From a virus: a DNA stretch of 48,552 nucleotides. This document shows positions 1-48,552 of the stretch, piece after piece (within the stretch, counting starts at the first letter, position 1; the number at the start of each line of letters is the position of its first letter). The stretch is from positions 1 to 48,552 of the IMG/VR virus record IMGVR_UViG_3300008113_000441; one strand, 5' to 3'. Below the pieces are notes generated by a model, which worked only from the letters and a program-made list of their open reading frames with translations, made no database searches and was not told the DNA's origin. The translations under genes and the position numbers were made by a program.

Positions 1-1037
1 ACGGCCTGACGTAATAGTTCCGCAAATCCAGCATTCGCTAAAATTTCAATTAACTCCACATCTTCTTTCAGGCGCACAGATAAACACCTTTTTACAATGT
101 CATAATGTTCATTTGACCCGGCTAATCCTTGATTGGTTTTATTGTCTTTCATAATAACACCTGTGTCAGGATTTAACCAACCAATCGCCATCACCACTAA
201 ATTATAAAAAGCCTCACGTGTATCAGTATCAGCTAAAAAATTTCTACCTTCAAAAAAGCCTTTATTAAGGTCATAGTTTTGAAATAATTTTTTACCATTT
301 TTAGAAAAATTTTTAAAAAATATTTCGATTAATTGTTCTATTTTCTGCTCAACAAAATACTGTCCATCCACGATTTGATGTAATAAATTAAATGCTGTTG
401 GATTGTCGTGAGAAAACATTTCATCATCTGCAATAGGAACTGGTGACCTAGGATGTCCTCCAAAATAAACTAATCCTGCTAATCCGGAATCACCTGCAAC
501 CAATTTATCTAATTGCAATAATTCTTGAAAAAAGACTTTTAATTGCGGAGATGATTCCACATTTACTTCAGTTGATATAGCTTTAATAAATTCATTAGCA
601 CGACCTGTAATATCAATATGTCTTCGAGTCACCCCACTATCATATCTATCACGGAAATTATTTAGAGCTCCTCGATCAACTGACAAGTATGTATTAAAAT
701 TAGAAGGAGCTGAAATAAATTTAACTTTTACATCAGGATAAGCTGATAGTCTCCAACCTAACTGTGTTGCAAAACGGGAAGTTTTATAATCTGGTTGAAG
801 ATTAGCAGGATTATGAGTTTGAGGAGCGACATTACGGGCTTGAATTAACTCTTCAGCGCTTAATTGTTCTCCAGTTCCTGGATGATATCGTAAATCTGAT
901 TTTGATTTTTTTGTTTTTAAATCAGTCATGTCATAAGATGACCAATCTCCACCTTGATTACTAAGGTTTGGATTAAAAGCCATTTCACGAATAATTTGAC
1001 GTATTAGATGTTTTAATTTATTTTCTTTTAATATCAT
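1..1037 (-). CDS. Partial unknown protein with N-terminal targeting-like tag
   Basis: The reading frame is open from an ATG at 1037 to the window edge, giving about 345 codons with the C-terminus cut off. I do not recognise the family. The first 19 residues (MILKENKLKHLIRQIIREM) form a basic amphipathic segment ending in I-R-E, like the tags on four other proteins here. In T4, short N-terminal segments ending in [LI]-x-E mark internal head proteins for packaging and are removed by protease gp21. The rest looks like a soluble mixed alpha/beta protein with no P-loop or metal motif that I can see. There is no clear Shine-Dalgarno; a perfect 8-bp stem-loop (1039-1063) sits directly before the ATG. 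The virion role is inferred from the tag only. Confidence 0.75.
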   Translation of the reverse strand, partial: MILKENKLKHLIRQIIREMAFNPNLSNQGGDWSSYDMTDLKTKKSKSDLRYHPGTGEQLSAEELIQARNVAPQTHNPANLQPDYKTSRFATQLGWRLSAYPDVKVKFISAPSNFNTYLSVDRGALNNFRDRYDSGVTRRHIDITGRANEFIKAISTEVNVESSPQLKVFFQELLQLDKLVAGDSGLAGLVYFGGHPRSPVPIADDEMFSHDNPTAFNLLHQIVDGQYFVEQKIEQLIEIFFKNFSKNGKKLFQNYDLNKGFFEGRNFLADTDTREAFYNLVVMAIGWLNPDTGVIMKDNKTNQGLAGSNEHYDIVKRCLSVRLKEDVELIEILANAGFAELLRQA

Positions 1038-1038
1038 A

Positions 1039-1063
1039 ATTTAGAACTTTTTTTATTCTAAAT
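1039..1063 (-). promoter_or_regulatory. Stem-loop abutting the start codon at 1037
   Basis: ATTTAGAA (1039-1046) and TTCTAAAT (1056-1063) are perfect inverted repeats around a 9-nt loop. The hairpin ends one base before the ATG of the leftmost gene and begins 8 nt after the stop of the gene at 1072-1716. No U-tract follows, so it is not a normal terminator. It could control translation of a gene that lacks a visible Shine-Dalgarno. Confidence 0.4.
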
Positions 1064-1071
1064 ATCATCTA

Positions 1072-1716
1072 TTATTTGTTTTGATAATCAAATTCGTTGG
1101 AATATTCTACGTTTTTCTTAATCTCATGACTGAAATGTTCAGGTGGATTAAATACCTGAAAAGGTGGTCGTTCAGTATTTCTAGTTCCTAAAGAACTATG
1201 AAACCAACGCATCTTATTATTAGGTCCGCAACACAACACCCCTGTCTTTTCATCAAAGAAATAATGAGTCGATTTATGTTCCTGCCAAAATTTACTCTCA
1301 GCCATATGCACAGCACTCTGGTGATAAGGATTATTAAAATCTATGGTAAACATATAACGACCCTCTACCTGTTTACTATGACGATTCTGCATACTCACAT
1401 GACAATTTGTCATTAGATTTTTTCGATATAAGAAAATATTATCTGAAATACAATCCCACCACGCCACATATGTTAATTCAATCTCTTCTTGCGATGACTC
1501 ATCCCGGTCAAAAATAGCGTTTTGTAATACCTTATCATAACAGGCATTGTATTTAGGAATATATATTTCATATAAAGGCGGTTCATAAGGAGTAGCTCTA
1601 ACTCCAATTAAATAAGCCTCTAACATATGAGGATCATAACCTGTTTTAAAATTTTCAGGTCCTTGTAAAAAACTTTGTTTCACCCAGACTTTTGTATAAG
1701 GTAAATTAAGATACAT
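1072..1716 (-). CDS. Conserved phage protein of unknown function
   Basis: This 214-aa soluble protein starts at an ATG with a good Shine-Dalgarno (AAAGGA). It is rich in Trp, Tyr and Phe and has no signal peptide or membrane segment. From memory, the pattern of an N-terminal LPYTKVWV segment, a central YVAWWDC segment and a near-terminal RWFHSSLG segment resembles an unnamed family in T4-like cyano- and marine myoviruses. I know of no function for that family. It follows the ribonucleotide reductase gene with a 35-bp gap and may share its transcript. Coding status is certain; the family recollection is tentative. Confidence 0.85.
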   Translation of the reverse strand: MYLNLPYTKVWVKQSFLQGPENFKTGYDPHMLEAYLIGVRATPYEPPLYEIYIPKYNACYDKVLQNAIFDRDESSQEEIELTYVAWWDCISDNIFLYRKNLMTNCHVSMQNRHSKQVEGRYMFTIDFNNPYHQSAVHMAESKFWQEHKSTHYFFDEKTGVLCCGPNNKMRWFHSSLGTRNTERPPFQVFNPPEHFSHEIKKNVEYSNEFDYQNK

Positions 1717-1751
1717 GAATTATCCTTTGAATAATAATTCTGATTATAAAC

Positions 1752-3536
1752 TTATCCTTGACAACTTAAACATTCAGTGTCTTTAAAATCTTTTAACTTT
1801 TCAGTTCGAACTTTCTCACTCACAGTTTCAGCTTTCGCCCCAGCATTCGTTCTGAGATAATATAAACCTTTTAATTTGTTTTTCCACGCTCTTAAATGCA
1901 CAGCATTCACAATCGCTTTATCTGTCCCGGCAGGAAAAAAGAGATTTACACTTTGACCCTGACATAAAAATTCTTGTCTATCACCTGCGTGGTCAATAAT
2001 CCAACGTTGATCTAATTCAAAGGCAGTTTTAAAAACATTCTTTTCCCATTCATTCAGACAATCCAGATGTTGTACAGAACCGTCATGTGTAATGATAGAT
2101 GTCCATGTTTCATTTAACCATTGCTGTCTCTCATCAACAGGTAAAGCGTCAGCCTTTTGCAGTAAGATATTCTCTAAATATCTATTTTTAACTAAATGAG
2201 CGCCCGCACGGGTACGATGTGTATATGCATTACTCTTATAAGGTTCAATTGATGGTGATGTATTTGCAATAATTGAGCTATTAGCATTAGGTGCAATGGC
2301 CAGTAGATGGGTATTTCTAACACCATAACCTACAGCATCAGGTGCTTCACCTCTAATTCGAGCCAATTCCTGAGTTTGTTTCACGGCACGTTCCTTAATT
2401 AAGGTGAAAATCTTCATATTTTGTGCTTTAGCTAATGCACTTTCCCAAGGAATATTCTTAGATTGCAAGTAAGCGTGGAAACCCATGGCTCCTAAACCTA
2501 ATGAACGTTCTTGAGTAGCGCTGAATCGAGCTTTCTTTAAACCTACATCCGTTGCATGATCAACGAAATATTGCAATACGTTATCTAGGAATGTAATACA
2601 GTCTTCCACAATCGTAGTATTCTTCCATTCTTCAAATTTCTCCAAATTCAAGGAGGATAAGCAACATACTGCACTTCTATCTTTATCAGTCGCAAGATGA
2701 ATTTCGTTACACAAATTAGAACCATGAATCTTTAACCCTTTGGCTTGCATATAATCAGGTAACTTACGATTTGCTTCATCAATAAAGTTTAAATAAGGTT
2801 CCCCAGTTCTAAAACGCACTTCCAAAATACGTTGCCACAACTCTCGAGCATTAATTGTATCTCTCACACTTTTAGTCTTAGGGTCAATTAAATGCCAATC
2901 CACATTATCTATGACAGCTTGCATAAAAACATCTGTAATATTAATAGCGTTGTTTAGATTAAAACATTTACGATGACTATCTCCACCTGTTGGCACACGA
3001 ATATTTAAAAATTCCACAATATCAGGATGAGAAATATCAATATACGCGGCATAACTACCTTTTCTAGTTTTTCCTTGACGATAAGCTGTCATATCAGCAT
3101 CAACTGTCTTTAAAAAAGGAATAGGTCCTGGGGAAATTTCACTATTAGCTCTAACTGAGGACCAATGACCACCAACCCCACCACCTTTTACTGACATCCA
3201 ACGCAATTCATTACTATGTTCCATTAATCCTTCTAAACTGTCATCGACATAGGTTAAGAAACAGCTGATAGGTAAACCCTTAGTATTACGACCATCAGGA
3301 GTAGGTGCGTTAGATAAAATAGGAGAACTAAACATAAACCAATTTTTAGCAGCATATTCATAAATACGTTGTGCTAAAGCAGTGTCGCCAGCACTAAAAG
3401 CCAAAGCGGCTCGGGCGTAACTTTGTTGAGGAGTAGTTTCTCCTTCCAACATATAATAATCTTTCAATAAAGCATATGCTTGCTCATTCAGATTACTATC
3501 ATATTCGGGGTTAATTGCTATACCAAAATAATTCAT
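1752..3536 (-). CDS. nrdA: Ribonucleoside-diphosphate reductase, large (alpha) subunit, class I
   Basis: This 594-aa protein would reduce ribonucleoside diphosphates to deoxy forms for phage DNA synthesis. Visible hallmarks are the redox cysteine of PISCFL (C92) paired with SAVCC (C291 or C292), the active-site segment NLCNEI with C276 and E278, the YY of the radical path in LKGLYYLRTN, and the C-terminal shuttle pair C589-x2-C592. The N-terminal ATP-cone is absent: the catalytic barrel begins almost at once, so dATP feedback inhibition is probably lost. The protein is shorter than cellular NrdA (about 750 aa). A class I enzyme needs a NrdB radical subunit, which is not in this window. The gene follows dUTPase by 11 bp, with Shine-Dalgarno AGAAGG. 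Confidence 0.95.
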   Translation of the reverse strand: MNYFGIAINPEYDSNLNEQAYALLKDYYMLEGETTPQQSYARAALAFSAGDTALAQRIYEYAAKNWFMFSSPILSNAPTPDGRNTKGLPISCFLTYVDDSLEGLMEHSNELRWMSVKGGGVGGHWSSVRANSEISPGPIPFLKTVDADMTAYRQGKTRKGSYAAYIDISHPDIVEFLNIRVPTGGDSHRKCFNLNNAINITDVFMQAVIDNVDWHLIDPKTKSVRDTINARELWQRILEVRFRTGEPYLNFIDEANRKLPDYMQAKGLKIHGSNLCNEIHLATDKDRSAVCCLSSLNLEKFEEWKNTTIVEDCITFLDNVLQYFVDHATDVGLKKARFSATQERSLGLGAMGFHAYLQSKNIPWESALAKAQNMKIFTLIKERAVKQTQELARIRGEAPDAVGYGVRNTHLLAIAPNANSSIIANTSPSIEPYKSNAYTHRTRAGAHLVKNRYLENILLQKADALPVDERQQWLNETWTSIITHDGSVQHLDCLNEWEKNVFKTAFELDQRWIIDHAGDRQEFLCQGQSVNLFFPAGTDKAIVNAVHLRAWKNKLKGLYYLRTNAGAKAETVSEKVRTEKLKDFKDTECLSCQG

Positions 3537-3547
3537 AAAAAAACCTT

Positions 3548-4030
3548 CTATCTTTGATCTGAGCTGCCAACTTGACCGCTCTGACGTAACGACGACTTAG
3601 TAATCTCTAAGTATTCGCTTTCTTCAATAACCTGAAAATCATGATCACATTTTACAACCACAATTTGAAAAGGCAATTTGTCGCCTTCTCTAATAATATA
3701 CGAAGTGTCCGACACATTTACAGCATTAATAAATATTTCTCCAGTATACCCCGGATCAATCACCCCAGCTCTAATTTTAAGAGGTGTTTTAGTCACTGAA
3801 CCTCTCTCTAAGATTAAACCTGCATGTGAAGTAGGTAAGGCAATATGTAAACCTGTCGGAATAGTTGCACCTTTTTCACCTTCATAAGTAGTAGCCGGGT
3901 CAATTTGTACTCGTTTAGTTGAATATAAATCTAAACCGACACTTTCTCCTGAATAGGCAGGGGTATATTTATCAATATTCTTATTAACTAAAACTTGCTT
4001 TAATTTTTCATTGGTATAGACTTTAATCAT
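3548..4030 (-). CDS. dut: dUTP pyrophosphatase (dUTPase)
   Basis: This 160-aa trimeric-type dUTPase would hydrolyse dUTP to dUMP, keeping uracil out of DNA and feeding thymidylate synthesis. The five family motifs appear in order: SVGLDLYS (about 30-37), ERGSVTK (75-81, the usual RSS being RGS), AGVIDPGYTGEI (88-99) with the catalytic Asp92, GDKLPFQIV (116-124) and a C-terminal arm RQSGQVGSS (149-157). The usual Phe of the arm is Val here. The start ATG has Shine-Dalgarno AAGGA and lies at the helicase stop, so the two are probably translationally coupled. dCTP deaminase is the nearest alternative, but the GVIDPGYTGEI motif and the arm favour dUTPase. Confidence 0.93.
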   Translation of the reverse strand: MIKVYTNEKLKQVLVNKNIDKYTPAYSGESVGLDLYSTKRVQIDPATTYEGEKGATIPTGLHIALPTSHAGLILERGSVTKTPLKIRAGVIDPGYTGEIFINAVNVSDTSYIIREGDKLPFQIVVVKCDHDFQVIEESEYLEITKSSLRQSGQVGSSDQR

Positions 4031-5409
4031 TATTCATCCTTATTCTGTATTTCATTCCATTTTTTTCTTAATTGTTCTTTTAAATCCATCTTGTCTTGGG
4101 TAATTACTTCCTGCAATGTTAACTCAGTATCGTCTAAAATAGCGAATTTAGATTTAGCTGTGTCAATATTGATTGGGAATAAGATACCATCACGACCTGC
4201 ACGATTTTTGGCTACAAACAGACGACCAGTACCTAATGCCTTTTCAGTAGGTTTACGACTGAGAGATAACACAATATCAGCCACCATTGCTTTACCATAA
4301 GCTTCTGACATATTCTCTAAGCCTACCACATCAGAATTTGACGCATCACGATTGGCTTGAGAGGCTGTCCAAATTGGGACACCTAAATCCATTGCTAAAT
4401 TACGTAATTCTTCATAAACTAATTTTAATTCATGACGTAAGCTTTCCATTTTACGACTAGATCTCATCACATCAGCATAGTCAACTACTATCAGAGAAGG
4501 AATAAAACCTTTAAGGGATAGTTTTTCAATATGCGTACGAATGGTATTGACAGTCGCAGTACCTGTAGGATATTCTTTAATCACTAAACGTCCTAAGTCC
4601 ATCGACTTATACTTTTCAATAACTTCTTCTTTTTTGTCTAAGACTTCATTAGAAGGAATATCACAGAGGTTGGAATCATATCTTAAACCAACATCGGTCT
4701 CTGTTAATTCAAAAGTGTAATGAACTACATTTTTTCCAGCTCGCATCGCGTTAGCACCCATGGCAACCAAAAAGTGTGACTTACCTACACCAGTAGGAGC
4801 TGTTAAAACACCAATTTCACCACGGCCTAAACCACCACGTAAAATATCTTTTTCATCTAAACGTGACAAACCGGTCGGACAGGCCTGACGATTAATCTTG
4901 ACAAAACGAGCTTCCATATCTTCAAAGAAATCGTGGCCTTGCGAAGCAGGTAAACCCGCAGCAATAGCATCCTTCATAATACCTAAGACTGAATCGTAAT
5001 TTTCAGTTTGAATCATTTGCACTGATTTCTCTAAAGCTTCTTTAAAGACTTGTCTCTTACAAAATTCTAAACTTTTATCTTTAACATACTCAATATCCCC
5101 TAAGTCAGGGTTAGTTTTCATACGAGTTAGATATTCAATGATTTGATCACGTAAAACCGTATCCGTATTATTTTGAAACTTCTCTTTTACAATGGTGATT
5201 AAGAGCTGCAAAGTAGGAAAGCATTTATATTTTTCATAATAAGCAAAATAACTTTCACATAAAAAACCTAAATACTTCACATCAAAGAAACTTGGGTCCA
5301 TCACCTCTATCATCTGGGCGGCCCAAGTCCTATCAGATAACATACTTTGAAAAACCTTTTCCTGAAAATTCTTACCGTATTTTGAAAAATTTTTTTCAGT
5401 ATTACTCAT
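4030..5409 (-). CDS. Replicative DNA helicase (DnaB/T4 gp41-like)
   Basis: This is a RecA-fold hexameric helicase of the DnaB/gp41 type, expected to unwind the replication fork. The N-terminal ~160 residues are helical. The motor domain follows, with Walker A APTGVGKS (about 204-212), Walker B LIVVDYADVM (about 306-315), an SQANRDAS motif and the R-rich KNRAGRDG segment near the C-terminus. The ATG at 5409 is preferred over the TTG five codons upstream because an AGGA lies 7 nt before it. Length (459 aa) is normal for phage gp41. It follows the exonuclease gene and precedes dUTPase. No separate primase is recognisable in the window. Confidence 0.93.
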   Translation of the reverse strand: MSNTEKNFSKYGKNFQEKVFQSMLSDRTWAAQMIEVMDPSFFDVKYLGFLCESYFAYYEKYKCFPTLQLLITIVKEKFQNNTDTVLRDQIIEYLTRMKTNPDLGDIEYVKDKSLEFCKRQVFKEALEKSVQMIQTENYDSVLGIMKDAIAAGLPASQGHDFFEDMEARFVKINRQACPTGLSRLDEKDILRGGLGRGEIGVLTAPTGVGKSHFLVAMGANAMRAGKNVVHYTFELTETDVGLRYDSNLCDIPSNEVLDKKEEVIEKYKSMDLGRLVIKEYPTGTATVNTIRTHIEKLSLKGFIPSLIVVDYADVMRSSRKMESLRHELKLVYEELRNLAMDLGVPIWTASQANRDASNSDVVGLENMSEAYGKAMVADIVLSLSRKPTEKALGTGRLFVAKNRAGRDGILFPINIDTAKSKFAILDDTELTLQEVITQDKMDLKEQLRKKWNEIQNKDE

Positions 5410-5506
5410 ATAAAATCCTGTCAAATTAAAAAAAATAATAATATAGATTACTTATATTATTCGAGAAAAGCACTTTTTACAGCTAAAAGAAAATTTAATT
5501 TTCCAA

Positions 5507-6490
5507 TTATGTCATCAAAAGTGTATTGTGTACCATCATTCCAAACTGATCCACATCCAAATTATTTAAACCCTGCTGCAGCATAAACTTCTTTACTTCC
5601 AACTTTGGCGCCATTCTACGAGGCAAATCATGCTGATAGGTTAACTGTTGAATTTGGGTGCCTGATAATTGCGGAAATTCCAAATTCATCAATTGCCAAT
5701 TCAACTTCGCCTCCGCCATCGGGAATACCACAATCTTCTCAATCTGGGTAATCGGGTATTTTGCAGCTTTTAATTCATGATACTTCGGCACCACCTCGTC
5801 ATACACATCTTCGATTGTCACAGGATCATCTCCAGTGATTCGCGTTGCAAATTTGATTAGATACTTATAACTAATCCCTTTGATGCCTCTAATGTTATCA
5901 GACGTATCTCCAACGAAACATCTCGCTACACACAAATTCTGCGGTGGAATATTAAACACCGTCTTCACCTCCGCCGCATCATATAAACTATTATGTTTCC
6001 TCGGCGCCCACACCCGAGTCTTATCATCCACCAACTGCAAATAATCATGGTCAGTGCTCACAATAATCTTAGCATCGTCTTTACACTTACTCTTACACAA
6101 ATATGCAATCACATCATCAGCTTCACAATCATCCACATAAATTTGACCTATCTTTAACATCGGCAAGATATGAATTAAGGTTCTCAACTGCCAATCCCAA
6201 TTATCACGCTCATTTGGATTTTGTTGCTCATATTCAGCATAAGGTCGATTTAAACTCAAAGGCTTACGTCCAGCTTTGTAATCAGGATATAAGGCTCGAC
6301 GCCGAGTACTTCCTCCACCCTCCCACACCACTGTCACCTTATCTGGCTTATACTTTTCAATACCACGATAAATGGTACCTAAGACACCCGCAATCGCACC
6401 ACATGGTTCATTATGCAAAGACATTTTTGGATTTGTCGAAAAGTGTCTAATAAAATTATTTAAACCATCAATCAATAATTCTGTATGCAT
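5507..6490 (-). CDS. 5'-3' exonuclease / flap endonuclease (T4 RNase H-like)
   Basis: This 327-aa FEN-family nuclease would remove RNA primers and 5' flaps during lagging-strand synthesis. Metal ligands and motifs are visible: Asp8 in LLIDGLN, the basic RRRALYPDYK segment (63-72), the acidic cluster VDDCEADD (119-126), STDHDYLQL (145-153) and GDTSDNIRGIKG (194-205), which runs into the helix-three-turn DNA-binding element. The gene overlaps the end of the RecA gene by one base and starts behind a strong Shine-Dalgarno (GGGGA). It sits between recombinase and helicase, as expected in a replication operon. Confidence 0.92.
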   Translation of the reverse strand: MHTELLIDGLNNFIRHFSTNPKMSLHNEPCGAIAGVLGTIYRGIEKYKPDKVTVVWEGGGSTRRRALYPDYKAGRKPLSLNRPYAEYEQQNPNERDNWDWQLRTLIHILPMLKIGQIYVDDCEADDVIAYLCKSKCKDDAKIIVSTDHDYLQLVDDKTRVWAPRKHNSLYDAAEVKTVFNIPPQNLCVARCFVGDTSDNIRGIKGISYKYLIKFATRITGDDPVTIEDVYDEVVPKYHELKAAKYPITQIEKIVVFPMAEAKLNWQLMNLEFPQLSGTQIQQLTYQHDLPRRMAPKLEVKKFMLQQGLNNLDVDQFGMMVHNTLLMT

Positions 6491-7707
6491 TAATAATCCC
6501 CTGCTAAATATTCATTTTCTACTAACGCCATCGCTGCAGCTTCATTTTCTGAATATGAATCTGGATCAATATCTTCAACAGCGATATCTGACGCATTCTT
6601 AGTGTAAGCTTTATCAATGGCGGCATCGATATATTCTTTATAAAGTGGGTCAGTCATAATCTTATCGAAATCAGCTTTATAAAACTTCTTTTCAATTTCA
6701 ATGGCGCCACTTAATGTTGTCACCAAGAGCGTTTTCCAAGCCCCAGCCCCGTCAATACATACCTTCTTACCATTATATTCAAATTCACCTAACTTGCGTA
6801 AATTATCAAAAATCTCTTCGTGTTCAAAGATACCTTTACCGAAGATAATTTGAAATTCAGCTTTTCTGAAAGGGGCTGAGACTTTATTCTTGATAATTTT
6901 AGCTGATACATTAATGCCGATTGGTTCTTTATCTGGACCTTCAATCGCACTACCAGCACCTAGTTTAATTCTAACACTTGAGTGAAATGGAATAGCCACA
7001 CCACCAGGAGTAGTAGTCGGATCTCCATACATCACACCCATCTTTGTTCTAATTTGATTTAAACAGACAAAGAGAATATTTTGATTAGCGATAATACCTG
7101 TGATTTTTCTCATGCCTTTTGAAATAGCACGTGCTTGTAGACCAATACTATCTTTATCATATTCACCTGCTAATTCTGCTTTAGGCGAGGTAGCGGCGAC
7201 AGAGTCCCAGATAATAGTTACAGGTACATCTTTTTGCATAGCCTTAGATTTCATAATAGTACTTTCAGCAATGCTAAAGACTTCCTCAGTGCAGTGAGTG
7301 TCAACATAGACAAAACGTTTAGAGATATCGACACCTAAAGTTTTTAGATTTTCAATACTAACAGCGTTTTCTGTATCAATATAGACAACAATACCACCGG
7401 CCCGTTGGGTTGACTTAGCAATTTGAGAGGCAATATGGGATTTCCCGATTGAAGGTGGACCAAAAATTTCAATGATACGACCTTCAGGCAGACCACCATT
7501 TTTACGATTAGCAATAATATAATCTAATTGTACTGAACCTGTGCTAATCCAGCGTTTCACATGGGTAGGTGAATCATCAGAAGAAAGGTTATAAGCAATT
7601 CTCATACCTCTTTCTTTGTTCAAAGATTTAATTAGATCACTTGTAAAATCATCAGTAATTACATCGGATTGCAATTCCGAGCTTGTTTTCTTTTTAGAAA
7701 CCGCCAT
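6490..7707 (-). CDS. RecA/UvsX-like recombinase
   Basis: This 405-aa strand-exchange ATPase would pair homologous DNA for repair and recombination-dependent replication. It has Walker A GPPSIGKS (83-90), Walker B VTIIWDSVAA (163-172), an FVCLNQIRTKMG segment matching the RecA L1-flanking region, and a TPGG loop. The C-terminus is acidic. Length is close to T4 UvsX (391 aa), but the NQIRTKMG segment looks more like bacterial RecA. The ATG has Shine-Dalgarno AAAGGA. A terminator (7748-7777) separates it from the gp32 gene upstream, so it may depend on readthrough or its own promoter. Confidence 0.92.
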   Translation of the reverse strand: MAVSKKKTSSELQSDVITDDFTSDLIKSLNKERGMRIAYNLSSDDSPTHVKRWISTGSVQLDYIIANRKNGGLPEGRIIEIFGPPSIGKSHIASQIAKSTQRAGGIVVYIDTENAVSIENLKTLGVDISKRFVYVDTHCTEEVFSIAESTIMKSKAMQKDVPVTIIWDSVAATSPKAELAGEYDKDSIGLQARAISKGMRKITGIIANQNILFVCLNQIRTKMGVMYGDPTTTPGGVAIPFHSSVRIKLGAGSAIEGPDKEPIGINVSAKIIKNKVSAPFRKAEFQIIFGKGIFEHEEIFDNLRKLGEFEYNGKKVCIDGAGAWKTLLVTTLSGAIEIEKKFYKADFDKIMTDPLYKEYIDAAIDKAYTKNASDIAVEDIDPDSYSENEAAAMALVENEYLAGDY

Positions 7708-7747
7708 TTAAAATCCTTTAGTTATTAAAATTTAGATAATTGATTAT

Positions 7748-7777
7748 AAAAAAAAATCCTGCTTTTACACAGGATTT
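7748..7777 (-). terminator. Rho-independent terminator after the gp32-like gene
   Basis: AAATCCTG (7754-7761) pairs perfectly with CAGGATTT (7770-7777) around an 8-nt loop. In the leftward direction it is followed by nine uridines (7748-7756). It lies 16 bp after the gp32 stop and before the RecA start. It would end most gp32 transcripts, which fits the high copy number needed for a single-strand binding protein. Confidence 0.8.
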
Positions 7778-7793
7778 CTTAGAAAATATTCCT

Positions 7794-8624
7794 TCACTCT
7801 AAATCAGCGAAGGCGTCATCCAAGTTAGCATATTTAGATGACTTAGCGTCAGCCGCCGGAGCTTTAGGTGTCACTGTTGGCTTAGGCTTCACCACAATTT
7901 CTTCTTCATCCAAGGCCGCAGTCGCTGTCGCCCCACCACCCTTCACCGTTCCATCACTCTTATCAGCCTCATCCCCATTCAACCAATCATTCAAAATCTT
8001 TTCCAATTCAGCATATGACTTTAACTCAAACAAATCATTCACATCAGGCACATTGTCCAAATACTTTTTAATTTGTTCAGGCTTATCAGCCAAGGCCGAT
8101 TGCTTAGGACGTGGACTCACAGTCGTATCAGCAAATTGTTTGCCGGGCAACTTAGCACAGGACACCTTCAAATCACGACCTTCAGTCACATCAGTAATAT
8201 CACCATAATCTTCATCCAACATGATATTAAGGAGATTTTGATATAAGGTCTTACCAAAGGACCAAATACGCACACCTTTATCTTCTTCACCACGCACTAC
8301 CACTGGGGCATAACAACGCATTTTTGGATATAACTTCTTAGCCAATTCATATGACTCTTTAGAACCATCATCACGAAGCTTGTTAATCAATTCTTGAATT
8401 GGGTCAGGCTTGTTAAATTGATATGGGGCCAACAAACCAGCATTATTACCAATATTGTAATAAAACATCAATTCTTTAAAAGGTTGACCTTCATTGTTTG
8501 GGAAGGATAAGAGACGCACTTGATAATCTTGACCTTCTTCAGGACGCCAAGAAATATTCTTCTTAGAAGAAACACCAGTAATTTGATTAAGTTTTTTACG
8601 CAAGGCAGATAAATCGATTGCCAT
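7794..8624 (-). CDS. Single-stranded DNA-binding protein (gp32-like)
   Basis: This 276-aa protein would coat single-stranded DNA at the fork and recruit helicase and recombinase. The N-terminus is short and basic (MAIDLSALRKKLNQITG), followed by an OB-fold-sized core with many aromatic and basic residues (about 25-190), a linker rich in Ala, Pro and Thr, and an acidic tail ending LDDAFADLE. This plan of basic N-arm, OB core and acidic C-tail is that of gp32-type proteins. No zinc Cys/His cluster is seen, unlike T4 gp32. The gene has a strong Shine-Dalgarno and its own terminator. The identification rests on architecture and position rather than one motif. Confidence 0.82.
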   Translation of the reverse strand: MAIDLSALRKKLNQITGVSSKKNISWRPEEGQDYQVRLLSFPNNEGQPFKELMFYYNIGNNAGLLAPYQFNKPDPIQELINKLRDDGSKESYELAKKLYPKMRCYAPVVVRGEEDKGVRIWSFGKTLYQNLLNIMLDEDYGDITDVTEGRDLKVSCAKLPGKQFADTTVSPRPKQSALADKPEQIKKYLDNVPDVNDLFELKSYAELEKILNDWLNGDEADKSDGTVKGGGATATAALDEEEIVVKPKPTVTPKAPAADAKSSKYANLDDAFADLE

Positions 8625-8729
8625 AATTTTTTTCCTTTGTTTGTTTTTCTAAAATATTAAAATCTAAATTTTTAATATGTTTTATTATATTTTTAGTTTG
8701 TTACTTTTACTATTTTTTTTTAATTTTTT

Positions 8730-9485
8730 TTACTTTACTCTTTTAAACACATTAGGGTTAGCATTCCAACACGCCCCCTTAATAATATCAAAACCATTAT
8801 TCTTCAAATACTCTTTCACTATCTTTCGCATCTGTGGTCCTTTTACAAACTGAGTTTTATCATCTGTTTGATATTCCCAAAAATGCCCGATCGATTCATC
8901 CGGTGTCCAACTAAACCCATCCACCGACATACACAATAATCCTCCCACCTTCGTCATCTGCATCAATTCTCTAACATAATCAAGCGGCGCTGTCATATGT
9001 TCCACACACTGCAATGATAACACTACATCATATTGATTTTGTCGAGTAATATCCTGCTTCGGTGTAATAAATCCTTCAGACTGACAGGTTGATAACAGAG
9101 ATTGCGCTTGAAATGTGACATTATTATAAAATGAAACATCCTGACAACCTGAGGCAATTAAATCTAAAGTTGTTAAACCATTGCCATTCCAATCATCAAA
9201 ATAAGATAACTGCTGCCAATTATAACCATTCAATTGTAAATAACGCAACACATGCCCAATCGAGCCTTCAGATACAGATAAATAACAATCCACTAAATCC
9301 CATTGATAGTCAGGATTACTATACGCTGTAAAATCTGTACAATTTGATTGGGCCCATTGTTGAGTAACAGCTGCCTTTTGAGGTGAATTAAAAACATATT
9401 CCTTTACAGCTTTTAAAGTCATAGTGTTAATAGAGGGATCATTCAATAAACGTGAGATAGTTCTTAATTTTAAATCTTTTTTCAT
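8730..9485 (-). CDS. SAM-dependent methyltransferase-like protein
   Basis: This 251-aa protein has a class I methyltransferase core in its C-terminal two thirds. YDVVLSLQCVEHM (about 153-165) matches motif IV of the Methyltransf_11/23 type, and MTKVGGLLCMSVDGF matches the post-motif GG turn. Motif I (around LTTLDLIASG) is degenerate, with no GxGxG. The N-terminal ~80 residues are unrelated and helical. The substrate is unknown: DNA, nucleotide, protein or small molecule. A T4-late-like box (9547-9554) lies 62 bp upstream, and the gene has Shine-Dalgarno AAGG. Confidence 0.72.
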   Translation of the reverse strand: MKKDLKLRTISRLLNDPSINTMTLKAVKEYVFNSPQKAAVTQQWAQSNCTDFTAYSNPDYQWDLVDCYLSVSEGSIGHVLRYLQLNGYNWQQLSYFDDWNGNGLTTLDLIASGCQDVSFYNNVTFQAQSLLSTCQSEGFITPKQDITRQNQYDVVLSLQCVEHMTAPLDYVRELMQMTKVGGLLCMSVDGFSWTPDESIGHFWEYQTDDKTQFVKGPQMRKIVKEYLKNNGFDIIKGACWNANPNVFKRVK

Positions 9486-9546
9486 TATTAGCCTTAATGT
9501 TAAAGTTAAGTTATATTTTAAATTTTAAAGTGCGTTTTACAATTTT

Positions 9547-9554
9547 TATTTATA
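9547..9554 (-). promoter_or_regulatory. T4-late-like promoter box TATAAATA
   Basis: This is an exact leftward TATAAATA, the T4 late -10 consensus, 62 bp upstream of the methyltransferase ATG at 9485. The sequence is nearly palindromic, and a rightward TATAAATA overlaps it at 9551-9558. Such matches arise by chance in AT-rich DNA, so this is suggestive only. Confidence 0.35.
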
Positions 9555-9565
9555 AATAGGCACAA

Positions 9566-9603
9566 TTCAGGAAATTCAGGTTCAGGAAGCACAAAAAATT
9601 CAG
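9566..9603. repeat. Four short TTCAG repeats in the longest intergenic gap
   Basis: TTCAG occurs four times, at 9566, 9575, 9581 and 9599; the first three are extended to TTCAGG. They lie within the 162-bp gap between the methyltransferase and ParB-like genes. Two longer units share the pattern GCACAA...ATTCAG. The rest of the gap is AT-rich and also holds a GATATAGATAGATATT run (9621-9636). Iterons or protein-binding sites are possible; nothing proves a function. Confidence 0.4.
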
Positions 9604-9647
9604 TTTTGGTCCACGTAATAGATATAGATAGATATTACTGTATTTGC

Positions 9648-10067
9648 TTATTTTTCTTTCAATTCACAGGATTTTTTACCAATATCATGACAATATTGTA
9701 CTTTAATTTTATCTTTCTTTTCAATATAAGCCTTTAAGAGACGATGATTACCGTCTAAGATCTTATCATCTGGAGAAAGAATAATTGGAAATTTAAAATC
9801 AGCTTTCAATGCTCTATCATAATGGTCAATATAATCACCGAAAGTTAATTTACCTTCCCAGGTCCAAGGATCTTCATCACGAGTTTTATTAACTAATTCA
9901 GAAACTGACATCTCTTCGATAGGATATTTGTCATGATCTTTCATAATTTTGAGCAAATCGCCCACATAATAGGATTTATCTTTATAATCAAAAGTACTAC
10001 CCTTGTCAAAAGCATAATCGGTAGCTTCAAGTAAAATTTTTATATATTTTTTAAGTAAACCTGCCAT
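9648..10067 (-). CDS. ParB/sulfiredoxin-fold nuclease-like protein with N-terminal tag
   Basis: The C-terminal part of this 139-aa protein has the ParB-N signature FPIILSPDDKILDGNHRLLK (about 94-113), with the core D-G-N-H-R. That fold is found in ParB CTPases, phage nucleases and sulfiredoxins. There is no helix-turn-helix domain, so this is a stand-alone domain rather than a partition protein. The first 15 residues (MAGLLKKYIKILLEA) form an amphipathic helix ending L-L-E-A, which fits the T4 prohead protease rule [LI]-x-E followed by a small residue. That raises the possibility that it is packaged in the head. Shine-Dalgarno is AAAGGA. Confidence 0.75.
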   Translation of the reverse strand: MAGLLKKYIKILLEATDYAFDKGSTFDYKDKSYYVGDLLKIMKDHDKYPIEEMSVSELVNKTRDEDPWTWEGKLTFGDYIDHYDRALKADFKFPIILSPDDKILDGNHRLLKAYIEKKDKIKVQYCHDIGKKSCELKEK

Positions 10068-10085
10068 ATAATATTCCTTTTAATA

Positions 10086-10292
10086 TTATATATCTTTTTT
10101 TCTGAATTCTATTTCCCGATTTAGATACCAGAGAGCTTTCGTTAAATCATCTAAATCACTTTCGCCAGCTTTTTTACCAGCTCGAAGGACATATTTAATG
10201 ACATTGCCTAAGCTGAAATTCAGATCGTACATTTCAATGATGTCAATAGGAGTTACTGTGTTTTGGTAGTGTTGTGGGTTGGCTTTGTCCAT
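10086..10292 (-). CDS. DUF3310-type small phage protein
   Basis: This 68-aa protein has the hallmarks of the DUF3310 family found in many phages: NPQHYQ near the N-terminus, then IDIIEMYDLNFSLGNVIKYVLRAGKK and a C-terminal DLTKALWYLNREIE helix. The function is unproven; members are sometimes called nucleotide kinases without strong support. The start lies inside the end of the preceding gene (10243-10428) in another frame, giving a 50-bp overlap. The start has only a weak AGAAG Shine-Dalgarno. Confidence 0.85.
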   Translation of the reverse strand: MDKANPQHYQNTVTPIDIIEMYDLNFSLGNVIKYVLRAGKKAGESDLDDLTKALWYLNREIEFRKKDI

Positions 10293-10428
10293 TACGTTTT
10301 TTCTTCTTTCTGCGTTTGGAAATCATGTAAGGGGCTGGGGCGCTATAACCAGCGACGGCTCCACCGCCTAAAGTCATGGATTCCCTTAAAAGTTGTTCAT
10401 AAATTTTGAGTAATAAATTTTCGTTCAT
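10243..10428 (-). CDS. Small tagged basic protein, possible internal head protein
   Basis: This 61-aa protein starts at an ATG with Shine-Dalgarno AGGA. Residues 1-18 (MNENLLLKIYEQLLRESM) form an amphipathic tag ending L-R-E-S. A flexible TLGGGAVAGYSAPAPY stretch and a strongly basic KRRKKKKR run follow. The plan of tag, Gly/Ala-rich linker and basic tail recalls packaged DNA-binding internal proteins of T4-like phages. The 3' end overlaps the DUF3310 gene by 50 bp in a different frame; both frames look genuinely coding. The packaging role is inferred. Confidence 0.7.
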   Translation of the reverse strand: MNENLLLKIYEQLLRESMTLGGGAVAGYSAPAPYMISKRRKKKKRNGQSQPTTLPKHSNSY

Positions 10429-10452
10429 ATTATAATCCTGTTTTAAGATTAA

Positions 10453-11073
10453 TTATGACTCCAGCAATTGTCGAGATAAATATTTTTCTCTTTCATAGGC
10501 CATATCAATGGCATGAATACATAATTGCACCATTTGAGAAACATTATGTAGATAAAATCTGTTTTCTTCAAGATGAAAACCAGTGCTACAGAGAATCCCT
10601 ATCATTTCTTCAGTTGTTAATTGTACTCCAAAATGTTGTAATAGAAAAAGAGTGCGATGAGGTACTGACATTTTAGGGCAGCGTGGATTATAATCGTAGA
10701 GTTGACCTAGTTTATTGCGATGCCATTCACTTTTTTGTTCAATGAATTGATCGTTTTCTAAATCACCTAGTCTCCCTAAAGGAAATAGTAAAGTAATTAT
10801 GGCTAGGGATTTACGAGACATCTCCAGAATTTCAGTATCTAAATTTTTAGCCATTTTATTAGCAAATCGGAAAGAGTCGAGGGCAAAGCGTAGGATGCTG
10901 CCAGGTCCACAATAACCATCTTCGATTTTAGTGGAATAAGTGGAGATTAAGAGTCGTTCGCCGAGTTCATTAATCATTTGATCGAGTTGGGGATTTTTAA
11001 AGAGAGCAATATAGTTGCTATATTGAGTGAATAAATCAGCTAATTCATTTTCATTCATGATATGATGAGCCAT
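10453..11073 (-). CDS. HD-domain-like protein with lost catalytic residues
   Basis: This 206-aa protein is all helical and follows the layout of phage HD-domain phosphohydrolases: YSTKIEDGYCGPGSILRFAL (46-65) where a YxGGLxxHSL segment is expected, LLFPLGRLGD (95-104) where LLHDLGKLGD is expected, a PHRTLFLL segment (138-145) and CIHAIDMAYERE (185-196) where HxADMxA is expected. The metal-binding HD pair is replaced by P98-L99 and the first His by R62 or F63, so it probably lacks hydrolase activity. It starts 2 nt after the polymerase stop and is probably translationally coupled to it. The family assignment is my alignment by eye. Confidence 0.6.
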   Translation of the reverse strand: MAHHIMNENELADLFTQYSNYIALFKNPQLDQMINELGERLLISTYSTKIEDGYCGPGSILRFALDSFRFANKMAKNLDTEILEMSRKSLAIITLLFPLGRLGDLENDQFIEQKSEWHRNKLGQLYDYNPRCPKMSVPHRTLFLLQHFGVQLTTEEMIGILCSTGFHLEENRFYLHNVSQMVQLCIHAIDMAYEREKYLSRQLLES

Positions 11074-11075
11074 GA

Positions 11076-12104
11076 TTAAATCTTTCTGTGAGAAATAGTT
11101 TCGATATTTAAAGGAAAGTGACCGAAGTCTTTAAAATTATAACCACCATTAATTAATTTTACAAATTTTTCTTTACTATTTTGAGCTACATCGACTAGCA
11201 TTGCATCGTGAATCAGAGCTAGTGGTAGCATTTCCTCATTGAATTGTTCAGTAAACCATAAAAAGCCAGCCAATGCCACATCCACTGCCGTGCCTTGAAT
11301 GTAACCGTTAAGAACTTGATGTAGATGCACATCTGGTGACCATTTAATTGGGCGGCCAAAGTGCGTCTGGTGATATCCAGATGCGTCACGTTGCATCGCA
11401 AGAGATAAAATATAGTTTATATTAAAATACTCTAAAACTTTCAACCTGATAGCTCTGGATTTATCTGCTGCAAATTCACCGATGGCCATTTCTTCACCTA
11501 ATCCATATAAGATTGAGATAACAGCTCGTTTCATAACGGTACGATCGACAGGAAAATCTAAACTGTCGCAAATATCTTGGTAAATATCATCAGGGGCCGT
11601 TAAATTTGCAATATAACGAGCAACTCTCGGTTCCAAGGATTTAAAATCAATCATTAAGATTTCACCTTCTGAAAAACGACTCTTTAAAATATTACGATAT
11701 TTCTTAGGTAAATTCATGATTTTCGCCCCATGACTGACGCTGAGACGTCCTGTAATAATTTCGGAACGTGTATATTGAATTTTTTCATCATCTTTAAAGG
11801 TATTTAATAAAGAAATATTCCCGTCATGTTTTTCCAATTTCTTATAAACCCCTAATAGGAGTCGATCGATTTTTAAAGGATGCAAAACGCCAAAGAGTCT
11901 GGCATTATTTAACAATAATGTCGCATAATTTTTAGTATCTTTCTTTTTAATATTGTGAATAATCTCCTGACGTTCTTTTTCATAATGAGATAAAAAATGA
12001 TCAGGAATAGAATGTTTATGAAAAGGTAATTGATATTGAGTAAAGAATTTTTTAAATTTTAAAAAAGGTTCTTGCTCATCAAATAATTGATAAATCTCTT
12101 GCAT
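11076..12104 (-). CDS. Minimal DNA polymerase, family A (Pol I type)
   Basis: This 342-aa protein has all three catalytic motifs of Pol I: motif A DFKSLEPR (153-160), motif B R188...K192...YG (200-201), an IQGTAVD segment (269-275) and motif C LIHDAMLVD (297-305) with Asp300. Upstream of motif A, TGRLSVS (118-124) matches the TGRLSSS segment. Only ~115 residues precede this, so the 3'-5' exonuclease domain and most of the thumb are missing. Motif C has HDA instead of the usual HDE. The start has no clear Shine-Dalgarno, and the preceding gene ends 17 bp away, so there is no room for a longer N-terminus. T4-like phages normally use a family B polymerase. Confidence 0.85.
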   Translation of the reverse strand: MQEIYQLFDEQEPFLKFKKFFTQYQLPFHKHSIPDHFLSHYEKERQEIIHNIKKKDTKNYATLLLNNARLFGVLHPLKIDRLLLGVYKKLEKHDGNISLLNTFKDDEKIQYTRSEIITGRLSVSHGAKIMNLPKKYRNILKSRFSEGEILMIDFKSLEPRVARYIANLTAPDDIYQDICDSLDFPVDRTVMKRAVISILYGLGEEMAIGEFAADKSRAIRLKVLEYFNINYILSLAMQRDASGYHQTHFGRPIKWSPDVHLHQVLNGYIQGTAVDVALAGFLWFTEQFNEEMLPLALIHDAMLVDVAQNSKEKFVKLINGGYNFKDFGHFPLNIETISHRKI

Positions 12105-12121
12105 ATAATAACTTAAAAAAA

Positions 12122-13345
12122 TTAATTTGTTGTAACATCGAATAACTCTACATCTATTATTTTACGCTGAAATATCTCTTTATACACGTTTATAATATTA
12201 ATTGTGTGTAACTGATCCGGCGTCATTGTAATGCTCTTATAAATTTCAGATGGTGTATAATTCAATACATGATAACCTGGCGTAAAGCTTGAAGTCATAA
12301 AAGTTTTTAAATACTTACAATGAAATGATATATCATAATAATTAGAAATTTGATTATTATTAGTTGTGACAGTTACATCACCATATTTTGTTTGAGTTTT
12401 CTGTTCAATATTAATAGTTTTTTCATTATCAATACAATTTTGATAATATAATAATCTAGCATCATCATTCGTACTAGTATTTGTTACAAAATTAGTTGTT
12501 ATAATATTCTTATTATTAACATCCTGACTTGCATTTGAAATTAAAAAATTATATTCAACTTCGTTTGCGTTAAGAAATTTTAAATCATTACCCACTCGCA
12601 TTAAAGTTAAAGGATTTATATCATATTCCATATTTTGTTCTATTTTATAAATTCCTTTACTCATTTTATTATTATCTGTAAAATAATCATTTAAAAATGA
12701 TGAATAAGAAAATTGTTTTGATTTCTCGGTTGCATTAATAATCTGATTAGGTATGACGTAATAATCACAATCAAAATAAGTCTTATCAACGCTACTTAAA
12801 CCTGATGTTAACCAATCATTATCAAAAGCCTTATCATTTATAAGTGGGGTTGTTAATATTGAATTTCCACTTTTAGTATATACAAATTCAAAATTTAAAG
12901 GTAGTTTTTTAATATTTAAATTAATAATACCGAAATTATTGGTAGAGTCACCTACTTTTATAATACACGGAAAAAAAAATTGAAAATAACTATCCACATT
13001 TTTTTGCGTTGCTGATTTTTCTTTTATAATTTCATTATAAAATTTATTATCAAAAAATTGAGCTGTGCTTTTTGTACCGTTTCCGGATTTATTAGATGTT
13101 TCTTTTAAATCTGCGTGTTGATGTACTGATAAATAATCGTGTGAATTTTTATCATCAATTCTTTTGTTAGGATCATTGATTGCTTTTTTAAAAAATGCAG
13201 TTGTACAATACCAACCTACCGCAGGTTCTGTAATACTATCAAATTCTTTTTTAATACCTTCATCTTTTTGTGCATTAGTTATATTAGCAAATGTTGAGCT
13301 TTTTAAAAAACTTGAATATTCATCGACATTTATAGCTATTATCAT
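12122..13345 (-). CDS. Unknown protein at the end of the baseplate cluster
   Basis: I do not recognise this ~407-aa protein. It is rich in Asn, Thr, Tyr and Ile, looks largely beta-stranded, and has no signal peptide or transmembrane segment. That composition is typical of tail or fibre parts. The start is placed at the ATG at 13345, giving an N-terminus MIIAINVDEYSS, because a purine-rich AGAAAAGAAA lies just before it. An in-frame ATG 14 codons upstream would overlap the previous gene by 23 bp. It follows the baseplate genes and precedes the DNA polymerase with a 17-bp gap. Confidence 0.75.
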   Translation of the reverse strand: MIIAINVDEYSSFLKSSTFANITNAQKDEGIKKEFDSITEPAVGWYCTTAFFKKAINDPNKRIDDKNSHDYLSVHQHADLKETSNKSGNGTKSTAQFFDNKFYNEIIKEKSATQKNVDSYFQFFFPCIIKVGDSTNNFGIINLNIKKLPLNFEFVYTKSGNSILTTPLINDKAFDNDWLTSGLSSVDKTYFDCDYYVIPNQIINATEKSKQFSYSSFLNDYFTDNNKMSKGIYKIEQNMEYDINPLTLMRVGNDLKFLNANEVEYNFLISNASQDVNNKNIITTNFVTNTSTNDDARLLYYQNCIDNEKTINIEQKTQTKYGDVTVTTNNNQISNYYDISFHCKYLKTFMTSSFTPGYHVLNYTPSEIYKSITMTPDQLHTINIINVYKEIFQRKIIDVELFDVTTN

Positions 13346-13364
13346 TTTCTTTTCTTTTCTTGTT

Positions 13365-14471
13365 TTATTGTATTGTAAATAATACATTACCGTCTAAAGA
13401 GTATGTATCGCCATCTGAAGTATTTGAAATCTTAAATTCAGGTTTATTAGTAATTGTTATCGCCGGAGGGATCTCTTTTATTATTTTACCCTTGACTGTT
13501 TTTTCTATTGTAACAGTTATATCTTGACCTATATCTGGGTCGTCTGTTCCCTTAAAAGAAGAAGGCAAATGAAATTCTACAAAATTAAAATTTTTTGATG
13601 AAGATACATGGTCCCAATTAGTGACACCTTCTAATTCTTCATTAATATAACCGTCCCAAAATGCCATAACATATAATTGTAAATGATGATTCCTGTTTCC
13701 TTTTACACCATTACTATATTTTTGTTTCATGGTTTCAGATTCTTTAGCAATATTTATATCGGCTGTATTATTATCCTTATCAACATCGCCAGTAGCATTA
13801 CTATGTGCTGATTGTAATAATTTTATCATATTTTGTCCACATTTAAATCTACCTTTTCGGGTAGCGTTTACAATACTCCAACAAATTAAACCATACTCTC
13901 TTTGCATTAATTCACGAGAGCTCTCTGGGCCTGTGGCTGTACCTCTTTCTCGAGCTAAAATAAAAGTCATAATTTTTAAAATTCTAGGAAAAAGATCCTT
14001 ATTATTACTTATGTTTAATAACTCATCTAACTTTTTTTTGTTTTTAGTTCTAAGGTTTTGTTTTTTAGGATCAAAATTTAAACCTTTTTTAGGAATTTTA
14101 TAATTTAATGGAACAGTTATACTATTATTCGAAAGATAAGCGTCAGTAACTCCTCCATGTTTTTGTTTGAAGGCAGCATTATTAAATTTTCGGCTAAGTT
14201 TGTATGTTAATTCCAATTTATTATAGTTTACATAAGGTTGCCCACCTGCAGAATAATTATCAAGCTTAAAAGATGATTCAGAAACACTTTCAGGGAAAAA
14301 AATAGGCATCTCTTGGTCTGTAATTTCTTTATAACGAGCTTTTGCCATCTCAAGAGTATATTCATACTCAGCAAGTTCTCCTTTTGGTCTATCATCTTTT
14401 ATGACTGAAGATAGTTGTGTTCTAAAAAACATACTGAATATATGATTTGCGTCTGGGGTATATGTTGGCAT
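13365..14471 (-). CDS. Baseplate-cluster protein, possible SleB-like cell-wall hydrolase
   Basis: This 368-aa protein is encoded downstream of the presumed hub gene. Its middle (about 165-300) resembles SleB/CwlJ hydrolases: an acidic ILARERGTATGP segment where the catalytic Glu is expected, EYGLICWSIVNATRKGRF matching the xxxAxVxxNRxxxGRF helix, and a later MAFWDGYINEELEGVTNWDHV segment where family members have AxxVxxGxxxDxTxGAxHF. T4 carries a lysozyme at the same functional place (gp5). The C-terminus from about residue 305 looks like a small beta domain. The hydrolase call is a weak-motif inference; an ordinary baseplate protein is the alternative. The Shine-Dalgarno is AAGGA with long spacing. 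Confidence 0.5.
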   Translation of the reverse strand: MPTYTPDANHIFSMFFRTQLSSVIKDDRPKGELAEYEYTLEMAKARYKEITDQEMPIFFPESVSESSFKLDNYSAGGQPYVNYNKLELTYKLSRKFNNAAFKQKHGGVTDAYLSNNSITVPLNYKIPKKGLNFDPKKQNLRTKNKKKLDELLNISNNKDLFPRILKIMTFILARERGTATGPESSRELMQREYGLICWSIVNATRKGRFKCGQNMIKLLQSAHSNATGDVDKDNNTADINIAKESETMKQKYSNGVKGNRNHHLQLYVMAFWDGYINEELEGVTNWDHVSSSKNFNFVEFHLPSSFKGTDDPDIGQDITVTIEKTVKGKIIKEIPPAITITNKPEFKISNTSDGDTYSLDGNVLFTIQ

Positions 14472-14500
14472 TTTTAATATTTTCCTTATTCTTAATTTTT

Positions 14501-17500
14501 TTATCGTGCATCGTGATTAATGGTAAAATTAATTTGATAAGTAGTGATAGCGCTGGCGCTGGCTACTTCAGATTGTACTTTTGTAGTTTTAACAGTGGTT
14601 GAGGTGATAGGTTTCTCTAATCTGTCTAATAATTCTTGTCGCTTTTTTTGTTCTGATTCAAAACGTCCGATTGAAGTAAAAAATTCTGCGATGGAGCTAG
14701 CTTCAGATTCAAATTGGCTGTAAATATCTTTTTGTACTAACGTTAAATCTGTGGTGAATTTACCAGGTGAAATGCTATGTTTAATACCGTTAATAAAATA
14801 CATATTATCAATAGAGGTGCCGGTATTAAAATCTAAAAAGACTAATTGTGAAAAATTAACAAGTGGGCAACCGATAATTTGCGCTGAAGCCTGGGAAGGA
14901 ATTACCCACATTGGAGAGCTATTCATTTGATTAAATAGTTCAAAGTCATATTGGGTAGGTTGTTTTTCGGCTTCTTCACCATTTTGCTGCATTAATAATA
15001 CAGTTGAATATTTGGCGTCCTGATTGGTTGTAATATTACCACTTATTAAGGCGCTGTTAGATTGTCCAAAGGTCAAAGAAGGCATATAGTTTTTAAATTT
15101 ACTCTTCATATTATTAAAAGAATCAATTTTTTCATCATTTCTAACATTAATTGCAATAGTTTTTAAATTAGCGGTCGCTAAAGGATTATTAGGATCAATT
15201 GATCCAATAGGTATTTCAGCACCTTGAATATCTTTTAAAATAATCAAACCTGTTTTAATTAAATCATAAACAACAGCAGAAATATCTCTTTTAATTATAG
15301 CATTTACATTATCAATGACAGCTTTTTGTTGATCAGGTGTTGCAACAGTCGACTCAGTTTGTTTTGTATCAACTGATGACTCGTTCTTGTCTGCTTTCTT
15401 TTTTTTGCTTTTAATTGACTTTGTATTTTGATCTCCAGCTGTTTCTACTGGGGCTGCAGTTTGTTGAGTAGTTTGTAAATTAGCAGTAGCTGATTTTACT
15501 TTATTAATTTTAGCTCTGAGTGCTGTAATACCGCCGATGGCTGTTTTGTAATTATTTTTATGAAAATTTAACATTAATTCAGTGACAGATTCAAAAGGAT
15601 TATCTAGTTCGTCATAAAAACTAATTCTTAAAATTGAAGAATTTGGATCATTTTCATGAAAAGTTGAATCAAAATTCATTACTACTTTAGGCACATTAAA
15701 TGTTAAATCAAATACACCATCATAAATTTCATTTAATTGCTGTAAATTAGGATCCTCAAATCTAGCTTTGCTTTTATCGTTAGGTGTTGTAGGAATTGAT
15801 TCCCCATAATATTGTTTAAATATTTCAGCCTTTACACTTTTGGTTTGATCATTTAAAGCACTTTTTCTAAGTGTTTCATCCATTGATTCAAAACCTTTAA
15901 CATTAATTGTTGTAGAATTATTATCATTAAATTTGAAATATTTACCTAGTCCAAATACAGCTGCAGCCTTTTGATTAACAGCGAAATTTAAAATAAATTC
16001 CAATATTCCTTCGTATGATAATCTGACTGCATTTGCAATTAATTTATCTAACCTTTTTTTAAACAGTTTAATATCAACAGGTATTGATGCAATGTTTAAA
16101 AAAGAAGCCTGAATTGCTTTCCCATTTAATGTATAAAAAACAAATTGTATTTCGTCATATTTTTTATCTTCTAAGACAAGACGTTTACCAATAATTGATA
16201 AAAGTAATTTACCTAAACTAATCCATTGAGTACCGTCCCAATTCCCGGGTTTTTTAATAATTACCGATGCATCTCTCTTTTCATCAGCATTCTCTAAGGT
16301 TCCTAAATTTTCATCCCACCATTTATAATCAACAAAAGGATCGTTTTTACGCGCGTCATGAGTTTCATAAAATGGAAAATTCTGTTTTGTATTTTTATCT
16401 TGTTCTTTTGCTAACAATTTCAAATTTGTTCGGGCATCTTCTACACGCCCTAATAATTCTGTAATTAAACTTTTACCATCAGGACTTAAACCTTTTTCAT
16501 TAAGACCTTGAAGCGCTTTTTCTATGTTATTTAAATCTTCAGTATCGATATTATCAATATCTAAATTGTTTGTAACAGTTTGTAAACTAGGTAAACCGAC
16601 TTGTTCAGTTTGAGTAGTGGTACTATCAGTTGTTTGATTACTGGCGTTTTTCGTACGATCGATAGTTTTATTAATAATTTTTATTTTATTAGCCGCTGTA
16701 GTAATCTCTGAAATAAAATCTTTTAAGGAAGCTTGTACCTTTGAGAGTTCGATATTTTGTCGAAATGATAAACCACGTAATTCAGCAGGACCTTTCATGG
16801 CTAAGCTCAGTGAAATATTCACAGTTCCACTTTGATTGATAGTATAAGAACTATTAACGATAATATACTTTTCACGAACTTTAAGACTATTAATAAATTC
16901 TGCAATAGGGTTTTCTGAATATTGAATCGTTTGTCCATTCACATCCACAGCTCGGGTTTTACCATAGTCTGGATCTCCTAAATTGCTTTGCCAACCGTAT
17001 TCTAGAATAATTTCAGAAGAAACAGTATTTAATAATTCAGGCTTAATAAAAGGGGCGATTTGAGACATGCGGGCTTTATCATATAAAACTAATTCCATGG
17101 TGGCTGTTTTATAAAATAATAGACCTTTAGTAGGTCTGACGTCAAATGACAAATTATTAATAGTCATAAAAGGTCGAAATTTATCAACCAATGCGTTAGG
17201 ATTATCAGCGATATTATAATCCCCATTCACCATAGTTTGTGGAGCAAAAAAAATAGCGTTATTTAGAGATTGTCGATTATAAGTTTTTTTAATTTGACTT
17301 TGCGTTTCAGTAGAACTCGTCTTAACGGAATTTCTAATCACTGTTAATTCATCTTTATAAAAATCGCCATTAATGGCCTTAGCGGTATCTAATACATTAT
17401 CATATGGTGATTTACCTTGTGTATCTGTAATAAAATAGTTGTCACCTAAAATAAAATTATTAAGACTAGCTGTGAGATAAGAACGGCTATTAGTATTAGT

Positions 17501-18223
17501 AGTGCTACCAGCTTCGGTTGTTGAACGTGTTACTTTTTGAGGAATTAGAAATTCGGCATTAACGTAAGGAATTGCCATACTCATATCTAAAGTACTAATC
17601 ATGTTAAAAAATAAATCTAATTCTTGACTATTTTTAAAACAACCTCTAAACTCAGGATTTAATACCTGAATTGCACTTAATCCAGGATTTTTTTTAGTTC
17701 TGAAATATGGAAATTTTTCACTTGAATTCTGAGGAAATACATCATTTAAATTATTAATATTATCATTTTTAATTTCTTTTTGTTTGGGTTCTGTTTCAGA
17801 AATGTTGCCGTTTTTTTCAGCATATAACATTTTTGCAATATCAATCTCACTTAATACATCGGGCGCTGCTGTGCCTGAGATTTTTTTAAAATTATCAGGA
17901 GAAACATATGTTATTTTAAAGGCGTTTTTTAAACCTTGTATATCTTTAATTTCATTTAAAATTTCGTTAGTATATTTTCCGTAAGTTGTAACTGATTGTA
18001 ATAATTGTGACACTAACGCAGGTTCAATTTTTTTATCACCTGACCCGATTGGTAATCTTTTTGATGCTAAAAAATTATCAATACTTTCGTTATCCCTCTT
18101 GGTATTTTTTTGACCAATCAGGGTTTCTATTAAATTTTCATTACTTAAAATAGGTAAGAATTTACCAAAATTGTTTTTTTCAAAAATCCGTGTGGTATTT
18201 GATTTTTTAATAGTAATAGCCAT
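14501..18223 (-). CDS. Large baseplate hub-type structural protein
   Basis: This 1240-aa protein has no signal peptide or membrane segment. The C-terminal third looks like gpD/gp27-type hub modules: ALISGNITTNQDAKYSTVLL, then a segment with IIGCPLVNFSQLVFLDF, FNTGTSIDNMYFINGIKHSI and SPGKFTTDLTLVQKDIYSQF, a layout typical of hub beta-barrels. The N-terminal half has PTKGLLFYKTATMELVLYDK and SEIILEYGWQSNLGDPDYG, repeated beta elements. A low-complexity Lys/Ser/Thr-rich linker lies near residues 920-970. The start lacks a Shine-Dalgarno and is directly preceded by a stem-loop (18230-18266) with a late-promoter-like box in its loop. Hub identity is inferred. Confidence 0.65.
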   Translation of the reverse strand: MAITIKKSNTTRIFEKNNFGKFLPILSNENLIETLIGQKNTKRDNESIDNFLASKRLPIGSGDKKIEPALVSQLLQSVTTYGKYTNEILNEIKDIQGLKNAFKITYVSPDNFKKISGTAAPDVLSEIDIAKMLYAEKNGNISETEPKQKEIKNDNINNLNDVFPQNSSEKFPYFRTKKNPGLSAIQVLNPEFRGCFKNSQELDLFFNMISTLDMSMAIPYVNAEFLIPQKVTRSTTEAGSTTNTNSRSYLTASLNNFILGDNYFITDTQGKSPYDNVLDTAKAINGDFYKDELTVIRNSVKTSSTETQSQIKKTYNRQSLNNAIFFAPQTMVNGDYNIADNPNALVDKFRPFMTINNLSFDVRPTKGLLFYKTATMELVLYDKARMSQIAPFIKPELLNTVSSEIILEYGWQSNLGDPDYGKTRAVDVNGQTIQYSENPIAEFINSLKVREKYIIVNSSYTINQSGTVNISLSLAMKGPAELRGLSFRQNIELSKVQASLKDFISEITTAANKIKIINKTIDRTKNASNQTTDSTTTQTEQVGLPSLQTVTNNLDIDNIDTEDLNNIEKALQGLNEKGLSPDGKSLITELLGRVEDARTNLKLLAKEQDKNTKQNFPFYETHDARKNDPFVDYKWWDENLGTLENADEKRDASVIIKKPGNWDGTQWISLGKLLLSIIGKRLVLEDKKYDEIQFVFYTLNGKAIQASFLNIASIPVDIKLFKKRLDKLIANAVRLSYEGILEFILNFAVNQKAAAVFGLGKYFKFNDNNSTTINVKGFESMDETLRKSALNDQTKSVKAEIFKQYYGESIPTTPNDKSKARFEDPNLQQLNEIYDGVFDLTFNVPKVVMNFDSTFHENDPNSSILRISFYDELDNPFESVTELMLNFHKNNYKTAIGGITALRAKINKVKSATANLQTTQQTAAPVETAGDQNTKSIKSKKKKADKNESSVDTKQTESTVATPDQQKAVIDNVNAIIKRDISAVVYDLIKTGLIILKDIQGAEIPIGSIDPNNPLATANLKTIAINVRNDEKIDSFNNMKSKFKNYMPSLTFGQSNSALISGNITTNQDAKYSTVLLMQQNGEEAEKQPTQYDFELFNQMNSSPMWVIPSQASAQIIGCPLVNFSQLVFLDFNTGTSIDNMYFINGIKHSISPGKFTTDLTLVQKDIYSQFESEASSIAEFFTSIGRFESEQKKRQELLDRLEKPITSTTVKTTKVQSEVASASAITTYQINFTINHDAR

Positions 18224-18229
18224 AAATCA

Positions 18230-18266
18230 TTCATTGTCTTTTATATCTTATTTATTATACAATGAA
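18230..18266 (-). promoter_or_regulatory. Stem-loop with late-promoter-like loop before the hub gene
   Basis: TTCATTGT (18230-18237) and ACAATGAA (18259-18266) form a perfect 8-bp stem that ends 6 nt before the ATG at 18223. The loop contains AATAAATA in the leftward direction (18249-18256), a 7/8 match to the T4 late box. A transcript starting there would lack the 5' arm, so the hairpin could form only in longer readthrough transcripts. Confidence 0.45.
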
Positions 18267-18269
18267 AAA

Positions 18270-18578
18270 TTATAAATTAAATCGTCTTTTCACGCTCTCT
18301 TGATCCGGAACTTTAATACGGGTCTCTTCATTCACCTGTAACCACCAACTAATGCCACTGGCCGCTGCAATCAACCACCAATCCAATCCATTTCCATAAT
18401 ATTGTGCCGCTAAATGATCTAATCGATCTCCATTTTTAAACTCTAACTCCACAAATGGGATTTCTCCATTCTCACATCCCTGATAAATCTGACTACATAA
18501 TTCAGAAGTCGCATACTTTGGCCGACTAAATTTAGCCACATCCGAGATTAATATATTATTATTTTTATATCGATTCAT
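18270..18578 (-). CDS. LysM-like / gp53-type baseplate wedge protein
   Basis: This 102-aa protein contains FKNGDRLDHLAAQYYGNGLDWWLIAAASGI (about 47-77) followed by a short segment ending in IKVPD. That is the LysM-like fold of phage tail X and gp53 wedge proteins, where the GDRLDxLAxxYYGxxxxWWxIAxxN core is characteristic. In T4, gp53 joins the baseplate wedge. The start has Shine-Dalgarno AAGGA. The gene is cytosine-rich on the plus strand compared with its AT-rich neighbours. Confidence 0.75.
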   Translation of the reverse strand: MNRYKNNNILISDVAKFSRPKYATSELCSQIYQGCENGEIPFVELEFKNGDRLDHLAAQYYGNGLDWWLIAAASGISWWLQVNEETRIKVPDQESVKRRFNL

Positions 18579-18590
18579 TTTTTTTCCTTT

Positions 18591-21320
18591 TTATTTCTTT
18601 TGCGGCATTGTATTAGTATACTCTAAATTTTTTGGTAATTCATCATATACACTCTTTCCAAAAAATTCATTATTTAAATTACCTACACGATAAGTTGGGG
18701 CCCGCATAATACCTTTATCATCCAACCCTGGCAAAATATCATGAATTACATCTAACTGTAAACCAATTTTAACCGCAATCGGAGCCCGAGATCCTTCATC
18801 AATCTCCCAAGGAATATTCTGATCAAAATTAATTGTAAAACCCTGAATTGTTCCCGCTAAACCTTCTCCCATCGTACTCTCAAAAGATTTAACAATCGGA
18901 TTATTCACAACCCCTTGAGACGCCTCAAAAACATTAACAATTGGTTTACCACTTCCTCGATTTACATCTTCATTTAATTGCAACTGCCCATCAGCACTCA
19001 TAAAAGCTTCAAGATTTAAATTATTTTTTAATTTTTCGGAGTCCTTTGATTTCTTTTCTAAAGAAATTTCTAAAATAGTTTTATTAATAATTTCAATAAA
19101 AGTCTGAGGAATCTCCGATTTTAATTTATGCATAGAATAATTATTAGTACTTGTCCCAATTACATCAATAGAAAATAATAACATTAAAATTTTCTCTCCT
19201 CCTTCTTCAATAGGGATAGGCACATACACTAATTTAGTAAAATTTTCCTGACTAGGCGGCATGAAAGTATCACCGCCATTATCTCCTGGGGCATTAATGT
19301 CATCTAACTCAATTTTTTTGTTGACTTTATAATAAAAATTGCTGTATTTAGAAAATAATTTTGTAATATCATTTAAATATGTTTCCATTTTTTTGACAAT
19401 AATTTTGACATTTTTATTTGGAGTAATATTATTAAAATTTTCCTGATCTAACTCATCCCATGGGAAGTAAATATTTCCCGTTAAATAATCTTTATATTCA
19501 TCTTTAGTATAAATGTTATAACCTAACAAAGTAGGAATGCTATATTTTTGTGTATTTGGCGAGTTAGCTGCTGATTTATCCTTTATTTTGTCGATAGTTG
19601 TCTCTAGATTTTCTTTGTTGAATTTATTTAAATCAAATCCAAAAATACGGGCTAAACTCTTTTTAGAGTAATTAGAAGTGAAAATATCGCCTAGCCGTAA
19701 TCTTACAAGTGGAGAGCCTGTTGGAATTTGTGTGAAAGGTTGTGAAAAAGGAATTCCTCGAAAAGCATTCGATTTATCAATTAAACCTGCTCTTAGTTGA
19801 TTTTCTTCATTGGCAGGTTTAGGGGTTGACCATTGAGGATAAATTAAAGCTATTAAACGATTAACCATCCACCACATATAATCAAAGTCATCAGGCGACA
19901 TTGAAATAAGCCAAAAATCAACGCTAATTTTTCTGGAGGTACCTTTATAAATTCGAATAGGATCCATACGACCAAACCCGGCCCCACCATCTTCCCAATT
20001 TACTGCGAAACTATCGCTATAACCTTCTACAAAAGCATGAAATTTAAATAATTCATTAGTTCTTAAATCTTGAATACTAAAGGGCATATAATCAGAATTG
20101 ATTATCGCTTCTAATTCTTTTACATGTTCTTTTGATAATCTTTTTTCTTTGTTTTGATAAATGGCTTCGTTTTGTTTAACTAAGGCTTCATGATATTTCA
20201 TGTAATTATTAGCGACGCTAGTTTTAGTAATTAAAGAGTTTAAAGAATAAATTGACTTATTAAAGTCAGACGTCATTATTTCTCTTTCATTTTCATCCTT
20301 TGCACCTCCTAACACTGAACTTCCAATTGGAATCGGTACTGGTAATTTCTGACCTTCATCTTTTTGTATAATCGGTAATTCATTCATTTTTTGCACAGAA
20401 AAAAGATTATTCTTTTTGTTATAATCTGTCGCTTTTAAAATGCTTATTGCTTTTTGCCCAACCGCCATTCTTTGACCAATAAATCTATGAAAAAAATCTG
20501 ACAATTGATACCAATATTGATCGTTATATGCATATTTAACATCGCCATCAGAATCAGTAATTGTTTTAGCTTTAAATTGAATATTTCTACGGAAGTAATT
20601 GTTTTTCACAATTTTTCTGATTAATAAATTATAATTGTGTCGAGTTTTACCTGCTGTTACTAATGAACCAATAGTTCCTAATAATACTGTAATTATATCC
20701 GTTGGACTTTTGGCGTCAAGTACTTTATCTATTTTAAAACCTGGAATTAGATAAAAAATATAACCTACGCAAAAAGCAATTGCATTAGTTATTAAATCTT
20801 TTAAAATTCCAATAAAACCAGGAGAAGCCGGATTTGCAGGAAAATTCATTAATCGTTCAGACGTTTTTAAAATTGAAATTAAACCTTCAATTACAGGATT
20901 AAAGATCGCCGATAAAATTGGACTAACTGCGGGATCTATTCTTACATAGTGAATAAATTTACCTTTTTTATCACCTGAGTCTAATTTAATATTAAAAATA
21001 TCAAATGGATCAGGCGGACCATTTTGTGCAACTTGTAATAAACCTTGTAAAACTGATACTGCTGCGATTGGAAGAAAGGCACCGACTAAAATATCTAATA
21101 ATGAGCTAAAGACATTTGATAGATCACTTGTTACTTTACCAGGTTCTGTATATATCATAGGAACCCCATATAACATTTCAGCTTCATCAGCAAATAATTC
21201 AAAGCCGTTACCGTTTTCTTCATTATTGGTGCGGCCGTTCTCTCTAAAATCTAAATCAAAAAAAGTATTATAGGGCTTGTAAAAAGGTAATTTTTCCGTG
21301 GTAGGACTTGGAAACTCCAT
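18591..21320 (-). CDS. Large tail/baseplate structural protein (main reading frame)
   Basis: This frame encodes 909 aa from the first in-frame ATG at 21320, but the real gene probably begins at 21550 (see the entry at 21321-21550), giving about 986 aa. Hydrophobic stretches lie near residues 70-95 and 180-225. The C-terminus has FESTMGEGLAGTIQGFTINF and then VIHDILPGLDDKGIMRAP, which I recall from large structural proteins of marine phages. Residues around 440-480 (INWEDG/RIYKGTSRKISVDFWL) look like a tail-tube-like beta sandwich. I infer a tail-tube-tip or baseplate part; I cannot name a T4 counterpart. The ATG at 21320 has no real Shine-Dalgarno, which supports the longer gene. Confidence 0.75.
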   Translation of the reverse strand: MEFPSPTTEKLPFYKPYNTFFDLDFRENGRTNNEENGNGFELFADEAEMLYGVPMIYTEPGKVTSDLSNVFSSLLDILVGAFLPIAAVSVLQGLLQVAQNGPPDPFDIFNIKLDSGDKKGKFIHYVRIDPAVSPILSAIFNPVIEGLISILKTSERLMNFPANPASPGFIGILKDLITNAIAFCVGYIFYLIPGFKIDKVLDAKSPTDIITVLLGTIGSLVTAGKTRHNYNLLIRKIVKNNYFRRNIQFKAKTITDSDGDVKYAYNDQYWYQLSDFFHRFIGQRMAVGQKAISILKATDYNKKNNLFSVQKMNELPIIQKDEGQKLPVPIPIGSSVLGGAKDENEREIMTSDFNKSIYSLNSLITKTSVANNYMKYHEALVKQNEAIYQNKEKRLSKEHVKELEAIINSDYMPFSIQDLRTNELFKFHAFVEGYSDSFAVNWEDGGAGFGRMDPIRIYKGTSRKISVDFWLISMSPDDFDYMWWMVNRLIALIYPQWSTPKPANEENQLRAGLIDKSNAFRGIPFSQPFTQIPTGSPLVRLRLGDIFTSNYSKKSLARIFGFDLNKFNKENLETTIDKIKDKSAANSPNTQKYSIPTLLGYNIYTKDEYKDYLTGNIYFPWDELDQENFNNITPNKNVKIIVKKMETYLNDITKLFSKYSNFYYKVNKKIELDDINAPGDNGGDTFMPPSQENFTKLVYVPIPIEEGGEKILMLLFSIDVIGTSTNNYSMHKLKSEIPQTFIEIINKTILEISLEKKSKDSEKLKNNLNLEAFMSADGQLQLNEDVNRGSGKPIVNVFEASQGVVNNPIVKSFESTMGEGLAGTIQGFTINFDQNIPWEIDEGSRAPIAVKIGLQLDVIHDILPGLDDKGIMRAPTYRVGNLNNEFFGKSVYDELPKNLEYTNTMPQKK

Positions 21321-21550
21321 ATTCTTACCAAAAGCGTAAGGATATAATTTATTTGATTGTCCAATGATCCCTGAATTACTAGGATTATTTAAATTATTTA
21401 AATCTGGGGTTTGTTCCTCAGGTAAAGGATTAGAGTTATCACTTCCATCAAAAACTTCGTGTGTATTTAAAGCATAATTAAGACCTGATTTAAAATCCCC
21501 TAACCTGCTTTTTCAATACTACCATTAGGATTTAATACATAAACTGCCAT
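21321..21550 (-). pseudogene. Frameshifted N-terminal part of the large structural gene
   Basis: An ATG at 21550 with Shine-Dalgarno AAAGGA, 2 nt after the upstream stop, opens MAVYVLNPNGSIEKAG and then hits TAG. The -1 frame is open from just after that point through SRLGDFKSGLNYALNTHEVF and on, without a stop, into the ATG at 21320. The switch must fall near the run of five A residues on the coding strand (21509-21513). One more A there gives a continuous 77-codon N-terminal extension. A homopolymer sequencing error is the simplest cause; a true mutation is possible. No classical slippery heptamer is present. Confidence 0.75.
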
Positions 21551-21552
21551 GA

Positions 21553-21831
21553 TTATTTATCCTTTATATTATTCTCATTAATGAATTGAGCCACCATTTC
21601 ATCTAATTTTTCATCAACATCGTTTACTTTTTTATTTTGTTTTAAATCCACATATTGACGCATATAAGAATTAATATATTGATCCATCTGACGCCCGTGA
21701 TATTCAACCTTTTCAGCATACATTTTTTCAATCTGTTGTTCCGACAAATTTGAATTTTTTTTAACCATAGAGATTAAACTATCTTTAATCCCCGCGTCTT
21801 TTAACACTTTAAAATAATCAATTTCAAACAT
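21553..21831 (-). CDS. Small coiled-coil protein after the tape measure gene
   Basis: This 92-aa, highly charged, mostly helical protein has heptad-like stretches (LISMVKKNSNLSEQQIEKMY) and no membrane segment. It lies between the tape measure and the large structural gene, with Shine-Dalgarno AAGGG and an exact late-type box 22 bp upstream. It could be a small tail-assembly or baseplate-assembly factor. I do not recognise a family. Confidence 0.75.
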   Translation of the reverse strand: MFEIDYFKVLKDAGIKDSLISMVKKNSNLSEQQIEKMYAEKVEYHGRQMDQYINSYMRQYVDLKQNKKVNDVDEKLDEMVAQFINENNIKDK

Positions 21832-21852
21832 ATAATAAATCCCTTTTTATAT

Positions 21853-21860
21853 TATTTATA
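21853..21860 (-). promoter_or_regulatory. T4-late-like promoter box TATAAATA
   Basis: This is an exact leftward TATAAATA, 22 bp upstream of the ATG at 21831 and in the gap after the tape measure gene. The spacing leaves room for a short leader with the Shine-Dalgarno AAGGG. It is among the best placed of the late-box candidates in the window. Confidence 0.5.
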
Positions 21861-21894
21861 ATTTAAAAAACAAAAGGGAAGATTTAAATTTTAA

Positions 21895-24800
21895 TTAGCT
21901 ATTACGATAAGGACTAGAATAACTCTGACCATTAGCTGTAGTAATACTGGTAGGATTTAAAATAGGCTGTGATCCAGCAATATTAGGATTCGTCATCATA
22001 GTTGCTAACCCACCTTTAATCAATACACTACCTACCTTTTGACTGTCTAAATTTACCACCAATTCTCTATCTCCGCCAGAATTATTCACAATTCCTTGTA
22101 ATGATGCTGTCATCGCTTCTACAATCATAGTTTTTAATTCTTGCATATTATTACGATTCAAATTCAAAGAAGAATTGCCGGCGGCCATTTTCATATATTC
22201 TTCAATTGCACCACCAGGCTTTAATGCCATAATATCGTCTTTACTGTCTAAACTAAAACTACCTTTATCGGAAATAATTAAATCTTGTGAAGGTATCGTT
22301 TGTGTAACCCGTCTGGCTGCCTCTAAAGCTTCAGAATCAACCCCTGCCAACCAACCTGTAATCCCAGTCCCAAAGATTTCACCTCTAACAATTGTCAATA
22401 TCTGTTCAAAAGGTATGCCTTTTATTATACTAGCCCCAATTGCACTTAAAGATTTTTGTACTTCAGCATCTTTGGTTAATTCATTAAAACCGTTTTTAAT
22501 CGTATTTACTATTCTTTGACCAATACTATCAGGTCCGGAAAATAATACTTCAAATAAATCAACAATTCTACCAATCAAACCTTTATCTTGACCACCTTTA
22601 CTTTTATCACCAAAAACTTTTAAGGCAATATCTTGCAAATTTTTAGCTATTTTTCTTTGAGCGTTGACGCTAAACATACCTGTTAAAGCTTTATCAAATT
22701 TAGTAGGATCTTTAAAATAGTTTATAATATTATCTAATGTGTTATTAATAGCACCTAAAATACCAGGTAAAGCATTAATCAAAGCCATGGCAGTATTCTT
22801 TAAAATTTCAGCCCCAATGCCAGCTAAGAATTCGTAAATAGGTTGTATGTTTTCTCTTAAGGATGATAAACCTTTTTCTATCTTTAATTGTCCTGCATCA
22901 TTCATCATGGTAAAACCATCAATAATATCGCCAATTGCAAATGCAACTTTTTCCAATCTTTGAATAAATTTAGGACTTGTTAAAAATTCAGACAATTTAT
23001 CAATCCAGGCTGTCATTCTTTTAATCATCGGCTCAAATCTTCTTAAATCCATCTTGGTAAATTTCAAGAAAATATTGTCCATCGCCACTGCCATTCGCTC
23101 CATCGCGCGACGAATTGTTGGATTTTCAAACAACTTCTGAGTAAAGCCTTCTTGCATTGCATCAAAGAAACTAGTAAATTTATCTGATAAAGTATCTTTT
23201 AATTCAACAATGGCGTCTCTCATCTCTTCCATATGTTTGGTTTGTTGTTTAACAGGATCTTTTGCCTCAATATCAGCCATAATCTCTTCATAAGTCTTGC
23301 CGGCATTTTCAGCACTAAATAAAGCCTGGGCTGCCTGATCTGATAAACCGGTTTGTTGCAAAATCAAAGATTTACTAAAACGATCCATAGTTTCAAAAGA
23401 TTTACCACTCGCTTGAAATGCATCTTTATATTGTTGCAAAATTTCATCAGGCGATTGTGCTTTTAACAACTCCATACTATCCACCACCATACCAAATGTC
23501 TGACTTAATTGCGCAGCTGTTGTCGCAGCATCTTCAAAGGTTTGAAATTTATTAAAGACAGCCATCGCGTCACTCATCGAGACACCCATTTGACGAATAT
23601 GACCTGCTACTGTTGCCAATTCATCAGCCGACTTATGCCCAAAATTTACAATATCTTTACGTAAAGTTAACACGTCAGCTGACATCATCTTAAAATCTAA
23701 ACTAAAACGCTTCGCCACATCAGCTGTCGCCTCTGATATTTCATTAAATACTTCCGGAAAGGATTTACCTAAAGAAATCGCCATATTAGTCAACTTACCC
23801 ATATCTTCATCAGATAAATTCATCAACTTTTTAGCTTTATAATAATAATTAGCCACTGAGGCATCTGCAGCCGTCACATTACGTGTCACAGCCTTCGCCA
23901 TCAACTCAGCTCGAGGTCCCATCGATTTAATAATCGTAGCACTCTCTTCCAACTGTCTCTCAATTAAATTATCACCTTTAGCTCCATAAAGACGCGCCGC
24001 AGGATTATTAGGATCCAAATAAGAAATACGACGCCCCCTCAACTCTTTATTCAAACCTGCGAAACTTTGCCCCACCCCTGACGACTGTCTAAAACTATCC
24101 TGAAACTTCTCCAAATTATTAAAAAACTTAATATTCTCAGCTTTAATCTCATGCCCTTGTGTGGCAGCAAACTGTATAATTCTCAAAGGAATCGCCAATA
24201 AACCCTTACCTATACCAGCCACCATATCAAACAAAGCTTTAACCTGTAAAAAATAACCTTTCACAGTATCTGTAAAATTTTTTAAATTACCGATCATTCT
24301 AGAAATAGGAAGTGTCAAAATAGAACTCAAAGCCTGCGTTGCATTTTCACCAAACCCTAAACCTGATTGAATTGTCCTTCCAAATTGTGTTAAACCTAAT
24401 ATAAACAAAGCCGACCCTACAATATTATTTCCAGATTGTAACTCTCGTAACTGTTCATTGATTCTATCTTTTACTAAATCATTAACACCTTTTTGCGTCC
24501 TAGCCGCTTCAGTCTTTGCAGCGTTAATTAAATTGCCAGGGGATGTATCTCCAAGCTCATTAGTTAATCCTCGTGTATTTATTTCATCAGTAATATTAAA
24601 ATTTACACCTTGCATTTGATTATTTTTAATTTTTCCTTTAATTTTATCAGCCATATCATTAATTTGATTACCAACACTATTTTGTAAATTATCCCTAGCT
24701 GTATTTAACTGATCTAATCTTAATTTTAAATCATTTTTTTTAGATTCAACACGAGATCTTGCAGTAGCATCAGTAATAATTGTTGTATTAATAGCGTCTA

Positions 24801-25062
24801 ATTTTTGAGTTAATTGATTATGTATGTCTTCAAAATTTTGATCAAGTGTCTTGTATGTCTCTTTATAACGTTCTGCAGCCTTTGTTGCTAATCTATCAAT
24901 TTCATTATGATCAGTTGCTGTTTTTAATTTATTATCAATTTCATTAAAAACATCAGAATTACCTTGTAATAATTTTTGCATTTCGTCAATTAAATCATAT
25001 CTTTGTTTAATTGCGTCATCTAATCCTGCAATTGCGGTGGTATAGTCAATTGGCGGTGCCAT
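21895..25062 (-). CDS. Tail tape measure protein
   Basis: This 1055-aa protein has the expected plan: a long helical, coiled-coil N-terminus (about 10-145), a hydrophobic Gly/Ala/Leu-rich segment (about 213-310, including NIVGSALFILGL and MVAGIGKGLLAIPL), a long helical middle and a hydrophobic region near 760-800. Its position between the baseplate hub/chaperone genes and later structural genes fits T4 gp29. It would set tail length and help DNA entry. Shine-Dalgarno is AAAGGAG. Base composition changes inside the gene: roughly 23.0-24.3 kb is much more C-rich on the plus strand than the AT-rich 5' end. Confidence 0.85.
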   Translation of the reverse strand: MAPPIDYTTAIAGLDDAIKQRYDLIDEMQKLLQGNSDVFNEIDNKLKTATDHNEIDRLATKAAERYKETYKTLDQNFEDIHNQLTQKLDAINTTIITDATARSRVESKKNDLKLRLDQLNTARDNLQNSVGNQINDMADKIKGKIKNNQMQGVNFNITDEINTRGLTNELGDTSPGNLINAAKTEAARTQKGVNDLVKDRINEQLRELQSGNNIVGSALFILGLTQFGRTIQSGLGFGENATQALSSILTLPISRMIGNLKNFTDTVKGYFLQVKALFDMVAGIGKGLLAIPLRIIQFAATQGHEIKAENIKFFNNLEKFQDSFRQSSGVGQSFAGLNKELRGRRISYLDPNNPAARLYGAKGDNLIERQLEESATIIKSMGPRAELMAKAVTRNVTAADASVANYYYKAKKLMNLSDEDMGKLTNMAISLGKSFPEVFNEISEATADVAKRFSLDFKMMSADVLTLRKDIVNFGHKSADELATVAGHIRQMGVSMSDAMAVFNKFQTFEDAATTAAQLSQTFGMVVDSMELLKAQSPDEILQQYKDAFQASGKSFETMDRFSKSLILQQTGLSDQAAQALFSAENAGKTYEEIMADIEAKDPVKQQTKHMEEMRDAIVELKDTLSDKFTSFFDAMQEGFTQKLFENPTIRRAMERMAVAMDNIFLKFTKMDLRRFEPMIKRMTAWIDKLSEFLTSPKFIQRLEKVAFAIGDIIDGFTMMNDAGQLKIEKGLSSLRENIQPIYEFLAGIGAEILKNTAMALINALPGILGAINNTLDNIINYFKDPTKFDKALTGMFSVNAQRKIAKNLQDIALKVFGDKSKGGQDKGLIGRIVDLFEVLFSGPDSIGQRIVNTIKNGFNELTKDAEVQKSLSAIGASIIKGIPFEQILTIVRGEIFGTGITGWLAGVDSEALEAARRVTQTIPSQDLIISDKGSFSLDSKDDIMALKPGGAIEEYMKMAAGNSSLNLNRNNMQELKTMIVEAMTASLQGIVNNSGGDRELVVNLDSQKVGSVLIKGGLATMMTNPNIAGSQPILNPTSITTANGQSYSSPYRNS

Positions 25063-25110
25063 TTATTATCTCCTTTATAATGTTTATGTGTTTAATTAAA
25101 TAAAACCTTT

Positions 25111-25362
25111 TTATAGTTTCCATTTAATACCTGATAGTTGATAAAATTCATCGGCTAGTTTTTTCTTGTTTTCGACTATCGTCATAATTTTAGATAAAGG
25201 GATATTTTGATTATGTAAAGAAGTGTATAAAGTTTTAGAAATATCAAGTAATTCGCTGAGTTTTTGTAGTTGTTGTTGATTGCCTTTAATTTCAATATTA
25301 ACAGCTTCACCTAGGATATATTTGGAAGCGACGTTATGAATAAGTAAATCGTGTTTTTTCAT
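25111..25362 (-). CDS. Small conserved-looking protein before the tape measure
   Basis: This 83-aa helical protein begins MKKHDLLIHNVASKYILGEA and ends with a Trp-containing SGIKWKL. An L-G-E-A sequence at residues 17-20 matches the [LI]-x-E rule of T4-like prohead protease sites, although here it is more likely incidental because the gene sits in the tail cluster. The gene lies between the gp51-like gene and the tape measure, a common place for tail-assembly chaperones. Shine-Dalgarno AGGA precedes the ATG. The function is unknown. Confidence 0.75.
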   Translation of the reverse strand: MKKHDLLIHNVASKYILGEAVNIEIKGNQQQLQKLSELLDISKTLYTSLHNQNIPLSKIMTIVENKKKLADEFYQLSGIKWKL

Positions 25363-25387
25363 GATGATAAGTCCTGTATTTAGAATA

Positions 25388-25395
25388 TATTTATC
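25388..25395 (-). promoter_or_regulatory. Late-promoter-like box GATAAATA
   Basis: A leftward GATAAATA, 7 of 8 matching T4 TATAAATA, lies 26 bp upstream of the ATG at 25362. It has the same spacing as the box before the hub gene at 18223. Confidence 0.3.
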
Positions 25396-25409
25396 TAATT
25401 ATACAAAAA

Positions 25410-25718
25410 TTACCTTGGACGATTTAATCTATTTGGAGAAAAAGTCCGGTGAGCTCCGGTAAGTGCTCGAGTTTCAGGGGTTTGTAGGTGGGAGGCTCGG
25501 GTGGGGCCAGGTTGATCTTTATCTTTAGGATTAACTTCCTTAATGAAACGTTTAATAAACCAACGTCTTTTAAAGATAGGTAAAGAATATGCGTCATGAT
25601 AAGTAAAGCCCATATAATAGATGAGATAGAAAATTTCATCTAATAGACTTTCATTATACTCAGGAGTCAGGCCAAAAAAAGCTAATCCCGATTGGGAGTT
25701 TAATCTCACTTTCTTCAA
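25410..25718 (-). CDS. gp51-like baseplate hub assembly protein
   Basis: The core of this 102-aa protein (about 20-60), with EIFYLIYYMGFTYHDAYSLP and then RRWFIKRFIKE, resembles the small hub-assembly proteins encoded after gp26 in T4-like phages (T4 gp51), where a helix, an LPxxxR motif and a W-x-I-x-R segment recur. The tail is Pro/Arg-rich. The gene overlaps the end of the gp26-like gene by 59 bp in another frame. The ATG at 25718 has no obvious Shine-Dalgarno, so the true start could lie further downstream, for example at a non-ATG codon before NESLLDEIF. A smaller ORF in a third frame is judged a shadow. Confidence 0.65.
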   Translation of the reverse strand: MKKVRLNSQSGLAFFGLTPEYNESLLDEIFYLIYYMGFTYHDAYSLPIFKRRWFIKRFIKEVNPKDKDQPGPTRASHLQTPETRALTGAHRTFSPNRLNRPR

Positions 25719-26541
25719 AGCAATGTTGACATTTCATGTGTACAGTCATATCAATCCCAGGTTCATTATTATCTAGGAATTTGCGAAGTGCTAAACTGTC
25801 GCGTGCCGGCATATCTTTAATGAACATTCCTAATTTAGTTTTATCTGTGATTCCTTGTACAGATACAATTGAGTTTAAGAGACGATCGGTGATAGCACTA
25901 TCCTGTTGAATTCCAATTTTCTTTTTGCGTTCTTGCGCACTAGAAAGTTCTTTTTCATCGTATCCATTAGCAAATTTAACTCTAACAATTTTTTTGCAAA
26001 CAGGCAACTGAATTTCGAATTGATTTGAACCTTCTGCAATCGGATCAATTTCGAGACGTTTAATGCCTAATTGACTAAGATTAAAATGTTGTTCTGATGA
26101 TTTATTACATTTTGGGCAATCACATTCTACTGCATAATCAGCACCATAGCCTGTAATACGTAAAGAAATCATTAACGCATTACGATCCCCAGCAATCATT
26201 TCATCTACATCAATGGATTTATCAAGTAAACAGGATTTAATTAATTCTTGAATAACAGTGCCGTTTTTAATATAAGCACGACTCATTAAAATATCTTCGT
26301 CGCGAGCAGTCATAGCCCTAACTTGTAAAGTTTCTCGACCGTATAGAGGAGATTCAGGTGAGTAAATAATACCACGAGAAGGTAGTGGAACATTTTCTAC
26401 CGGTACCTCAAGACCGAAAACATCTTTTACCACGTTTTGAACTTGAAATTTACCTTGGGCTAAGGCCGCGGTTTGTTTCATTTGTTCAATATCGACCATC
26501 TCATCGTTTTCATTTAGATTTTGTAAATTATTTTTTGCCAT
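25660..26541 (-). CDS. gp26-like baseplate hub protein with zinc ribbon
   Basis: This 293-aa protein matches the T4 baseplate family PF12322. A conserved N-terminal LPSRGIIY with LQVRAMTARDEDIL (about 54-86) is followed by ISLRITGYGADY and a zinc ribbon made by C140-x-C-x2-C145 and a second C-x2-C pair (KCQHC, near 275), ending in a PIGISFFWP tail. In T4, gp26 takes part in hub assembly. The start has Shine-Dalgarno AAAGGA. Its 3' end overlaps the next gene. Confidence 0.85.
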   Translation of the reverse strand: MAKNNLQNLNENDEMVDIEQMKQTAALAQGKFQVQNVVKDVFGLEVPVENVPLPSRGIIYSPESPLYGRETLQVRAMTARDEDILMSRAYIKNGTVIQELIKSCLLDKSIDVDEMIAGDRNALMISLRITGYGADYAVECDCPKCNKSSEQHFNLSQLGIKRLEIDPIAEGSNQFEIQLPVCKKIVRVKFANGYDEKELSSAQERKKKIGIQQDSAITDRLLNSIVSVQGITDKTKLGMFIKDMPARDSLALRKFLDNNEPGIDMTVHMKCQHCFEESEIKLPIGISFFWPDS

Positions 26542-26602
26542 TTATTTTAAATCCTTTATTATTATTGAATTTTAATTAAAATATTGTCTTAATAAAATTT
26601 TC

Positions 26603-29600
26603 TTATACATTAACTTGCGCAATTTCTTGATTATTAAATTGTACATAAATAGAACCTCTAACAAGACCTATTAATAAGTCTTCGTTTGAAGTAGTTTTAT
26701 TGTCTAACATAATTTTAAAATTAGTGATTAATCCTATATTTTGATAATTAGTTAGAATGATTGAATAAATTAAATTAAGGCGATTTGTGACATTTTGAAT
26801 ATTGTCTATTTTAGAAAATAGTTGTGAATAGCTTGCCCACTTAATAGTTTTCTTAATATGATTTAAGGTGTTTCTAACATTTAATTTTGATAAAATTGAA
26901 TTATTACTATTAGAAAATTGATGTGTTTTATCAGAGTAAAAAGTGTAGGTTGTTTGACTGTTTTTTCTATCTGCATATAGAACATTGATATTCAGATTAT
27001 TAATTAATGCGACATATTTTTCTCGTGTTAAATCATCATGATTAACAAAACTTTCTAATACGTCAAAAATAGTTAAATCTCCTAAACCATTAATATTGAT
27101 ATTATGAATAGGATTCATTTGTCTTTTTAAAGCAATATTATCAAATGATGTTAAGGCACTTAATGCCAATAAACCTGCAGGTGCAATGATGGTTTGTTCA
27201 GGTCCTAAAATGTTAATTCTTTTTTCAATACCTGATAAGAGTTTAAATAATGCATAATTACCAAATGAGGCAATATTGGATATTTGATTATAATTTTGAT
27301 TCCAATTATTAATTGTATTGTTATTGTTAAAATTTAAAGTTTGATTTAAATAAATATATTTTTGATCAGACCAAGTATATTGTAATTCACTCTCGCCAGC
27401 ATCTAATTTCAAGAAATCTCTACCATAAACAATGTTATTACTATTATTATAAAAAGGCTGATCTAACAATAATATGGAATAGGGATTATCGGCTGCTAAA
27501 ATTGAAGCATGTTCAATAAGTTCAGTATTAAAAATTTCAGGTAAATAAATAAAATCACTCAAACAATTTGACTCGTCATGAATAATTTCTAAACCAATTT
27601 TATATAATTCTCTTAAATAAGCACTTTTTTCTAAACCTCTATTATTAATACAATATTCATCTAAATCTAATAAATTTAAACCGTCCCAACCACCTGTCAT
27701 TTCTATATTAAAACTTAATATATTAATATCACTAAATCTTTTCACTTCAGAAATTGTATCAATTCTAGAATTAATAAAGCCTTTTTTACTAATTATAAAA
27801 TAATAAAAAAGATTTTCAATGTCGGTATTATTTTCAAATAAACCTTCCCAAAATTTATTATCTGCAATTGAATCAATATTTTGGCCAGATTGTAAATATC
27901 TAGCTAATTGCCAATATTGAATTGTTTTAAGTTCATCGTATTTATTTAATAATAATATTTTTTCTAAATGAAACATGTCATCGTAATTATCAATATCGTA
28001 ATTATCATAAAAATTTAAATTAAGATACTCGGTTTGATTAATACCACGATTTAAATGTAAATTTTTATGATAATATTCTAAAACTGAAAAGCTGTCATTG
28101 TTTTTTCTTTCTTTAATTAAATTCTGTTCTTCCACAGCGCTTTTAAAAAATATTTTTTCAAATTTAATTTTTTTAATTCTAACATTTTTTAAATTATCAC
28201 CCCACGCATGGCTTTTTAATAAATTAATATTTTCAAAATTATTAGAACTTATATTTTCAAATTGAGGTGTTACCACATAATTTTTATTTAAAATGTTTAA
28301 ATTAGGAATTAAATCACTCTTTAACTTATTATGTCCTAAAAAGCCGGCGGGAATTGATTCTTGTAAGATTGATTTATTCATAACGTGATCGGACAATTCT
28401 ACTCTAATCCAAGGATTTTGCGAAGAATGTTCAATATAATTATGAGTTATTTTACGAGTCGCAACGTCAAAATATGTAGCTTGAGTTCCAATAACCTTTC
28501 CTATAAAATTACTACTGTCTGGATTTAAATCAAGATTATTAAATTCATAAATGACATTTTCATTTTTTTTATTGATTAAATGAAGATGAAAGCGTGCCCA
28601 ACCGGCAGATTCAGTTAAAGAATCAGGAATAATTTTAATTCCATATTGATTTCCTAATTTACCTGGTGATAATGCATGTATTTTAAATAATTTAATGACT
28701 CTATCTTTTAAATGTAAACCTGATTCACTACGAGTATTAAGATTTTGATTATTATAAAATCCTTGACTTACTATCCATGGAGTTTGCGCATGATGATATG
28801 CCTCCTGAAATGTTTTTAAATTATTATTATTGAGTAATGTTAAAGTAACTGTATTGTTAGTAATATGATTTTCTTCAAAATTAATTTTATTAAAAATGTC
28901 ATCATAATGTATTAAAGCATAACCAAAATCATTTAAACGATGTATATTAGTATTTAAAACTTCTTTCCAATAAAAATCAGAGTCAATATTAAAATCAAAT
29001 GTAATATTTCTAGGAGGTAAATTAGTAGGTTGTGTAAAAAAAATTTTATCTTGAAAATTTTTTTGTCCAGGGGAATCTTCATTAACAATCTGTGTACTAT
29101 TATTTAATCCTACAATGTTTAAGGATAATTTACCGTTATTCAACACCGTTAAATTTAAACTACAATTTTTTGTTAAAATAATAGCCTGATATTGTGTATT
29201 ACTGCCTGCATTTTCAAAATTAAAAAAATTCTTATTGATCGCTCTCGTGTTGAAATTTAATGATAATAGATATAAATTGTGTTGATTATTTAATAAAAAA
29301 CCTGGTTTTAAAGAAGGAAAATCAGGTAGATCTAGACCTGCTAGCCTGGTATAATTTAATTGGGCGCCTGTTTCTAATACTGAATATCCTGCAATATAAG
29401 GCAAAATATGTGCTTGAAATTCTTTATGATTATCAATAAAATTACCATAATTGGTTTCAAAACTTTGAAGAATATCATTACCTCCATTATTAAAATTACC
29501 ATTAATAAATGTCGGTACGAAAGGTATACCCCAAATTGCATTACCTAAAATTGAAGTTGACTGTCGATTTAACTGTTCAGTCCCTTTTGTTAAAAAATTT

Positions 29601-29644
29601 CTAATCGAATTTTGAAATTCAACTTTTCTCTCAGCACTTATCAT
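26603..29644 (-). CDS. Divergent tail sheath paralog
   Basis: This 1013-aa protein aligns by eye with the two other sheath genes nearby: an N-terminal GIPFVPTF where they have GPAFVPTV/VPVIL, TPWIVSQGF where the major sheath has SPWVVSQDF, VIKLFKIHALSPG where it has IFKLFRFHALDDG, GFLGHNKLKSDLI where it has GFAGIKKLHLKSK, and MTGGWDGLNLLDLDEYC where it has MQGGFDGLDIFDEDKHY. The C-terminus keeps the helix-plus-strand sheath end. It is Asn-rich and far more diverged than the others. It is encoded after the tube gene, separate from the other sheath genes. A minor sheath ring or a host-adapted variant is possible. The start is preceded by a stem-loop and a poor Shine-Dalgarno. Confidence 0.75.
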   Translation of the reverse strand: MISAERKVEFQNSIRNFLTKGTEQLNRQSTSILGNAIWGIPFVPTFINGNFNNGGNDILQSFETNYGNFIDNHKEFQAHILPYIAGYSVLETGAQLNYTRLAGLDLPDFPSLKPGFLLNNQHNLYLLSLNFNTRAINKNFFNFENAGSNTQYQAIILTKNCSLNLTVLNNGKLSLNIVGLNNSTQIVNEDSPGQKNFQDKIFFTQPTNLPPRNITFDFNIDSDFYWKEVLNTNIHRLNDFGYALIHYDDIFNKINFEENHITNNTVTLTLLNNNNLKTFQEAYHHAQTPWIVSQGFYNNQNLNTRSESGLHLKDRVIKLFKIHALSPGKLGNQYGIKIIPDSLTESAGWARFHLHLINKKNENVIYEFNNLDLNPDSSNFIGKVIGTQATYFDVATRKITHNYIEHSSQNPWIRVELSDHVMNKSILQESIPAGFLGHNKLKSDLIPNLNILNKNYVVTPQFENISSNNFENINLLKSHAWGDNLKNVRIKKIKFEKIFFKSAVEEQNLIKERKNNDSFSVLEYYHKNLHLNRGINQTEYLNLNFYDNYDIDNYDDMFHLEKILLLNKYDELKTIQYWQLARYLQSGQNIDSIADNKFWEGLFENNTDIENLFYYFIISKKGFINSRIDTISEVKRFSDINILSFNIEMTGGWDGLNLLDLDEYCINNRGLEKSAYLRELYKIGLEIIHDESNCLSDFIYLPEIFNTELIEHASILAADNPYSILLLDQPFYNNSNNIVYGRDFLKLDAGESELQYTWSDQKYIYLNQTLNFNNNNTINNWNQNYNQISNIASFGNYALFKLLSGIEKRINILGPEQTIIAPAGLLALSALTSFDNIALKRQMNPIHNININGLGDLTIFDVLESFVNHDDLTREKYVALINNLNINVLYADRKNSQTTYTFYSDKTHQFSNSNNSILSKLNVRNTLNHIKKTIKWASYSQLFSKIDNIQNVTNRLNLIYSIILTNYQNIGLITNFKIMLDNKTTSNEDLLIGLVRGSIYVQFNNQEIAQVNV

Positions 29645-29650
29645 ATTTTA

Positions 29651-29680
29651 CTCAATATTATTTTTATAATAAATATTGAG
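29651..29680 (-). promoter_or_regulatory. Stem-loop abutting the divergent sheath start
   Basis: CTCAATATT (29651-29659) pairs with AATATTGAG (29672-29680), a 9-bp perfect stem ending 6 nt before the ATG at 29644. The loop contains TATAAAAA leftward (29661-29668), 7/8 to the T4 late box. No U-tract follows, so it is not a standard terminator for the tube gene. Confidence 0.4.
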
Positions 29681-29701
29681 TTTTAAGATAAAGCTTTAAA
29701 A

Positions 29702-30196
29702 TTAGTATTGCAAGACGCAGTTATCAAACTTAATCCCTAATGAAACTGTTAAAGGATTACCATCATCATCATATGACAAATTATTAAAATTAGCACTAGT
29801 TAATTGACAACCTTTCATATCCCATAATTCAATCACTGTTCCAACTGGATCCAGTAATTTAATTTGACAATCACGCTTATAAAAATCGGCATAACCGGCA
29901 CGACCTGATACTGTTTCTTGATGTGTTCTAACCCATTCCATTACTTGTTGTGCCCCAGAAGGTGCAATAGGATCATACAATTCAACACTCAAATCACCGA
30001 AGGTTAACTTACCAGCAATATGACGTTGTGAATTAATATAATTAATAGTGGTTGAACCAATAGTAATAGAAGGACGAGCTGCTGTCTTAATTAAAAAGGA
30101 ATCCAATCCTTCAATTGCAAAGACCCAACGATTACTTCTCTTAGGTTCAAATTTATTTGGTATCATCTCCGCGACGCTTAATGTTTCAATCGCCAT
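29702..30196 (-). CDS. Tail tube protein (gp19-like)
   Basis: This 164-aa protein matches the T4 gp19 tube family: an N-terminal FEPKRSNRWVFAIEGLDSF (about 17-35), IKTAARPSI, then GKLTFGDLSVELYDPIAPSG and a C-terminal beta strand FDNCVLQY. Hexamers of this protein form the inner tube, with length set by the tape measure. It has a strong Shine-Dalgarno (AGGAG) and lies between the major sheath and the divergent sheath paralog. Its length equals that of T4 gp19 within a residue or two. Confidence 0.93.
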   Translation of the reverse strand: MAIETLSVAEMIPNKFEPKRSNRWVFAIEGLDSFLIKTAARPSITIGSTTINYINSQRHIAGKLTFGDLSVELYDPIAPSGAQQVMEWVRTHQETVSGRAGYADFYKRDCQIKLLDPVGTVIELWDMKGCQLTSANFNNLSYDDDGNPLTVSLGIKFDNCVLQY

Positions 30197-30245
30197 TTCG
30201 TTTTTTCTCCTGAATGTTATTTTCTGTTATTATAGATTAACTAGG

Positions 30246-33200
30246 TTAATCAATGGAATTTCTAACCTCAAAGTCAAGAGAAATAAATTCAATTGACTTA
30301 GTAGGTTGTAAATAAATCTTACCACGAATAGTATTATTCTCTACATCAATCTGTGTAGTAGTGGTAGTATCAATTTGTACCTTATATCTCTCAATCCCTT
30401 GTTGGGCTTGAATATTCGCCAATATTGGCTCAACCGCATTTGCAAACGCTTTCAATGTATCAGCACGATTAGGTTGGAACAAGAAGGTATTCGCAATCGC
30501 TTTCACCTTACGACGTACATAAATCAATAAACGTCTGACATTGATTCTATCCAAAGCTGATGGATTCTTTAGCAATGTCTTTTGTCCAAAGACGTGTACT
30601 TGATCACGACCAGCTGGAATATAAATTGGATTAATATCACTATCATACAATTCATCTAACTGCTCACGACTCATGGCAAACTCAGTCGCACTAGCATTCA
30701 CCAACCCACGATTAATACCTGCTGGGGCATACCATGGAGCATTCCCACCATTATCAGCACGACTCATCACGCCTAAGGCAGCAATACTAGGCGGTACCTT
30801 AATTGAACCCCCATTAGGCTTATTCAACATCACATCTGGGAAGAATGACGCAGCAAATGAAGTATCCATCCCACGACCACTAAATTCATCAATAGTTTGA
30901 CCGACTGATGGCTTATCAGTTGCATTAATAATAAACGCACCATTCGCATTCTTCTGTTCAATATCCATAATATACATTGTATCAAAACGATTTTCAGCCG
31001 CTTGCACTGCATAATTGGTGACTAAACGTTCTCTAATTCCCGGTACCACCAGCAATTGAATTTCAGCAGCTGCCTTATCAGTATAAACATCAATTCCTTG
31101 TTGATATGTTTCAATCACAGGACCTGTCTTAGATGTCTTTTGACCTTCCTTATAACAAGCAGCATCTTTCAAATAATGCTTATCTTCATCAAAAATATCT
31201 AAACCATCAAACCCGCCTTGCATGAAAAAGGAAAACGATAAATATTTATTGTTAGATAAACTTAAATCTTTAGTTAATCTAAAGAAACGACGAGCAGCGC
31301 CAGTAGGTACACTATCATTAGCTGTCACAGAATTTCTAATAAAAATTGCGTCACCCCACTTCTTATTGTCAATCTTCAAAGCAGCTCCACCTTGATGAGT
31401 AACTCTAATTTTCTCTAAATGGAAAAAATTAGGATCGTTTGTATAATCTAACTCTTCAGTTAAACTACCTTCTACAATTACAGGTGACCAATTATTCTTA
31501 AAATATTTAGTGTATGAAGTTAATGATTTATTAAAGGTTTGTTCAATATATTCTTTAAAACCATCAATTGTCACATCAATATTTTCTTTCAATGCAAATT
31601 TAACACCCCAAGGAACAATTTTAGCATCTTTAGGATCATCAGCGCCTTGAATAATTTTACCAATTGAACGTATCATAGGAATTGGTGGTTGTTGTAAATT
31701 ATGTAAATGTTGTGCATTTAACACTTGAGATTTATCATTAAATTTACTCTTTAAATGCAACTTTTTAATACCTGCAAAACCGCAAGGCAAAGTTTCAGCT
31801 GCAATATCACCTACGGCTACTTCACCTGATACTTCTACTCTTACAAATTTATTAGTCACAGGGTAAGAACCTTCTTCTTGTAAACCAGGTTTAGTAGCTT
31901 CAAAATCCCAATAAACCTTCTTATCACCAATTACACGAGCAATATAATTAGAAGCTGAGGGGTCTAAGGATAATCTCTTCCAGCTAGCTAATATTGAACT
32001 CTTTAAAGGATTGGAATCCCATTTTTGCAAAGTAATATCAAAAGTTCCAAATCCACCAAATTCTCCAGGTGTTAAATTACTAACAAGGATTCTAACTTGT
32101 TGATTACCAATTTCACCATCATCTAAGGCATGAAAACGGAATAATTTAAAAATACCATCACCCATACCGTCATTATTAAGACCGTCAGCCACAACACCAA
32201 AATCTTGACTCACTACCCATGGTGAAACAGCGGTTTGAAATTTATTGTCAAATTCTTCAAAAGAACGTGTATCATTCGCCACACAAAAAGCACCAGCAGT
32301 AATAACTAATGCATTATTCCCACTACTAGTAGTAATACCATTGACGCTTGAGGTAATAACATTTGAATGAATATCATAATAAGAATGTAAGTAATGACCT
32401 AATTCTTCTATTTTATGTGGATCGGTATTTAATACCTTATAAAAATAGTTTGATTTATTAATATCAAAAGAACACTCAATTGCTTTATTTTGACCATTAT
32501 AACCAATTAAAAATAATGTAAATGAAGAATCATTTACATTTAAATCGCCTATCTCATAACCAATTGAATCTTGAACATTTTTACCAACATCTGGAGCAGT
32601 CGTTTTTGATGCAATTGTTGATTTTAGGGAAGCCTTTACATTATGAGGGGTCATTAAAATACCTCTAACCAAAGGTATTGCTGTACTCGCATTAGAGTCA
32701 CTTATTGCAATTGTTAAGGCAGTTGCATCAGTCATATTTGCTTCATCAACAGTAATTGTAGCAGCTCCAACTGCATCAACTAATTGTACTAATTTGACAA
32801 TAGCTCCATCAACGCTGGCAGTGATTTTATAATCAGTAAATGCAGCATCAATTGATTTTTTGATTTCACAAGCCTGCAAAAAATTATCTGTTAACTTAGT
32901 TTTTAATGCATTAAATTTAACAACAACGTCATTATCATCATTATCAATTAAATCAGTAAAAGTTGTAATTAAAGCAGTCGTCGCAGCTTTTGCAGTTGTA
33001 AAAGTAGGAACATCATTAGCATTATCTAATGTCGTAATGCTATCACTAATAGCAGTTAAATTAGTTTGTAAATCTGTAATTAACGCTTCAATAACATCTA
33101 AATCCGAACCTATCACTTTTTTAATACTATCTAATACGATTGCAGCTTTTAAACTATTCCTGTTTGTAACTAAAGTGTTATATTTATTTTGTAAAGCAGT

Positions 33201-33968
33201 AAACGCAGCAGTAACAGGAGCAATTAGTGAAGTATGATCAGCCAAATCAGTCACTGCAGTTTGCAATGTTGTTTTTAAAGTTAATAGGTCTGCAAAATTA
33301 GTTGAAATACTTGTAATTAAATCAATCGTTGCTGTAGGTATCAAAATCTGAGAGGCTACATTGGTTACAGCGGCTTTAAAAGTAAATTGACGTGCAGTTT
33401 CATTAGCCCCGATAGGTGTAATTGAAAAATCATCTTCTGCGACAATCTTACTTTTATCAACAGTAATAGTTGCTGTTTCGAAACTTTGTAATTGCAAGCC
33501 AGCTTCGGTTAAATATTTTGAATTAGTTGCATCTTTTACAAAATGCCCTAAAATAAAACTTTTACCTTTTACGTCAAGAGTTGTATCTCCAGAAGTATTA
33601 ACAGCATTACTATTACTGATGACAACACCATCAGTTCCTAATTTTTTAGAACCGACGATGAAACCAGGTTCGGAACCGACGCCTAATAGACGCACAAAAG
33701 CCCCTTGCCCTGGATTACCACTCATCCATTCACTAACCGCCAAAGGCCCGAACAAATTGGAGTTTGAATCAAGACCTTTATCGCTAAAAGAGCCGAAGGT
33801 ATCTTGAAATTCTTGAATGTCGGCAAAAACTGTTGGTACGAATGCAGGACCACGCTTGGCACGCCCCACTACACCTGCCGGTGTCCCAGTTAGCACTCTA
33901 TTTACTGGTGTTGGCGCTGATAAATCAATTTCCCTTAAGGAAACTCTAGCTGAACCTTGTCCGGCCAT
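30246..33968 (-). CDS. Major tail sheath protein (gp18-like) with helical insertion
   Basis: This 1240-aa contractile sheath protein has the N-terminal GVVGRAKRGPAFVPTVFADI typical of gp18, FHALDDGEIGN, LSLDPSASNYIARVIGDKKV (about 655-675), an LPCGFAGI segment, MQGGFDGLDIFD and a conserved C-terminal domain with DRINVRRLLIYVRRKV, FQPNRADTL and KIYLQPTKSIEFISLDF. T4 gp18 is 659 aa. The extra length includes an Ala/Thr/Leu-rich helical block at about 215-375, set inside a small beta domain (FSITPIGANETARQFTFKAA on one side, YKITASVDGAIVKLVQ on the other). The other two paralogs lack this block. It has a very strong Shine-Dalgarno (ACAGGAG), so this is probably the main sheath. Confidence 0.92.
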   Translation of the reverse strand: MAGQGSARVSLREIDLSAPTPVNRVLTGTPAGVVGRAKRGPAFVPTVFADIQEFQDTFGSFSDKGLDSNSNLFGPLAVSEWMSGNPGQGAFVRLLGVGSEPGFIVGSKKLGTDGVVISNSNAVNTSGDTTLDVKGKSFILGHFVKDATNSKYLTEAGLQLQSFETATITVDKSKIVAEDDFSITPIGANETARQFTFKAAVTNVASQILIPTATIDLITSISTNFADLLTLKTTLQTAVTDLADHTSLIAPVTAAFTALQNKYNTLVTNRNSLKAAIVLDSIKKVIGSDLDVIEALITDLQTNLTAISDSITTLDNANDVPTFTTAKAATTALITTFTDLIDNDDNDVVVKFNALKTKLTDNFLQACEIKKSIDAAFTDYKITASVDGAIVKLVQLVDAVGAATITVDEANMTDATALTIAISDSNASTAIPLVRGILMTPHNVKASLKSTIASKTTAPDVGKNVQDSIGYEIGDLNVNDSSFTLFLIGYNGQNKAIECSFDINKSNYFYKVLNTDPHKIEELGHYLHSYYDIHSNVITSSVNGITTSSGNNALVITAGAFCVANDTRSFEEFDNKFQTAVSPWVVSQDFGVVADGLNNDGMGDGIFKLFRFHALDDGEIGNQQVRILVSNLTPGEFGGFGTFDITLQKWDSNPLKSSILASWKRLSLDPSASNYIARVIGDKKVYWDFEATKPGLQEEGSYPVTNKFVRVEVSGEVAVGDIAAETLPCGFAGIKKLHLKSKFNDKSQVLNAQHLHNLQQPPIPMIRSIGKIIQGADDPKDAKIVPWGVKFALKENIDVTIDGFKEYIEQTFNKSLTSYTKYFKNNWSPVIVEGSLTEELDYTNDPNFFHLEKIRVTHQGGAALKIDNKKWGDAIFIRNSVTANDSVPTGAARRFFRLTKDLSLSNNKYLSFSFFMQGGFDGLDIFDEDKHYLKDAACYKEGQKTSKTGPVIETYQQGIDVYTDKAAAEIQLLVVPGIRERLVTNYAVQAAENRFDTMYIMDIEQKNANGAFIINATDKPSVGQTIDEFSGRGMDTSFAASFFPDVMLNKPNGGSIKVPPSIAALGVMSRADNGGNAPWYAPAGINRGLVNASATEFAMSREQLDELYDSDINPIYIPAGRDQVHVFGQKTLLKNPSALDRINVRRLLIYVRRKVKAIANTFLFQPNRADTLKAFANAVEPILANIQAQQGIERYKVQIDTTTTTQIDVENNTIRGKIYLQPTKSIEFISLDFEVRNSID

Positions 33969-34051
33969 AATAAAATTCTCCTGTTTTAATTTATCTTTTA
34001 ATATTTTAAATATTTAAAGACCGGAGATTTTTTTAAATTATCTCAATAAAA

Positions 34052-36154
34052 TTAAGCAAATGTTACGCCACTATTGGTCACAATAAAGTCCATCGCAATA
34101 AATTCTACCACTCGAGTGGGCACCACAATAATTTTACCACTCAAAATATTTTGGTCAGCTTCAGTCGGATCATTATTAATTACTACTCTAAAGTTCTCAA
34201 TCCCACTGCTTCTTTGAATATTAGATAACAAAGCATTTACCTTTGTCGCAAAGTCATTACGCACTGCAGCTGAATTTGGTTCAAACAATAAACGTTGAGC
34301 ATGTCTTTCCACACCACGTTTAATTTCAATCATCAAACGTCTAACATTCACACGATTTAAAGCTGTATTAGCCACTTGCAACGTCTTTTGACCAAAAATC
34401 ACATATTGATTAGAAGGGAATGTGGCGATAGGATTAATACGAGCTTCATACAAATCATCTCTATCATCAGCTCTTAATCTAACATTAACACCTTTAATAC
34501 GAGGATTTAAACCATTCTCAAAACCTGCAGGAGCAAACCAAGGTTGAATAACTCTAGAATTACCTTCACTACGTGCCAAAGCCCCTAATGCTACAATAGA
34601 TGAAGGACATTTTAAAGTTCTCTTTACGACAGCACCTACCACAGGATCTGATGCATCTTCCAACATCACATCTGGGAAATACGTCGCAACATAATTATTG
34701 TCAAAATTACGAGACCCTAATTTCACAATTGTATTAGTCACATCAGCTTTCTTAACGCCATCTACTTTTTCATCATATAAACGAATTCCGTCTTTACTAT
34801 AATGAGGTAAATCCATCAAATAAATAGCTTTACCATATTCTTCCACTTTACGAGCTGCATAATTGCAGATTAAAGGTTCACGAATACCAGGCAACAATAG
34901 AATATGTACCGTCGCAGTAGCAGGCTCTAACATTTGGTCAAGACCAGCAGTATAAGAAGCAATAATATTATTCGCAAAACCTGTACCTTGCATAGGAATT
35001 AAAGCGTTAGTAGCAGCTAATGCACTAGCAAAACCTGTAGGACTAGCTTTACCAGCCACCCCACCATCAACTGACATGTCTTCTGTACTTGAAGCTCTAT
35101 CATTCATATTCATGCTATCTTTATCAAAGATATTTAAACCGTCAAAACCACCAAACATAGGAGCTGTAAATTTAGCAACAACTGAAAACTTATTGAATTT
35201 TTCTTTATTTTCTGATAATATTGTGGCTAAAGTTATACGGGCTGTTTTGCCTGTATCTTCATTGTCGCTGGTATCAATTACATAAGTGGAATTATTATAA
35301 TCACCATTTCTAACATAGATAGCTTCTTTAAAAGTAGTGGCAACCGAAGACGATAAATCAGCGACTGCGATAGAAGTATATTGGGTTGATAAAGCAACAC
35401 GAGCCAAAGTAAATTTATTATTGTTAAAATCGTCAGCTTCGGTTGAATTTTCGGCATAAACAACATCACTACCTGCAATACCCATAAATTTACAATAATT
35501 TTCTACAATCTTATTGATAATTTCCCCAGCAGTACCACGAGTATTAGGTTTATCAATACTATCAATATTAAAATTCATCAAACCCCAATATTGCCCAGTG
35601 CTAACTGCCTCTTGAGAACCAGCTTGTCCTAAATAAGGATTATTAATAGAATAATCTCTACTACCACTAGTAATCTTAAAACGATAAGGTAAAGGTGGTA
35701 AAACAGCTGTATTTAAATTTGCATTGCCTGTTACCTCTGATGTTAATGTATTTCCTGTTTTTAAGACAGGAATACCTTTAAAACCGAAAGGCAAAGATTC
35801 ATCAGGGATTTCATTGTTTCTAACATCATCTGACATAATAATACGGATACGTGCTGACTGATTAGGATTTTCACCTTCAGTATAGAGACGTCTTTCATCA
35901 GTATTTTCAACATCAATATTATAAAAGGTCTTTTGGTCTCCAATCAATTTAGCTACATAATTGCTTGAAGATGGATCCAAACTACAATTTGCATATGATT
36001 CTAGAACAATAGGATTTTCATCAGTGTCATTTAAATCTCTTAATTCTACATTAAAAGTTCCAAATTTATAATTGACATCTGTTGAAGCTCTTAAATTACT
36101 GATACTAATCTTATATTTGCTGGCAGCATAAGCTCCATCATCAATCGCTTCAAG
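34052..36154 (-). CDS. Third tail sheath paralog, C-terminal part after a frameshift
   Basis: This frame encodes about 700 aa of a gp18-type sheath: LDPSSSNYVAKLIGDQKTFY, an LPFGFKGI segment, MFGGFDGLNIFDKDSMNMND, LLLPGIREPLICNYAARKVE, TYFPDVMLED and a C-terminal LNRVNVRRLMIEIKRGVE. No ATG or Shine-Dalgarno begins it: the first candidate start is a TTG at 35980 inside the conserved SLDPSSSNY motif, and the frame is open without a stop upstream to about 36168. It is the continuation of the fragment at 36091-36939 after a -1 shift. Joined, they give about 962 aa. See the finding on missing residues at the junction. Confidence 0.85.
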   Translation of the reverse strand, partial: LEAIDDGAYAASKYKISISNLRASTDVNYKFGTFNVELRDLNDTDENPIVLESYANCSLDPSSSNYVAKLIGDQKTFYNIDVENTDERRLYTEGENPNQSARIRIIMSDDVRNNEIPDESLPFGFKGIPVLKTGNTLTSEVTGNANLNTAVLPPLPYRFKITSGSRDYSINNPYLGQAGSQEAVSTGQYWGLMNFNIDSIDKPNTRGTAGEIINKIVENYCKFMGIAGSDVVYAENSTEADDFNNNKFTLARVALSTQYTSIAVADLSSSVATTFKEAIYVRNGDYNNSTYVIDTSDNEDTGKTARITLATILSENKEKFNKFSVVAKFTAPMFGGFDGLNIFDKDSMNMNDRASSTEDMSVDGGVAGKASPTGFASALAATNALIPMQGTGFANNIIASYTAGLDQMLEPATATVHILLLPGIREPLICNYAARKVEEYGKAIYLMDLPHYSKDGIRLYDEKVDGVKKADVTNTIVKLGSRNFDNNYVATYFPDVMLEDASDPVVGAVVKRTLKCPSSIVALGALARSEGNSRVIQPWFAPAGFENGLNPRIKGVNVRLRADDRDDLYEARINPIATFPSNQYVIFGQKTLQVANTALNRVNVRRLMIEIKRGVERHAQRLLFEPNSAAVRNDFATKVNALLSNIQRSSGIENFRVVINNDPTEADQNILSGKIIVVPTRVVEFIAMDFIVTNSGVTFA

Positions 36155-36939
36155 ACTGTGTTTGAGTTAGGATCTGATTTAATTGTGCATAAATCTTTAT
36201 CTACCGGGAAATGTAGATATAATAAATAACCATATTCTTCAATTGCATAAGGGTCTGTATTTAAAACCTTAGCAATGTAATTATTCGAATCCACATCTAA
36301 AGAAACAGTCACACTTCTTTCTTTAATAGTAGTATCATTATTACCAACAGTAACATTAATAATAAACTCACCTGCTGTAACTTTTCCTTTATCATTTAAA
36401 TTACCAGCTGTTTTAATTTGTAATTTACAATTCTTATGTAAAAAGAACATGGCTCTAATTAATTGACAACTAGACAAAGCAAAAGTAGTATTATTTAATG
36501 TAAACATACCACTTGCAAATTTTTCATTTGACTGAACAATATGTTCGGCAGCTAATAATTGTACGCCACCAAATCCGTTTGCAACTTCACATTTAAAACC
36601 TGCCGATGGGGCAGTCCCATTATTTTCTAACGCATCAGAACCTAAACCTAAAGTTCTAATAAATTGAACTGACGCCTCAAAACCCCCTGATTGCGTTGGA
36701 TCTTTTGATGTAAAAAATTCCGATACGGCATGCCCTGTCAATTTATCCTTTTGAATATCCCCAAAAACCTGCTTATAATCGTCCAAGGAATTCAGGATCA
36801 CAGGCACAAAGGCTGGACCCTTCTCGGCTGGACCGATAATACCGACCGGAGATGAATTGGGCTCTTTTTTTGGTGGTTTACTTTGTATCTCGATTTCTCT
36901 CTCGAAAAATCCAGGTGATTTAAATACTTGCTCACTCAT
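36091..36939 (-). CDS. Third tail sheath paralog, N-terminal part before a frameshift
   Basis: This ATG-started frame has a strong Shine-Dalgarno (AGGAG) and encodes the sheath N-terminus: FKSPGFFEREIEI, then SPVGIIGPAEKGPAFVPVIL (about 30-49), a SDYKQVFG-like segment, VSEFF, and SNNYIAKVLNTDPYAIEEYG. It matches the major sheath up to about residue 262 (SNTV), then reads about 20 unrelated residues to a stop. The correct sheath sequence continues in the -1 frame from 36154. Gene order (gp15, then this gene) is that of the normal sheath in T4-like phages. It is either a pseudogene, a sequence error or a truncated product. Confidence 0.8.
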   Translation of the reverse strand: MSEQVFKSPGFFEREIEIQSKPPKKEPNSSPVGIIGPAEKGPAFVPVILNSLDDYKQVFGDIQKDKLTGHAVSEFFTSKDPTQSGGFEASVQFIRTLGLGSDALENNGTAPSAGFKCEVANGFGGVQLLAAEHIVQSNEKFASGMFTLNNTTFALSSCQLIRAMFFLHKNCKLQIKTAGNLNDKGKVTAGEFIINVTVGNNDTTIKERSVTVSLDVDSNNYIAKVLNTDPYAIEEYGYLLYLHFPVDKDLCTIKSDPNSNTVLKRLMMELMLPANIRLVSVI

Positions 36940-36963
36940 TATCTTTCTCCTATTTCTTAACGT

Positions 36964-36983
36964 GAAAACTATTGAAAACTATT
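36964..36983. repeat. Tandem 10-bp repeat upstream of the third sheath gene
   Basis: GAAAACTATT occurs twice in direct tandem in the 115-bp gap between the gp15-like gene and the sheath start. The rest of the gap is AT-rich with no clear terminator or promoter. It could bind a regulator or be slippage. Confidence 0.35.
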
Positions 36984-37054
36984 TTATATTCATAATTATT
37001 CAGAGGAAGTCCGGTTTTATCAGAAAGATTAACTATTTACCGATTATTTGTCCA

Positions 37055-38236
37055 TCACTTAATATTTAATAAGATATTTTGCGCCGCCGCTCCACGATAA
37101 GAAATTTCCCCCTTCACCCGACTCACATTCGTAATCCCCATCTGCAAAGCGCTAGTATTATTAGGGTCACGAGTATCATTCTGGGCAATATAACCAGGAC
37201 GATTTAATAATAAATTAATTGCATTACTGCCCGCGTCCAAACCTACATTATCAGATGGAAATGGGTCATCCTCAGCCTGTAAATCATCAAAAATATGACT
37301 ATCTAACTGATTGCTAATTGGTCCTCCAAATCCATGTAAAGGTAACACTGCATTACTATCTTCAAATACATCAAACGATATCTGTGGTGCTGAAATAAAC
37401 GAACGTAAGGCAGTTTTACCACCCATCATATTTGGTAATATTACATAACCATTAACTGACATTGTTAAAGTCATTCTCACATAACGTTCATTCTCTGTCA
37501 TATCATTAAATGAAGTCTCAGTATTTACTTGATTACTCACAAATCCTGAAAACCAATAAGGTTTATCCGATTCCAACCTAAATTGTTGACTAACATTAAT
37601 AGTATATGATTTAATAATCGTTTCGAAAATACGATTAGCTTCTTGCTGAAAGTTAGTCCAAATCGCAATTTCATAATTAGCTCCGACATAATTAATAGGT
37701 GGCATCTCAATTACTTCATAAATGTTATTAGAATTCAATTGAGGTACTAAACTCAAGTTCTTTTTATTTTTATCAACCTCGACTAATCCTTCTTCTTGCC
37801 CTAAAGTATTTTTGACGTTTTCCAGATTTTCCTTGTTTTTAAGTTGTTGTTCATAAAGATCTTCGGCCACAATTCTTCTTTTAATGACATGAGGTACCAT
37901 AGCATTATCAGCTACACCTTTAGGAGGACTCTGTTCTAATGAAGTTCTAGAGATAGCTATCAAAGGTAAAATTAATGCGCCTGATTTATCTCTTAATGGT
38001 CTTTTCTTTCTTAAAATAGCAAAACGTTCACCCGTAGCAAAAATTACAGGAATACGTTTTCTTTCTCCATCTAATTCATAAAACAAAGGTATTTGATCAT
38101 TAAATAAATTAAAAACCGATTTATCCATATCTTCAATCCCGCATGATGGAACCTGTAAACCTGTAAAATTAACACCTTCATATCCTGTCGCAACCGCATT
38201 AAAATCAATGTTATCTCTCGTAAATCTAGTTGTCAT
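37055..38236 (-). CDS. Tail sheath stabiliser / completion protein (gp15-like)
   Basis: This 393-aa protein follows the T4 gp15 pattern. RIPVIFATGERFAILRKKRP (about 61-80) matches the RVPITYASKEHF strand, ALILPLIAISR corresponds to the ILPRINLHL strand, PPINYVGANYEIAIWTNFQQ followed by FETIIKSY corresponds to SPIKMIYELSIFTRYED...IVEQILPYF, and ERYVRMTLTMSVNGYVILPN corresponds to RRRIEWSLTFEVNGWMYPP. In T4 the hexamer caps the tail end and joins it to the head neck. It lies between the gp14-like and sheath genes in the usual order. It is longer than T4 gp15 (272 aa), with an extended C-terminus. Confidence 0.82.
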   Translation of the reverse strand: MTTRFTRDNIDFNAVATGYEGVNFTGLQVPSCGIEDMDKSVFNLFNDQIPLFYELDGERKRIPVIFATGERFAILRKKRPLRDKSGALILPLIAISRTSLEQSPPKGVADNAMVPHVIKRRIVAEDLYEQQLKNKENLENVKNTLGQEEGLVEVDKNKKNLSLVPQLNSNNIYEVIEMPPINYVGANYEIAIWTNFQQEANRIFETIIKSYTINVSQQFRLESDKPYWFSGFVSNQVNTETSFNDMTENERYVRMTLTMSVNGYVILPNMMGGKTALRSFISAPQISFDVFEDSNAVLPLHGFGGPISNQLDSHIFDDLQAEDDPFPSDNVGLDAGSNAINLLLNRPGYIAQNDTRDPNNTSALQMGITNVSRVKGEISYRGAAAQNILLNIK

Positions 38237-38238
38237 GG

Positions 38239-38919
38239 TTAATCTCCTTCACCATAAAATGATGATTTCACTGTATTAGGATTAATCTTACCAGGTTGAG
38301 GTTTAACTTGCTTCACGCCTGTAATTGGAGCTTCTAAAATACCATCTTTTTGTAACTGTCTGACATCACCCGTCGCCAAGCCTGTTGAAGTTGTAGCAAC
38401 TCCGCGTTGTTGTTCAAATTCTTTTTGTACAGCATTCGCGTCAGTATACATTTCGCTAGTAGGCCCAAAGAACTTCTTATGAATAAGATTAATACGAGCT
38501 TGTTTCCCTTGCATCTTATATCCTGCAATTCTTTCAGTCTGCCCGAACATAATTTTCTCCACAACAATAGTAGTGGCTTCAAAGAAATAATCTCCAAATT
38601 GAAAAAAATCACCTTCATGTACTTCTAAATCTTTATCTCTCAAATCGCGAGGATGTAGAAATACAGTCACACTTTTAGTTTGTTCATAACCAAAATTAGT
38701 TAACTTTACTTCAGCAGGTTGCCATTCCACTAAACAATCAATTTCGATTGGTGGGTCAAAAGCTTTTTCTATACTTTCTTCATATAAAGCATGTGGATTA
38801 GATAAATCTTCTCTCACATGATAATAAAAGATTTTTTGACCAATCACGTCTTTAATAATCTCTTTAGTTAAGTCTGAAAATAAATCAGCTTCTTTCTCGG
38901 TAAAAAATAATCTTGCCAT
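38239..38919 (-). CDS. Neck protein (gp14-like)
   Basis: This 226-aa protein resembles T4 gp14. IFYYHVREDLSNPHALYEES (about 30-49) matches VEFYYLRREYTNPDLLFGED, followed by an EKAFDPPIEIDCLVEW segment, and VHEGDFFQFGDYFFEATTI corresponds to the NIGDLVYWPLDNGLFEIRW strand pair. In T4, gp13 and gp14 form the neck that joins head to tail. The gene has Shine-Dalgarno AGGA and its stop is 2 bp from the gp15-like start. Confidence 0.8.
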   Translation of the reverse strand: MARLFFTEKEADLFSDLTKEIIKDVIGQKIFYYHVREDLSNPHALYEESIEKAFDPPIEIDCLVEWQPAEVKLTNFGYEQTKSVTVFLHPRDLRDKDLEVHEGDFFQFGDYFFEATTIVVEKIMFGQTERIAGYKMQGKQARINLIHKKFFGPTSEMYTDANAVQKEFEQQRGVATTSTGLATGDVRQLQKDGILEAPITGVKQVKPQPGKINPNTVKSSFYGEGD

Positions 38920-38923
38920 GTTC

Positions 38924-40252
38924 TTATCCTATCAAGAAGGGACCATTAGGTATTGGTATCTTCTTTAATAAATTTTGTAATTGATCGGCCTGAGCATTTT
39001 GGGTTTCCAAGATTTTAGTCATGGTCATTTTATCTAACATCTCTTTTAACTGCGTTCTTAATTTCTCTTGATCGTCACGACCACTAGAAATCATATCACT
39101 ACCATTTAACTGCAAATCACCACCCGGAATTGGAATACTAGAAAACTTACTTCTCACAACACCTAACATTTCCTTGGCAATGGCTAAAGTAAACTCACGA
39201 ATCCAGTGACGGGCGATAGAATTTAAATTATCATAAGGTAAATTACCGTATGGCACATTACTGATATTAGAGACGCCGTTAATCTTATCATCAGGAATAT
39301 CAGGAGCAACAGGATTTGACGGAAAAGCAAATCTGATAAAAAGACTATACGGATGATCTTGTGTTGGTTTTGGATATATCCTGATGTTATTGCCGTGAAT
39401 TTCATAACTATAATTTGAACGACGAATACGATTACTAATATCTAATTGTCCAGCACGCAACACATCTTCAAAAACCGGTAATACATAGAAAACAGTTTCA
39501 GGAGTAAAGGATTCAAAAGCAAATTGATTATTTAAATAATTGATAGAAGAAGTAGTGTCAAAAAAACGATAAGCAGCTTGTGGGCTGAAATGCATGACTT
39601 CATAAATTCTAGGTTTGGTTTTTTGACGAGGGGTTTTATATAATGCAGCTAAATCCGGATCGTAAGCAAGATCGGTATCATCTAAAATAATATCTTTATA
39701 AAATACAAATGCCCCGTTATAAACAACACCTAAACCTAATTCATTAAATACACTTAATTCTAACCCATCCTTTTTATAAATTAATTCATCCGTAATATTA
39801 TAATCCTGTCGGCCTTGTTCTAATTTAATATATCCAATATAATGGTCAGTGCTGCCTCCAACACCTGCCTCAGTGGCATAAACCTCAGCTTTACGCATAA
39901 AAATATCAAAATTCTCACGTGGTAATTTACCTTCAACGCTATTAGGACCAACATTTTGTATTACTTGTTGTCCGTTAACAGTGATTGTTTTAGTAATACC
40001 ACCGACAGGAATGCCTAGTAAATTATGAATATGACTCTCTAACATGTTCTCATTAATAAAACGAGAGTATTCTAAAGTCGCTTCTTCAAAGGCAGCCCAA
40101 ATTTGTTTATTAGTTAATTCCACGCTGATAATATCATCCCCTAAACGTCGGCGTACAAACGTCAACATTTTATCAGCGTCCATTTGGAAATGCACCTCAT
40201 GATCATAAAAGCCAAAAGGCGTTGGATTACTGGTAGTGACAAAATTTGCCAT
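38924..40252 (-). CDS. Neck protein (gp13-like)
   Basis: This protein of about 442 aa matches T4 gp13. FVRRRLGDDIISVELTNKQI (near residue 25) corresponds to LRRLGAPIINVELTPDQI, and the C-terminal WIREFTLAIAKEMLGVVRSK, then PGGDLQLNGSDMI and NGPFLIG, correspond to WVKAYATALAKELNGQILAR, PGGVTIDGQRLI and FGILVG. The start is set at the ATG at 40252 (MANFVTTSN) because AGAGGA lies 9 nt before it; the ATG at 40270 lies inside a terminator hairpin. It is longer than T4 gp13 (309 aa), with an insertion in the middle. Confidence 0.85.
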   Translation of the reverse strand: MANFVTTSNPTPFGFYDHEVHFQMDADKMLTFVRRRLGDDIISVELTNKQIWAAFEEATLEYSRFINENMLESHIHNLLGIPVGGITKTITVNGQQVIQNVGPNSVEGKLPRENFDIFMRKAEVYATEAGVGGSTDHYIGYIKLEQGRQDYNITDELIYKKDGLELSVFNELGLGVVYNGAFVFYKDIILDDTDLAYDPDLAALYKTPRQKTKPRIYEVMHFSPQAAYRFFDTTSSINYLNNQFAFESFTPETVFYVLPVFEDVLRAGQLDISNRIRRSNYSYEIHGNNIRIYPKPTQDHPYSLFIRFAFPSNPVAPDIPDDKINGVSNISNVPYGNLPYDNLNSIARHWIREFTLAIAKEMLGVVRSKFSSIPIPGGDLQLNGSDMISSGRDDQEKLRTQLKEMLDKMTMTKILETQNAQADQLQNLLKKIPIPNGPFLIG

Positions 40253-40312
40253 AAAAAAAAATCCTCTCATCGATATTCTATTATTTCTAATTATGAATAT
40301 CTAGAGAGGATT
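40253..40312 (-). terminator. Terminator-like hairpin overlapping the gp13 ribosome site
   Basis: AATCCTCTC (40260-40268) pairs with GAGAGGATT (40304-40312), and an inner GATATTC (40272-40278) pairs with GAATATC (40295-40301). In the leftward direction nine uridines follow (40253-40261), right up to the gp13 ATG. The 3' arm carries AGAGGA, the Shine-Dalgarno of gp13. The loop holds TAGAAATA (40282-40289), 7/8 to the T4 late box. This could be a terminator for the structural genes above, a translational switch for gp13, or both. Confidence 0.7.
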
Positions 40313-40338
40313 ATGAGTTATTCTATCTTATTATAAAC

Positions 40339-40644
40339 TTAAACTAATTGCAATTTACCTTTAACTTGAATGCTTAATACACCATTATCATTTTTTAAAA
40401 CGATATTTGATAAATCGTGTAATTCACCTTCAGGGAAACTGTGAATTGTAAATTGCCTTTTCTTCTTGTCAAGCACCTTAGCCCCTACAACAAATTCTTT
40501 TTTAATATTTGCTTTGGCTTCTACTTTGACTTCCTTCACTTCTTTTTTTGGTTCTTCTACTTTGACTTCGTCTGACTTCTTAGATGATTTTTTGGTCTCT
40601 TTTTCTTCAACAACTGTCGTTTCGACTTTTTTATCTTCACTCAT
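40339..40644 (-). CDS. Small Lys/Glu-rich protein with a C-terminal beta domain
   Basis: Residues 1-45 of this 101-aa protein are almost all Lys, Glu, Val, Ser and Asp (low complexity, likely disordered); residues 48-101 have a strand pattern (FVVGAKVLDKKKRQFTIHSF, VLSIQVKGKLQLV) like a small SH3-type or translation-protein barrel. It lies between the two beta-rich virion proteins and gp13, so it may be a virion or scaffold accessory. I do not recognise a family. Shine-Dalgarno AAGGAG is strong. Confidence 0.75.
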   Translation of the reverse strand: MSEDKKVETTVVEEKETKKSSKKSDEVKVEEPKKEVKEVKVEAKANIKKEFVVGAKVLDKKKRQFTIHSFPEGELHDLSNIVLKNDNGVLSIQVKGKLQLV

Positions 40645-40655
40645 TTAAAATCTCC

Positions 40656-41186
40656 TTAAGAAAATGTGATAAATTCAACGATAAATTGTACAGTACCACC
40701 AGCAGTAATATTTGAAGAAGATACTAAGGCACCATAGATATTAACATCAGAAGTGCCAATTTTTTGAGCACCTGCTTTCATTGTAAGAGGTGTATTAGTA
40801 TTATTTGTATCTAAACCTGTTGATACGCTAGAAGAAGTACTATTACCAACGCCTACATCAAGTGAATCTAATACATCATCAACGGCATTACAAAAAGAAT
40901 CTGCAACTAATTCTAAATAAGTAGCATCAGTCCCTGCTGAAGAATTACCAAATCTAACACCTACATTTGCTGCAGCTGCAAAATCTAACTGAGAAGTAAT
41001 TACAGCATGATAACCGGTTATTACAGAATTGGCAGGAATGGTGATAGCGCCTGACACTATTGAATTACCACCACCTGCTGCCACACCAGACGCACTACGT
41101 GTCTGTTTAATCCCTACGACACCACCAGAAGTTGCACCTTGTTGATACAATCCTTTAGCATCATCAATAATAATTTTAACTGACAT
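40656..41186 (-). CDS. Beta-rich virion protein, paralog 2
   Basis: This 176-aa protein starts KIIIDDAKGLYQ, has a Gly/Ser/Ala-rich middle and ends VQFIVEFITFS. It is a clear paralog of the gene immediately upstream (41201-41683), sharing the start KIIIDDAKGLYQ, GAITIPANSVITGYHAVIT against GAIVIPANSLITAFHTVVT, and the terminal VEFITF. I recall similar starts in phage head or tail structural proteins. A head-decoration or surface protein is the best guess; the AGAGG Shine-Dalgarno suggests good expression. No signal peptide is present. Confidence 0.75.
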   Translation of the reverse strand: MSVKIIIDDAKGLYQQGATSGGVVGIKQTRSASGVAAGGGNSIVSGAITIPANSVITGYHAVITSQLDFAAAANVGVRFGNSSAGTDATYLELVADSFCNAVDDVLDSLDVGVGNSTSSSVSTGLDTNNTNTPLTMKAGAQKIGTSDVNIYGALVSSSNITAGGTVQFIVEFITFS

Positions 41187-41200
41187 ATTTACCTCTATTC

Positions 41201-41683
41201 TTATTCAAATGTAATAAATTCGACAGTAAATTGTGCAGCACCTGCTGTTAAAACAGCGGCAGCTGTAATTGTAAAATGTACATTAGTTTCAGAAGCTCTA
41301 TACGCTTGTCCTGGAACAATTACTAATTGTTGATTTCCAGCAGCTGCTGCCAAAGCTGTGTTTAATTCAGTATTAGTGCTTTGGCCCTTTGTAGCAGCAG
41401 CATTAGCTGCAGTATTAGCAATTTGTTTAGATAAAGCTAATTCATTACCACCTGCTGTTGTACCTACAGTTACTGATGGGGTATTACCACCTGCTAATGT
41501 CGTAGTTACGACAGTATGAAAAGCTGTAATTAAAGAATTTGCAGGAATAACAATCGCACCTGAACTAATTGTAGCACCCGCAGACCATGCTGCATTTACT
41601 GTCTTAGATTGTGTTAAACCTACCACACCCTTACCTGCTGTTTGATATAGACCTTTTGCGTCATCAATAATAATCTTTGGCAT
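41201..41683 (-). CDS. Beta-rich virion protein, paralog 1
   Basis: This 160-aa protein is rich in Ala, Thr and Gly, with beta strands and the same ends as its neighbour (KIIIDDAKGLYQ and VEFITFE). It is the first gene after a 108-bp leader that contains an 8-bp inverted repeat. The order (two paralogs, Lys/Glu protein, then gp13) suggests a late virion operon. The exact place in the particle is unknown. The Shine-Dalgarno is AGGAG. Confidence 0.75.
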   Translation of the reverse strand: MPKIIIDDAKGLYQTAGKGVVGLTQSKTVNAAWSAGATISSGAIVIPANSLITAFHTVVTTTLAGGNTPSVTVGTTAGGNELALSKQIANTAANAAATKGQSTNTELNTALAAAAGNQQLVIVPGQAYRASETNVHFTITAAAVLTAGAAQFTVEFITFE

Positions 41684-41716
41684 TTGACTCTCCTATTTTT
41701 TTATGTATACATGATT

Positions 41717-41754
41717 TCATGCCACGTGTATATTCCGCTTGTCAATTGGCATGA
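41717..41754. repeat. Inverted repeat in the leader of the virion operon
   Basis: TCATGCCA (41717-41724) and TGGCATGA (41747-41754) form an 8-bp perfect inverted repeat around a 22-nt loop, between the 62-aa gene and the first virion gene. No U-tract follows in either direction. It could be an operator, an mRNA stabiliser or the remnant of a terminator. The rest of this 108-bp gap has a leftward TTGACA-like hexamer at 41739-41744, but I see no matching -10 box. Confidence 0.4.
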
Positions 41755-41791
41755 GCTTAATTTTATATATGCGTTTCTTTTCTTTTTTATG

Positions 41792-41980
41792 CTATTCCGC
41801 TGGACTTTCTTCACCACCCGACGCAACTTCTTCTTCAGTCACCTCCTGCGGCTTCAACACATCAATCGCCTCCTGCAAGGCATGCGCTTCCTTCAAAGAA
41901 AAGGCCCCACGCTTCTGAGCCAACTGAACTGCTGCTAATAATAAATTGACACTACCGACTTGTTCTGGAGTTAATTCCAT
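41792..41980 (-). CDS. Small acidic helical protein
   Basis: This 62-aa protein has a helical N-terminus (MELTPEQVGSVNLLLAAVQL, then AFSLKEAHALQEAIDVL) and a disordered acidic tail ending GGEESPAE. Short proteins of this kind are common in T4-like marine phages; no function is known to me. Its coding region is unusually GC-rich for the window and faces the rightward gene at 42062 across an 81-bp AT-rich gap, which probably carries divergent promoters. The Shine-Dalgarno AAAGGAT lies before the ATG. Confidence 0.7.
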   Translation of the reverse strand: MELTPEQVGSVNLLLAAVQLAQKRGAFSLKEAHALQEAIDVLKPQEVTEEEVASGGEESPAE

Positions 41981-42061
41981 TTTTTTTATCCTTTTTTTAT
42001 TTGTTTTTCAAGATAGTTAATATTAAAAAAAAGACTAAAACTATACAAAAAAGGATTAAAA

Positions 42062-42538
42062 ATGTTTAAATTTATTCTCCTCCTCACCCTACTCCTCAGC
42101 CCCCAACTCTGGGCCCAACAAACCGTCACCGACACCAATCAAAACGGCCTACCCGATCAACACGAAAGCGCCGTCCTCAAAGCCGCCGAGCGCATCTGCA
42201 ACATGCCCGGAATTCAAGATGTGTTAGTTAAACAAATTGAAGATTTAAAAGGCGATAAAGTCATATTACAAAAACAAATCGAAGATTTAAAAAATAAATT
42301 AGACTCTTCTGTAAAAGAAAATATCAATCAATGTGATGCCAAATTAAAAGATGCTCAAGTTGAAAAAGATAAGGTCTTAGCCGATAAGGAAAAAGTGCAT
42401 TTAAACCTAACTGATAAATCACAAGAATTAGCCTTATGCAAAGCTAAATTAGATGAAAAAGCCTTTGATAGATTAATCAGCGCCGGGATTGGTATTGTCG
42501 GCTCAACCGGATGTTTATTATATCAAGAATTAAGATAA
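42062..42538 (+). CDS. Secreted coiled-coil protein with signal peptide
   Basis: This 158-aa protein has a signal peptide (residues 1-19, FKFILLLTLLLSPQLWAQ) with likely cleavage near WA|QQ. A long coiled coil (about 45-135) follows with heptads such as QIEDLKGDKVILQKQIEDLK, then a C-terminal weakly hydrophobic Gly-rich segment (AGIGIVGSTGCLLY). No lipobox Cys follows the signal. It could act in the periplasm in lysis (spanin-like) or host interaction. It opens the only rightward operon here, with Shine-Dalgarno AAGGAT. GC content drops sharply near 42210: I count 79 of 130 G+C at 42081-42210 and 19 of 90 at 42211-42300. Confidence 0.8.
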   Translation: MFKFILLLTLLLSPQLWAQQTVTDTNQNGLPDQHESAVLKAAERICNMPGIQDVLVKQIEDLKGDKVILQKQIEDLKNKLDSSVKENINQCDAKLKDAQVEKDKVLADKEKVHLNLTDKSQELALCKAKLDEKAFDRLISAGIGIVGSTGCLLYQELR

Positions 42539-42556
42539 AAATTTACATGAATTAAG

Positions 42557-42600
42557 TCTCTCGAGAATAAATACATATTATACTTAAATAATTCGAGGGA
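42557..42600 (+). promoter_or_regulatory. Stem-loop hiding the ribosome site, with late-type box in the loop
   Basis: TCTCTCGA (42557-42564) pairs with TCGAGGGA (42593-42600), an 8-bp stem with one G-U pair. The 3' arm contains GAGGGA, the Shine-Dalgarno of the ATG at 42607. The loop holds AATAAATA (42566-42573), a 7/8 match to the T4 late box. A transcript starting there would lack the 5' arm and leave the ribosome site open. Confidence 0.5.
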
Positions 42601-42606
42601 ATTGAA

Positions 42607-43095
42607 ATGTCTAATGAACACGGGATGGGGATGGGTCATAATTATTCCTCATCTGATATAAATAATTTTATTATGCAACAATTAAGTGGCTTATCTAATT
42701 TAATCAAAGAGAATAATGCTGAAATGCAAATTATTAGACGTGAATTATCTGAATTAAATGCAAAATTTGCAGCCAAAGATAACATGATTAATAATATCGA
42801 TAACTGGAAAAAAGACGTCTCGCAGATTGTGACGTTAAATGATTTAAATGAAATGAAAAACCAGAAATTCATGATTTCAGTGTTACAAAATAAAATGGAT
42901 CAACAGTCTTCTGAAATAGCTAATTTACAGACGCAACATATTAATGATGAGGTAAAGACTAGTCATAAATTAAAAGAAGTAGATGAACAGTTAAAAGACT
43001 TAAATGATTTTAAAATTAAGGCCTTTACGATTTTTAGTGTTGTACAAATAATAATGACAGTAGCACTTTTTTGGAAAGAAATGTTCAGTAAATAA
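42607..43095 (+). CDS. Tail-anchored coiled-coil membrane protein
   Basis: This 162-aa protein has a Gly/Met/His-rich N-terminus (residues 4-12), a long coiled coil (about 25-140) and a single C-terminal transmembrane helix (AFTIFSVVQIIMTVALFW, about 140-157) with a basic end. This is the layout of XhlA/hemolysin-like phage proteins, which bind membranes and can help holins. A role in lysis or superinfection control is possible but unproven. Translation may be gated by the hairpin at 42557-42600. Confidence 0.75.
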   Translation: MSNEHGMGMGHNYSSSDINNFIMQQLSGLSNLIKENNAEMQIIRRELSELNAKFAAKDNMINNIDNWKKDVSQIVTLNDLNEMKNQKFMISVLQNKMDQQSSEIANLQTQHINDEVKTSHKLKEVDEQLKDLNDFKIKAFTIFSVVQIIMTVALFWKEMFSK

Positions 43096-43130
43096 TATAT
43101 AATAGAATAATAATAACAAAAGGATAAAAA

Positions 43131-43385
43131 ATGAGAATTTCGTCAAATGATTTAAGACAAATTATTATGGAAGAATATACCCGTGCAAAGAGAGTTAATA
43201 GATTGCATGAAGGAACCCAATATAACCCAATTCAATTGGATGCTAATGCTTTAAGAAGTATTATTCTTGAAGAATCTTATAAAAATCTCCAAGAGAGACG
43301 TAGTTTAAATGAAGGTCGTTCTGTTAAAATGACACCACAAATGTTGCGTCAGATGATTTTAGAAGAAAGTCGTAGATATCGTTAA
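43131..43385 (+). CDS. Protein made of three copies of an LRxIIxEE motif
   Basis: This 84-aa protein is built from three repeats about 34-38 residues apart: SSNDLRQIIMEEY, DANALRSIILEES and TPQMLRQMILEES. The first two units end in RLHEG and SLNEG, both L-x-E-G. The motif equals the N-terminal tag on other proteins here, and each unit has a possible [LI]-x-E cleavage point, as used by T4-type prohead proteases. It may be a packaged internal protein, a protease substrate or an inhibitor. Shine-Dalgarno AAAGGAT. Its stop is one base from the stop of the convergent gene at 43387. Confidence 0.7.
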   Translation: MRISSNDLRQIIMEEYTRAKRVNRLHEGTQYNPIQLDANALRSIILEESYKNLQERRSLNEGRSVKMTPQMLRQMILEESRRYR

Positions 43386-43386
43386 T

Positions 43387-43707
43387 TTATTTATCGCATT
43401 TCATCTGATGACAGATGCTTTTATAATCCTCAAACGCTTTTTCTTTATGCTGTTTTTCTAACAATTTAGCTTCATTAATCTTTTGATCACAGGAAGCGGC
43501 TGTATTTAGTAATTCTTTTTGATGGCGTTCTTCGTCTAATTCTAAGAATTCGCCTAATTCTTTAATTTGTAATTCAGCTTTGGCTAATTCTTGAGAAATA
43601 GAATTATGACCGATATTAAAACCAATAATTAAGGCAAATAATACCATGAGAGAGTGGACAATTCGAATAACATCATTTTTGTTTTTTTCAATAAAGTCTT
43701 GATTCAT
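43387..43707 (-). CDS. Membrane-anchored coiled-coil protein (spanin-like layout)
   Basis: This 106-aa protein has one transmembrane helix near the N-terminus (about 15-33, VHSLMVLFALIIGFNIG) followed by a charged coiled coil (about 38-95). A type II anchor with a coiled-coil periplasmic domain is the plan of i-spanins (Rz), which help break the outer membrane at lysis. No outer-membrane partner is overlapping, so the call is tentative; the coiled-coil proteins of the convergent plus-strand operon could be partners. The Shine-Dalgarno is weak (AGAGA). Confidence 0.6.
   Translation of the reverse strand: MNQDFIEKNKNDVIRIVHSLMVLFALIIGFNIGHNSISQELAKAELQIKELGEFLELDEERHQKELLNTAASCDQKINEAKLLEKQHKEKAFEDYKSICHQMKCDK
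43402..43424 (+). terminator. Weak terminator for the rightward operon
   Basis: CATCTG (43402-43407) pairs with CAGATG (43412-43417) around a 4-nt loop, followed by CTTTTAT. It lies 17 bp after the stop of the repeat-protein gene, inside the end of the convergent gene at 43387-43707. The stem is short, so this is a modest candidate. Confidence 0.35.
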
Positions 43708-43724
43708 AAATAGATAATCTCTTT

Positions 43725-44102
43725 TTAACGAGGAAAGTCTTTTCCACGTTGGACAATGTTAAATTCCATTTCGTCGGCTTGGAATGTATCTTTAATAATT
43801 TCACTAATGTTAGACCAATCAAAAGGTTTACAACTGAAAATATCAATAAAGGCGTAATTTTTTAATGGAAACGTGTGAATAGAAATATGCGACTCAGCGA
43901 TAATCACCATTCCGGTAATCCCCTCATCTTCTGGCACTAAACCACTATATGGGAAAACATATGGCTGCGTAATTTTGGTCATGCCAATCTTGTCAGGCAA
44001 TTCATGTAAAAATTTAAAAATTTTATTGTAGTCGTTTAATGAGGTATTATCTTGACACTTAATGTCAAAGGTTAAATGAGGTCCGAATGGTTCTGCTGTC
44101 AT
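43725..44102 (-). CDS. speD: S-adenosylmethionine decarboxylase (SpeD)
   Basis: This 125-aa prokaryotic (class 1b) pyruvoyl enzyme decarboxylates S-adenosylmethionine to supply aminopropyl groups for spermidine. The self-cleavage motif AESHISIHTFP is present: Ser71 (pyruvoyl-forming), His76 at +5 and Cys91 at +20 (in DIFSCKPF) have the spacing of bacterial SpeD. The length fits. It sits downstream of the nucleotide kinase gene with a strong but distant AGGAG. SpeD is a known auxiliary gene in marine cyanomyoviruses. Polyamines can neutralise packaged DNA; the role here is inferred. Confidence 0.92.
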   Translation of the reverse strand: MTAEPFGPHLTFDIKCQDNTSLNDYNKIFKFLHELPDKIGMTKITQPYVFPYSGLVPEDEGITGMVIIAESHISIHTFPLKNYAFIDIFSCKPFDWSNISEIIKDTFQADEMEFNIVQRGKDFPR

Positions 44103-44116
44103 CTGAGTCTTATCTC

Positions 44117-44326
44117 CTAATCTTCGCGTTTGGGTTCTAATAAACTTTGTGCTCGAGTAATTTCACGATTTAAATTACACAAGTCTGATTGTAAATATGA
44201 TTTATTTTGTGCTAATTTTAAAATTTCTGTGTCAATGTTAACAATTTCTTCACGAATTAAATTCATCTTCTCTCGCAACTGTAAGAGACCTAATTCAGTA
44301 TATACATTTTCTTTTAATTCATTCAT
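44117..44326 (-). CDS. Short coiled-coil protein
   Basis: This 69-aa protein is predicted to be a single long helix with heptads (LREKMNLIREEIVNIDTEIL and similar). Its ATG overlaps the stop of the kinase gene as ATGA, so the two are translationally coupled. It is followed by SpeD after 14 bp. I do not recognise a family; it may be a small partner or assembly factor. Confidence 0.7.
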   Translation of the reverse strand: MNELKENVYTELGLLQLREKMNLIREEIVNIDTEILKLAQNKSYLQSDLCNLNREITRAQSLLEPKRED

Positions 44327-44850
44327 TTTAAAATACCTAATTCTTTAAGCTTTTGTAAGCAATAAGTGTATGTTTCTTCAGGGGTACGATGTTCGGTATT
44401 AATATACACGACTTTATTCTTAGTCCATGTACTTAACTCGGCATATTTCTGACTAATCAATGACCATTTTTCATCCAAGCCTTCTAACTCATCACCTTTT
44501 AAAGGAGGATTATCTCGATTAGTAATAATCAACACGCTATCTGGGATTGTAGTCATTAAATCATCTAATTTATGCAAAAATTCAAAATCATTACCACGAT
44601 TAAAAACTTGACTGTACACCCATTCAGTTGTCCAAGCTCGATCTAAGACAACCGAGGCGGTCGAATTTTTTAAGTATGTGAAAAAATATAAATCTGTATA
44701 TCTTAACATAAGTTTATATCTTTCAGGATGCTTCCATTCACCATGTTCATAAGGGTTTTTATGATATGTTAAATTTAAGCCTTGTGCAATATTTTTAGCC
44801 AAAGTAGTTTTACCACTACCATCAGGACCATCAAATAATAGTACAGCCAT
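44323..44850 (-). CDS. Thymidylate kinase-like nucleoside monophosphate kinase
   Basis: This 175-aa P-loop kinase has Walker A GPDGSGKTT (8-16), a DRxxxxxxVY segment (LDRAWTTEWVYSQVF, about 69-83) like the DR motif of dTMP kinases, and a lid-like basic region. It would phosphorylate dTMP or a related dNMP, fitting the ThyX-like gene immediately upstream, which ends 1 bp away. T4 gene 1 dNMP kinase is an alternative name; the Tmk fold is the more likely match. Confidence 0.82.
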   Translation of the reverse strand: MAVLLFDGPDGSGKTTLAKNIAQGLNLTYHKNPYEHGEWKHPERYKLMLRYTDLYFFTYLKNSTASVVLDRAWTTEWVYSQVFNRGNDFEFLHKLDDLMTTIPDSVLIITNRDNPPLKGDELEGLDEKWSLISQKYAELSTWTKNKVVYINTEHRTPEETYTYCLQKLKELGILK

Positions 44851-44851
44851 T

Positions 44852-45796
44852 TTATACCTTCTTACTGTCAGCTAATTTTTGTAAACGTCCTACAAATCCA
44901 ATTGATTTAAAATCTTCAATCATTTCGCGTTCACCTGGGAATAATAAATCGTCAGGTAAGTTTTGTAATTCAAAATACCACGCAGATTTACTGAAATCAT
45001 AATCGCATGAGTGATCTAACAAACTTGGGATTTTATTATTGACTGATGGGGCACGGCCAGTATTACCAAAAACCTTATCGACATTTAGACATACTTTATT
45101 AGTACCCATGCCGTCCATTTTGCTTAATAAAGTTGACCAGCCAGAACCTGCTACGATATCACTCCCGTCATCTCTAAGATATCGGCGACGCAATTCCCTT
45201 AAGATTAATCGGCCGACCAAATTCAATTCATCTGTTAAACCGTTTTCACAACGTCTCGCAAAATATCCTAATAAAGCTGCATAATTACATTGCATCACTA
45301 AACTTGTTTGTTGGGAATGCATCACTAAATAACGACAGTCTTGTGGAGGAATACCTTCATTATACATGTCATCGTATAATTCTTGTGATAATCTAACTAA
45401 TTCCACTGCTCTATCTCTAAATTTATCATTTTGATATACGTTAATTGGAATAGTCACATTGTGATTAATATGTTGCGGCATTTGACTTTCAACCACATAA
45501 GCCCAACCGACTCGACCACGAGTAATTTGAGCCAAAGCCACACGACTTAAACCTGTAATTTTAATTTCAAAATTTAAAACTTCCATTGGGGTTGGTAAGG
45601 CATGGCGATTAATCACATCGAGACAGGCCTGAATATGTTCAGGATTAGTATGATCAAACGGGACATCTTGTAAAGTAATCCAAGTTTGACGAAACCAATT
45701 CCAAAACATTTCAAAAGGCTTATCATGTGAAGAAGACATGATTTCAACACCGATAGAGTCTAAAAAGTTGGTAGTAAATTGAGGAGTAGCTGTCAT
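44852..45796 (-). CDS. ThyX-family thymidylate synthase homolog with degenerate motif
   Basis: This 314-aa protein keeps the ThyX framework: PMEVLNFEIKITGLSRVALA (70-89), then the ThyX signature position (93-109), and the later CRYLVMHSQQTSLVMQCNYA and FARRCENGLTDELNLVGRLI segments, where ThyX has DARxVLPxxxxTxxxxTxNxR and LRxxxxAQxEIR. The signature RHRxxSxNExSxRY reads R93-G-R-V-G-W-A-Y-V-V-E-S: the His, first Ser and the Arg-Tyr end are changed. Canonical ThyX methylates dUMP using FAD and folate. The changes suggest an altered reaction or a variant subfamily. It leads the operon of kinase, coiled coil and SpeD. Confidence 0.75.
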   Translation of the reverse strand: MTATPQFTTNFLDSIGVEIMSSSHDKPFEMFWNWFRQTWITLQDVPFDHTNPEHIQACLDVINRHALPTPMEVLNFEIKITGLSRVALAQITRGRVGWAYVVESQMPQHINHNVTIPINVYQNDKFRDRAVELVRLSQELYDDMYNEGIPPQDCRYLVMHSQQTSLVMQCNYAALLGYFARRCENGLTDELNLVGRLILRELRRRYLRDDGSDIVAGSGWSTLLSKMDGMGTNKVCLNVDKVFGNTGRAPSVNNKIPSLLDHSCDYDFSKSAWYFELQNLPDDLLFPGEREMIEDFKSIGFVGRLQKLADSKKV

Positions 45797-45882
45797 AAAT
45801 TTTCCTTTAATTTAAAACAAATAAAATCTTTATAATTAATAGATTTATTATAACAGCTATTTTAAACTATACATTTTTAAGT

Positions 45883-48501
45883 TTAAACATCTATAAAAAT
45901 ATTTTTATTTTGAGTTAAGAAATCTAAGCCTGACAATTTAAATAAATCTATTAATTGAATAGGATTCAAATCAGGATCTTTTTTATTAGCAATTTGTTTA
46001 TTTAAAAATTGAAAGCTTTCAATTGTAAAATCTAAATTACCTTTTTCATTAATTTCAATATTATCATATTTAATAGAAATTTTTTCTTCAGTACTAATAT
46101 TAATGTATTCTCTTAAATCAAAAATTGAAAAATCACGTAATTCTTCAGATATATTCAAAGGTTCTTCAATTTTAAAGTCTTTATTATTATTTTCTTGCTT
46201 ATTTAAAGTCATAATATAGTCCCATAATTTAGGTTCATTAAAAATTTTGTCATATAAATTGGAAATATCAATTTCATATAAAAAATAATCATTTTCAAAT
46301 AATTCAGATTTAATACCTGTTGAATTCTTATTTGTCAATAATACAATTGTATCAATTAAAGGAATCTTTTTTAAAGCAACCTCTATTTTAGTAAAAATTA
46401 ATTTTCTTTGTAATTCAAAATCAATATCATCATTTTTTTCCGGCTCCTGTTCCTGAATTGGAACTTCATCAATCATAGAAGACATTTTAAAATTTGCGGT
46501 GCTGTTACCCTTATTCTTATTTTTATTAGACGAAGGATTATTATGATTAGGACTGTAATGCTCTTGTAAAGATTTTAAAATTAAACCAATTTTTTCTTCC
46601 CTTTTTTTGCTAGAATAAAAACCTACAAGTTTATCATTAACTGATAACATTTTATCAGACAGTAATTTTCCTGTTTTAGTTATAATAGATAAATCATCGA
46701 AATTTTTTACAATATCTTCTAAACCTATTTTTTCAGAACTATATTTTTGTTCTTTCATTGTTTTTAAATTGACATCTTCAAGACAAATTTTATACATATT
46801 TAACAAAAATTTATTACCACGATAACTAATCTCTTGTGATGTAGTATTATTCAAAATCTTTTCTGAAAATCTGTTTAAAAAATAAATAATCATATCAATT
46901 AATTTAACATGAAAAGTTAGTAAAAATAAATTTTTTCTAAAACTTGTTTTTTCAACTTCATCTGTTGATAAACGTAAAGGATCGTTTAAAATTTCACTTT
47001 CTTGTTTACGTTTTGTTTCTAAATATTTTTTATAATTAGTTGTTAACGTATCTAAATTCGTGCTTAAATTAAAAATTCCTTGATTTTTATAAAAAACTTT
47101 AATATTTTCAAATACTTTTGGATCTTGTTTAATTTTATTAAAAGATTTAACAGCTTCAGGAAAAATAGGTTGTATTTTTTTAAAACTTGAAATAAACTGT
47201 GTAATACTTTTAATTTCGTTTTCTTCAAATTTATCTTGATTTTTTTCAAAATCAGTCATTGCGCTAGTAAAATTTTCATTAATATCCTCTAAAATAGAAG
47301 GATTTTCAATTAATTCTTGCGGTGTATAATTTTTATAACTTTTTAATCTTTTTATTGAACTTTTTAAAACCTCAATATCTTTTTTGTCAGTAGTATCTCC
47401 TTCTTTTACTTCTAAATTTTCAATTGATTTAGCAATTAAGTCAGAAATACTTGTCGCGTCTTTTTTGTTATTTTCAATTGTTTTTTCATCATCATCATCA
47501 ATATCTGATAATACAGTATTTAAAATAAAATCACGAGATATATTACGATTTAAAATCAGCTCATCTTTCGTTAAATTTAGTTCTTTCTCAACTTTTTTAT
47601 CATCATTAATTTTATCAACATCATTCGCTAATTTTTTCATATGTGGATTAGAGGGATTATATACAATGGGAGATTTACCTGAACGAGGATCACTTGTTAG
47701 AAGCGCCATTCTCATCAGCTCAATATTTCGTTCATCCGATAAAAAATTAATAACTTCAGTAGATGCGTTATATAATTCGTTACAAGCTTTTTTATAAGTA
47801 GGAGAATCCCTTAAAAAACCTTCATGAGTTGCATCAACTGCTTTTCCAACAAAATTAAGAGTTGATGCAATTCCTTGCCCAAAACTAATAACACCGGATT
47901 TAAGAAGTTCATAATTTCCATAAACGGTAATACGTAAAGTATTTGGTATTGCGTTCTCTAAAAAATTATCAATTAATTTTGAATCTAAAGTATAACCTCC
48001 ATTTGTTTCACGAAATACAGGGTTATTCCCGATAAGAATATTCTTTATCGCTAATCCAGCCCCTGTAGCCCCATTAGGTAACTTTGAACTCATTTTTACA
48101 AATTTAACATGCTTTTTATATTGTTCACTATTAAATTTTAAAAGTGAAGAAAAAGCATTAACAAAAACATTTAAACCATTTTCAATGTAGCTAGGATTAT
48201 TTTCTAATTCAAGCGCTGCAGCTTGGGCTTTTTCTAAATTCTCATAAGCTTTTTCAAATAAATCATATAAATCATTCTCATATTCAACACCTTTTTTGCC
48301 TTTATCAATTGTAATTTCGTTATTATTAATTGAAGCAAAATTATCATTTTTTACTTTATAAGGTGTAGTATCTCTACCTTGTCTACTAACTTTATTAACT
48401 GATGAATAATTTTGATTAGGTTTTTCTTTACTTTGTAAATTTTCAAAATCATTCTCCGCAGGAGGTCCTTCAAATAAAAATCTGTTTAATTTTTTTTTCA
48501 T
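45883..48501 (-). CDS. Large orphan protein with an N-terminal tag
   Basis: This 872-aa protein is very rich in Lys, Asn, Asp and Glu, mostly helical, with a low-complexity Asn/Lys/Ser stretch near 690-705. It begins MKKKLNRFLFEGPPAENDF, a basic helical tag with L-F-E-G that matches the [LI]-x-E plus small-residue cleavage rule. No enzyme motif, signal peptide or membrane segment is obvious; the FISFGQGI-like segment near 205 is only weakly hydrophobic. With a T4-type late box 42 bp upstream, it may be a packaged internal or ejected virion protein. I do not recognise it. Confidence 0.7.
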   Translation of the reverse strand: MKKKLNRFLFEGPPAENDFENLQSKEKPNQNYSSVNKVSRQGRDTTPYKVKNDNFASINNNEITIDKGKKGVEYENDLYDLFEKAYENLEKAQAAALELENNPSYIENGLNVFVNAFSSLLKFNSEQYKKHVKFVKMSSKLPNGATGAGLAIKNILIGNNPVFRETNGGYTLDSKLIDNFLENAIPNTLRITVYGNYELLKSGVISFGQGIASTLNFVGKAVDATHEGFLRDSPTYKKACNELYNASTEVINFLSDERNIELMRMALLTSDPRSGKSPIVYNPSNPHMKKLANDVDKINDDKKVEKELNLTKDELILNRNISRDFILNTVLSDIDDDDEKTIENNKKDATSISDLIAKSIENLEVKEGDTTDKKDIEVLKSSIKRLKSYKNYTPQELIENPSILEDINENFTSAMTDFEKNQDKFEENEIKSITQFISSFKKIQPIFPEAVKSFNKIKQDPKVFENIKVFYKNQGIFNLSTNLDTLTTNYKKYLETKRKQESEILNDPLRLSTDEVEKTSFRKNLFLLTFHVKLIDMIIYFLNRFSEKILNNTTSQEISYRGNKFLLNMYKICLEDVNLKTMKEQKYSSEKIGLEDIVKNFDDLSIITKTGKLLSDKMLSVNDKLVGFYSSKKREEKIGLILKSLQEHYSPNHNNPSSNKNKNKGNSTANFKMSSMIDEVPIQEQEPEKNDDIDFELQRKLIFTKIEVALKKIPLIDTIVLLTNKNSTGIKSELFENDYFLYEIDISNLYDKIFNEPKLWDYIMTLNKQENNNKDFKIEEPLNISEELRDFSIFDLREYINISTEEKISIKYDNIEINEKGNLDFTIESFQFLNKQIANKKDPDLNPIQLIDLFKLSGLDFLTQNKNIFIDV

Positions 48502-48542
48502 TTTTTAATTTAACCTAAAGTCTTTTTTATAAATTTAAATAT

Positions 48543-48550
48543 TATTTATA
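48543..48550 (-). promoter_or_regulatory. T4-late-like promoter box TATAAATA
   Basis: An exact leftward TATAAATA lies 42 bp upstream of the ATG of the large orphan gene, right at the window edge. It supports late expression of that gene, although AT-rich DNA gives chance matches. Confidence 0.45.
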
Positions 48551-48552
48551 AA

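Follow-up and report, generated by a model that had tools for sequence, protein, structure and literature searches.

Our analysis revealed a gene for a small tandem-repeat protein which, judged from sequence, is probably a component of the prohead core, recruited by its own helices and serving as a substrate of the phage's gp21-type protease. The gene lies on a virus record of 48.6 kb, called the window in the following, by which we mean the whole stretch of 48,552 nucleotides that was analysed. The window is AT-rich (32% G+C) and encodes a helicase, a UvsX-like recombinase, single-strand binding and polymerase genes, a large ribonucleotide reductase, and the baseplate hub, tail tube and tail sheath. 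Several sheath-like genes stand in a row: 30246-33968 and 36091-36939 match tail sheath profiles, and the C-terminus of a third long ORF in between (34052-35980) is similar. The core-substrate reading is based on the repeats of the protein, the conservation of its protease sites, synteny, purifying selection, the protease and capsid genes of its relatives, and the occurrence of the same unit on a core-type protein.

The gene occupies positions 43131 to 43385 (plus strand), starts with ATG shortly downstream of a Shine-Dalgarno-like AAGGAT (43120-43125, plus strand) and encodes an 84-aa product, MRISSNDLRQIIMEEYTRAKRVNRLHEGTQYNPIQLDANALRSIILEESYKNLQERRSLNEGRSVKMTPQMLRQMILEESRRYR. An earlier interpretation made from the letters alone (the sequence-only reading) had described it as three LRxIIxEE-type units, the first two followed by L-x-E-G, and this description is confirmed by the ORF, in which the unit cores LRQIIMEE, LRSIILEE and LRQMILEE begin at residues 8, 41 and 72. 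A model predicted from the family alignment (mean pLDDT 75, pTM 0.31) has three helices at residues 5-22, 38-63 and 69-83. Specifically, unit 1 (residues 1-19, MRISSNDLRQIIMEEYTRA, 43131-43187) is recognised by the unit profile and coincides with the first predicted helix; it is followed in the linker past that helix by the first putative protease site, RLHE-G (LHE/G at residues 25-28, 43203-43214). Unit 2 (residues 34-52, IQLDANALRSIILEESYKN, 43230-43286), likewise found by the profile, lies inside the second predicted helix, at the end of which stands the second putative site, SLNE-G (LNE/G at residues 59-62, 43305-43316). Unit 3 (residues 65-83, VKMTPQMLRQMILEESRRY, 43323-43379), supported by the profile and by family comparison, forms the end of the protein and carries no L-x-E-G. 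All of these features are on the plus strand, and both sites are of the conserved LxE[GSA] form. According to the predicted model and the sequence, the protein is made of helices and contains no folded cargo. Inspection of the sequence gave no evident signal or membrane segment; it showed neither an N-terminal transmembrane (TM) segment with a coiled coil nor a lipoprotein signal.

The family to which this protein belongs was opened by synteny. Contigs sharing the neck or head-tail adaptor gene, located in the window at 38924-40270 (minus strand; phrog_211, E 4.6e-11), carry in the same place an ORF of 59-90 aa with two or three units, and a further scan added the members L108 and L115/L117. 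In total there are 20 distinct members on separate IMG/VR contigs of uncultured, mostly marine T4-like phages. All of them keep at least two units; homologues lacking the repeat, which the sequence-only reading had named as contrary evidence, were not among them. The family gene lies about 3 kb from the neck gene, between a gene for a TM/coiled-coil protein and a small 'MxLTPEQV' gene. The latter ('MQLSPEQVQSVN...') flanks family genes as a rule, and its counterpart in the window, the 62-aa gene MELTPEQVGSVNLLL... at 41792-41980 (minus strand), is a conserved gene that in relatives flanks the unit gene on its other side. Pairwise dN/dS was about 0.15-0.55 in the pairs for which it was computable, with dS saturated in several pairs, and the family is under purifying selection. 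Every member has a pI above 9. The commonest design consists of two units and an Arg-rich tail (e.g. SRRRRARRARR or SRRRRLDRY), so the three tandem repeats first noted in the window protein are not the general architecture; they hold for this protein and for those of L005 and L006, in which a third unit replaces the tail. One member, L038:8379-8615, carries a near-exact tandem duplication of its second unit (VKVTPEYLNRLIKEEYS twice), which shows a way for the unit number to grow.

The family is absent from existing catalogues, with no Pfam or PHROG family covering the protein. No Pfam or PHROG family matched more than two of 18 members at E values up to 1, and none did so consistently; the alignment of these 18 members was too diverse for use in scanning. 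When the window protein itself served as the query, viral contigs yielded no relatives, and named phages gave only DNA-ligase matches that were dismissed as chance. Searches of named phages with other family members and with the 92-aa core-type protein described below gave no relative, and neither did a search of genome contigs. Six literal spellings of the helix motif were all absent from the literature searched. In the Microcystis phage Mel-JY01, a gene annotated as RpsU (ribosomal protein S21; L106:2219-2446) lies in the head cluster between the protease gene and the scaffold and capsid genes; it was considered as a relative and rejected, having neither a unit nor a site.

Sites of the form cut by gp21 are strongly enriched in the family. 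We counted 44 occurrences of the pattern [LI]xE[GAS] in the family, compared with 4.1 expected from residue shuffles, and 19 of the 20 members have it. The control spacings [LI]E[GAS], [LI]xxE[GAS] and [LI]xxxE[GAS] were found 2, 6 and 2 times (about 4 expected), and the reversed pattern 9 times (4.1 expected). Ten different residues fill the middle position, while the position after the glutamate is S, G or A only, as the pattern itself dictates. L038 lacks a strict site, having FQE-S only, and L017 has a single one. In most members unit 1 together with LxE[GSA] makes up a short N-terminal segment closed by a gp21-form site. The window ORF has four sites against 0.26 expected and is the most enriched of the 45 window genes; two of its four sites are LEE-S within helices and are weaker. 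The count singles out substrates of known type: the scaffold-like protein tops the enrichment in two relatives (G003, 13 vs 3.3; G004, 12 vs 2.3), and T4 gp22 has eight such sites.

Neither a protease nor a capsid protein of its own is seen in the window because the contig ends before any head cluster; like several relatives, it is a fragment without one. However, a gp21-type protease (PF03420) is encoded by G003, G004, G015 and G017, and a gp23 capsid protein (PF07068) by G003, G004, G005 and G015, with G017 sharing the N-terminus of that capsid protein. Three of these relatives (G003, G004 and G017) encode both a family member and the protease. The capsid proteins of the relatives have VLRE-S, LLRE-A or VLKE-S shortly ahead of the conserved domain, a position resembling that of LTE-A at 63 in T4 gp23, and a long scaffold-like protein adjoins the capsid gene. 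The family gene lies outside the run of portal, protease, scaffold and capsid genes, on the neck side of the capsid gene. The portal gene of G004 (L074, 74794-77940) encodes 1048 aa, compared with 664-675 aa in G003 and G017, and holds an intein-like insert starting CIAGDTLIATPNGYTE.

The same three relatives also encode, two or three genes from the protease, a core-type protein of 92-96 aa whose N-terminus is the repeat unit; it starts with VEVTPSTIRRLVREERARLNET in G004 and with KKLTPRVLRRIIAEESAKLNET in G017. The unit profile matched this protein in G017, which had been left out of profile training, at E 1.5e-6, in G003 at 6e-4 and in G004 weakly at 0.01.

It had been suggested that other, unrelated proteins of the window are capped by the same motif. 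This did not hold there, as the unit pattern is absent from all other window ORFs and the profile found no other convincing window protein, but the same claim proved correct for related contigs. In G018 (L119, L130, L131; about 17.6-23.2 kb) about nine different small proteins begin with M(K/R)ITKxxLRRII(K/R)E or a close variant, one of which holds a second, internal copy of the unit, and we regard this run as a candidate row of head-cargo genes. In G004 (L078, 146-152 kb) several different clustered genes start with MRITExKLRxxIR, and two of them have a gp21-form site right after the cap (VLAE-A and IIIE-S). An excess of [LI]xE[GAS] within the first 27 residues was seen in G001 (22 proteins vs about 7 expected) and G002 (14 vs 5.4). 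A second style of N-terminal tag occurs on different proteins of G001 (L082-L087), e.g. MLISDESLLRKYINNLIFE-G and MEILRKYINLLFE-S. Within the window, looser N-terminal endings of this kind are found in four proteins, with about 1.7 expected: ILLE-A (9648-10067), LLRE-S (10243-10428), FLFE-G (45883-48501) and ILGE-A (25111-25362).

In T4, gp21 cuts after L/I-X-E (PMC9026906), internal proteins carry N-terminal targeting propeptides of 10-19 aa, and gp22 and gp67 are broken down to fragments, most of which leave the head (PMC9026906, PMC7411985). The propeptides and the fragmentation of gp22 and gp67 provide a precedent for reading the unit protein as a core protein that is cut. Each LRxIIxEE unit would form an amphipathic helix that attaches to the core during assembly, in the manner of a T4 capsid-targeting propeptide, and with two or three units in tandem the protein itself would be the cargo. 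The protease, active in the closed prohead, would cut past each L-x-E, ahead of G, S or A, which would separate the helices and end their grip on the core; most fragments would then exit the head, and the protein would be a throw-away. Cutting would in most members also free a C-terminal peptide that is Arg-rich and very basic; the window subgroup has a third helix in its place. We infer from these comparisons that the protein binds the core and is cleaved, and what becomes of its fragments. The earlier proposals of a targeting-like motif with a prohead-protease site and of a precursor yielding short peptides are well supported by comparison. The other roles offered at that time, namely decoy substrate, scaffold linker and competitive inhibitor, found no specific support.

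It is possible, but doubtful, that the protein is a polyprotein-like head precursor, in which an Arg-rich, protamine-like peptide enters the prohead on the tandem targeting helices and is freed there by the protease to neutralise or condense the packaged genome; in the window subgroup a third helix would have replaced the basic tail.

Several observations weigh against the core-substrate reading: the position of the gene outside the portal-to-capsid run, the scarcity of strict sites in L038 and L017, the lack of detected homology to T4 gp67, and the company that the gene keeps. In the window it is preceded by a gene for a protein with a signal-peptide-like N-terminus (42062-42538, plus strand) and one for a protein with a coiled coil and a C-terminal hydrophobic segment (42607-43095, plus strand), both defined as ORFs and by the loci of relatives. 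The loci examined preserve the succession of signal-peptide gene, TM/coiled-coil gene and unit gene, which in relatives points the same way as the neck gene. In G017 the TM/coiled-coil protein has its hydrophobic segment at the N-terminus and is weakly similar to Rz-like spanins (E 0.004). Furthermore, the three genes (42062-43385) are inverted together in the window relative to their flanks, when compared with L005, L006 and other relatives. This inversion is a feature of the lineage and not an assembly error, because across the cassette edge the window is collinear with L002 and L003. No shared inverted repeat of at least 10 bases, as might mark a flippable segment, was found at the cassette edges, and TATAAATA sites were not more frequent than by chance, with none immediately 5' of the unit gene. 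The preserved gene order, the spanin similarity and the joint inversion would suit a unit protein that works with an envelope-type cassette in lysis or in membrane-linked head assembly, the LxE sites being secondary. We consider this unlikely, since the unit protein itself has no evident signal or membrane segment, its conservation is highest in the targeting helix and the gp21-form site, and the unit recurs on the core-type protein near the protease.

Of the explanations that stay within the head, an uncut adaptor appears rather improbable. Its tandem core-binding helices would connect scaffold molecules with one another or bring in other tagged proteins or the protease, with cleavage serving for disposal only, as the helices joined by linkers and the whole unit duplicated in L038 might suggest; however, the sites are strongly conserved, which speaks for the importance of cutting, and no partner is known. 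Several sites of cleavable form in so short a protein could also be read as a means of holding up the prohead protease, by competitive inhibition or as a decoy, but a cleavable substrate makes a weak inhibitor, the sites are of the form of ordinary substrates and there is no specific sign of inhibition, so that this explanation is very improbable. A short ORF in an AT-rich genome raises the question of a chance reading frame or a low-complexity resemblance. The chance of this is negligible, and conservation refutes it: there are syntenic homologues in about 20 contigs, with dN/dS in the range given above where computable, and the sites are conserved.

If the unit protein is indeed a core substrate, the targeting helix followed by L-x-E and G, S or A would be a testable sequence code for the head cargo of uncultured T4-like phages. 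Such a code can help to pick out virion cargo where the proteins are unknown, for example in the tagged gene rows of G004 and G018. The stand-alone tandem form offers a compact test object for the joint action of core signal and protease sites.

Compared with known systems, the family shares with the targeting sequences of T4 IPI, IPII, IPIII and Alt a short N-terminal segment closed by L/I-x-E, which in T4 is removed by gp21 (PMC9026906). However, the T4 sequences occur once per cargo protein, attached to a separate cargo domain, whereas the units of the family are of other sequence, stand in tandem and make up most of a protein that lacks folded cargo and consists of two or three helices, mostly with an Arg-rich tail. 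Like the family, T4 gp22 has several L/I-x-E sites, and it is cut into peptides as predicted for the family, but it is a large scaffold, and the phages with the family have their own long scaffold-like protein beside the capsid gene. The inner-body and ejection proteins of phiKZ and SPN3US have propeptides that are removed by a gp21-like protease after x-x-E, with several sites each (PMC9026906, PMC7411985); unlike the family, these are propeptides of large proteins, with the motif S/A-x-E or A-x-E. T4 gp67 (PIP, the prohead core protein) is similar in its size of about 80 aa, its neighbourhood of head genes, its helical part with L-I-E sites and its nature as a gp21-type substrate, which is predicted for the family. 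Homology between gp67 and the family was not detectable (hhalign probability 0.3%), and gp67 is strongly acidic (35 D/E, 10 K/R) whereas family members are basic. Furthermore, gp67 has no tandem units and its gene adjoins the portal gene, between portal and gp68/protease, whereas the family gene is on the neck side of the capsid gene. Membership in the gp67 family is not borne out, since homology was not detected and charge and gene position differ, but the family probably acts like T4 gp67.

What the first reader, a model, noticed from the sequence alone, without database searches (positions are those of the whole stretch)
45480..45530. ThyX homolog with altered signature residues
The RHRxxSxNExSxRY signature is changed at His (Gly94), the first Ser (Trp98) and the Arg-Tyr end, while the rest of the ThyX frame is kept. 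Those residues contact dUMP and FAD in known ThyX. The gene sits with a nucleotide kinase. It could make a modified pyrimidine rather than dTMP, which phages use against host nucleases.
Basis: partly seen in the sequence, partly recalled or inferred. Interest (0 to 1): 0.5.

Follow-up and report, generated by a model that had tools for sequence, protein, structure and literature searches.

The report
Repurposed thymine-synthase relative in phages
A group of large phages carries, often beside an ordinary thymine-building enzyme, a second relative in which several catalytic residues have been swapped in the same way in every member found and which travels with its own nucleotide kinase, so it probably builds an unusual DNA letter rather than ordinary thymine.

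Summary
ORF 44852-45796(-) is a ThyX-fold protein with RGRVGWAYVVESQMP at 45476-45520 where ThyX has RHR..S..NE.S.RY. It is not decay: 15 of 15 distinct relatives (window included), all on phage contigs, share H53 to L, H79 to G, S83 to A, R90 to M and Y91 to P; none of 11 canonical ThyX compared has any of these. R78, R80, S88, R147 and R174 stay. dN/dS is 0.06-0.16.

Eight of 17 contigs also carry a canonical ThyX; in two of these it is followed by its own dTMP-kinase-like gene. The altered copy has a different, divergent kinase beside it or at most two genes away in 16 of 17 loci (the other contig ends). A deoxyribosyltransferase is usual; dUTPase/5'-nucleotidase and flavin-reductase-like genes are frequent, though none of these three is in the window.

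Best reading: a dedicated route to a 5-substituted deoxyuridine nucleotide. Precedent: phage SP-15, whose DNA carries a hypermodified uracil, has an ordinary ThyX plus a differently altered one (gp130) near a deoxyribosyltransferase.

The parts
44852..45796 (-). ThyX-like protein, 314 aa: Thy1 domain about residues 51-204 plus a conserved C-terminal extension
   Evidence: Z 12.6 to T. maritima ThyX 1o26
45476..45520 (-). altered signature R93-GRVGWAYVVESQM-P107 (canonical RHRxxSxNExSxRY); R78, R80 and S88 equivalents kept; H79, S83, R90 and Y91 equivalents replaced
   Evidence: the same replacements in 15 of 15 distinct relatives
45596..45598 (-). codon of Leu67, at the place of catalytic/folate-stacking His53
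   Evidence: L in 15 of 15, H in 11 of 11 canonical
44855..45178 (-). C-terminal extension, residues 207-314 (GSGW, CLN.D.VFGNTGR, KSAW motifs), outside the Pfam match
   Evidence: alignment; pLDDT under 50 at 233-238
44323..44850 (-). divergent P-loop deoxynucleotide (dTMP-like) kinase, 175 aa, one base after the ThyX-like stop codon
   Evidence: found in 15 of 16 record sets
44117..44326 (-). small ORF, 69 aa, overlapping the kinase end; by eye a similar small ORF lies at the same place in L002 and L018
43725..44102 (-). S-adenosylmethionine decarboxylase (SpeD) homologue, 125 aa; found at the same place in L002 and L018 only, of 17 loci
   Evidence: link to the ThyX-like protein unproven

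Best explanation
The protein is a paralogue of ThyX that these phages keep, in many cases beside a normal thymidylate synthase. It makes a different deoxyuridine nucleotide, most likely a C5-substituted dUMP. SHOWN: ThyX homology and fold; fixed replacement of residues that handle folate and the flavin-bound carbon (H53, Y91, R90) with retention of the uracil-activating Arg174 and part of the phosphate site; strong purifying selection; a canonical ThyX in 8 of 17 contigs; a recurrent kinase and deoxyribosyltransferase and often a flavin-reductase-like and a dUTPase/5'-nucleotidase gene close by. INFERRED: the enzyme still holds a uracil (deoxy)nucleotide against flavin but attaches or finishes the C5 carbon differently (for example a 5-hydroxymethyl group released by water, or a longer aldehyde-derived chain). 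INFERRED: the neighbouring divergent kinase then phosphorylates the modified monophosphate, while the pyrophosphatase, nucleotidase and deoxyribosyltransferase clear competing dUMP/dTMP species. INFERRED: the triphosphate goes into phage DNA.
For: H53L, H79G, S83A, R90M, Y91P in 15 of 15 against 0 of 11, with Arg174 and S88 kept. ThyX fold and profile homology. dN/dS 0.06-0.16. One clade, 100/100, with all 11 canonical rows, 7 of them companions, outside it. Second, canonical ThyX in 8 of 17 records, and no ThyA in 17. In 2 of the 7 distinct companion loci looked at (G012, G007) the canonical ThyX has its own Thymidylate_kin neighbour, so these two phages have two ThyX-kinase pairs. Kinase in 15 of 16 record sets, deoxyribosyltransferase in 14, FNR-like in 8, full MazG+NT5C in 10 (profiles were built from these same loci). 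Of 16 kinase relatives in viral contigs, 15 lie on ThyX-like contigs and one on a contig of the same metagenome as L012. SP-15 encodes two Thy1 proteins, and its DHPU is made before polymerisation (PMC5977210, passages). Its second copy has a deoxyribosyltransferase three genes upstream. In normal ThyX an acid quench traps a hydroxymethyl-dUMP formed by water after methylene transfer to C5 (PMC4913046, passages).
Against: No biochemical evidence. Y91 and R90 also matter for methylene transfer in normal ThyX, so their loss may mean loss of C5 chemistry altogether. The equivalents of H79 and R90 touch the dUMP phosphate in PolB (equivalence by my alignment) and are gone, so even dUMP binding is unsure. 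A companion ThyX is absent from 9 of 17 records, including the 96.6 kb G013 (records may be fragments), and 5 of 7 companions looked at have no kinase directly after them. The 17 contigs may descend from one phage lineage, so synteny is partly common descent. The deoxyribosyltransferase, FNR-like and nucleotidase genes are not in the window. Of the two records read whole, G001 lacks FNR-like and full MazG+NT5C and G010 lacks full MazG+NT5C. SP-15 gp130 is not demonstrably of the same branch (hhalign 6.9%). The AF2 model is weak at residues 91-110.
Confidence: 0.52

Rival explanations
1. It is simply a divergent second thymidylate synthase: other residues have taken over, and it makes dTMP under other conditions (for example low folate or low oxygen).
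For: Thy1 score well over the Pfam cut-off; uracil Arg174, S88, R78 and R80 kept; next to a dTMP-kinase-like gene; SP-15's second copy was also named a thymidylate synthetase by its annotators.
Against: Fails the thyX equivalog cut-off in 3 of 3 members tested (52.6, 36.9, 35.0 against 87.9) while 5 of 5 companions tested pass. H53, R90 and Y91 are all lost; a Y91 mutation alone costs about 1000-fold in flavin oxidation rate during methylation (PMC11940539, passages). Redundant where a canonical ThyX is present.
Confidence: 0.13
2. It is a catalytically dead ThyX that forms mixed tetramers with phage or host ThyX and tunes it (pseudoenzyme). ThyX active sites sit at subunit interfaces, so a dead partner could block or reshape them.
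For: Loss of several catalytic residues at once; ThyX active sites lie between three monomers (PMC3498832, passages).
Against: A dead partner would not be expected to keep an own kinase, nor to fix G94, W98, P107 and RRCENGLTDELN in all 15 distinct members. dN/dS 0.06-0.16.
Confidence: 0.13
3. It is a flavin enzyme on pyrimidine nucleotides with another job than C5 alkylation, for example reduction or hydrolytic salvage together with the deoxyribosyltransferase and nucleotidase, to break down host nucleotides or a defence signal.
For: Partners are partly catabolic: NT5C-type nucleotidase, dUTPase_2, deoxyribosyltransferase.
Against: A kinase close to it points to building up rather than breaking down; Arg174, which activates C5 by deprotonating N3, is kept (role from PMC8316439, passages).
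Confidence: 0.15

Closest known systems
ThyX / flavin-dependent thymidylate synthase (T. maritima TM0449, PF02511)
   Same: Fold (VIA Z 12.6, rmsd 3.0, 201 residues), profile homology, Q75/R78/R80/S88/R147/N163/R174 kept
   Different: H53, H79, S83, R90, Y91, E144 and (less surely aligned) Q180 replaced; one inserted Trp; about 108-residue C-terminal extension; below the thyX equivalog cut-off
Bacillus phage SP-15 gp130 and relatives (second Thy1 protein; SP-15 DNA holds dihydroxypentyluracil)
   Same: Second, altered Thy1 protein in a phage that also has an ordinary one; deoxyribosyltransferase close by. By eye both lack an intact RHR and the Tyr of the RY end, and both have a Trp-Ala pair at about the same place
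   Different: 413 aa, keeps S-x-R, Arg174 falls opposite a gap; profile comparison with our family gives only 6.9% probability. The function of gp130 is itself a published guess (PMC5977210, passages)
PolB, UMP/dUMP C5-methylase of polyoxin biosynthesis
   Same: ThyX homologue repurposed for a different nucleotide product; tied best structural match (Z 12.5)
   Different: Uses Arg82, His83, Ser96, Arg98 and Tyr99, i.e. keeps the His, Arg and Tyr of the signature (PMC5003785, passages; equivalence mine); still transfers methyl from folate
Phage dUMP hydroxymethylases (phage phiW-14 type; ThyA family by recall)
   Same: Same proposed role: a phage synthase making a modified dUMP, with a dTTPase that removes dTTP (PMC5977210, passages)
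   Different: Unrelated fold (recalled); no PF00303 match in any of 17 records

Membership tests
ThyX (flavin-dependent thymidylate synthase) | Thy1 domain homology | tested here: met
   73.6 bits against 24.8; hhalign 98.3%
ThyX (flavin-dependent thymidylate synthase) | ThyX fold | tested here: met
   AF2 model pTM 0.78; rows 1-47 of the 50 PDB entries shown are ThyX or PolB; the signature loop itself is low-confidence
ThyX (flavin-dependent thymidylate synthase) | NCBIfam thyX equivalog cut-off | tested here: not met
   52.6, 36.9, 35.0 against 87.9 (3 members tested); 5 of 5 companion ThyX tested pass
ThyX (flavin-dependent thymidylate synthase) | signature RHRxxSxNExSxRY | tested here: not met
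   RGRVGWAYVVESQMP; H79, S83, R90 and Y91 replaced in 15 of 15. Control: all 11 canonical keep S83, S88, R90 and Y91, but the RHR part varies among them (K for R in 5, one KYQ)
ThyX (flavin-dependent thymidylate synthase) | catalytic His53 | tested here: not met
   Leu in 15 of 15, His in 11 of 11 canonical
ThyX (flavin-dependent thymidylate synthase) | FAD binding, NADPH oxidation, dTMP formation | not testable with these tools
   needs purified protein
SP-15 gp130-type second Thy1 protein | sequence membership in the same branch | tested here: inconclusive
   profile-profile 6.9%, E 0.005, 121 columns
SP-15 gp130-type second Thy1 protein | coexists with an ordinary Thy1 protein | tested here: met
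   8 of 17 records; among 7 gp130 records only SP-15 has a second one over the cut-off, and phiXF1 a weak second place of 18.4 bits
ThyA-type dUMP/dCMP hydroxymethylase | PF00303 domain | tested here: not met
   0 of 17 records
dTMP kinase (neighbour gene) | TIGR00041 / PF02223 cut-offs | tested here: not met
   29.8 against 83.25 bits; 24.6 against 27. Control: the two kinases beside canonical ThyX also miss TIGR00041 (43.7, 58.7) but pass PF02223 (40.7, 50.9). P-loop DGPDGSGKT present

The most novel reading that the evidence does not exclude
A folate-independent branch of the ThyX fold: the loss of His53, Tyr91 and Arg90 frees the folate side of the flavin, and the enzyme joins dUMP C5 to the carbon of another aldehyde through a flavin N5 adduct (ThyX reacts with free formaldehyde, PMC8316439, abstract start and passages), giving a 5-alkyl or hydroxyalkyl dUMP that its own kinase carries toward the triphosphate. 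It would be the missing first step for hypermodified uracils of the SP-15 kind, possibly evolved more than once (this family and the gp130 branch).
Probability: 0.17. Interest if true: 0.85.

Novelty: new variant of a known kind. Interest (0 to 1): 0.6.

Why it matters
How long-chain modified uracils such as that of SP-15 (described in the 1970s) are built is, to my knowledge, still unsettled, and phage Thy1 genes tend to be annotated as thymidylate synthases. A ThyX branch with a fixed, altered active site and its own kinase gives a compact gene set that can be expressed and assayed directly, and a sequence rule (SQMP instead of S.RY, Leu for His53) to separate it from true ThyX in annotation.

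Tried and rejected
Sequence search of PDB with the single protein and with profile A5 found no ThyX (the A5 hits are pentatricopeptide repeats scoring by repetition). Fold comparison was needed. Direct comparison of A5 with single SP-15 gp9 and gp130 sequences gave nothing; gp9 is an ordinary-scoring Thy1, so that test is insensitive. Two scans of 84,980 bacterial/archaeal genomes found no member, with pattern-limited sensitivity. Later viral scans added no contig to the 16. A more distant full-length relative exists in BFVD (A0A8S5SHX2, 37% identity) but was not fetched. YerA41 DNA has a roughly 1 kDa thymidine substitution (PMC9023294, abstract and passages) and YerA41_081 is a gp130 relative. 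No other Thy1 place in YerA41 was seen (two weak stretches, both inside YerA41_081), so YerA41 is only supportive. The 2020 paper (PMC7354516, passages) lists a thymidylate synthetase Gp127 whose identity with YerA41_081 I did not check. Decay or pseudogene was rejected by dN/dS and fixed replacements. A dCMP substrate was judged less likely because Arg174 is kept. A role of SpeD was left open: 3 of 17 loci.

Literature searches, none of which listed a paper on this family that I recognised: a CC-licensed PMC subset only, seen as capped listings; ten papers were read as passages only.

Full report
WHAT IS THERE. The window is an IMG/VR phage record of 48,552 bases with tail-sheath and baseplate genes. 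ORF 44852-45796 on the minus strand encodes 314 residues. It matches Pfam Thy1 with 73.6 bits over a 24.8-bit cut-off, but reaches only 52.6 bits for NCBIfam thyX where 87.9 are required. The signature segment reads R93-GRVGWAYVVESQM-P107 at 45476-45520 (DNA).

REGISTER OF THE SIGNATURE. A profile of 15 distinct members was aligned to a profile of 11 canonical ThyX (7 companions from sister contigs, three phage isolates, T. maritima; one further companion was dropped as a duplicate). The match is 98.3% probable, E 1.3e-14. W98 is an insertion. Replaced in 15 of 15 (T. maritima numbering): H53 to Leu67 (canonical 11 of 11 His), H79 to Gly94 (10 of 11 His, one Tyr), S83 to Ala99 (11 of 11 Ser), R90 to Met106 (11 of 11 Arg), Y91 to Pro107 (11 of 11 Tyr), E144 to Gln152 (10 of 11 Glu, one Gln), Q180 to Thr188 (11 of 11 Gln; alignment less sure there). 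R165 is Ala or Met (canonical 8 of 11 Arg). Kept in 15 of 15: Q75, R78, R80, S88, R147, N163, R174; of these only S88, R147 and R174 are invariant in the canonical set too.

WHAT THE RESIDUES DO. From passages read: R174 activates dUMP by deprotonating N3, and S88 and Y91, with R90 behind Y91, assist consumption of the flavin carbinolamine (PMC8316439). H53 stacks on flavin or folate and bonds to Y91 and N85 (PMC11940539). R78, R80, S88 and R90 bond dUMP (PMC3498832). In PolB the equivalents of H79 and R90 touch the phosphate (PMC5003785; the equivalence is mine). So the uracil-activating part is kept, and much of the carbon-delivery part is gone together with two phosphate contacts.

FOLD. 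An AF2 model from 15 sequences has pLDDT 76.7 and pTM 0.78; the blocks 91-100 and 101-110 average 57 and 54. Rows 1-47 of the 50 PDB entries shown are ThyX or PolB, Z 10.2-12.6; the next row has Z 3.4.

FAMILY. Viral scans gave 16 relatives plus the window, 15 distinct proteins, the others 56-79% identical to the window's. Two scans of bacterial and archaeal genomes gave none. Selection is purifying: dN/dS 0.185/1.237, 0.178/1.227, 0.161/1.001, 0.039/0.651, 0.169/2.07, while one pair gave no dS. The 15 form one clade (100/100) with all 11 canonical rows outside; several canonical rows have long branches, so deeper order is unsure.

TWO THYX PER PHAGE. All 17 records hold the altered protein (they were found by it), and 8 of 17 also hold a canonical Thy1 of 121.8-164.5 bits. 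Of the 8 records of 50 kb or more, 7 have both; G013 (96.6 kb) has not. G008/G009 and G011/G014 carry identical altered proteins, so the counts are not all independent. No record has ThyA. In G012 and G007 the canonical ThyX is directly followed by a Thymidylate_kin over its Pfam cut-off; the other 5 of 7 distinct companion loci show no such neighbour. The altered protein has its own, different kinase adjacent or with at most two genes between in 16 of 17 loci; the seventeenth contig, L012, ends in the gene. The companions pass the thyX equivalog cut-off in 5 of 5 tested. One companion, L032, itself has KYQ for RHR but keeps NEQSGRY.

NEIGHBOURHOOD. Profile searches over 16 record sets (G014 left out; most records only in part; profiles built from these loci) found the kinase in 15, deoxyribosyltransferase in 14, FNR-like in 8, and full MazG+NT5C in 10. 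A frequent order is nucleotidase, ThyX-like, kinase, FNR-like, deoxyribosyltransferase, PolIII alpha-like (the last named by eye). Against the idea of a fixed module: G001 (searched whole) has no FNR-like or full MazG+NT5C and its deoxyribosyltransferase lies some 60 kb away, and G010 (searched whole) has no full MazG+NT5C. Annotations rest on Pfam and PDB profiles: the deoxyribosyltransferase is strong (6.3e-17), the nucleotidase moderate (1.2e-4), the reductase weak (4e-4), the kinase matches over its P-loop end only. In the window itself only the kinase, a 69-aa ORF and SpeD follow. Among 16 kinase relatives in viral contigs, 15 sit on contigs with the altered protein and the other starts a contig of the same metagenome as L012, which ends in it.

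PRECEDENT. Phage SP-15 carries dihydroxypentyluracil in DNA, made before polymerisation, and encodes two Thy1 proteins, gp9 and gp130; the authors guessed gp130 to be the modified-uracil synthase (PMC5977210, passages). gp130 lies three genes after an annotated deoxyribosyltransferase. gp130 and relatives occur in 10 phage records, SP-15 counted twice, among them YerA41, whose thymidine carries about 1 kDa (PMC9023294, abstract and passages). gp130 is not demonstrably a close relative of our family (6.9%). Of 7 gp130 records searched only SP-15 has a second Thy1 over the cut-off; phiXF1 has a weak second place (18.4 bits) and Carin-5 has ThyA instead. The parallel is one of arrangement, not of shown descent.

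VERDICT. Most likely a repurposed ThyX in a route to a modified deoxyuridine nucleotide (0.52). The product, the carbon donor and any anti-restriction role are not shown.

Noticed in passing
L011:3283-3711 (also L033:199-642): Phage-encoded glycosylase much closer to the MBD4 glycosylase domain (E 6.2e-39) than to endonuclease III (4e-5) among solved structures. L033:199-642 has a similar gene by eye, with an HhH-GPD match just below cut-off. Fpg-like genes lie beside both (by clustering or by eye).
   Followed up: partly
L011:6923-7939, L012:6922-7932, L031:1499-2536: Glutamine synthetase-like genes directly beside the ThyX-like gene (two contigs) or the canonical ThyX (one contig); Pfam run on L011 and L031 only.
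   Followed up: partly
window 43725-44102: S-adenosylmethionine decarboxylase homologue shortly after the kinase, in the window, L002 and L018; might supply an amine for a base modification or just polyamines.
   Followed up: no
G010 (L046-L058); window 43131-43385: An N-terminal LRxLIRE-type peptide recurs in 18 of 314 G010 ORFs (shuffled mean 0.9, maximum 5), 2 of 42 in the window (mean 0.1, maximum 2) and 3 of 118 in G001 (mean 0.5, maximum 4); the pattern was loosened after looking. Could be a packaging or targeting signal, clear in G010 only.
   Followed up: partly
L027:8927-9976: A SAM-dependent methyltransferase gene lies between the ThyX-like gene and the kinase in this contig.
   Followed up: no
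window 26603-36939: Four ORFs of very different size match tail-sheath families, two of them weakly.
   Followed up: no
L068:22784-23521 (SP-15 gene 114): SP-15 is annotated with a 7-cyano-7-deazaguanine synthase, so its DNA might carry a second kind of modification.
   Followed up: no
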